The notes under the pieces: model-generated | Told to the model about the DNA's origin: nothing | Seen by the model: the letters and a program-made list of their open reading frames with translations, nothing else | Databases searched by the model: none | Position numbers and translations under genes: made by a program | Part shown: positions 1-35,050 of the stretch, piece by piece | Layout: every line of letters starts with the position of its first letter | How positions within the stretch are numbered: position 1 is the stretch's first letter | DNA from: Candidatus Elulimicrobium sp. | Lineage (GTDB): Bacteria > Omnitrophota > Gorgyraeia > Zapsychrales > Fredricksoniimonadaceae | Length of the DNA: 35,050 nt | Assembly: GCA_020720365.1 (NCBI GenBank) | Contig: DYOU01000013.1 | Location: forward strand, 1 to 35,050 | Direction: 5' to 3'

Positions 1-1
1 A

Positions 2-74
2 AGCGGCGGATGGGGTTCGAACCCACGACATCGACCTTGGCAAGGTCGCATTCTACCAACTGAATTACCGCCGC
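2..74 (-). tRNA. tRNA-Gly (anticodon GCC)
   Basis: On the minus strand a complete cloverleaf can be folded. The 7-bp acceptor stem is GCGGCGG with CCGCCGC, and the anticodon stem CGACC/GGTCG encloses loop TTGCCAA, giving anticodon GCC. The T arm carries GGTTCGAACCC. The discriminator base is T, usual for bacterial tRNA-Gly, and CCA is not encoded. It is the last of three tRNA genes in the same orientation. Confidence 0.96.
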
Positions 75-171
75 ATTGAACCAGCCAATAACAATAAGAA
101 AATATTTTAACATCAAGAAAGCTCGTGTCAACAATTAACCGTCAACTTAATCATATCCCCGAAAGCAATCA

Positions 172-253
172 TGGGCGGGAGAGGACTTGAACCTCCATCC
201 CTTGCGAGACCAGATCCTAAGTCTGGCGCGTCTGCCAGTTTCGCCACCCGCCC
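172..253 (-). tRNA. tRNA-Leu (anticodon TAG)
   Basis: The minus strand folds into a class II tRNA of about 82 nt. The acceptor stem is GGGCGGG/CCCGCCC with discriminator A. Anticodon stem CCAGA/TCTGG encloses CTTAGGA, so the anticodon is TAG. A long variable arm (TCTCGCAAGGGA region) and T loop GGTTCAAGTCC follow. The long variable arm plus the TAG anticodon identify leucine. CCA is not encoded. Confidence 0.95.
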
Positions 254-294
254 GAATTTCAAATATTCCATTGAAATCCATTCAAAAAAAGTAG

Positions 295-367
295 TGACCC
301 ACCCGCGACTCGAACGCGGCACACCAGCCTTAAAAGGGCTGTGCTCTACCAGATGAGCTAGTGGGTC
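295..367 (-). tRNA. tRNA-Lys (anticodon TTT)
   Basis: The minus strand has acceptor stem GACCCAC/GTGGGTC with discriminator A, D arm with AGCTCATCTGGTAGAGC, anticodon loop CTTTTAA (anticodon TTT) and T arm with GTTCGAGTC. CCA is not encoded. It lies 15 nt downstream of the frr stop, so it may be co-transcribed with the rpsB-tsf-pyrH-frr genes. Confidence 0.95.
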
Positions 368-382
368 AAAAACTAGTAATAA

Positions 383-943
383 CTATATTGTCATCAACTC
401 TTTGCTCTTCTTATCAAGCAAAGCATCTATTTCTTTAATAAACTTATCGGTCAGTTTCTGGATCTCTTCCTGGCCTTTAAAACTTTCGTCTTCTGAAATA
501 ACACTGTCTTTCTTAAGCTTAATAATCTTATCATTAGCTTCACGACGGATCGTACGCAACGAAACGCGGCCTTTTTCTGCCATATCCTTGACAACTTTAG
601 CCATCTCCTTACGGCGCTCTTCTGAAAGCGGCGGAACTGAAAGGCGAATGATCTTACCGTCATTATTAGGCGTAATTCCCAATCTTGAACCAAGAATAGC
701 TTTCTCAATTTCTGGCAAAGCCGAAGGATCCCACGGCTGAATCACCAAAGAACTGGCATCCGGTGAAGAAACCGCCGCCATTTGTTTCAATGGGGTTGAA
801 ACACCATAATATATCACATGCAATTCTTCAACTAAACCGGGATGAGCCCTTCCAGTTCTGACTTCACTGAATTCGTGAACAACAGAATCAATCGCTTTCT
901 TCATTATTACGTTTGTTTGTGCAATAACATCTTTAACTGCCAT
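383..943 (-). CDS. frr: Ribosome recycling factor
   Basis: The 186-residue product has the usual RRF length. With EF-G it splits post-termination ribosomes in the cytoplasm. The family signature is clear: EVRTGRAHPGLVEEL near residues 27-41, the IQPWDPSALPEIEKAI segment around 70-85, and the C-terminal helix SVPPLSEERRKEMAKVVKDM around 103-122. A GGGGGAAC Shine-Dalgarno-like stretch lies just before the ATG. It is the last protein gene of the rpsB-tsf-pyrH-frr cluster, a very common bacterial order, and lies 21 nt after pyrH. Nothing is unusual. Confidence 0.97.
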   Translation of the reverse strand: MAVKDVIAQTNVIMKKAIDSVVHEFSEVRTGRAHPGLVEELHVIYYGVSTPLKQMAAVSSPDASSLVIQPWDPSALPEIEKAILGSRLGITPNNDGKIIRLSVPPLSEERRKEMAKVVKDMAEKGRVSLRTIRREANDKIIKLKKDSVISEDESFKGQEEIQKLTDKFIKEIDALLDKKSKELMTI

Positions 944-964
944 ATGTTCCCCCTGTTTAACGGG

Positions 965-1687
965 TTAACTGACAATGGTTCCAATAGCTTCTCCAAGAAC
1001 CGCTTTCTTAATATTCCCCTTCTTAAGAAGGTTGAACACAAGGATCGGAAGACTATTATCCATACACATGCTGATAGCCGTTGAATCCATTACTTTCAAA
1101 TCCTGATTAAGAACATCAATAAAACGAAGTGTATCATATTTCTTCGCTTTCTTGTCCTTCATCGGATCGGCGGTATAAATACCGTCAACTTTTGTCGCTT
1201 TCATAATAATATCAGCCTTGATCTCACTCGCACGCAATGCAGCCGCTGTATCCGTAGTGAAATAAGGGTTGCCTGTACCTGCCACAAAAATAATAACACG
1301 CTTCTTTTCAAGATGCCGCATCGCTCGACGCACAATATACGGCTCAGCCACTGTCTGCATCTGGATCGCTGTCATAACACGCGTAGGAACACCTAATTGC
1401 TCCAAGGCATTCTGAAGCGCGAGACCATTTAAAACTGTCGCCAACATCCCCATATAGTCTGCCACTGAACGGTCCAACCCGAAACGCTTACTCTCAGCGC
1501 CTCCGCGGAATAAATTCCCGCCGCCAACAACAATAGCCACCTGAACCCCCATCGACCAAACATCTTTGATCTGGGAAGCAAAAGTCACACACGTATCAGC
1601 ATCAATGCCATGATCATGGGCGCCTTGAAGAGCCTCTCCGCTCAACTTCAGCAAAATCCTTTTATAAGCCGAAGTTTCTTTTATCAC
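965..1687 (-). CDS. pyrH: UMP kinase
   Basis: This 240-residue protein of the amino-acid-kinase fold phosphorylates UMP to UDP with ATP in pyrimidine synthesis. The N-terminal [12 protein letters not shown] motif, the [10 protein letters not shown] phosphate-binding loop (about residues 54-63), [16 protein letters not shown] (about 77-92) and the [20 protein letters not shown] nucleotide-binding segment are all present. The chosen start is a GTG preceded by AAAGGAATG, which fits a Shine-Dalgarno site; the next in-frame Met would remove the lead-in to KRILLKLSG. It lies 14 nt after tsf in the ribosomal cluster. Confidence 0.97.
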
Positions 1688-1701
1688 ACCATTCCTTTAG
1701 A

Positions 1702-2220
1702 TTACTCGCCAATCTTGTAACGAGTAAAACGACTGACAACAATATTCTCACCGATCTTGGCTACCATCTCATTAAGCAGATCTCCAATACTCTTGGATGG
1801 ATCTTTCACATAAGCTTGTTCTATCAAACAATTTGTCTTTAAGAAATCTTTCTGGTCTGCCTCAACATCCAGAATAGCCGCCGGGACATCATCTTTCTTT
1901 ATATATTTTGGTGCCATTGCGGCAATATGCATAGCCAGATCTTTGGTGAACTTCACAAAATCATCATTACGCCCAACAAAATCAGTTTCACAATTAACTT
2001 CAACAATAACACCGATCTTATTGCCATTGTGAATATACGCTTCCACACGACCTTCATTAGCCACTCGTGCGCCCTTCTTTATAGCCAATTCCAACCCGCG
2101 CTGACGCAGAATGTCTTTGGCTTTATTCATGTCACCTTCAGCTTCAGCCAAAGCCCTCTTACATTCCATAATACCACAACTTGTTGCTTCTCTTAATTGC
2201 TTGATTGCATCAACAGACAT
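1702..2220 (-). CDS. tsf: Elongation factor Ts, short form
   Basis: The 172-residue product is the nucleotide exchange factor for EF-Tu. The N-terminal UBA-like domain (IKQLREATSCGIMECKRALA, residues 6-25) carries the TGAGMMDCK-like signature. The core region follows with VEVNCETDFVGRNDDF (about 73-88). It is much shorter than the E. coli protein of about 283 residues and carries only one dimerisation-core subdomain, as in the compact EF-Ts of Thermus and some other phyla. It begins 5 nt after rpsB. The reading frame is intact and ends cleanly, so this is a compact form, not a truncation. Confidence 0.95.
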   Translation of the reverse strand: MSVDAIKQLREATSCGIMECKRALAEAEGDMNKAKDILRQRGLELAIKKGARVANEGRVEAYIHNGNKIGVIVEVNCETDFVGRNDDFVKFTKDLAMHIAAMAPKYIKKDDVPAAILDVEADQKDFLKTNCLIEQAYVKDPSKSIGDLLNEMVAKIGENIVVSRFTRYKIGE

Positions 2221-2225
2221 TTGAA

Positions 2226-3113
2226 TTACTCCTTATCAGCTGCGCCTTTCTTAGCACGCTTTTTATTGTCAGAAATCTTCTCCCCGGTAACCAGATCATA
2301 CTTATCAAGATCTTCTGATAAACTTTCCTTGATTATTTCAGGGATCGCAGGATCAATCACAGGCAGAGACTCTGCGGCTACCTCAACTTCTACGGGCATT
2401 AAAGCTTCACCCTTTTTAGCGGTACCTAAAAACTCTTTGCGTCCTTCAATGATCCCGTCTACGACCATCGACATAACAATACGAATTGATTTAACCGCAT
2501 CGTCATTTGAAGGAATAGGAAATTGGACAGGGTCCGGATCGCTATTGGTATCAATCATCGCAATAACCGGAATATTCAAACGATTGGCTTCACGAACCGC
2601 GATCTCTTCGTTCTTCACATCAACCACAAACACTGCTTCGGGATACTGAACCATATCCCGAATACCGCCAAGATCTGCCAACAAACGTTCACGCTCTTTA
2701 TTCAGTGAAGAAACCTCTTTTTTGGTGAGGCGCACAAAAACACCTTCTTTTTCCATGCGCTCAATATCCTGAAGCTTACGAATCGATTTCTTGACTGTTT
2801 CAAAATTGGTCAATAAACCACCCATCCAGCGATTATTAACATAAAACATGCCCGAACGGCCCGCTTCTTCCTTAACAACATCCTGAGCCTGCTTCTTAGT
2901 GCCAATGAATAAAAAACGCCCACCTTTCGCCGCAATATCATGCGCGAAATCGCGAGCCTGTTCCAAACAATCCCCGGTCTTCTCAAGGTCAATAATATAA
3001 ATGCCGCCGCGATCTCCGAAAATATACTTCTTCATTTTAGGATTCCACCGGCGCGTCTGATGCCCAAAATGGACACCTGCTTCAAGTAACTTCTTGATCG
3101 TTTCTGTCGTCAT
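2226..3113 (-). CDS. rpsB: 30S ribosomal protein S2
   Basis: This 295-residue S2 family protein binds the back of the 30S subunit. The N-terminal LLEAGVHFGHQTRRWNPKMK and IYIIDLEKT motifs, FIGTKKQAQDVV, YVNNRWMGGLLTNFETVKKS and the VVDVKNEEIAVREANRLNIP plus IDTNSDPD segments are all standard. The C-terminus runs about 40-50 residues past the conserved core and ends in a Lys/Arg-rich tail (NKKRAKKGAADKE). A CAAGGAGAT ribosome binding site precedes the ATG. It leads the rpsB-tsf-pyrH-frr cluster behind a structured leader. Confidence 0.97.
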   Translation of the reverse strand: MTTETIKKLLEAGVHFGHQTRRWNPKMKKYIFGDRGGIYIIDLEKTGDCLEQARDFAHDIAAKGGRFLFIGTKKQAQDVVKEEAGRSGMFYVNNRWMGGLLTNFETVKKSIRKLQDIERMEKEGVFVRLTKKEVSSLNKERERLLADLGGIRDMVQYPEAVFVVDVKNEEIAVREANRLNIPVIAMIDTNSDPDPVQFPIPSNDDAVKSIRIVMSMVVDGIIEGRKEFLGTAKKGEALMPVEVEVAAESLPVIDPAIPEIIKESLSEDLDKYDLVTGEKISDNKKRAKKGAADKE

Positions 3114-3150
3114 AAATCTCCTTGTATTCTTAGCTGCGCCGTTTTGACAA

Positions 3151-3214
3151 GAAGTGAAGGCGCTTCTATTATTCCTTAGCTATCGCTAAGGGCAAGCAGT
3201 CGGCAATTCACTTC
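3151..3214 (-). promoter_or_regulatory. Structured 5' leader RNA of rpsB
   Basis: On the rpsB transcript an outer 8-bp stem pairs GAAGUGAA (plus 3207-3214) with UUCACUUC (plus 3151-3158). It encloses a perfect 7-bp hairpin, CCUUAGC/GCUAAGG, with a 4-nt loop (plus 3174-3191). A further perfect 8-bp hairpin (CAATCTCG/CGAGATTG, plus 3245-3265) sits upstream, just after the promoter. rpsB leaders in other bacteria are known S2 autoregulatory sites. That this one does the same is inference; I do not recognise it as a named motif. Confidence 0.5.
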
Positions 3215-3279
3215 ATTCCTCACCGAAAGCTCTATTTTATATATCAATCTCGCCATTCGAGATTGAAAAATGTTGCGAT

Positions 3280-3308
3280 AGTATATCCAAGAATATCTAA
3301 AAATGCAA
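3280..3308 (-). promoter_or_regulatory. Sigma70-type promoter of rpsB-tsf-pyrH-frr
   Basis: Read on the minus strand, TTGCAT (plus 3303-3308) and TATACT (plus 3280-3285) are separated by exactly 17 bp. It lies about 165 bp upstream of the rpsB ATG, leaving room for the structured leader. The -35 box is also part of an inverted repeat AATGCAA/TTGCATT (3302-3308, 3317-3323) shared with the divergent gene. Confidence 0.7.
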
Positions 3309-3327
3309 TATAATTGTTGCATTATTA

Positions 3328-3336
3328 TGCTATAGT
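3328..3336 (+). promoter_or_regulatory. Possible extended -10 promoter of the PHP phosphatase gene
   Basis: TG-C-TATAGT on the plus strand fits an extended -10 element about 40 bp before the 3378 start codon. No good -35 box lies at the expected distance. The call rests on the -10 alone. Confidence 0.35.
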
Positions 3337-3377
3337 GATTTTTTAATACTTTAAACATTAACCCTTAATTTCAGCTT

Positions 3378-4181
3378 ATGAGCCTCATATCTGACTACCA
3401 TATGCATACACCCCTCTGCGGACACGCCAGCGGAGAACCGTTGGAATACGCCCAACAGGCAATAAAAGTCGGGCTCAAGGAAATCGGCTTCTCGGACCAT
3501 GCCCCCCTGCTTTCCCATAGAGACCCCGGGATCACCATGGATATTTCTCAATTACCACTCTACCATAAAATGATCGAATTTGTACGCGATCAGGTATCAC
3601 GTGAATTGATTATTCGTGTCGGCATTGAAGCTGATTTTCTACCTGGATTTGAACAAGAGACCAAAGCTATGCTGGCGGACTACCCCTACGATTATGTTAT
3701 CGGGTCGGTACACTTTATCAATAAATGGGGGTTTGATGATCCTATCCAGCTCCAGGAATGGAATTTACAAGACGTCAATGAAGTTTACCGGGACTATTTT
3801 CAATTACTCCGCGCAAGCGCCAGATCAGGGCTGTTTGATATCCTCGCCCATGTTGACCTTGTGAAGAAATTCGACTTCCACCCAACGGATGATATGTCTG
3901 ATGAGATTGAAGCGAACGCAATCGCTTTTAAAGAATCCGGCGTTGTTATCGAGATCAATTCCTCTGGCCTTCATAAGCCAGCTCGTGAAATATACCCTTC
4001 ACTGGAACATCTAAAGGTATACTCCAGACATAAAGTCCCTATCACTTTTGGATCCGACGCACATAAACCCGATCAGGTGGGACTTGACTTTGATAAAGCC
4101 AGGGATTGGGCTTTATCCGCTGGATACTCAGAATACGTAATGTTTCGTCAACGCAAGATCATCGCAACAATTAAAATATAA
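3378..4181 (+). CDS. PHP-family histidinol-phosphatase (HisJ/HisK type)
   Basis: The 267-residue protein has the PHP metal-binding layout. DYHMHTPLCGHA at residues 6-17 gives the first His-x-His and the later His. GFSDHAP (about 37-43), GIEADFLPG, VIGSVHFI, LAHVDLVKKF and GSDAHKP near the C-terminus supply the other metal ligands. Members of this length class remove phosphate from L-histidinol phosphate in histidine synthesis. No other his gene is nearby, so a different phosphoester substrate cannot be excluded. It stands alone, divergent from rpsB and convergent with ispG. No strong Shine-Dalgarno site precedes the ATG. Confidence 0.83.
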   Translation: MSLISDYHMHTPLCGHASGEPLEYAQQAIKVGLKEIGFSDHAPLLSHRDPGITMDISQLPLYHKMIEFVRDQVSRELIIRVGIEADFLPGFEQETKAMLADYPYDYVIGSVHFINKWGFDDPIQLQEWNLQDVNEVYRDYFQLLRASARSGLFDILAHVDLVKKFDFHPTDDMSDEIEANAIAFKESGVVIEINSSGLHKPAREIYPSLEHLKVYSRHKVPITFGSDAHKPDQVGLDFDKARDWALSAGYSEYVMFRQRKIIATIKI

Positions 4182-4203
4182 CCACTTCCCAAAGGCTCCG
4201 TCC

Positions 4204-5424
4204 TCAATTCTTGGGATATTTATACGTAATGTATTCTTCCAAAATGGCAATGAACTCTTCTTTAATCTTTTCCCCTTTTAAAACAGAATGCTTTTGCCCA
4301 TCCACATAAACAGGCGCCACCGGCTCCTCAAATGAACCCGGCAGGCTAATACCAATATCGGCATGCTGACTTTCCCCAGGGCCGTTAACAACACAACCCA
4401 TAACCGCTATCTTAAGCCGCTCGATCCCAGGATATAACTTTAGCCATTCCGGCATACGCTCAACAACATACTGTTGAATATCCTGTGCAAGGACTTGAAA
4501 ATAACGGCTGTTTGTCCGGCCGCAACCAGGGCAACTTGTAATACTTGGAGAGAAATACCTCAAATCCATTACCTGCAAAATCTCTCGGCAGACCTCTACC
4601 TCTTTTGAACGGCAAGCCCCCGGCTCAGGCGTCAATGAAACTCTAATCGTATCACCTATTCCCTCTTCCAGCAAAATCCCAAGCGCAATAGAACTGGCCG
4701 CTATTCCTTTTACCCCTCCACCGGCTTCCGTTAAACCCACATGCAAAACAATATCCGTCATTTTAGCCAACCGCCGATAAACCTCTACCATATCCTGAAC
4801 AACTGAAAGTTTTGCACTCAAAACAAGTTTCTCTTTGGAAAGGCCAAGCTTGAGCGCACTAGAACAACTATCCAACGCACTCTGAATAACAGCCTCGTAC
4901 ATGATCTCTTTAAGAGGCTTAGGCTGCTGCGAACGTTTATTATCATCCATCATTTTAGCCAGGATCCCTTTATCTAATGACCCCCAATTAACCCCAACCC
5001 GTACAGCCTTTCCATATTTAACAGCCAGATGAATAATACGAGAGAAATTCTCATCGCCCAGCCCTGCCCCGCCGACATTACCCGGATTGACCCTATATTT
5101 ATCAAGCAAAGACGCCAGTTCTGGATATTTTGTTAAAAGCTCATGCCCATTGAAATGAAAATCCCCGGCAATTGGCGTCAAAACTCCTGAAGCCCGTAAA
5201 CGTTTAATTGCCTTTACCGCCCCCAACGCAGCAGGAACGTCGTTAACCGTCCAGCGAACAAGCTCAGCACCCGCTCCGATTAATAATAAGGTTTGCGCAT
5301 ACGTTTCCTCATCATCAGCCGTTGAGGTATCCGTCATTGATTGCACAACGATAGGATGCCCGCCCCCCATCATAAGATTGCCAATAAGAACTGTAGGTGT
5401 CTTGCGCCGGATGATTTGTGACAT
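4204..5424 (-). CDS. ispG: 4-hydroxy-3-methylbut-2-en-1-yl diphosphate synthase
   Basis: This 406-residue IspG/GcpE carries out the [4Fe-4S]-dependent reductive ring opening of MEcPP to HMBPP in the MEP isoprenoid pathway. The TIM-barrel half begins with GGGHPIVVQSMTDTSTADDE (from residue 21). The cluster-binding half has CPGCGRTN (C298, C301) and GCVVNGPGE (C344). The length fits the short bacterial form without the plant/chlamydial insert. It needs an electron donor such as ferredoxin or flavodoxin, which suits the PFOR in this window. It diverges from ispH, the next enzyme of the pathway, across 85 bp. Confidence 0.96.
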   Translation of the reverse strand: MSQIIRRKTPTVLIGNLMMGGGHPIVVQSMTDTSTADDEETYAQTLLLIGAGAELVRWTVNDVPAALGAVKAIKRLRASGVLTPIAGDFHFNGHELLTKYPELASLLDKYRVNPGNVGGAGLGDENFSRIIHLAVKYGKAVRVGVNWGSLDKGILAKMMDDNKRSQQPKPLKEIMYEAVIQSALDSCSSALKLGLSKEKLVLSAKLSVVQDMVEVYRRLAKMTDIVLHVGLTEAGGGVKGIAASSIALGILLEEGIGDTIRVSLTPEPGACRSKEVEVCREILQVMDLRYFSPSITSCPGCGRTNSRYFQVLAQDIQQYVVERMPEWLKLYPGIERLKIAVMGCVVNGPGESQHADIGISLPGSFEEPVAPVYVDGQKHSVLKGEKIKEEFIAILEEYITYKYPKN

Positions 5425-5429
5425 ATCAA

Positions 5430-5457
5430 TTTACCCTTCTATCGAGAATGATATAAT
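5430..5457 (+). promoter_or_regulatory. Sigma70-type promoter of ispH-murB
   Basis: A perfect TATAAT (5452-5457) is preceded by TTTACC (5430-5435) with a 16-bp spacer. It lies 52 bp before the ispH ATG in the short divergent region with ispG. Confidence 0.6.
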
Positions 5458-5509
5458 GAACTCAAATAACAACAAGTTTAAATTCTAACGGAACAACGAT
5501 AAGGCTTCA

Positions 5510-6430
5510 ATGCAAATCTTCCTTGCCCGAACCCAAGGCTTCTGCGCCGGCGTAGCCCGCGCCATTGATATAGTGGAACAAGCACTAGCTCAATATGGGG
5601 CACCTCTTTTCGTCTATCATGAAATTGTCCATAATACCGCTGTTGTTAATCGCTTTAAAACGCGCGGAGTCATCTTTGTTGATTCAATAAAAGACGTTCC
5701 GGCTGAAGCTCGAATCGTTTTTAGCGCCCATGGCGTTTCTCCGACTGTCGTTGCTGAAGCTGCCGCAAAAAAACTAAAGACCATTGACGCCACTTGCCCT
5801 CTGGTCACTAAAGTTCACGATGAGGCGGTCCGTTTCTCCAATGAAGGCCTTGACGTTATTCTCATCGGTCATAACGGCCATGAAGAAGTGGTCGGCACAG
5901 CCGGATATGTCGCACCCGAAAGGCTTCATATTGTCCAGAACGCCGCTGACATTGAAAGACTGGCCATCCCTCCTCACAAAAAAGTAGCCTTCATTACTCA
6001 AACGACACTTTCTATCGATGATACACGTGAGCTTATCCTCAAACTGCGCGCCCGCTTTCCTCGCCTAACCGGGCCTGTTAAAGAAGATATCTGCTATGCA
6101 ACGCAAAACCGTCAGGATGCGGTTCAAGAACTGGCACGTATCTGTGATATGATCATCATTTGCGGATCCCCCAACAGCTCAAACTCCAACCGCCTTCGTG
6201 AAAAGGGGGAACAACTCGGAATCCAAAGTATTATCATCGATAACTCCGACGAACTTAAGCCTCAACTCCTAACCGATAAGAAAACAGTCGGCATAAGTTC
6301 CGGCGCATCGGTCCCAACACATTTAGTCGATGATATCGTCAGGAAGATCCAACTGCATTTTCCTGATACTATAATCAAGACTTTCGATAATCCTGAAAAA
6401 AATATTATTTTCCCAAGGCCAATAATCTAA
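5510..6430 (+). CDS. ispH: 4-hydroxy-3-methylbut-2-enyl diphosphate reductase
   Basis: The 306-residue LytB/IspH makes IPP and DMAPP from HMBPP, the last MEP-pathway step, using a [4Fe-4S] cluster. The three cluster Cys lie in GFCAGVARAID (near residue 13), DATCPLVTKVH (about 93-103) and DICYATQNRQ (about 193-202). Substrate motifs FSAHGVSP, GHNGHEEV, TQTTLS and SPNSSNSNRL are intact. An AAGG sequence precedes the ATG. The murB start lies 1 nt beyond its stop codon, so the two are co-transcribed and probably translationally coupled. Confidence 0.96.
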   Translation: MQIFLARTQGFCAGVARAIDIVEQALAQYGAPLFVYHEIVHNTAVVNRFKTRGVIFVDSIKDVPAEARIVFSAHGVSPTVVAEAAAKKLKTIDATCPLVTKVHDEAVRFSNEGLDVILIGHNGHEEVVGTAGYVAPERLHIVQNAADIERLAIPPHKKVAFITQTTLSIDDTRELILKLRARFPRLTGPVKEDICYATQNRQDAVQELARICDMIIICGSPNSSNSNRLREKGEQLGIQSIIIDNSDELKPQLLTDKKTVGISSGASVPTHLVDDIVRKIQLHFPDTIIKTFDNPEKNIIFPRPII

Positions 6431-6431
6431 T

Positions 6432-7385
6432 ATGAATATCTCCGTCCTACGTGATCAGAATATTTCAGTCATCGAACACGCCCATCTATCTGAATACACA
6501 ACTTTCAAGCTGGGAGGCCCCTGCCTGGCCCTTGTTGAATGCCCCACCGCTCAACAAATGCTTTTTACTGTTTGCGCTTTACGGGCACAGAATATCCCCT
6601 TCTTGATAATGGGATTTGGTTCAAATATTCTAGCATCAGACGCTCCTGTTGATACTGTCGTCCTTCGCTTCACAGGGACTGTGCCAGTTGTTACAATCCA
6701 CGCCAATACCGTCACCGTAGATGCCGGAACTCAACTGGACAGCCTTGTAGAATGCGCTATCAACGCCGGACTGGACGACATGACAATGTTCAGCGGTATC
6801 CCTGGCACAGTCGGAGGCGCGATTGCCGGTAATGCGGGCGCCTACGGAAAGCAGATTTCAGATAACCTTATAAACCTTACCGTTCTTAAGCCAAACAATT
6901 CACTGGAAATCATTCCAAGATCGGCCATTAGATTCGACTACCGTGATTCTGCCTTCAAACATAATAACGATATTATCCTGCACGCAGAATTCCACCTGCC
7001 CAATGGCGATGCGGCCACAATGAACCAAAAACGCCACGAAATCATATCAACCCGTGAAAGCAAACACGGCCGGTGGCAGGACACGCCCTGTGCAGGCTCA
7101 TTCTTCCGTAATGTTGAACCTACGTCAAAGGCGGGGCCTCGACAGTCAGCCGGATGGTTCATTGAACACGCCGGCGCCAAAGAACTACATATAGGCGGTG
7201 CCCATCCTTACCTCAAACACGCTAATATTATTACCCGTGATATAAATGCCTGCGCGAATGATGTGTATAACCTGACCAACACGATCGTTGATATGGTCCG
7301 GTCTAAATTCAATATAGAATTAGTACGGGAAGTTCGATTCCTAGGGACATTCAACGGAATCGGTGACCCCAGGGGATTCTGGTAA
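6432..7385 (+). CDS. murB: UDP-N-acetylenolpyruvoylglucosamine reductase
   Basis: The 317-residue FAD enzyme reduces UDP-GlcNAc-enolpyruvate to UDP-MurNAc in peptidoglycan synthesis. The FAD-binding segment has FLIMGFGSNILASD and GIPGTVGGAIAGNAGAYG (about residues 122-139). The C-terminal catalytic domain has GSFFRNVEP with the family's catalytic Ser, then AGWFIEHAGAKE and a final REVRFLG with the general-acid Glu region. Both domains are complete. Its last 45 nt overlap the 3' end of the convergent U32 gene. Confidence 0.94.
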   Translation: MNISVLRDQNISVIEHAHLSEYTTFKLGGPCLALVECPTAQQMLFTVCALRAQNIPFLIMGFGSNILASDAPVDTVVLRFTGTVPVVTIHANTVTVDAGTQLDSLVECAINAGLDDMTMFSGIPGTVGGAIAGNAGAYGKQISDNLINLTVLKPNNSLEIIPRSAIRFDYRDSAFKHNNDIILHAEFHLPNGDAATMNQKRHEIISTRESKHGRWQDTPCAGSFFRNVEPTSKAGPRQSAGWFIEHAGAKELHIGGAHPYLKHANIITRDINACANDVYNLTNTIVDMVRSKFNIELVREVRFLGTFNGIGDPRGFW

Positions 7386-8669
7386 GGCCTTAACTCTTTC
7401 GCGAATGATGGCACACTCACCTGGATCTTCTGCACACGGAATCCAGCAAAAGGTAAGCCCACCATGAATTTCTGTGACATTCTTACCCTTATCATTCATT
7501 ATCTGTTTTACTTCGAAAGCCACATTGCAATCTGGCAAGCAAAGTTCATACAATGCGCATGTTCGAATAGGATTACGCGGTTCCACTTTCATCATCTGCT
7601 TCTCCCGATCATAACCTCGCACAATCCCGGTGAACCGGTAAAGCCCATACTCCGAATTACTTTTGGAATACTCCTGAGCCTCCTCTGCCGGATCCCCATG
7701 TAGAAAACCCTCATTCAGGCCACGATTAGACGTCGACCGGATCTCTTGCATCAGATCAGGATTATAGGGAAGCCCCGCATTCATATCATCAATAGCCCGG
7801 CGATAGGCTCGCGTGATCATCGCCACATAATAAACCGTCTTTGAACGCCCTTCAACTTTAAATGAAATCACGCCGGCCGACCGAAGTTCATCAAGACATC
7901 GGATCGCACAGAGATCCTTAGCATTCATCAAATATGATCCATTCTCGTCTTCATCAATCGGGAAAAAAGTCCCCTTACGTTCTGACTCTTCCAAATAATA
8001 CGCACCAGCTAATGGCTTATACTCCCGCTCAGGCTGCTCTTTATGTATTTGGTACTGCCAACGACAGGAATTAGTACAAATACCCTGATTTGAATCCCGA
8101 TGAGCCAAATAATTTGAAATTAAACAACGCCCTGAATAAGCAATACAGACAGCCCCATGGACAAACGACTCCAGCTCAAGATCGGGAGCAGCCTCATGAA
8201 TCTCTTTCATTTCTGAAATCGAAATCTCACGGGAAAGAATGACCCGGCGAGCACCCATCTTCTGCCAGAACTTCGCTGATGCGTAATTAATCACATTCGA
8301 TTGAACTGAGATATGGATCACTTCCTGTGGAAAGTGGTCGCGCATCAGCATAATAAGCCCCGGGTCAGAAATGATCCACGCATCAGGCCTGCAAAGCACC
8401 AGCACCTCCTCCACATATTTAATAAATAATCTGACTTTGGTATTGTGGGCAAAAATATTAGCAGTGACATAAATCTTCTTCCCCAGCTTATGGGCATAGT
8501 CAACCGCTTCTGCCACCTGAGCAAGAGTCTTAAATCCATTCTCCCGTGCACGCAAAGAAAAACGCGGGATTCCAAGATAAACCGCATCCGCCCCAAAGGC
8601 AAAAGCAAACCTCATCTTCTCCAAGTTACCTGCCGGGATCAACAACTCCAATTTCGGGGACACGTACAA
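7341..8669 (-). CDS. U32 peptidase-family protein (TrhP/YhbU-like)
   Basis: The 442-residue protein begins with KLELLIPAGNLEKMRFAFAF and AVYLGIPRFSLRA, typical of U32. It carries the signature ESFVHGAVCIAYSGRCLIS at residues 167-185, with further Cys at 198 and 202. Characterised relatives act in tRNA hydroxylation (TrhP) or ubiquinone synthesis (UbiU/V) and bind [4Fe-4S]; older names call them collagenase-like. The first codon is TTG, with TAGGT just upstream; a GTG two codons later is the alternative. It is the last gene of the stretch downstream of the SUF operon, and an Fe-S role would fit. It overlaps the 3' end of murB by 45 bp. Confidence 0.88.
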   Translation of the reverse strand: MYVSPKLELLIPAGNLEKMRFAFAFGADAVYLGIPRFSLRARENGFKTLAQVAEAVDYAHKLGKKIYVTANIFAHNTKVRLFIKYVEEVLVLCRPDAWIISDPGLIMLMRDHFPQEVIHISVQSNVINYASAKFWQKMGARRVILSREISISEMKEIHEAAPDLELESFVHGAVCIAYSGRCLISNYLAHRDSNQGICTNSCRWQYQIHKEQPEREYKPLAGAYYLEESERKGTFFPIDEDENGSYLMNAKDLCAIRCLDELRSAGVISFKVEGRSKTVYYVAMITRAYRRAIDDMNAGLPYNPDLMQEIRSTSNRGLNEGFLHGDPAEEAQEYSKSNSEYGLYRFTGIVRGYDREKQMMKVEPRNPIRTCALYELCLPDCNVAFEVKQIMNDKGKNVTEIHGGLTFCWIPCAEDPGECAIIRERVKALPESPGVTDSVECP

Positions 8670-8700
8670 AATACCTACTTTCTCTAAATTAATTTAAGAT

Positions 8701-9117
8701 TTATTCACCAATGATCTTAACCAAAACCCGCTTCTTTCTTTGTCCGTCGAACTCGCCGTAGAATATCTGCTCCCAAGGCCCAAGATCAAGCTTGCCTTGA
8801 GTTACCGCTACAACAACTTCACGTCCCATAATCGTCCTTTTTAAGTGTGCGTCTGCATTATCTTCACCTGTCAAATTATGCTGATATTTATCCTTGCCGA
8901 ATGGAGCTAACTTCTCCAGCCAGACACTAAAATCTTTATGAAGGCCTGATTCATCATCATTAATAAATACTGAACTGGTAATGTGCATGGCATTCACGAG
9001 GCAAAGCCCCTCTTTAATGTCGCTCCCTTCCAACTCACCCTCCACTTGCGGCGTAATATTCAGGAAATCTTGACGCAACGGTGTATTAATCCAAATATAA
9101 TGTGTATGTGATTTCAT
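8701..9117 (-). CDS. YjbQ/UPF0047 family protein
   Basis: This 138-residue single-domain protein has the UPF0047 layout: [20 protein letters not shown] (about residues 37-56), then [13 protein letters not shown], and a C-terminal [20 protein letters not shown] followed by [13 protein letters not shown]. coli YjbQ has a weak thiamine-phosphate synthase-like activity, but the physiological role is unsettled and no thiamine gene lies nearby. An AGGAAG-type ribosome binding site precedes the start. It lies between the metallophosphoesterase and the U32 gene. Confidence 0.88.
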
Positions 9118-9188
9118 AGGACTTCCTCTTTATTGGCAAATAGGCGCAATTGAAGACACCCTTCAAAAATATACGTTCATTCGTCCTT

Positions 9189-9226
9189 AGGGCGACATTA
9201 AGAAAGGTTGTTTCAACTTTCGCCCT
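9189..9226. other. Inverted repeat between metallophosphoesterase and yjbQ-like genes
   Basis: AGGGCG (9189-9194) pairs with CGCCCT (9221-9226), enclosing GAAAGGTTG (9202-9210) against CAACTTTC (9214-9221) with one bulge or mismatch and a 3-nt loop. There is no U-run on either side, so it is not a typical intrinsic terminator. It could be a processing or attenuation hairpin in the 132-bp spacer. Confidence 0.35.
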
Positions 9227-9249
9227 TGATACAAAAGAACCAGAATATA

Positions 9250-9987
9250 TCACGCGAAAAAATCCGGTTGATCCTTTAACCCGACCCTATCAAACAGGAT
9301 TTTATAATTCTTGCAGAACCAGTCCGAACTGTTGATCGAAAAAGTATGTTCCATCCGGTCTGACTGGTTCCAGCGCAATCGCATTAAAGCTTCGGCAAAA
9401 AGCCTGACTCCGGCATCATTCAAAAATTGCATGGCATCAAACCGCCTCACCAGATCAAAACGCAGGATCGGAACAAAAGACTTCTCAACTAAATAATAAA
9501 CATCCAGCAAACCGTTCGCCACATCCAACACACAAAATGTAGATAAATCCTTATGATACAAACCACCCGAATTGATTGCAATAGTTTCACTACCGGGGCT
9601 TGGCAATTTAAAATTAAAATAATGCAAGTGCCCGTAAAGAACAAAATCATACCCTCCCGATGCAATCGCCTCATCGATCATACGAACCTTATATACTCTA
9701 TCAGGACGCTCGCAAGGATAAGTATCGTGAAAAGCAAACACGCCATTGGCATCAATGTGGTCATCCAGCACGTCAGCCCGAAAATTGTGCATCCTTCTGT
9801 CATGACTGGAATGATCGGTCACATAATGGAACTTGAATCGTCGGTCTGTGAAAAGTTCAGCAATACGGTCATTATTGAAATCACCGCAATGGAACACATG
9901 CTCGCATCCCAACTTCTCAAAGCAGGCGATCGCCTTACGAACCAGCGCTGATTTATCATGCGTATCTGTTATCAATCCCCATTTCAT
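9250..9987 (-). CDS. Calcineurin-like metallophosphoesterase (YfcE/MJ0936 type)
   Basis: The 245-residue protein opens with LITDTHDK (D8, H10), continues with FHCGDFNND (G35-D36) and FAFHDTYP (H87), and has LYGHLHYF (GHLH at 119-122). This is the metal-ligand set of YfcE-type phosphodiesterases. The usual GN-x-D element is missing: the aligned stretch reads YVTDHSSHD (55-63), so the Asn ligand seems replaced. About 80 C-terminal residues after the core are unrecognised. The substrate is unknown. It lies 30 bp downstream of the DUF1848 gene in the SUF-linked run. Confidence 0.82.
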   Translation of the reverse strand: MKWGLITDTHDKSALVRKAIACFEKLGCEHVFHCGDFNNDRIAELFTDRRFKFHYVTDHSSHDRRMHNFRADVLDDHIDANGVFAFHDTYPCERPDRVYKVRMIDEAIASGGYDFVLYGHLHYFNFKLPSPGSETIAINSGGLYHKDLSTFCVLDVANGLLDVYYLVEKSFVPILRFDLVRRFDAMQFLNDAGVRLFAEALMRLRWNQSDRMEHTFSINSSDWFCKNYKILFDRVGLKDQPDFFA

Positions 9988-10017
9988 GGCGTTATCTTAC
10001 CCTAAGAAATCAAAATC

Positions 10018-10908
10018 TTAAACAGAAAGTGACGTTGCCAATGGATCATGCCTGGCATGGTTCTTTCTAGCCAGATCAAAAGATCGGGTTGCATAACAAT
10101 AAGGGCATCCAAAAAGACAAGTATCATTGGCTCCAATATCTTTCGAGCTCACACAACCACAGGCCTTTCTCTGCGAGGAATCCTTCTTAAGCTTAAGCCA
10201 AAATCCCGTCATACGGGCAATCAACGCGTCATCAATGCATTGGGCAGGGCTCATCCCTATATCCATGAACCCTTGCTCTGCACAACTTGAGACCGTCAAC
10301 CCCTGACGTTGAGATTTTTCATGAATATACCTGGCGAAGTCTTTATAAACGGAGGGCTCGAACGATTGCATATCCACCTCCTCTCCTTGAGAAGCCGCAT
10401 GGCTCAAACGTTCCAACGTTCGACGATAAGGATCTATAACACTAAAAATAACTTTTTGGGTATATCCTGCCAGCCGATCCAAAATAAAATCAAACTGATC
10501 TTGATGCCATGAACATGGCGTCAGTTCAGAAAAATATACCGGATCATAGCGCCAGATCACACGCTCAACGCCAATCTTTTGACTTAACGCCTGGAATGCC
10601 CGGATCGCATGATCAACAGAGGGAGACCCGGGATCGATCTGTTGAGGATACCCGATCAGGGTATACTGAAAATAATACTTATACCCTTTTGAATCAATTT
10701 CGTCCAAATACGGCATCAAGGGTTCGGGATCCCTGGTCCAGAAAACAAAGGCCAGCACATCCTGCGGAATCAAACTGACCCGCGACACTTGCTTCAAATT
10801 ATAAGGATTAGCGACAGTACAAAAACCGGAACGGATCCGGTTCATAAACCATTCGGAGTAAAAGGCAGGAATATCCGTTCGCCGGCTCACGCTAATGATC
10901 TGCGGCAT
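10018..10908 (-). CDS. DUF1848 family protein with C-terminal Cys cluster
   Basis: The 296-residue protein starts with QIISVSRRTDIPAFYSEWF and has VFWTRDPEPL and VIWRYDPVYF, hallmarks of DUF1848. Near the C-terminus five Cys are grouped: C250, C252, C264, C268 and C271, the last three as CLFGCPYC, a C-x3-C-x2-C spacing like radical-SAM cluster ligands. The function is unknown to me. It starts 7 nt after sufU, so it appears to be translated with the SUF operon. An Fe-S cluster in the protein is likely but inferred. Confidence 0.85.
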   Translation of the reverse strand: MPQIISVSRRTDIPAFYSEWFMNRIRSGFCTVANPYNLKQVSRVSLIPQDVLAFVFWTRDPEPLMPYLDEIDSKGYKYYFQYTLIGYPQQIDPGSPSVDHAIRAFQALSQKIGVERVIWRYDPVYFSELTPCSWHQDQFDFILDRLAGYTQKVIFSVIDPYRRTLERLSHAASQGEEVDMQSFEPSVYKDFARYIHEKSQRQGLTVSSCAEQGFMDIGMSPAQCIDDALIARMTGFWLKLKKDSSQRKACGCVSSKDIGANDTCLFGCPYCYATRSFDLARKNHARHDPLATSLSV

Positions 10909-10915
10909 AACTTAT

Positions 10916-11371
10916 TTACTCTGTCGCAACTGTTTTCTCTTGATCTAATGCGCCCTTCATTGTCCGCCAGGCAAGAACCGCACACTTAACACGGCTGGGA
11001 TATTTCCATATTCCTGAAAAAACATTTAATTTTCCAAGAATATTCTGATCCTTTTCAGGGTCAAGCTCTTTCGTAAGCAGACGATGAAATTCATTGAACA
11101 AGGCTCGCGCCTGATCAACGGTCTTTCCTTTCAACGCTACCGTCATCATTGAACCAGAAGCCTTGGAAATAGCGCATCCATCCCCCTCAAAAGAAACCTC
11201 CTCGATCACTCCTTGAGGGCTAACACGCAAATAAACGTTCAAATGATCGCCACACAATGGATTATAGCCTTCCGCAGAATGCGTCCAGGAATCAAGCTTT
11301 AGAAAGTTCTTTGGCCGCTTATTATGCTCGAGAATAACCTGCTGATAAAGTTCGTCATTATGAACCGTCAT
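10916..11371 (-). CDS. sufU: SufU-type iron-sulfur scaffold / sulfur acceptor
   Basis: The 151-residue protein has the SufU/IscU fold motifs: YNPLCGDHL (C40), GDGCAISKASGSMM (C66) and SRVKCAVLAW (C130). The long stretch between the second and third Cys (the LTKELDPEKDQN region) is the insertion that marks SufU versus IscU. SufU takes persulfide from SufS and passes it on to SufBCD. Its ATG overlaps the sufS stop (ATGA), so translation is coupled. A SufU here, with no SufE in sight, fits the SufS-SufU pair of Gram-positive-like SUF systems. Confidence 0.93.
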   Translation of the reverse strand: MTVHNDELYQQVILEHNKRPKNFLKLDSWTHSAEGYNPLCGDHLNVYLRVSPQGVIEEVSFEGDGCAISKASGSMMTVALKGKTVDQARALFNEFHRLLTKELDPEKDQNILGKLNVFSGIWKYPSRVKCAVLAWRTMKGALDQEKTVATE

Positions 11372-12591
11372 TGAAAAACTCCGATCACTTTACGTAAAGC
11401 AGCCACAAAGATATCCAACTCTTCCTTAGTATTATAAAAAGTTAATGATGCACGAGAAGTGGCCGCAAGTCCAAAAAATTTCATCACCGGCTGAGTGCAA
11501 TGATGACCCGTTCTTATCGCAACACCTTCACGATCGATCAATGTCCCCACATCATGGGCATGAATACCATCAAGAACAAAAGAAAATATCGGCGCTTTAT
11601 TAGCCGCTGTACCAATAAGCCTGATCCCCTCAACCTTTTGAAGAAGACCCGTGCCATAGCGGACAAGCTCTTTCTTGTACTCTGTAATATCCGACCATCC
11701 CAATGAATTAACATAATCAATGGCCGTTCCAAACCCTATGACACCGGCAACATTCGGAGTCCCTGCCTCAAATTTATGCGGCAGGCGATTATAAATAGTC
11801 TTATCAAAAGTCACACTCAGGATCATATCGCCTCCGCCTTGATAGGGAGGCATCAATTCTAAAAGATCCTCTTTGCCGTAAAGGACCCCCACACCTGTAG
11901 GTCCGAATAACTTATGCCCGGAGAAAACACAAAAATCAACATCCAAAGATTGAACATCAATCGGTTCATGAGAAATACCCTGGGCTGAATCCAGAACGAA
12001 GACCGCGCCAAAAGCATGCGCATCCCGAATCATTCCCGCCACCGGATTAACGGACCCCAGAGAGTTGCTCACATGAACAACAGACACGATCTTGGTGCGA
12101 TCCGACAATAATCGGCGATACTCTTCGAGAATAATCTCTCCCTTATCATTAATAGGGATCACCTTAATAACACATCCCGTAATATCACGGATCATTTGCC
12201 AAGGCACAATATTGGCATGATGTTCCATCATTGATAGAAGAATTTCATCTCCAGGCTTCAAAAAGTGACGACCATAACTTTGTGCCAGTAAATTCAACGA
12301 TTCAGTTGCACCCTTTGTAAAGATAATCTCCGAAAGGCTCTTGGCATTAATAAATCGGCGCACCTTATCCCGAGCCGACTCATACTCAGCTGTAGCCACC
12401 TCACTCAAGTAATGCACTCCCCTATGAATATTCGCTGTTCTATGACAATAATGATTATGTGTTTGAGAAATAACCTGACAAGGCTTGAAGGTAGTCGCCG
12501 CATTATCAAAATAAATAAGCGGCTTATCATCCCGCCCGCGAGCGGAAAGATTAGGGAAATCTTTCCTAACACATTCTATGTTTAAAGCCAT
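11368..12591 (-). CDS. sufS: Cysteine desulfurase, SufS type
   Basis: This 407-residue PLP enzyme releases sulfur from cysteine as an enzyme persulfide. Visible features are IYFDNAATTFKP (about residues 26-37), the MEHHANIVPWQ motif, the PLP lysine K227 in SGHKLFGPTGVGVLYG and the catalytic Cys C365 in RTGHHCTQPVM. The class II (SufS) layout is clear from the short RTGHHC loop. It lies between sufD (4 nt) and sufU (4-nt overlap). Confidence 0.96.
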   Translation of the reverse strand: MALNIECVRKDFPNLSARGRDDKPLIYFDNAATTFKPCQVISQTHNHYCHRTANIHRGVHYLSEVATAEYESARDKVRRFINAKSLSEIIFTKGATESLNLLAQSYGRHFLKPGDEILLSMMEHHANIVPWQMIRDITGCVIKVIPINDKGEIILEEYRRLLSDRTKIVSVVHVSNSLGSVNPVAGMIRDAHAFGAVFVLDSAQGISHEPIDVQSLDVDFCVFSGHKLFGPTGVGVLYGKEDLLELMPPYQGGGDMILSVTFDKTIYNRLPHKFEAGTPNVAGVIGFGTAIDYVNSLGWSDITEYKKELVRYGTGLLQKVEGIRLIGTAANKAPIFSFVLDGIHAHDVGTLIDREGVAIRTGHHCTQPVMKFFGLAATSRASLTFYNTKEELDIFVAALRKVIGVFQ

Positions 12592-12595
12592 ACGC

Positions 12596-13861
12596 CTAAC
12601 CTCTGTTTAATACTTCACGGATCACAGGATTCCTGACACGTAAAAGAACATCATCAATAAAACCGCGCACAAGCATGCTGACCGCATCTTCCCGGGCGAT
12701 CGCGCGGGTCTGAAAATAAAATAAATGTTCCTTATCAATCTGGCCAATGGTAACTCCATGAGTGCATTTGACGTCATCCGCTTGAATTTCAAGCTGAGGC
12801 TTGGTATCAACTCGACAATCTCTGCTCAACAACAGGTTCTTATTAAGCTGATATGAATTGGTACGTTGAGCTTCGGCATGAACAAAGATCATTCCGTTAA
12901 ACACCGATCGGGACGCTCCTCGCAAAACACACTTAACCAACTGATTACTTGTTGTATTTGGCACACAGTGTTCAATAAAAGTGTGTGTATCAGCATGTAA
13001 ATTACCATCAAGAACATGCAATCCATTGACACTTGCGGCGGCACCTTCTCCCTGAAGCATAACACTTAAATTATGACGGAATAACTCCGCTCCCCCCGTG
13101 GATACTAATGAACAAAAGTCTGAATCTGACTTCTGCCAAACACGAACAGATCCAATGAAAGCCGTTGAAGATGAATGCACATGCTGTTCAACATATTCAA
13201 CCTTAGCCCCTTCATCAAGACTAATATCCGTCACAGGAACATTTAAAGATGCACAACCATTCAACGAAACAAATGTCTGAAGGATGCTCACTGATGAACC
13301 TGCTTCTGCCCGTATCAAAACTCGTGAAAAAGAGGCCATTTTCGTCGTCGCTGCTACATGAATAATATGGATCAGCTCCTTTTGAGCATACCCCTGCTTA
13401 ACAGTCACGGATAAAGGATTACAAAAGGAAGCGCGATTCAAGCGGATGAAGAACTCCGAGTCATTCTGCGTTATAACCGTAAAATGCTGACGGTCAACTT
13501 CCTGAAGATTCAATGCCTCAACCCCTTCTGCTAAAACAATACCATCTGTTAAAGACTGCCACCCCGATACTTTCTCATTCGACACGATCAAATTGCAAGC
13601 CCCTTTGATCATGACCGTCTTAAGTAAATCAGAAATATCTACCGGTGGACTTTCGGACAAGATACAAGCTTTCTTCAATATCGGCTTCGGGTCTGTATAC
13701 TTCCAACTTTCCCCTTTTAAAGACGCAATATTGAAAGCTTCCAGAAAAAGATGATCCTCTCTGCGAAGTTCTTGAAGCCACGAAGGAAATACACCATCTA
13801 GCTCAGGGTCAAGCCCCGCCGATACTGAAAAGGTTCCTGAAGAAGAAAACATAAATGACAT
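12596..13861 (-). CDS. sufD: Fe-S cluster assembly protein SufD
   Basis: This 421-residue beta-helix protein forms the SufBC2D scaffold. ESWKYTDPKPIL (about residues 52-63) is the conserved N-terminal motif. The C-terminal part has SRSVFNGMIFVHAEAQRTNS, DTKPQLEIQADDVKCTHG and AMLVRGFI-like AVSMLVRGFIDDVL, with DDVKCTHG carrying the conserved Cys/His. It starts one base after the sufC stop; a second Met three codons in is an alternative start. The N-terminal half is more divergent, as usual for SufD. Confidence 0.94.
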   Translation of the reverse strand: MSFMFSSSGTFSVSAGLDPELDGVFPSWLQELRREDHLFLEAFNIASLKGESWKYTDPKPILKKACILSESPPVDISDLLKTVMIKGACNLIVSNEKVSGWQSLTDGIVLAEGVEALNLQEVDRQHFTVITQNDSEFFIRLNRASFCNPLSVTVKQGYAQKELIHIIHVAATTKMASFSRVLIRAEAGSSVSILQTFVSLNGCASLNVPVTDISLDEGAKVEYVEQHVHSSSTAFIGSVRVWQKSDSDFCSLVSTGGAELFRHNLSVMLQGEGAAASVNGLHVLDGNLHADTHTFIEHCVPNTTSNQLVKCVLRGASRSVFNGMIFVHAEAQRTNSYQLNKNLLLSRDCRVDTKPQLEIQADDVKCTHGVTIGQIDKEHLFYFQTRAIAREDAVSMLVRGFIDDVLLRVRNPVIREVLNRG

Positions 13862-13862
13862 A

Positions 13863-14615
13863 TTATTTCACCAGCCAATCGTAGCCTCGATTTTCCACCT
13901 CTAAAGCAAGCTCTGGCCCGCCTGACTTGATAATGCGGCCCTTATTAAGAATATGAACGTAATCAGGTTTAATATAATTTAATAACCGCTGATAATGAGT
14001 GATCACGATCATTGCATTCTTAGGTGTTCGCAGCTTATTAACACCTGCCGCGACGATCCTCATCGAATCCACATCCAGACCCGAATCCGTCTCATCAAGG
14101 ACAGCCACACGGGGATTTAAAACTGCCATCTGAAGGATCTCATTACGCTTTTTTTCACCACCAGAGAAATCCACATTAACCGCACGGTCAATAAACTTAT
14201 CATCCATATCCAGCACCTTCATCTTCTCATGAAGAAAAGCATCAAAATCAATAGGATCCATCTCTTCAACCCCATGATGACGACAAACCGCATTATAGGC
14301 CGCACGAAGAAACATAGATGTCGGTACCCCAGGGACTTCCACCGGATATTGAAAGGCCAAGAATACCCCTTCCTTTGCACGAACATCGGGTTCAAGTTCA
14401 AGTAAATTAACAATCCGGCCTCCAAGGTCATATTCCACCACACCGCTGTCGATCGTGTATTGAGGATTTCCTGCCAGGATCTTCGATAAAGTACTTTTAC
14501 CTGATCCATTCGGCCCCATGATCGCATGAACTTCACCGGGATTAACATTTAATGAAAGCCCTTTAAGGATCTGCGTGCCTTCGACACTTGCATAAACATC
14601 TTTAATTTTCAACAT
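13863..14615 (-). CDS. sufC: Fe-S cluster assembly ATPase SufC
   Basis: The roughly 250-residue ABC-type ATPase powers the SufBCD scaffold. The Walker A is GPNGSGKST, the signature VDFSGGEKKRNEIL is the SufC variant, and the Walker B is VAVLDETDSGLDVD, followed by the H-loop VITHYQRLL. I chose the ATG of MLKIKDVY at 14615, one base after the sufB stop, because SufC proteins normally begin there. An in-frame GTG at 14627 would overlap sufB and sits closer to GGAAGGAA. Confidence 0.95.
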   Translation of the reverse strand: MLKIKDVYASVEGTQILKGLSLNVNPGEVHAIMGPNGSGKSTLSKILAGNPQYTIDSGVVEYDLGGRIVNLLELEPDVRAKEGVFLAFQYPVEVPGVPTSMFLRAAYNAVCRHHGVEEMDPIDFDAFLHEKMKVLDMDDKFIDRAVNVDFSGGEKKRNEILQMAVLNPRVAVLDETDSGLDVDSMRIVAAGVNKLRTPKNAMIVITHYQRLLNYIKPDYVHILNKGRIIKSGGPELALEVENRGYDWLVK

Positions 14616-14616
14616 A

Positions 14617-16068
14617 TTAACCCACACTTCCTTCCAGCTTCATTTCCAATAATTTAACCGCTTCAACCGAAAACTCTAAGGGCAACGTTCGAAAAACCTC
14701 TTTACAAAAACCATTGATCACCAAGGATATGGCTTCTTCCTTCTCAAGCCCCCTGGACTGAAGATAAAAGATCTGGTCTGCGCTAATACGCGAAGTTGTG
14801 GCCTCATGTTCCATGGTCGCTGAATTATTTTGGACTTCAATATAAGGAAACGTATTTGCTGAACAATGATTACCGATCAACATGGAATCGCACTGAGAGA
14901 AGTTTCTCGCATTTTCTGCCGAAGGCATGATCTTCACCAGCCCCCGGTAACTATTATGCGCAAAATCCGACGAAATACCCTTGGAAATGATCGTACTCTT
15001 AGTATTCTTACCAATATGAATCATCTTTGTACCTGTATCTGCCAACATTTTATTATTTGTCAGCGCCACAGAATAAAACTCACCAACAGAGTTATCACCT
15101 TTTAGAATACAGCTAGGATATTTCCAAGTAATGGCGCTACCTGCCTCAACCTGTGTCCAGGAGATCTTCGAATTACGACCAGAACACTTACCTCGTTTTG
15201 TCACAAAATTATAAATGCCCCCCCGGCCCTGCTTATCGCCGGCATACCAATTTTGAACCGTCGAATACTTGATTTCTGCATCATCAAGAGCCACTAATTC
15301 CACAACCGCCGCATGAAGCTGATTTTCATCTCTGGCAGGAGCCGTACAACCTTCAAGATAACTGACATATGCTCCCTTATCGGCCACAATCAGCGTACGC
15401 TCAAATTGACCTGTCTCTTTCGCATTGATCCTGAAATAGGTCGAAAGATCCACCGGACAACGAACTCCCGGAGGGATATAACAAAAAGAACCGTCTGTAA
15501 AAACAGCACAATTAAGAGTGGCAAAAAAGTTGTCCTGATAAGGCACAACACTCCCTAAATACTTCTTAATCAATTCGGGATGTTTCTGAACAGCCTCTGA
15601 AATAGGACAAAAAATAATCCCCATCTTTTCAAGCTCTAATTGATGCGTTGTTCCGACAGAAACACTATCAAAGACCGCATCCACCGCTACACCAGCCAAG
15701 CGCTTCTGCTCACTTAATGGAATGCCCAATCTTTCAAATGTTTTAATCACTTCCGCATCAACCTCTGCCAAGGAATGGATACCCTCATTCCTTTTCTTAG
15801 GCGCAGAATAATAACGGATATCTTGATAATCGATAGGATCGTAATGAAAATTTGGCCAATGAGGCTCCCTCATCCCTTGCCAATGGCGAAAAGCCTTTAA
15901 CCGCCACTCCAGCATGAACTCCGGTTCGCCTTTCTTTGAAGAAATCAACCGCACCGTGTCTTCATTAAGGCCTTTGGGCGCAGTATCAGAATCCACTTCA
16001 GAATAAAAGCCGTACTTATAATCACCTGTTAATCCATTACTGCTGGAAGGCATCCCCGATTCAGACAT
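14617..16068 (-). CDS. sufB: Fe-S cluster assembly protein SufB
   Basis: The 483-residue SufB is the main scaffold on which clusters form. Motifs include [16 protein letters not shown] (about residues 49-64), [60 protein letters not shown] and the C-terminal [20 protein letters not shown] with [15 protein letters not shown]. The length is full. Its ATG shares one base with the rrf2 stop (TAATG), indicating coupling. Confidence 0.97.
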
Positions 16069-16466
16069 TAGAGCATCTCGCTTACTTTAATTTCTTTGAA
16101 TAACTTTACAAGCCTGGCATTCAACCTGGCCATTCCTTCTTTAAGGACGCAATGTCCTGTCCGTTCGCAATCATTCGTATCTGAAGTACATTCTGTTACA
16201 GCAATCGATCCCACAACCATCCGGCTTAAATCATACATGGACACCCTCTCCAAGTTTCCCACCAACCGATAGCCGCCATATGCCCCCTGAACTGCCTCAA
16301 GTATCCCATTCTGTGTCATAAGCTGAAGAACTCGCGATGTAGGATCAAAAGGAATATTAAACAAAGCACAAATGTCTTTTGCGGTAGACAGCTCCCTAAC
16401 CGGCTTTCTTTGCATATACTTTAATGCCGTTAAAGCATATTTAACTTTCTTATGCAACTTAAACAT
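16068..16466 (-). CDS. Rrf2-family Fe-S-sensing transcriptional regulator
   Basis: The 132-residue protein is a winged-helix Rrf2 regulator. [13 protein letters not shown] (about 7-19), the recognition helix region [20 protein letters not shown] and the wing [10 protein letters not shown] are typical. Three Cys near the C-terminus, C93, C100 and C106 (C-x6-C-x5-C), match the cluster-binding triad of IscR/NsrR-type members, with slightly different spacing from IscR. It lies inside the SUF operon it probably controls, with a palindrome at the operon promoter. I start at MFKL (16466); an upstream TTG at 16490 would overlap nfu. Confidence 0.92.
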
Positions 16467-16473
16467 TAGATCA

Positions 16474-17022
16474 TTACCCCATTTCAACAACTAATTCAGG
16501 ATCATACTGATCACGTAATACATTCTGGATCGCATATAAAGTACCCATCGCCGCATGAGGACAACAACCACAAGCACCCTGATAACTAATCGTAAGAGTT
16601 TTACCATCAAGGCTAATGATCTGGAGATCCCCGCCATCACGCTGCAGAGCTGGACGGATCGTCCCATCAAGGATCTGTTCAATCTTCTGTATATCATTGC
16701 CAAACTGTACAACCGGTTTAAGCCCGTCAGCAGCATCAAAATCAGGATTATGATCCACAATATTCTTCATAATAACATTCGTCACTTCTCGCTCAAGAGA
16801 ACTCCAATCGGCCGAACCATCCTGTGTCACTGTAATAAAATGACTCGAGAAATATACTTCCGTTACTCCTTTTAAAGATAAAATTGATGCCCCTATAACA
16901 TTCTTCCCTGCATCAGCTCCCCGCTTAAATACAGCACTATCCTTACTTTTAACTATGGTATTAAGGACAAACTTTAAAGCATTTGGATTCGGTGTCGGTT
17001 GAACTGTTACTTTCTGATCCAT
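16474..17022 (-). CDS. Nfu-type Fe-S carrier (Nfu_N plus NifU C-terminal domain)
   Basis: The 182-residue protein has two domains. The Nfu_N domain begins VQPTPNPNALKFVLNTIV (about residues 6-23). The C-terminal NifU-like domain has IRPALQRDGGDLQIISLDG and GACGCCPHAAMGTLYAIQNVL with the C-x2-C cluster site (CGCC). Such proteins carry [4Fe-4S] clusters from the SUF scaffold to targets. It is the first gene of the SUF operon, behind an AAGGAG ribosome binding site. Putting nfu ahead of the regulator means it responds to the same operator. Confidence 0.93.
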   Translation of the reverse strand: MDQKVTVQPTPNPNALKFVLNTIVKSKDSAVFKRGADAGKNVIGASILSLKGVTEVYFSSHFITVTQDGSADWSSLEREVTNVIMKNIVDHNPDFDAADGLKPVVQFGNDIQKIEQILDGTIRPALQRDGGDLQIISLDGKTLTISYQGACGCCPHAAMGTLYAIQNVLRDQYDPELVVEMG

Positions 17023-17050
17023 AAATAACTCCTTGTGTAGTTTTAATATT

Positions 17051-17075
17051 AATTAAGTTAATATATAACTTAATT
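17051..17075. promoter_or_regulatory. Perfect palindrome: likely Rrf2 operator of the SUF operon
   Basis: Arms AATTAAGTTA (17051-17060) and TAACTTAATT (17066-17075) are perfect inverted repeats around a 5-bp centre. The site covers the -10 box and the start of the spacer of the SUF promoter, the expected place for a repressor. The only candidate regulator nearby is the Rrf2 protein encoded second in the operon. Binding is inferred. Confidence 0.72.
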
Positions 17076-17088
17076 CAACGTCCGTCAA
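17060..17088 (-). promoter_or_regulatory. Sigma70-type promoter of the SUF operon
   Basis: On the minus strand TTGACG (plus 17083-17088) and TATATT (plus 17060-17065) are separated by 17 bp, close to consensus. It lies 38 bp upstream of the nfu ATG, which has AAGGAG as its ribosome binding site. The -10 box lies inside the palindrome. Confidence 0.75.
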
Positions 17089-17141
17089 TGAAAGTCTTAA
17101 AAAAGATTACTTAAACCTGGGATTATGTAATAATAATCGCA

Positions 17142-17588
17142 ATGAAATTCCCTAAACGCATCGGATACAAAGTCTACTTCTTTATTTTCAGCTGGCTATG
17201 CCTCGACGGCCTTGTGTCTTTATTCACCCCGGAGGCTGATGTATATACGTATTACCACACCTTAACTACTCTTTACCCCCGCGCTTCAATCATGTACATT
17301 CTAGCTATTACAAAGTCTATCATCAACATGATCTGCCTTGTGCCATTATTCAGTTTTGCTTTCAAGAAAGATTTACATTGGGGAAAATTCTTAAGATCAC
17401 TCTTCTTCCTACGTATCGCCGCTGATCTGACAGGACAAAACTATGAATGGCAGTCCATCAAGTCTCTTTCTCATGCCGAATCACTACTCCCATTTCTTGC
17501 AGTCGGTATATGGGTAGGAATTTCTTATTTATCTTATAAAGCGCACTATATTTGCGCTTTTGAGAAAACGTCAACCATGCCAGCCTGA
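17142..17588 (+). CDS. Small multi-pass membrane protein, function unknown
   Basis: I do not recognise this 148-residue protein. It looks like a membrane protein with about three to four hydrophobic segments: residues about 11-28 (VYFFIFSWLCLDGLVSLF), 49-73 (SIMYILAITKSIINMICLVPLF), a weaker one near 86-97, and 115-135 (LLPFLAVGIWVGISYLSYKA). The N-terminus is positively charged (KFPKRIGYK). It is transcribed away from the SUF operon across about 120 bp and convergently with the nitroreductase. No usual signal peptidase site is seen. Confidence 0.7.
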   Translation: MKFPKRIGYKVYFFIFSWLCLDGLVSLFTPEADVYTYYHTLTTLYPRASIMYILAITKSIINMICLVPLFSFAFKKDLHWGKFLRSLFFLRIAADLTGQNYEWQSIKSLSHAESLLPFLAVGIWVGISYLSYKAHYICAFEKTSTMPA

Positions 17589-17654
17589 CAATCCCAAGAT
17601 TCTTTCTTACAGATCATATGTCCGATAAATTTGTATAAAGAAAAAAGAAGCTGA

Positions 17655-18194
17655 CTACCGCCACTTGTTCCAAAACAAACGTGCAGGATCAAACTTGTCA
17701 CGAGGTTTATCTTCACCAGTTGGATATCCAATAGCAATCACACACAATGGCATGACATTCTCAGGTATCCCCAAAGCTTCTTTAACAAAAGCTACCCGTT
17801 CAAGGCGCGGATAGGCAGCTGTCCAACAAGAACCAAGCCCCAAAGAATATGCCGCCAACAAAATATTCTCTACCGCTGCCGAACAATCCTGAACCCAATA
17901 ATCAATAGCTGTTCCACCATGAGCCTGTGTCAGATCACTGGCTACAATGATCGCATGTTTAGCTGTAATCAACATCTTTGCATACGGAAGGCCTTTTGCT
18001 AACCTAACGATCATTCCCTCGTCATCAACCGCAATAAAAAACCAGTGCCGGGTGTCTCGTGAAGAAGGTGCAGCCATTCCTGCGCGGACAAGGATTTCAA
18101 GATGGGCACGAGAAACTTGTTTGCCCGTAAAACGACGAATACTCCGTCGATTCTGAATAGCTTCAAGCACTGAATTTAAAGGCATATAATTCAT
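17655..18194 (-). CDS. Nitroreductase-family FMN oxidoreductase
   Basis: This 179-residue protein has the nitroreductase fold markers: AIQNRRSIRRFTGKQV (residues 12-27), AGMAAPSSRDTRHWFFIAV (FMN phosphate and ring contact) and AAVENILLAAYSLGLGSCW (about 105-123), ending with CVIAIGYPTGEDKPRDKFD. Family members reduce nitro compounds, quinones or flavins with NAD(P)H. The substrate is not predictable. Its ATG follows directly on the stop of the acyl-CoA synthetase gene (TAG-ATG), so the two are translated together; ATG four codons in is an alternative start. Confidence 0.9.
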   Translation of the reverse strand: MNYMPLNSVLEAIQNRRSIRRFTGKQVSRAHLEILVRAGMAAPSSRDTRHWFFIAVDDEGMIVRLAKGLPYAKMLITAKHAIIVASDLTQAHGGTAIDYWVQDCSAAVENILLAAYSLGLGSCWTAAYPRLERVAFVKEALGIPENVMPLCVIAIGYPTGEDKPRDKFDPARLFWNKWR

Positions 18195-20309
18195 CTAAAT
18201 AATAATACGCGCATCCACCGCGTACGAGCCATCTTTATTAGTGATCAAAGGATTAATATCCACTTCTTTCACATGTTGGGAAATCTTCTGAATAGCCATT
18301 AAAGTCTTAATAATTGACTCCTTATGCGCACCTTGACCTCTATAACCATCCAGAAGCTTCTTGGCCTTGATCTCACCAACTAATCGATGAGCTTCACTCT
18401 CATTAAAAGGCACGATCCGAAATGATACATCTTTTAAGACTTCAACAAATATACCGCCCAATCCAAACATTACAGCAGGACCGAATTGAGGATCCTTATT
18501 CATACCAACGATACACTGAACACCATCTACCATCTGGCACAAATTAACACCTAATAAATCAGCCTTTGGCGCATTTTTCTTTACCGTTTCCATCATTTGA
18601 GCAAACCTGGCTTTAAGATCTTCAGCATTTTTAATATTCAAGATAACGCCACCAACGTCAGACTTATGAATAATATCCACCGAAGCGATCTTCATCGCGA
18701 TCGGATACATTTTCTTCTCTTCTGCCACCTTCACCGCTTCATCTGCTGTTGTCGCAAAACCCCACTTGGGCATAGGAACACCACAAAGTTCAAGTACCTG
18801 TCGAGACTCATGTTCAAGCAGGAATGTGCGCCCTTCCCTACGAACAGCCTCGATCAATTCCAGTGCTTTAGCCGGAATTTCAGGATTCTTAACTTTTTCT
18901 TTCGGCCGTAAAGATATTTCTTTCCATGTATACAATGACTTTAACCCTGAAACAGCTTCACGAACTTCTGTCATTGCCGGAATCTGATTCTCATTGAGGA
19001 TCTGAATAGCTTGACGAGAACGCTCCCCACCTACCATAGTCACAACGATCGGTTTATTGCGTTTGACAGCATTATATTCTTCAACAATAGCCTTGGCGAC
19101 CTGCACAGGATCTGTAACAGCTGTTTCGCAATAAAGAACGATCAAAGACTTGATCTTATCTTCCGTTAACGCAATATGAACCGCCTTACGATAACTTTCA
19201 CAGCCACCGCCGCCAGTCACATCAATAGGATTCTTGGTGCTGCCAAATTCAGGCATCGTTGAACGGAACTTCTCTTCCAACCAGACAGGATCTTCCAGAA
19301 GCTTCAACCCTGAATTCTCACACTCATCGGTAGCACTCACACCAATACCACCACCATTTGTAATAATGACCGTCTCATCCCCTTGAGGCATCGGCATTGA
19401 CATAACTGTTGCCGCACCAAACGCCTGCGTGAATGTTTTAGCACGCATCATTCCCAACTGATTAAAAACAGCAGAGTAAATCTTATCTGACCCGGAAAGC
19501 GATCCTGTATGTGATGCCGCCGCCTGAGCCCCTCGCTGAGAAGAGCCGGACTTCAGGATAACCACAGGCTTACGAACCTTGGTCGTCATAAATTTACGAC
19601 CATCCTTGATGCCTTCCATGTAAATCAGAATAACACTGACATTGGGATCATCGTTAAAGTACTCAATCAGCTCTTTCTCTCCAATGTCCGCTTTATTCCC
19701 AAGACTAACTACCGCTGCAAGCCCGATCTTTTCCATCATTGTCCATCCCATCAAAGAGATAGCCAAAGCTCCGCTCTGAGAAACAAAAGCGATCTTACCA
19801 GGAGTAACATTTGTCGGTCCAAAAGAGGCATTTAAATTCGCCGGAGTATAAACAAACCCAAATGTATTCGGACCAAGTAAAGCAATATCGTTCTTATCTG
19901 CAAAGTCTTTTAATGCCTGCTCTTCTTTAACTTTCCCGATCTCAGAGAAACCTGACGTGATGATAACCGTGCCCTTAACATTCTTTTGCGCACATTCTTT
20001 CAAAACACCTTCAACTAACGGAGCAGGAACCGCAATAACAGCAAAATCCACATCTCCGGGAATATCCAATAATGACGTAAAGCAAGGAACTCCCAAGATC
20101 TCCTTTGCTTTCTTATTAATAGGATAAATCTTTCCCTTAAAACCATTCTGAACGACATTATTCAAAATCTGATATCCGACCTTACCCGGTTCCGATGAAG
20201 CACCAACAATAGCCACCGTCTTTGGATTAAAGATCTTTTTCAAGTTCTGAACTTTTACCCGAGCATCTACAGCTGAATCTCCACATTCACAACATGCTTC
20301 ACCTGACAT
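18195..20309 (-). CDS. Acetate/acyl-CoA ligase (ADP-forming), fused alpha-beta
   Basis: The roughly 704-residue protein converts acetyl-CoA (or another acyl-CoA), ADP and phosphate to acetate, CoA and ATP. The N-terminal CoA-binding Rossmann domain has TVAIVGASSEPGKVGYQILN (residues 31-50). The ligase domain has the phospho-His H267 in AASHTGSLSG. The C-terminal ATP-grasp half has YPIAMKIASVDIIHKSDVGG and VDINPLI. I start at MSGEACC (20309), which has GAAGG at good spacing; an ATG six codons earlier has none. The N-terminal EACCECG stretch is Cys-rich. It follows PFOR by about 35 bp. Confidence 0.93.
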   Translation of the reverse strand: MSGEACCECGDSAVDARVKVQNLKKIFNPKTVAIVGASSEPGKVGYQILNNVVQNGFKGKIYPINKKAKEILGVPCFTSLLDIPGDVDFAVIAVPAPLVEGVLKECAQKNVKGTVIITSGFSEIGKVKEEQALKDFADKNDIALLGPNTFGFVYTPANLNASFGPTNVTPGKIAFVSQSGALAISLMGWTMMEKIGLAAVVSLGNKADIGEKELIEYFNDDPNVSVILIYMEGIKDGRKFMTTKVRKPVVILKSGSSQRGAQAAASHTGSLSGSDKIYSAVFNQLGMMRAKTFTQAFGAATVMSMPMPQGDETVIITNGGGIGVSATDECENSGLKLLEDPVWLEEKFRSTMPEFGSTKNPIDVTGGGGCESYRKAVHIALTEDKIKSLIVLYCETAVTDPVQVAKAIVEEYNAVKRNKPIVVTMVGGERSRQAIQILNENQIPAMTEVREAVSGLKSLYTWKEISLRPKEKVKNPEIPAKALELIEAVRREGRTFLLEHESRQVLELCGVPMPKWGFATTADEAVKVAEEKKMYPIAMKIASVDIIHKSDVGGVILNIKNAEDLKARFAQMMETVKKNAPKADLLGVNLCQMVDGVQCIVGMNKDPQFGPAVMFGLGGIFVEVLKDVSFRIVPFNESEAHRLVGEIKAKKLLDGYRGQGAHKESIIKTLMAIQKISQHVKEVDINPLITNKDGSYAVDARIII

Positions 20310-20344
20310 AAAAAGGCCTTCTTTCATTTATATAAGAAATTATA

Positions 20345-23300
20345 TTAAGACTGTACCGTTTTTGCTCCTGCCGCAACCTGTGCCGCAAGCGTCTCGTAAG
20401 CTGCCCATTTCTGATCGATATCCTGCTGCCCTAACTGGATCAAACGCTCGGCCTCTGCCGGATTCGTCTTCTGAAGGATCTTAAACCTCTGCTGACGATT
20501 AGCCTCATCTTTAAAAGACATCTTAGGAGCCGCTGAATCTAACGTAAGAGGATTCTTCCCTTCTTTAATTAAAGAAGGATTATAACGGAAAAGCGGCCAA
20601 TGACCAGAATCCACAGCCATCTTCTGTTCCGTTAACCCCCCGGCCATCGTGATACCATGTGCAATACAATGACTGTAGGCAATAATCAACGATGCTCCGG
20701 GATATTTCTCAGCCTCTGTAATCGCTTTGACAGTCTGATCATCTTTTGCGCCCAAGGCAACAGTAGCGACATATACATGTCCATATGTCATCATAATACG
20801 CGCAAGGTCTTTCTTGGGTAAACACTTACCAGACGCCGCAAACTTGGCTACCGCACCTCTAGGAGTAGACTTGGAGGCCTGTCCTCCAGTATTCGAATAC
20901 ACCTCAGTATCAAGCACCATTACATTCACATTACGGCCTTGAGCTAAAACATGATCCAAACCGCCGAAACCAATATCATAGGCCCAACCATCTCCACCGA
21001 AAATCCAAACACTCTTCTTAACAAGATAATCAGCCAAAGATAATAAATGCTTCGCATCTGAACTATTAACACTGCTGATCTTCGATTTCAAAAGAGCAAT
21101 ACGTTTACGCTGTTCAAATATCAAAGCCTCTTCAGATTGATCTGCCCCAATAATAGCACTCACTAATTCAGTACCGATAACACCTTCCATTCTCTTTACC
21201 AACTCAATAGCATGAACTTCCTTCTTATCGATCGCAATACGAAAACCAAGCCCGAACTCAGCATTATCTTCAAATAAGGAATTCGACCAGGCCGGCCCCC
21301 TACCTTCATGATTCTTGCTATAAGGTGTTGTTGGAAGATTGCCCCCATAGATAGATGTACAACCTGTTGCGTTCGCGATCACCGCACGATCACCAAATAA
21401 CTGAGTAACTAGTTTGATATACGGTGTTTCTCCACACCCCGCACAGGCCCCAGAAAACTCAAACAGCGGCTGCAGAAACTGAACCCCACGTACTGTGTTC
21501 TGCTTAACTTTAGAACGGTCAACATCAGGTAAATTAAAGAAAAACTCCCAATTCCTGGCTTCCTGTTCACGAATAGGCAGGATCGGAGTCATATTGATCG
21601 CTTTTTTCGACGGATCTTTTTTGCTCTTTGCCGGACACGCGGAAACACACACACCACAACCTGTGCAATCCTCAGCAGCAACCTGAATACGGAAAAGCTG
21701 ACCGGCGAATTCCTTATCCTTTGCAGGGGCTGTAACAAACGAATCTGACGCTCCCTTCAAATTAACGGGATCAATGATCTTACTACGAATAACAGCATGC
21801 GGACAAACCATAACGCACTTACCGCATTGAATACATGTTTCTGAATCCCAAGTAGGACACTCAAGGGCAATGCAACGCTTCTCAAAACGGGTTGTACCTG
21901 TCGGATAGGTCCCATCAACCGGCATTTTACTAACAGGAAGTAGATCTCCTCGACCGGCAATGATCTCTGAAGTGATCGTCTTAACAAACTCCGTTGGATC
22001 TCCTGAAACAGGCGATTTTAACTCGATCGCACTTGTCACTGCAGCTGGAACTTTAACTTCATGAAGATTGGCTATTGTTGTATCAACAGCCTTGAAATTC
22101 TGAGCTACAACGTCCGCGCCCTTTTTCCCATAAGCCTTCTCGATCGATTTTTTAATCTGGGCAATGGCTTCTTCTCTGGGTAATACCCCCGAAATAACAA
22201 AGAAACATGTCTGCATGATCGTGTTAATACGCCCCCCCATCCCCGTCTCATGCGCAACAGCATAGGCATCGATCACATAAAACTTAAGTTTCCGGGAAAT
22301 AATATGCTCTTGCGTCACGCGTGTCAAATGATCCCATACCTGATCGGTAGAATACTGACTGTTTAATAAAAAAACTGCCCCTTCAGCAGCATCTTTAAGA
22401 ACATCATATCTCTCCAGGAAAACAAACTGGTGACACCCAATAAAATTAGCATTACCAATAAGATACGGAGCTCTTATCGGATTTGGCCCAAACCTCAAAT
22501 GAGAAAAAGTCATCGAACCAGACTTCTTTGAATCGTAAACAAAGTATCCCTGGCCATAATTTGATGTATTTTCACTAATAATCTTGATCGTAGCCTTATT
22601 TGCACCCACCGTACCGTCAGCTCCCAGGCCATAAAACAAACAACAAACGCTCTTTGGATCCTCAATAATAAAAGAATCATCAATCGTCAAGCTGGTATGC
22701 GTCACATCATCATTGATACCTACAGTAAAATGATTCTTGGGTGACCCCTTTTTCATTTCATCAAAAACAGCTTTAACCATGGCTGGTGTAAATTCCTTCG
22801 AGGATAAACCATACCGTCCGCAAATAACTTTAGGTAAACAAGAAATACGCCCTTCCTGCTGAGCTTCAAACAAAGCATTAACAATATCCTGATAAAGAGG
22901 CTCACCGATCGAACCTGGCTCTTTTGTCCTGTCAAGAACAGCAAGCGTCTTGACCGACTTTGGAAGTGCCATCACAAAATGTTTAATCGAAAAAGGACGA
23001 TATAATCGAACCACAATCAATCCAACTTTTTCACCTTTTTTAATAAGATTATCAATCGTCGTCTGAATCGTCTCACAAGAAGAACCCATGGCAACAATAA
23101 CATGCTCCGCATCCGCCGATCCATAATAATCAAACAAATTATATTGACGGCCTACAAGCTTGGCAAATTTATTCATCGTTTCTTGAACAATGTCCGGACA
23201 CTTAATATAAAACGGATTCACTGTCTCACGTCCCTGGAAATAAACATCTGGATTTTGTGCTGTTCCACGGATAAAAGGAGCATCTGGCGTAAGAGCACGA

Positions 23301-23914
23301 TTCCTATGTGCAATAACCAGATCGTCCGAGATCATTGCTTTAATATCAGATTCGTCCAGAAGTTCAATCTTAGCAACTTCATGAGATGTGCGAAATCCAT
23401 CAAAAAAATGAAGAAAAGGCACCCTTGCCTCTAAAGTTGCTGTATGGGCAATCAGGGCCATATCCATAACCTCTTGAACACTGGCTGATGCGAGCATAGC
23501 AAATCCCGTCTGACGAACAGACATAACATCAGAGTGGTCGCCGAAGATCGACAACGCTTGCGTTGCCAACGAGCGTGCAGAAACATGAAAGACAGTAGCG
23601 GTTAATTCCCCCGCAATCTTGTACATGTTCGGAATTTTCAACAATAAACCCTGTGAAGCCGTGAACGTCGTCGTCATTGCTCCTGTTTGCAACGCACCAT
23701 GAACTGTCCCTGCAGCACCTCCCTCAGACTGCATCTCCTGAATCGAAGGCACAGACCCCCAAATATTCTTTAAACCAGCCGCTGACCATTCATCCGCTAA
23801 TTCACCCATGGTTGAAGACGGAGTGATCGGATAAATAGCCGCAACATCGCTGACCCTGTAAGCAACATATGCCGCCGCTTCATTCCCATCCAATGTATAC
23901 ACCTTACGTGCCAT
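20345..23914 (-). CDS. nifJ: Pyruvate:ferredoxin (flavodoxin) oxidoreductase
   Basis: This 1189-residue homodimeric-type PFOR oxidises pyruvate with CoA to acetyl-CoA and CO2, reducing ferredoxin. Domain order: N-terminal pyrimidine-binding domain with YPITPSSTMGELADEW (residues 28-43), domain II around 260-400, an EKR-type domain with gamma-like region around 420-650, and two [4Fe-4S] motifs CIQCGKCVMVCP (about 690) and CTGCGVCVSACP (about 748). The TPP-binding domain near the C-terminus has ACAGCGETPY and GDGWAYDIGFGGLDHVLAQG (about 972-991). AAAGGGAG precedes the ATG. The enzyme is oxygen-sensitive and anaerobe-typical. Confidence 0.96.
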   Translation of the reverse strand: MARKVYTLDGNEAAAYVAYRVSDVAAIYPITPSSTMGELADEWSAAGLKNIWGSVPSIQEMQSEGGAAGTVHGALQTGAMTTTFTASQGLLLKIPNMYKIAGELTATVFHVSARSLATQALSIFGDHSDVMSVRQTGFAMLASASVQEVMDMALIAHTATLEARVPFLHFFDGFRTSHEVAKIELLDESDIKAMISDDLVIAHRNRALTPDAPFIRGTAQNPDVYFQGRETVNPFYIKCPDIVQETMNKFAKLVGRQYNLFDYYGSADAEHVIVAMGSSCETIQTTIDNLIKKGEKVGLIVVRLYRPFSIKHFVMALPKSVKTLAVLDRTKEPGSIGEPLYQDIVNALFEAQQEGRISCLPKVICGRYGLSSKEFTPAMVKAVFDEMKKGSPKNHFTVGINDDVTHTSLTIDDSFIIEDPKSVCCLFYGLGADGTVGANKATIKIISENTSNYGQGYFVYDSKKSGSMTFSHLRFGPNPIRAPYLIGNANFIGCHQFVFLERYDVLKDAAEGAVFLLNSQYSTDQVWDHLTRVTQEHIISRKLKFYVIDAYAVAHETGMGGRINTIMQTCFFVISGVLPREEAIAQIKKSIEKAYGKKGADVVAQNFKAVDTTIANLHEVKVPAAVTSAIELKSPVSGDPTEFVKTITSEIIAGRGDLLPVSKMPVDGTYPTGTTRFEKRCIALECPTWDSETCIQCGKCVMVCPHAVIRSKIIDPVNLKGASDSFVTAPAKDKEFAGQLFRIQVAAEDCTGCGVCVSACPAKSKKDPSKKAINMTPILPIREQEARNWEFFFNLPDVDRSKVKQNTVRGVQFLQPLFEFSGACAGCGETPYIKLVTQLFGDRAVIANATGCTSIYGGNLPTTPYSKNHEGRGPAWSNSLFEDNAEFGLGFRIAIDKKEVHAIELVKRMEGVIGTELVSAIIGADQSEEALIFEQRKRIALLKSKISSVNSSDAKHLLSLADYLVKKSVWIFGGDGWAYDIGFGGLDHVLAQGRNVNVMVLDTEVYSNTGGQASKSTPRGAVAKFAASGKCLPKKDLARIMMTYGHVYVATVALGAKDDQTVKAITEAEKYPGASLIIAYSHCIAHGITMAGGLTEQKMAVDSGHWPLFRYNPSLIKEGKNPLTLDSAAPKMSFKDEANRQQRFKILQKTNPAEAERLIQLGQQDIDQKWAAYETLAAQVAAGAKTVQS

Positions 23915-24002
23915 AAATTAACTCCCTTTTCTTTTAATCTTTATCTCTAATATCCGATGACAAAAGCATCCCAAAATCTTATTTCTCTGCTTATAAAACA
24001 AT

Positions 24003-24026
24003 TACGCCCTGCAATCGCAGGGCGTA
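24003..24026. terminator. Perfect 10-bp hairpin, candidate intrinsic terminator
   Basis: TACGCCCTGC (24003-24012) pairs perfectly with GCAGGGCGTA (24017-24026) around a 4-nt loop. On the minus strand it is followed by ATTGTTTTAT, a T-rich but interrupted tail. It could end minus-strand transcription from the che-purU operon before nifJ. Confidence 0.55.
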
Positions 24027-24218
24027 TATTAGAAACAATACCTCTTGCCAATGACAAGAGAAGCAATGAATACCGATTTTTTATCTGAAATTAAATTGTT
24101 CATATTTATATATTAGAAATATGGCCCAGGAAGACTTTAAACGTTCAAATAATCATACACAATAATTTCGGAGTGTAAATAGTTTTCTAAAAAGTATGCC
24201 ATCCTGTTCACACCACAG
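24027..24218. other. AT-rich spacer with short inverted repeats, no gene seen
   Basis: This stretch has no credible reading frame. It contains CTCTTG/CAAGAG (24042-24047, 24055-24060) and TTCTAAAAAGT at 24185-24195, which is exactly the reverse complement of 24231-24241 inside the neighbouring element. It must also hold part of the nifJ upstream region, but I see no convincing promoter. Confidence 0.5.
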
Positions 24219-24508
24219 CTGTCCGGTAAAACTTTTTAGAACAGGGCGTATTGGAATTCGTTCATCTTGCCTGATAGATCTTACTGATCGTGCACGCAGA
24301 CAGCCGGAAGTTGTTCGTTAAAAATTCAAAAACATCCCCGTCCTCTTTATCGTAATAACGAATTAACCGCAGCTTCCGGAATAAATTTCAGCAGGTCAGA
24401 GATGAGCGTGTTAGAATGTGCCATAGGGGATCCTCCTCGGGTCATGGTTGTCTCAGCAACGCCATGTTACCACGATGGATGCGATCCTCTTGTTTTCTTA
24501 CCGGACAG
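24219..24508 (-). mobile_element. Internally deleted IS4-family (DUF4372-type) insertion sequence remnant
   Basis: The ends carry matching inverted repeats CTGTCCGGTAA (24219-24229) and TTACCGGACAG (24498-24508). Between them on the minus strand lie the first codons of a transposase behind AGGAGGATC, then a fragment of its C-terminal half, then a short open tail. At about 290 bp the element is a small part of a full IS of 1.3-1.5 kb. The upstream leader folds as a hairpin (24443-24466, CATGG-GTTG/CAAC-CATG). It cannot encode an active enzyme but could be moved in trans if a full copy exists elsewhere in the genome. Confidence 0.78.
24236..24424 (-). pseudogene. Transposase remnant, IS4 family with DUF4372 N-terminus
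   Basis: The minus strand starts ATG with MAHSNTLISDLLKFIPEAA, the typical N-terminus of DUF4372/IS4 transposases. In another frame it continues with YYDKEDGDVFEFLTNNF, then LSACTISKIYQAR and a stop. This matches the C-terminal region up to the Y-x2-R of the Y-R-E-K signature; the W, Glu and Lys that should follow are gone. A last piece, MNEFQYALF then stop, looks like the original C-terminus. So at least two internal deletions removed the whole catalytic core. Confidence 0.75.
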
Positions 24509-24521
24509 GTGTGTGTTCACA

Positions 24522-25376
24522 TTAATCGAAAATAACCGTTTTATTGGAATAGCAAAGAATTTTATGCTCTAAATGCCAACGTACCGCCCTGTAAAGGACC
24601 CTGCGCTCCAAATCCTGCCCCTCGTCAATCAGATCCTGAACCGAGTATCGATGATCAATCCGTACTGTATCCTGCTCAATAATCGGCCCCTGATCAAGAG
24701 CCTCGATCACATAATGACTGGTGGCTCCAATAATCTTGACCCCTTTATCATATGCCTGGGCATAGGGGCTACCTCCAATGAAAGCTGGCAAGAAAGAATG
24801 ATGAATATTAATAATCTGCTCTGGATAAGCACGGACAAATTTACCGGTCAAGATCTGATGATACCTGGCTAAAACAATTAAACCAATCTTTCTAACTTTT
24901 AACGCCTCTAGCTGAATGTCCTCCGCGGATGATTTTGATTCAGCCATAACCGGAATATGCAAGAACTCAATCCCCCACTGCTTTGCCAAAGATGCGGCTT
25001 CAGGATGATTACTTATAATAAGCAAAACTTTACAATGCGGAAGCTGGCCAGATTGATACCGAAACATTAAATCGTAGAGGCAATGATAATGCTTGGAAAC
25101 AAAAAGAGCGATATTAGTCATCTCATCCGAAAAATACAGGCTCCAATTCATCTGAAAACGCTCTGCCTCAGATGAAAAGACCTGACGCATATCCTGACGT
25201 TCTAAACTAAAGCCATGCATATCCCATTCAATACGCATAAAGAAGATCCCCATCTTCTCATCTATATGCTGGGCAGCGTGCAAAATATTTCCGCCGTGCT
25301 TAAACACCCAATCGGTGACAGCGGCTGTTATCCCTTTTTGATCAAGACATGATATAAGAAGAATAGCACGAATCAT
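24522..25376 (-). CDS. purU: Formyltetrahydrofolate deformylase
   Basis: The roughly 284-residue protein has an N-terminal ACT domain (RAILLISCLDQKGITAAVTD, residues about 3-22) and a formyl-transferase-like hydrolase domain with VLLIISNHPEAASLAKQWG, the NIHHSFLPAFIGGSPYAQAY catalytic motif (Asn/His) and DQGPIIEQD. PurU releases formate from 10-formyl-THF. I chose the ATG at 25376, 7 nt after the upstream regulator stop, because it begins the ACT domain; a longer frame would overlap that gene. It is the last gene of the che operon, a neighbour with no obvious link to chemotaxis. Confidence 0.92.
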   Translation of the reverse strand: MIRAILLISCLDQKGITAAVTDWVFKHGGNILHAAQHIDEKMGIFFMRIEWDMHGFSLERQDMRQVFSSEAERFQMNWSLYFSDEMTNIALFVSKHYHCLYDLMFRYQSGQLPHCKVLLIISNHPEAASLAKQWGIEFLHIPVMAESKSSAEDIQLEALKVRKIGLIVLARYHQILTGKFVRAYPEQIINIHHSFLPAFIGGSPYAQAYDKGVKIIGATSHYVIEALDQGPIIEQDTVRIDHRYSVQDLIDEGQDLERRVLYRAVRWHLEHKILCYSNKTVIFD

Positions 25377-25383
25377 GCAATGC

Positions 25384-25758
25384 CTATTTAAGATCTCCCA
25401 AAGCCTTCTGAACAGCCGACATGACCCGATCCGCCTCAAAAGGCTTTACAATATAGTCTGTTGCCCCCAAGCGAATGGCTTTCATTAAAGCATCACGCTG
25501 ATCAATCGCTGTCACCATGACGACTTTCGCAGCAGGATCATACTTGAGGATCTCTTCTAAAGCCTGAATCCCATCCATTTCAGGCATAACAATATCCATT
25601 GTTAGCAAATCAGGTTTTAATTCTTTATATTTCTCAACAGCTTCACGTCCATTGGAACATTCAGCGATCACATCATACCCTCCACATTCTGTTAATACAT
25701 CTTTAATCATCAAACGAATGATCGGGGCATCATCTACAGTAATAATTCTTTTTGGCAT
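25384..25758 (-). CDS. cheY: CheY-like response regulator, Bacillus CheY type
   Basis: The 124-residue single receiver domain has the acid pair D9-D10 in ITVDDAP, phospho-acceptor D55 in LLTMDIVMPEMDG, T83 in VMVTA and K105 in YIVKPFEADRV. The MPEMDGI and VKPFEADRV segments resemble B. subtilis/Thermotoga CheY more than the other CheY in this operon. The start is the ATG of MPKRI, which has AAAGGAGATC at good spacing; the frame is open further upstream into cheC but that is not the start. It is directly downstream of cheC, whose product would dephosphorylate it. Confidence 0.9.
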   Translation of the reverse strand: MPKRIITVDDAPIIRLMIKDVLTECGGYDVIAECSNGREAVEKYKELKPDLLTMDIVMPEMDGIQALEEILKYDPAAKVVMVTAIDQRDALMKAIRLGATDYIVKPFEADRVMSAVQKALGDLK

Positions 25759-25769
25759 ACGATCTCCTT

Positions 25770-26375
25770 TTAAGCAGCCGCGACAATACTGGCCAATGTT
25801 TTCTGAGTGTCTCCGGTCGGTAACAAAAACATGCGGCACTTGATATTCATCCGCACCACACGAAATTGACTTTCGATCATCAGAATCTCATTAAGATCTG
25901 CTGCCGCCTCCATAATATACTCTCCAAAAACTGTCGATGCATAATCATGCACAACTTTAGGCGGCGATGGGCGCATTTTGATCTGAAAATCAGAAGCAAA
26001 AACATTGGTAACCGCACTCGCCAGGATATTCCCTAACTCCTGAACTGTACTCGTTACATAAATATCAAACTTCTTGGTAGTCCCTAATTCCTTGCGCAGC
26101 ATCAAATCCGTCAGAGTCAAACTATCTTCTGCCGCCACATAAAATAAAAACTTGAACGGCATATCTCCAACCAGATCCACATACGCTCCGACTACATCCC
26201 CTTCATCAGAAACCATAATCGCTTCTGTAGCTTTGGAGATGTCCGCAACATAAACATTTTCAAGTTCGATCTTTGCTCCAACCTTAATACTCTTAGAAAG
26301 AACCTGTGAAGCCTTATCAATCGACAAATTAGCAATGAGCTGTAACGCTCGTTGAACCTGTTGTGATTCATCCAT
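25770..26375 (-). CDS. cheC: CheC-like CheY-P phosphatase, single active site
   Basis: The 201-residue protein has one complete CheC/CheX/FliY motif, S109-x3-E113-x2-N116-x22-P139 (STVQELGN). At the N-terminus the matching repeat is present structurally (LQLIANLSIDKASQVLSKS, about 11-29) but the catalytic Glu is replaced, so only the second site should work. CheC removes phosphate from CheY-P and binds CheD. The start at MDESQQ follows GGAGGAG; a longer frame into cheD is less likely. It sits in the order cheA-cheD-cheC-cheY. Confidence 0.87.
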   Translation of the reverse strand: MDESQQVQRALQLIANLSIDKASQVLSKSIKVGAKIELENVYVADISKATEAIMVSDEGDVVGAYVDLVGDMPFKFLFYVAAEDSLTLTDLMLRKELGTTKKFDIYVTSTVQELGNILASAVTNVFASDFQIKMRPSPPKVVHDYASTVFGEYIMEAAADLNEILMIESQFRVVRMNIKCRMFLLPTGDTQKTLASIVAAA

Positions 26376-26377
26376 AA

Positions 26378-26863
26378 TTAAAACTCCTCCGGTTGATTCC
26401 CAAAGATCTGACAAATAACTCTTCCAGTCTCAAGATTAAATTTGATACGATACCCTCTTTCTCCACCTACACAAGACGCCTTCACCGGGATCGCATTTGC
26501 CCTAAGGAGCGCTTTTACAGCTTCAATATTTTCGGCACCGATATTACGCTCTACTCCCTGAAGAACTTTTGCACCACCAAACATCTTGGCGACCAGGTCC
26601 GAAGACTGAACGCCAAAAGATGCCTTGATCATTCTAACAAGATCCGCGACACCGGTATCGGCATACTTGGCTTTCTTCAAATCAGGATTTGCCATATTCA
26701 TTCCCGCCGATGGCATCATTAAATGAAGCAGCCCTCCCACTTTATGAGAAGGCGAATACAAACACAAGCCAACACAAGAACCAAGCACAGTTGTTAATAT
26801 CTGCGACTCTTTGCCTACTTTAATATCCGCCATACCAACAGCAACTTCTTGACCTAAAGCCAT
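26378..26863 (-). CDS. cheD: Chemoreceptor glutamine deamidase CheD
   Basis: The 161-residue CheD deamidates receptor glutamines and is steered by CheC. The catalytic triad can be placed: Thr in ILTTVLGSC, Cys in LGSCVGLCLY (near residue 30) and His in GGLLHLMMP (near 47). VAKMFGGAKVL and NIGAENIEAVKALL also fit the family. It starts 2 nt after the cheA stop and its end overlaps the cheC ribosome binding site. Confidence 0.94.
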   Translation of the reverse strand: MALGQEVAVGMADIKVGKESQILTTVLGSCVGLCLYSPSHKVGGLLHLMMPSAGMNMANPDLKKAKYADTGVADLVRMIKASFGVQSSDLVAKMFGGAKVLQGVERNIGAENIEAVKALLRANAIPVKASCVGGERGYRIKFNLETGRVICQIFGNQPEEF

Positions 26864-26865
26864 TT

Positions 26866-29778
26866 TTACCTCGATTCCTTGATAATAGTTGCCGGATCAA
26901 GAATTAAAGCCACATTGCCATCAGCCAAAATAGAAGCCCCAATAACACCCTTAACCCGAGCAAAATGTTTCGTAAATGATTTAATAACAATTTCATCTTT
27001 ACCAACCAAAGAATCCACCTGAACACCCAAACGATTCTCCCCATCAGTAATAATAACCAACCGTTTATGATCTTCATCAGTATCTTTGTTCGGCTTCACT
27101 TTAATAACCTTCTCCAACTCAATTAAAGACAAAGCATGATTCCGCAATTTTACAGTTGCATTCCCATCCACGTAATAAATATCCTTTTTAGGGACCTTAA
27201 TAATCTCTGTAACAGCGTCAAGAGGTAAAGCATAAACTTCACCGCCGATCACGACCAGCAATGCTTGAATGATCGCCAAAGTTAACGGGATCTTAAGAAT
27301 AAACGATGAGCCTTCTCCCAATTTAGTATTAATGTCAACCACCCCATTGAACGAGGCGATCATACTACGCACCACATCCATTCCAACTCCACGGCCAGAT
27401 AAACCCGTCACTTTCTGAGCTGTGCTAAAGCCAGGAAGAAAGATTAAATTAAGCTTTTCCTTTTCTGTCATCCTCTGCGACTGCTCTTCAGTAATAACGC
27501 CTTTTTTAACAGCAATACCGGCTATTTTGTCGGCATCCATACCTTTCCCGTCATCACTAATCTGAATACACATACTGTTACCTTTATGCGATGCTCGTAA
27601 AAGGATCGTACCAACAGGATTCTTGTTTGTTTTGGCTCGATCCTCCGCACTTTCTAAACCATGATCTACTGCATTACGGATCATATGCGTCAGCGGATCA
27701 CCCAAGCCATCAACAATCTTCTTGTCCAACTCGGTTTCAGCGCCTTCAATCTTAAGATTTACTTCCTTATTCAGGTCTTTGGAAATATCGCGAACAATCC
27801 GCTTAAAGCGCGTAAAAACGCCTTCAACAGGAACCATTCGGGTCTGCATAACACTAGCCTGCAAATCTGAAGCCGTCTTTTCAAGGGCACTCGTTGTTTC
27901 CGAAAGGATATGAAAATTAGCCGTAAACTCTTCTCGATCAGATTGCACACACAATGTTTGAATACTAGCCTTCAATTCTTCGATCATCTTCTGCAAACGC
28001 CCCGCATCCTTGCCCGTAGACGCTACCGCGCTAATAAATTCTTTTTCCAACTCACTCACTAATAATGCCGTATGCTCTGTAATACGCACAACATCTTTCT
28101 GCCGTGTCATATCATTACTAAACAACCCTACTAGCCGAGCATATTGAGAACGAATAATAACTAACTCCCCTGAAAGGTTCATTAACTTATCCAGTTTACG
28201 CGCATCGATCTTTACAGTAGAGATCTCAACAGGTGTGTTGACAGCCGCTGAAGCTTGTGGCTTATGCTCATCTTTAACTACTGGCGATGGCACGGCAGAG
28301 GTCTGTTTGATCTCCGGCACCACATTGACCTCAGGAGGATGTTCTTTCTCCATAACCTTGTCTCCCATTATCGTTTGAATAAGTTCAGCATCTGCCATCT
28401 CAACTGTCTTAATCGTTACCCCATCCATCATAAGGATTTCACGAATATTTGTTTCATTAATATTGGAACAAAATAATACCTGGATCATAGCATCAGCCTT
28501 GACCGTATCCAAAACCTCAACGGAAGGAAATGAACCGGCAACACGTCCACTCTTATTTAATCGCTCCTCAATCATAGCTAAACGCATTGATTTAATAGCT
28601 TCACGCGCAACAATAACACCCTCAACAATAAAAACATCTTTACCTTGTCCCCGTTCGGACTTAACAACCGACCTCACAGCCTCTGGCAAGTTTGCCCAAT
28701 CAACATTAACTTCCTGGACCTTGACAACCGGAGGTTTGACAACAACAGGAGCCACAGCTGCCACAGGGGATGTCTTCGTCGCTGCTACCTTCATTTCCAA
28801 GACAACCTTGATAGAGCACTTATCAAGCTCTTTACATATTGGCACAATATTATAATTAATTTTTCTCGTCAGTTTTAATGAATCAATCATTTCCTTAAAT
28901 GCATCAACTCCCCTGAAGAATATCGCCAGCAACGTCACTGGCAAAGGCTTCTTCTGTGAGCGAAAATATTCAAGAATATTCTCCATCTTATGGGCCACTT
29001 CAGCAATCGGCTTGGCATTCACCAATCCGGCTGAACCTTTAATCGTATGCATCGTCCGAAAAACTTCATTAACAATTTCTATATCGTCCAGCTCTTTTTC
29101 TGCTTTTAAAAAAGCCGCATTCAATGTGTCAATATTCTGCTCAATTTCACTGACAAATTGTTCCAGATAACGCTCACTGATACCTTCTTCATCTACCGAT
29201 GAATGCTCTCCGTCTTTAACAGCCCCCGAAGATACTTGTGACGATGAAGGTTTCAAAGGAGTAGGAATAGAAACGACAGGCGGCACAACCGGGGCTACCA
29301 CAGGAGCCGGCTTTGAAACAACCGCCGGCGCCACTACAGAAACCGCAACGGGAACAACACCCCCACCTGGATTCAGTATTTTTTCAATCTTTTGAACATC
29401 AACATCAATATCAACATCTTCTGTCTTATTTTCTTTCAAGCTCTTTAACAAATTAACAAGCGTATCAAACGCAGAGAACAGGACGTCCACGATCTGCGCA
29501 TTCAATAACAACTCAGCGTCACGCAATTTCTGCAATAAAGTTTCCGCTTTATGTGTTAACCCAACAACCTTTTTTAGACCGATAAATGAGGCCGTCCCTT
29601 TAATTGTATGTGCTGAGCGGAACATTGTGTTCAGGTCATCTGGAGACATAGCTTCGCCTCCCTTGATAGCCGCTTCCGCCACCAACATTTTCTCATTCAA
29701 CACTTGCAAATGCTCATCACTCTCCTGAAGAAATTCAGGAAGCATTTCCATTACGTCATCGGGTATCATTTCTGCCAT
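26866..29778 (-). CDS. cheA: Chemotaxis histidine kinase CheA with two Hpt domains
   Basis: This 970-residue protein is long for CheA. Hpt 1 has H57 (AHTIKGTASF), and after a Pro/Val-rich linker (about 138-180) Hpt 2 has H244 (MHTIKGSAGL). A second linker leads to a small alpha/beta domain (about 380-465) that may be the CheY-docking domain. The dimerisation domain (about 520-650) starts KLDKLMNLSGELVIIRSQ and is longer than usual. The ATPase domain has N702 in HMIRNAVDHGLE, DDGKGMD and GRGVGMDVV, and a CheW-like domain ends the protein. It passes phosphate to the CheY proteins and CheB. Confidence 0.95.
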   Translation of the reverse strand: MAEMIPDDVMEMLPEFLQESDEHLQVLNEKMLVAEAAIKGGEAMSPDDLNTMFRSAHTIKGTASFIGLKKVVGLTHKAETLLQKLRDAELLLNAQIVDVLFSAFDTLVNLLKSLKENKTEDVDIDVDVQKIEKILNPGGGVVPVAVSVVAPAVVSKPAPVVAPVVPPVVSIPTPLKPSSSQVSSGAVKDGEHSSVDEEGISERYLEQFVSEIEQNIDTLNAAFLKAEKELDDIEIVNEVFRTMHTIKGSAGLVNAKPIAEVAHKMENILEYFRSQKKPLPVTLLAIFFRGVDAFKEMIDSLKLTRKINYNIVPICKELDKCSIKVVLEMKVAATKTSPVAAVAPVVVKPPVVKVQEVNVDWANLPEAVRSVVKSERGQGKDVFIVEGVIVAREAIKSMRLAMIEERLNKSGRVAGSFPSVEVLDTVKADAMIQVLFCSNINETNIREILMMDGVTIKTVEMADAELIQTIMGDKVMEKEHPPEVNVVPEIKQTSAVPSPVVKDEHKPQASAAVNTPVEISTVKIDARKLDKLMNLSGELVIIRSQYARLVGLFSNDMTRQKDVVRITEHTALLVSELEKEFISAVASTGKDAGRLQKMIEELKASIQTLCVQSDREEFTANFHILSETTSALEKTASDLQASVMQTRMVPVEGVFTRFKRIVRDISKDLNKEVNLKIEGAETELDKKIVDGLGDPLTHMIRNAVDHGLESAEDRAKTNKNPVGTILLRASHKGNSMCIQISDDGKGMDADKIAGIAVKKGVITEEQSQRMTEKEKLNLIFLPGFSTAQKVTGLSGRGVGMDVVRSMIASFNGVVDINTKLGEGSSFILKIPLTLAIIQALLVVIGGEVYALPLDAVTEIIKVPKKDIYYVDGNATVKLRNHALSLIELEKVIKVKPNKDTDEDHKRLVIITDGENRLGVQVDSLVGKDEIVIKSFTKHFARVKGVIGASILADGNVALILDPATIIKESR

Positions 29779-29792
29779 TATCGCAATCTCCT

Positions 29793-30845
29793 TTATGCCC
29801 CAACTGCGCCAACTTTTGCCAATACATCAGGGATATGGAACAAATCCGTTTCCAAATCTACAGCCCCGATATTCTTTGCTGATTTTGGCATGCCATAAAC
29901 CACACAAGTATCCTCATTCTGCCCGACAACAAAAGACCCCTTCTGATGCATCTTCAACAACCCCCTGGAGCCGTCATCACCAATGCCTGTCAAAATCACA
30001 CCCACGGCATTGTTTCCATAATACTGGGCAACAGAATCAAATAAAACATCACAAGACGGGCAAAAACTGTTAACTTTTTCTATCCCGCCAACATTCAATA
30101 TTGTCTGTGCCGCTGTCTTACGGATTCGCATTTGATAACCACCTGGAGCAATATAACAAGTATTAGCTTCCAATACCTGACCATTTTTAGCTTCAAATAC
30201 ACGAATATTCCCCAGAGTATTCAAACGTGCCGCAAAACTTCCCGTAAAAGTTGCCGGCATATGCTGAACCCAAACGATCGGGGGAGTCCTATCCGGCAGC
30301 CGTTTGACAATCTCTACAGCTGCCTGAACACCCCCCGTCGATGAACCAACTGCTAGAATGTCAACCTTTCTGCTCACAATTTTAGAAGAAACTCCGACCG
30401 TACTCTTCGATTCAGGAGAAGGGATGGGCTTGGCCGTGCCTTTCCGATAACGATTTCTTGATGCTATGATCTCAATCTTTTTTACAATTTCGTCAGCAAT
30501 CTCGCTAAGAGCATGTACCCCGGCTGATGGTTTAGGCAAATAATCAACAGCCCCGTACTCTAAAGCTTTAACAGTGACGCTTGCCCCTGTTTGTGCCAAT
30601 GTGCTAAAAATAAAAACAGGTAATGGACATTCATCCATGATCCTTCGAAGCGCTTCCAACCCATTCATCACAGGCATTTCACAATCAAGAATCAAAACAT
30701 CCGGCTTCAAGGCATTGACCTGTTCAATCGCCTCTTTGCCATTCCGCGCTTCACCTATAACTTTAATCGTCCCCTTGACCTCTAAAACATCTTTCAATAC
30801 TTTTCGTAAAAAAGGAGAATCATCCGCACATACAACATTAATCAT
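29793..30845 (-). CDS. cheB: Chemotaxis response regulator / protein-glutamate methylesterase CheB
   Basis: The 350-residue CheB has a receiver domain with D8-D9 (ADDSPF), phospho-acceptor D54 (LILDCEMPVMNG) and K105 (YLPKP). A linker (about 130-160) leads to the methylesterase domain with Ser169 in GSSTGGVQAA, His195 in WVQHMPATFTGSFA and Asp290/291 in LTGIGDDGSRG. It demethylates or deamidates receptors when phosphorylated by CheA. It lies 13 nt after cheR. Confidence 0.96.
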   Translation of the reverse strand: MINVVCADDSPFLRKVLKDVLEVKGTIKVIGEARNGKEAIEQVNALKPDVLILDCEMPVMNGLEALRRIMDECPLPVFIFSTLAQTGASVTVKALEYGAVDYLPKPSAGVHALSEIADEIVKKIEIIASRNRYRKGTAKPIPSPESKSTVGVSSKIVSRKVDILAVGSSTGGVQAAVEIVKRLPDRTPPIVWVQHMPATFTGSFAARLNTLGNIRVFEAKNGQVLEANTCYIAPGGYQMRIRKTAAQTILNVGGIEKVNSFCPSCDVLFDSVAQYYGNNAVGVILTGIGDDGSRGLLKMHQKGSFVVGQNEDTCVVYGMPKSAKNIGAVDLETDLFHIPDVLAKVGAVGA

Positions 30846-30858
30846 AAAAACAGTTTCC

Positions 30859-31683
30859 TTATTTTTGATAAATACCCGATGAAACCGTTTTCAAGGACGT
30901 CTTAACATCATTCAAACTTTCAGAAAGGCTGATCAAAAAATACCCCCCTGGTTTCAGGCTAGCTAAAACATTATCAACAACCTTCTGCTTGCTCTGACTA
31001 TCAAAATAAATCATGACATTCCTTAAAAAAACAACATCAAAATCCTTCTCAGCAAAAGGTTTTAACAAATTATGCTGAACAAATCGAACCGTACTTTTTA
31101 AAGCCGGATCAAGATTGAATTCTTTCCACATTTTATTGCGGCTTCCTTCATACGGCTTAAAGTATTTTGACTTTAATGTTTCCGGCACTTCCTTAATACT
31201 CCGCTCTGAATAAATGCCTTCCTTTGCTTCCCCTATAACTTCACTATTAATGTCAGAAGCGATCAAATGAACTTTCCAACCCGACTTTCCCTTAAAGAAC
31301 TCCCGACAAGTCATCGCAATAGAATACGGCTCCTCACCACTAGAACTCGCACCCGACCATATTCTGGCATTAAAACCGTTTGAACTTCCCTTGGAAACAA
31401 TGCTTGGCAATATCGTCTCATAGAAATAATTAAACTGCTTGGTATGCCGAAAAAAATAAGTTTCATTCGTCGTCAACGCATTAATGAATATCTCCATCTC
31501 TGAGCCCGTTTCTTTCTCAATCAACGGCACATAATCAAGGAAACGCGTTAAATGCAACTCTTCCAGACGACTGCGTAATCGGGTCATCACCAACGGCTTC
31601 TTTGTCGGTTTCAATAAAACGCCCGTCCGCTTATACATAATATCTTTAATCAGATCAAATTCTTTATCTGTAATATCGATCAT
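30859..31683 (-). CDS. cheR: Chemotaxis protein methyltransferase CheR
   Basis: The 274-residue SAM-dependent enzyme methylates receptor glutamates. The N-terminal helical domain spans about 1-75. TTNETYFFRHTKQF (about 69-82), the SAM motif RIWSGASSSGEEPYSIAM (about 107-124), SDINSEVIGEAKEGIYS and FLRNVMIYFD are characteristic. It shows no tetratricopeptide extension. It lies directly upstream of cheB. Confidence 0.96.
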   Translation of the reverse strand: MIDITDKEFDLIKDIMYKRTGVLLKPTKKPLVMTRLRSRLEELHLTRFLDYVPLIEKETGSEMEIFINALTTNETYFFRHTKQFNYFYETILPSIVSKGSSNGFNARIWSGASSSGEEPYSIAMTCREFFKGKSGWKVHLIASDINSEVIGEAKEGIYSERSIKEVPETLKSKYFKPYEGSRNKMWKEFNLDPALKSTVRFVQHNLLKPFAEKDFDVVFLRNVMIYFDSQSKQKVVDNVLASLKPGGYFLISLSESLNDVKTSLKTVSSGIYQK

Positions 31684-31691
31684 ATAAAGCT

Positions 31692-32111
31692 CTACTTCTT
31701 TGTTTTCTCAATTTGCAAATATTTTTTTAGTGCCAAACGATGTCCACTATCGATCGCAGTAAAAACGACTCCAATATCAAAACGTCCCTGTCCGATATCC
31801 TCGACCCTGACAACCTTTCCCAAAACAACCAAAGGCTGATGACGGGACAAAACATCCGCTTTATAAAACTCTAATTTGTATTTTTCCCACCCTGGAATAT
31901 CGATTTGAAGTTTGAGAAGAGCGCCCACCGCGTAAGGATCATTTGTTTCAAACAGAATGCCACTCTCACTAAGACTCTTTGTAAATGTACGGATCCTTTT
32001 AGCTATAGATCCACTAAAGTTCGCAGGGTCAAAAGGTTCACAAACCAAAAGATCTTCTTCATCAATACGAATGAACTGTCTTCTTTCCACATTTTTATAG
32101 ATCTTAGGCAT
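31692..32111 (-). CDS. PilZ-domain protein
   Basis: The 139-residue protein has the c-di-GMP-binding RxxxR motif as ERRQFIRI (R10/R11 to R15) near its N-terminus and a degenerate second motif SLSESGILFET (usually D/N-x-S-x2-G). A compact beta-rich domain follows. It may link c-di-GMP to motility in this operon, as YcgR-type proteins do elsewhere, but it has no YcgR N-domain. The start is the ATG of MPKIYKN behind GGGGAGG; the frame extends 13 codons further without support. Confidence 0.82.
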   Translation of the reverse strand: MPKIYKNVERRQFIRIDEEDLLVCEPFDPANFSGSIAKRIRTFTKSLSESGILFETNDPYAVGALLKLQIDIPGWEKYKLEFYKADVLSRHQPLVVLGKVVRVEDIGQGRFDIGVVFTAIDSGHRLALKKYLQIEKTKK

Positions 32112-32163
32112 GCAAACCTCCCCGAAAATAACGGCCCCTTCATTAAACAATTACACTTCATCT

Positions 32164-33087
32164 TTACAGCACCTTCGCATCTACTAATGCCACTAATTGA
32201 TTAATTTCCGGCTTTGAAATTTCTCCATCGGAACCAACGCTTTTACATTTGAAAACAAGTTCCTTGGAAATCATCGACGAGAAAGCAATGCAAGGCATCC
32301 GACGTAAACGAGGATCTTCTTTAATCCGTTTAATTAAATGAAGACCATCCATCTGAGGCATTTCAATATCAGTGATCATTAAATTATAATATTGTTCAAC
32401 ATTCTGGAAGTTGGCCAATGCCGTAATAGCGGCTAATTTTGCCCAGGCCTCTTCACCATTAGTCGCAATTTCTGTATTATATCCTGCCGTATGTAAATGA
32501 TCCACGATCAATTGACGGATAAAATCAGAATCTTCCGCCACCAATATTCTTTTTGAAGCCCGATCCACTGTAGAGGGCTGACTATACTCATCAGCTGCCG
32601 GAGCACGCAAATGAGCCCGAGGATTTATATGAGAAGAAATCTTCTCAAAATCCAATAAAAATATGACTCGATCTTGAATCTTAACAATCCCAACCGTATA
32701 TCCCTGCTCTGTCTGCAACATCTGAGACGGCTGTTCAACAGTCTTCCATGAAAGGCGGTGAATCCGCGCTACCGTACTAACCAAAAATCCAATAATAATT
32801 TTATTAAATTCAGCGATAATAATACGATTAACCCTTTTATCAAAAGGGCAATTTACTTTTAAATGCTGCGCAAGATTTACAACTGGAATGATCGCTCCAC
32901 GTAAATTAATAGCGCCGTAAATAGAAACATGTGCATCCGGAACAGGAACAATATCAATATCAGCTTTAATAATTTCACGGACTTTAGCAATATTTATGCC
33001 GTAAAGCGCTCCTGAAATAGAGAATTCAACAATCTCCAGCTCATTTGTTCCCGCTTCAAGTAAAATACCACTCGCATTATTATCCAC
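32164..33087 (-). CDS. cheV: CheV: CheW-like coupling domain fused to a receiver
   Basis: This 307-residue protein has a CheW-like domain (about 15-155: EFSISGALYGINIAKVREII, AINLRGAIIPVVNLAQHL) and a C-terminal receiver (about 180-307) with ILVAEDSDF, phospho-acceptor D240 in ITDIEMPQMDG and K292 in ISKPE. CheV couples receptors to CheA and its phosphorylation helps adaptation. It lies 23 nt after cheW. Confidence 0.94.
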   Translation of the reverse strand: MDNNASGILLEAGTNELEIVEFSISGALYGINIAKVREIIKADIDIVPVPDAHVSIYGAINLRGAIIPVVNLAQHLKVNCPFDKRVNRIIIAEFNKIIIGFLVSTVARIHRLSWKTVEQPSQMLQTEQGYTVGIVKIQDRVIFLLDFEKISSHINPRAHLRAPAADEYSQPSTVDRASKRILVAEDSDFIRQLIVDHLHTAGYNTEIATNGEEAWAKLAAITALANFQNVEQYYNLMITDIEMPQMDGLHLIKRIKEDPRLRRMPCIAFSSMISKELVFKCKSVGSDGEISKPEINQLVALVDAKVL

Positions 33088-33110
33088 AGCACCCTCGCAA
33101 GTTATTTGAT

Positions 33111-33605
33111 TTACACAACAGAGAAATCGATAATTTCTTTGAGCATATGTTCATGCATCTTTAAAAGATCAAGAATAACAATCATACGACCCTCTAACTC
33201 ACCAAGACCGTGAATATACTCACGATCTATGTTCATTTTTACAGACGGAGCCGGATCAACCTGAGTCATATCGAATTTTACGTTATCCAGCACCTGATCC
33301 ACAACAAGACTGATCATCGTCCCATCAATTGACGCTGATAGGATCCTGGTTTCAGAAGTAAACTCACGGTCCGGCAACCTGAACTTTCTACGTAAATCAA
33401 AAACCGGAATAATATTCCCACGACTATTAATCACTCCAAGACAAAAAGAGGGCATTTGGGGAATATCTGTTATTTTAGGGATTTTAACAACTTCCTGGAT
33501 AAGCTGAATATCAATCGCATACTCTTCGTTGGCCAGCTTAAAACAAACAAACTGTTTGATCTCAACTTCTTTCTGATTATAACTATTTGCTACTGGATTT
33601 CCCAT
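33111..33605 (-). CDS. cheW: Chemotaxis coupling protein CheW
   Basis: The 164-residue CheW domain protein has FVCFKLANEEYAIDIQLIQEV, PQMPSFCLGVINSRGNIIPV with DLRRKFRLP, and the C-terminal GEGR-like segment GLGELEGRMIVILDLLKM. It couples chemoreceptors to CheA. It is the upstream neighbour of cheV, so two coupling proteins are made. Confidence 0.94.
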   Translation of the reverse strand: MGNPVANSYNQKEVEIKQFVCFKLANEEYAIDIQLIQEVVKIPKITDIPQMPSFCLGVINSRGNIIPVFDLRRKFRLPDREFTSETRILSASIDGTMISLVVDQVLDNVKFDMTQVDPAPSVKMNIDREYIHGLGELEGRMIVILDLLKMHEHMLKEIIDFSVV

Positions 33606-33623
33606 AGCCGCCCTCGATTGTTG

Positions 33624-33788
33624 TTATTTAGAAGCGTCCATACTTTGACCCAACTGATCCTCTTGTTCTGTATTCTTTGAAAATCCATACAAGAAAATAA
33701 CCGAAAAAACCGCGATTGTCAGAAAGATAAAAAAAGGATATACCCAAATTTGCGGTTGATGTTTTTTAGGATCCCAAAAGATTGACAT
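33624..33788 (-). CDS. 54-residue single-pass membrane peptide between cheY and cheW
   Basis: The minus strand carries a small gene filling the gap between cheY and cheW. It starts MSIFWDPKKHQPQIW, continues with one strong hydrophobic span (VYPFFIFLTIAVFSVIFLYG, residues about 16-35) and ends in an acidic polar tail (SKNTEQEDQLGQSMDASK). GCGAGGAG lies just upstream with tight spacing. I recognise no family. The layout predicts a membrane-anchored peptide with a short N-terminal part and a polar tail. Its intact frame, fit in the operon and ribosome binding site support a real gene. Confidence 0.65.
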   Translation of the reverse strand: MSIFWDPKKHQPQIWVYPFFIFLTIAVFSVIFLYGFSKNTEQEDQLGQSMDASK

Positions 33789-33840
33789 GACTCCTCGCTA
33801 TCCATATAAGAAAATCAATAACAAAAGAATCCGCTCAAGA

Positions 33841-34230
33841 TCATCCGGCAAGTGCTAAAATAGGCGCAATAGCTTCTTTAAGCTGATCCGGTGTAAATGG
33901 TTTAACAACATACCCTTGCAAATTAGGATTCGCCGCCTTCGCCTGCGCTATCTTTTCCGCCGTTCCTTCGGTTGTGACCATCACAACCGGCACCGCTGCT
34001 ACCGCTGGCACTTGCGCAACGCCCTCAACAAACTCTAACCCATTCATATTAGGCATATTCCAATCACAAAGCACAACCGCAATATCCTGAAAATTCTCTC
34101 CCAAAACACCGATCGCCTCCAAGCCGTCCCCAGCCTCCATTGTTTCATTCTGAAAACCAGCCTTCCGAATGATCTGAATGATCATTTTTCGTTGAACACT
34201 GGAATCATCAACAACAAGAATCTTTTTCAT
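33841..34230 (-). CDS. cheY: CheY response regulator
   Basis: The 129-residue receiver has D8-D9 (VVDDSS), phospho-acceptor D56 (VLCDWNMPNMNG), T86/T87 (VMVTTEG) and K110 (YVVKPFTPDQL). The CDWNMP form is that of flagellar-motor CheY of many Gram-negative bacteria, unlike the second CheY at the operon end. A GGAGATG ribosome binding site precedes the ATG. It lies 13 nt downstream of cheX, which should dephosphorylate it. Confidence 0.94.
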   Translation of the reverse strand: MKKILVVDDSSVQRKMIIQIIRKAGFQNETMEAGDGLEAIGVLGENFQDIAVVLCDWNMPNMNGLEFVEGVAQVPAVAAVPVVMVTTEGTAEKIAQAKAANPNLQGYVVKPFTPDQLKEAIAPILALAG

Positions 34231-34243
34231 AATCCATCTCCTT

Positions 34244-34825
34244 TTATACTACTTCCCTTTTTTGGGAAACATAACCCATACAAGCTTCTACTACAATACA
34301 CTTTTGATTCCAAAAAGTAAACGTAATCTCTTGTTTTTGATATAAACTATAATCGAAAGGTATCCCTTCAGGAACTGAATTTTTATATTTATAAGGGGCT
34401 GACATTGCTATATCGACATATCCCAAACCTACAAGTTCATTCTTAACATTACCCCCCAATACATTACAGAACTCTCCAACAACATCCAGTAAAACCTCTT
34501 CGTCCTCTGCCTCACTTGTTGGACGCCCAAAAGCCTTTAAAAATTTCTCTGCAACCTCTTCTTTTACGAAAAGAACAAACGCTCCAACCGCATTATTCGC
34601 ATCCTGCTCCTTCTGATCATAATAAAAATTCACAAAAGCTATAAAGACTGGCCCATTAAACTTCTCCATCGGGAAAACACGCATACAACCGTCAAATTCA
34701 ATAATATCTCTCTCAACAACAACAGGTTCTACGACAGATTGGACGTGAAGCATGGACTTAAACGTATGCTGCACAACACCCATAATAGTCGTGTTTAATA
34801 CCTGATTATCAAACTCTTTATCCAT
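34244..34825 (-). CDS. cheX: CheX-like CheY-P phosphatase
   Basis: The 193-residue protein has the CheX/CheC catalytic pattern D114-x3-E118-x2-N121-x22-P144 (LLDVVGEFCNVLGGNVKNEL), fitting the D/S-x3-E-x2-N-x22-P rule exactly. One copy of the motif suits CheX, which has a single site per chain. It is longer than Thermotoga CheX (about 155 residues) because of the N-terminal strand region and a C-terminal tail. It is the first gene of the che operon visible here. Confidence 0.83.
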   Translation of the reverse strand: MDKEFDNQVLNTTIMGVVQHTFKSMLHVQSVVEPVVVERDIIEFDGCMRVFPMEKFNGPVFIAFVNFYYDQKEQDANNAVGAFVLFVKEEVAEKFLKAFGRPTSEAEDEEVLLDVVGEFCNVLGGNVKNELVGLGYVDIAMSAPYKYKNSVPEGIPFDYSLYQKQEITFTFWNQKCIVVEACMGYVSQKREVV

Positions 34826-34963
34826 AACGCCCTTATATTAAAAAGTTACTAAAAAATATTATATCTTAGTTTACTAAACAATTCTACATTAAAACAGAGA
34901 ATATTAGAACCCCGAACTCCGAATTAGAACTGCAACAAAGACGACTTTACAACAGATTTCTGG
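34826..34963 (-). promoter_or_regulatory. Upstream region of the che operon
   Basis: About 140 bp of AT-rich DNA. A TATAAT lies on the minus strand about 30 bp before the cheX ATG, but no good -35 box is at the right distance. A short inverted repeat TTAGT/ACTAA sits just above it. No sigma54 or FliA-type promoter could be read. The promoter call is weak. Confidence 0.35.
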
Positions 34964-35050
34964 TCAGACCATCTTTTCCGGGACGAATTTCCGGAAATTT
35001 ACTGCATCAAGGCGATCCTTATTGCCGAATTTTCTTCTCGCACAACAAAA
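34964..35050 (-). CDS. Possible C-terminal end of an unidentified gene (partial)
   Basis: From the right edge of the window a minus-strand frame stays open for 28 codons and ends in TGA, reading ...NKDRLDAVNFRKFVPEKMV at its end. The piece is too short to identify and its start lies outside the window. It may equally be chance. Confidence 0.25.
   Translation of the reverse strand, partial: FCCARRKFGNKDRLDAVNFRKFVPEKMV

Follow-up and report, generated by a model that had tools for sequence, protein, structure and literature searches.

The window analyzed here is one whole contig (35,050 nucleotides) of a draft genome of Candidatus Elulimicrobium sp. (Omnitrophota). Its minus strand carries the gene order nfu-rrf2-sufB-sufC-sufD-sufS-sufU, an assignment with Pfam support that agrees with the nfu-rrf2-sufBCDSU order of a preliminary description made from the letters of this DNA (Table 1). 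The rrf2 gene likely begins at ATG 16466 rather than TTG 16490, because its orthologues begin at that methionine. Located 28 bases upstream of nfu is a palindrome with the arms AATTAAGTTA (17051-17060) and TAACTTAATT (17066-17075), which are complementary at 10 out of 10 positions around a 5-bp spacer, confirming the perfect 25-bp palindrome (arms 100% complementary) that had been described at this site. On the operon strand, the dyad reads AATTAAGTTA-TATAT-TAACTTAATT, and the half-site is AATTAAGTT; position 7 is G and position 19 is C. The palindrome had also been said to cover the -10 box of a TTGACG-17-TATATT promoter. A promoter scan finds TATATT at 17065-17060, and the -10 box is therefore the dyad centre; the promoter itself has one match against 1.0 expected by chance, so that this promoter-like match alone is not significant. 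Perfect 10+10 palindromes with spacers of 0-10 bp occur three times in the window (0.61 expected), and those with a 5-bp spacer once (0.06 expected). When the 119-bp intergenic region was shuffled, such a palindrome arose in 0.6% of cases. A divergent ORF (17142-17588, plus strand, 148 aa), apparently membrane-bound and without a Pfam or NCBIfam match, starts 67 bp from the dyad. We considered control of this ORF by the dyad and set it aside; the neighbor differs in the two genus relatives that were checked. Further neighbors of the SUF operon (17655-23914, minus strand) are a nitroreductase, an ADP-forming acyl-CoA synthetase-like protein, and a pyruvate:ferredoxin oxidoreductase with 4Fe-4S domains.

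Table 1. Features of the nfu-rrf2-suf locus and its upstream region (window coordinates).
Feature	Coordinates	Strand	Basis
-35 box TTGACG	17083..17088	-	promoter scan; TTGAC(G/T/A) and 17-bp spacing kept in two genus relatives with intact promoter
25-bp candidate operator dyad	17051..17075	-	perfect symmetry, conserved motif, lost with rrf2
-10 box TATATT	17060..17065	-	promoter scan; kept in genus
nfu, operon gene 1	16474..17022	-	Nfu_N and NifU
rrf2, operon gene 2, presumed binder	16068..16466	-	Pfam, orthologue starts, three invariant Cys
sufB	14617..16068	-	Pfam
sufC	13863..14627	-	ABC_tran and gene order
sufD	12596..13861	-	SUFBD_core
sufS, class-V aminotransferase / cysteine desulfurase	11368..12591	-	profile match
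sufU-like scaffold	10916..11371	-	NifU_N

The evidence that the palindrome is an operator is comparative throughout, and the gene calls in the relatives are simple ORF lists with Pfam; draft genomes give false absences. Rrf2 orthologues are present in 52 genomes of the order (one fragment included), nearly always between nfu and sufB; in some of these relatives a pterin-4a-carbinolamine dehydratase-like gene, identified by eye, lies between nfu and rrf2 (L224:3600-4110, L122). Taking its seeds from sequence windows, an expectation-maximisation search for palindromic 25-mers in 46 regions upstream of nfu recovered de novo a 25-bp dyad, AAATAMGTY-N7-RAMKTATTT, in all 46 of the rrf2-bearing nfu-suf operons of the order that were compared (total score 1133, against 416-428 in eight shuffled sets). 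The window palindrome is one version of this dyad. When the window's clade was left out of the training set, the model still gave the window site 19.3 bits, which none of 300 shuffles reached; 9 out of 10 clade members pass likewise, and the tenth (L012) is borderline, with 2 out of 300 shuffles as high. Outside the order, ten genomes, the majority with a Bdellovibrionales or related label, encode Rrf2 proteins of 33-40% identity and have dyads of equal length ahead of rrf2-suf (e.g. AAATAGGTTAAAAAATAACCTATTT; 0-5 out of 300 shuffles as high). The check proposed in the preliminary description, a search of related genomes for the arm pair, thus has a divided outcome: the literal pair is confined to the window's genome, where it is the sole copy genome-wide with up to 3 mismatches allowed, and what recurs in the 46 rrf2-bearing promoters is the same-length dyad. 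The genus relatives do not keep the perfect symmetry, which is a peculiarity of the window site and no trait of the site class, a point that the preliminary description missed.

Most genomes without an Rrf2 orthologue are also without SufB. Four of them (G004, G005, G010, and G015; L220, L221, L222, and L223) have kept nfu-sufB and are missing rrf2, and here the upstream dyad is gone: the best scores are -2.2, 3.7, -10.9, and -9.5, compared to 13.3-32.2 in the 46 rrf2-bearing operons (Fisher 4e-6; the test ignores relatedness, for which the Nfu tree accounts). In the Nfu tree, the four genomes stand apart, each beside rrf2-bearing relatives, and four changes are needed, at least three of which are forced by well-supported branches; the co-losses of rrf2 and dyad are therefore largely independent. 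That the dyad is lost in all four rrf2-less operons points to the Rrf2 protein as the binder. For an uncultured phylum, this predicts which transcription factor and which operator belong together, and natural deletions of the regulator gene that arose independently support the pairing.

The window protein, 132 aa long when counted from ATG 16466, has the Rrf2 superfamily domain (PF02082, 86.6 bits, cut-off 30; TIGR00738, 76.9 bits, cut-off 73.3) and passes none of the named equivalogs, with scores of 52.3 bits for IscR (TIGR02010, cut-off 207.55), 43.3 bits for RirA (NF008886, cut-off 193), and 65.5 bits for the SUF regulator (TIGR02944, cut-off 110.65). The latter, of the Xanthomonas type, is its best-scoring named family and likewise adjoins sufB, although the window protein falls under its cut-off. 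The C-x6-C-x5-C motif claimed for the protein is borne out by C93, C100, and C106 (numbered from ATG 16466), the three conserved cysteines of the Fe-S sensing branch, which are invariant in 16 aligned orthologues. In the same 16 orthologues a recognition-helix block, PFDxTxRV, is near-invariant. Where most Rrf2 proteins carry a minor-groove Arg or Lys, the window protein has Gln.

The arms had been described as unlike the IscR type 1 site and possibly a new site class. The E. coli IscR type 1 site is ATASYYGACTRWWWYAGTCRRSTAT (PMC3899308); it agrees with the window dyad at only 8 out of 25 positions, and the IscR consensus, when searched, does not fit. The difference from IscR type 1 thus holds for the letters, with GTY-N7-RAC as the core of the class, and fails for the geometry, which is that of IscR type 1 and RisR, a likeness that the preliminary description missed. 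With IscR type 1 the site shares the 25-bp dyad, the 10-5-10 layout, G7/C19, and control (predicted here) of its own Fe-S biogenesis operon, whereas the core is GTT-N7-AAC in the window and GAC-N7-GTC in IscR. The IscR contact residues are Ser40, Glu43, and Gln44 (PMC9973013). In contrast to the predicted regulator, IscR controls both isc and suf, and its minor-groove Arg59 is replaced by Gln60 in the window protein. We take Asp41, Ser44, and Arg45 of the window protein to align to Ser40, Glu43, and Gln44 of IscR, through an alignment with CymR. RisR of Myxococcus xanthus, which has isc/suf operators, represses in its holo form, has a footprinted site with the core GAC-N7-GTC over the -10 or -35 box, and carries its cysteines at positions 92, 102, and 108 (PMC9973013). 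It resembles the system described here in being a three-Cys Rrf2 protein with autoregulated suf control (predicted here), in the N7 between the core trinucleotides, in the AT-rich flanks, and in the placement of the site over a -10 or -35 box. It differs in its core (GTY-N7-RAC for our class, GTT-N7-AAC in the window), in its cysteine spacing (x9/x5 against x6/x5), and in its operon make-up. RirA of rhizobia, too, is an Rrf2 Fe-S repressor; its regulon combines its own gene with suf and iron uptake and resembles the one predicted here for the wider order; unlike RirA, the window protein stays below the RirA model cut-off, its site has letters unlike the IRO box, and no iron-uptake sites were found in the window's own genome. 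The RirA IRO box has the letters TGA-N9-TCA. RirA binds in its [4Fe-4S] form (PMC5863699). In the searchable literature, with most subscription journals and regulon databases outside its scope, we found no description of an AAATAMGTY-type site class and no paper linking Bdellovibrio to Rrf2, and for Omnitrophota and Rrf2 only NsrR homologues in magnetotactic bacteria; the motif may have been described elsewhere. The predicted site would widen the Rrf2 operator code, as it combines the dyad geometry of IscR and RisR with other letters and a different recognition helix.

We propose that the palindrome is very probably the autoregulatory operator of the operon-encoded Rrf2, as had been claimed from the window alone; the conservation of the dyad in 46 out of 46 operons and its loss in the four rrf2-less ones support this claim. 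An Rrf2 dimer would bind the 25-bp dyad, cover the -10 box, and thereby keep RNA polymerase off the nfu promoter. Reasoning from RisR, RirA, and IscR, we expect the Fe-S-loaded protein to be the DNA-binding form, and with a falling cluster supply Rrf2 would lose its cluster and leave the site, so that nfu-rrf2-suf is turned on. Physical binding, the type of cluster, and repression by the holo form are what we infer from these comparisons; given the three invariant cysteines in 16 orthologues and the precedent of RisR and RirA, Rrf2 probably represses when loaded with a cluster and lets go of the DNA once the cluster is lost. In the window, as in the two genus relatives whose promoter is intact, the -10 box forms the centre of the dyad. 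Relative to the best promoter match in the 46 operons, where promoter calls are consensus matches only, the dyad lies over the -10 box in 3, over the -35 box in 6, after the -10 box in 22 (mostly directly), and just upstream of the -35 box in 15. Repression by occlusion fits most of these positions, and activation is also conceivable for the last 15. We count this upstream placement in 15 out of 46 operons, together with the Gln at the minor-groove Arg/Lys position, against the operator reading.

Dyads of this kind are also found away from SUF promoters. When G/T was left free in both halves, the search pattern yielded for the most part AAATAATTT matches arising by chance; 81 genomes were then scanned with a stricter exact pattern, AWATAMGTY-N7-RAMKTATWT. 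It matched about 50 places, compared to a handful in the reversed control, and about half of these were SUF promoters. The non-SUF matches are distributed over 16 genomes and nearly all intergenic, with one more inside a coding sequence (G065). The genes behind them encode FeoA/FeoB, FTR1 with a cupredoxin-like gene, TonB receptors, Fur, an A-type Fe-S carrier (L204:1424-1448 in G035, Omnitrophota; L219:1501-1525, Bdellovibrionota-labelled, gene named by eye), sulfite reductase, Tpx-SodB, and porins; a few dyads are near genes without a clear iron link. Two tandem dyads lie at the start of the fur gene in G032 (L173:1080-1175), where the Rrf2 regulator may control Fur. Together, these sites suggest a RirA-like regulon, comprising iron uptake and suf, in relatives within the order, and this predicted regulon would add to RirA another example of an Rrf2 protein in a Fur-like role. 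In the window's own genome, a looser search matched 16 places, fewer than the 19 of the reversed control, and therefore gives no further regulon there, so that the SUF site is this genome's only good match; none of the genes inspected beside four of these loose matches is iron-related, and no non-SUF dyad was found in the 11 genomes of the window's clade.

A dyad that precedes SUF, iron-uptake genes, and a fur gene (L173) recalls a typical Fur regulon, and the site could thus belong to another iron-responsive regulator such as Fur, with Rrf2 a bystander. We consider this highly unlikely and rejected Fur as the binder of the SUF site. The dyad vanishes with rrf2 even in G004 and G005, which carry Fur-family genes, so Fur does not explain its loss, and the GTY-N7-RAC spacing suits Rrf2 sites. 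Moreover, the non-SUF sites track rrf2 and not Fur (p=1.0), and in five genomes that carry such sites no Fur hit was obtained. The association of the intergenic non-SUF sites with rrf2 presence has a raw p-value of 0.15 and one of 0.0034 post hoc, after three apparent exceptions were checked and traced to draft-genome gaps (the rrf2 of G080 has an internal run of N, the suf contig of G038 is cut at sufB, and G072 is a draft without sufB). In this corrected set, every genome with an intergenic non-SUF site either has rrf2 or does not allow its presence to be judged.

The palindrome might instead act as RNA, as a hairpin in the 5' leader that serves as an attenuator or stability element, since the leader folds at -8.4 kcal/mol with the arms paired. 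However, the z-score of this fold is only -1.68 and no terminator-like site was found, and on these two grounds we rejected a hairpin or terminator. Because the -10 box sits at the dyad centre, a transcript from this promoter would also start inside the second arm and be without the first, and in the relatives the dyad is imperfect and its place with respect to the promoter varies widely, with some copies upstream of the -35 box; this makes an RNA element extremely improbable. A chance palindrome over an AT-rich promoter would agree with the AT-richness of the region and with the lack of perfect symmetry in the genus relatives, but it has next to no probability given its rarity among the intergenic shuffles, the order-wide conservation by which it was already refuted, and the co-loss with rrf2.

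At SUF sites outside the window's clade, position 7 is G in the distal half in 36 out of 36 cases and T in the proximal half in 34 out of 36. Non-SUF sites have G in both halves in 25 out of 26 cases (the search pattern allows either letter in one half), as do 9 out of 10 SUF sites in the window's clade, which has no iron-gene sites and a symmetric SUF site. That SUF sites keep one weak half, whereas both halves are strong at iron-uptake genes, suggests graded affinity, and the weak half-site makes such grading of operator affinity directly testable. Tentatively, we speculate that an Rrf2 subfamily of Omnitrophota and Bdellovibrionota, with its own operator class AAATAMGTY-N7-RACKTATTT, could be a main iron regulator in much of the window's order, a job usually done by Fur. 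Its output would be graded by half-site quality, with two strong halves at iron-uptake sites and, at SUF, one weak half maintained by selection, through which SUF would be the first to be released when clusters become scarce; the window's clade would lack the iron-uptake branch, and its SUF site would have turned symmetric. The non-SUF dyads often form tandem pairs, about 70-110 bp from start to start (L169, L173, L181, L182, and L193).
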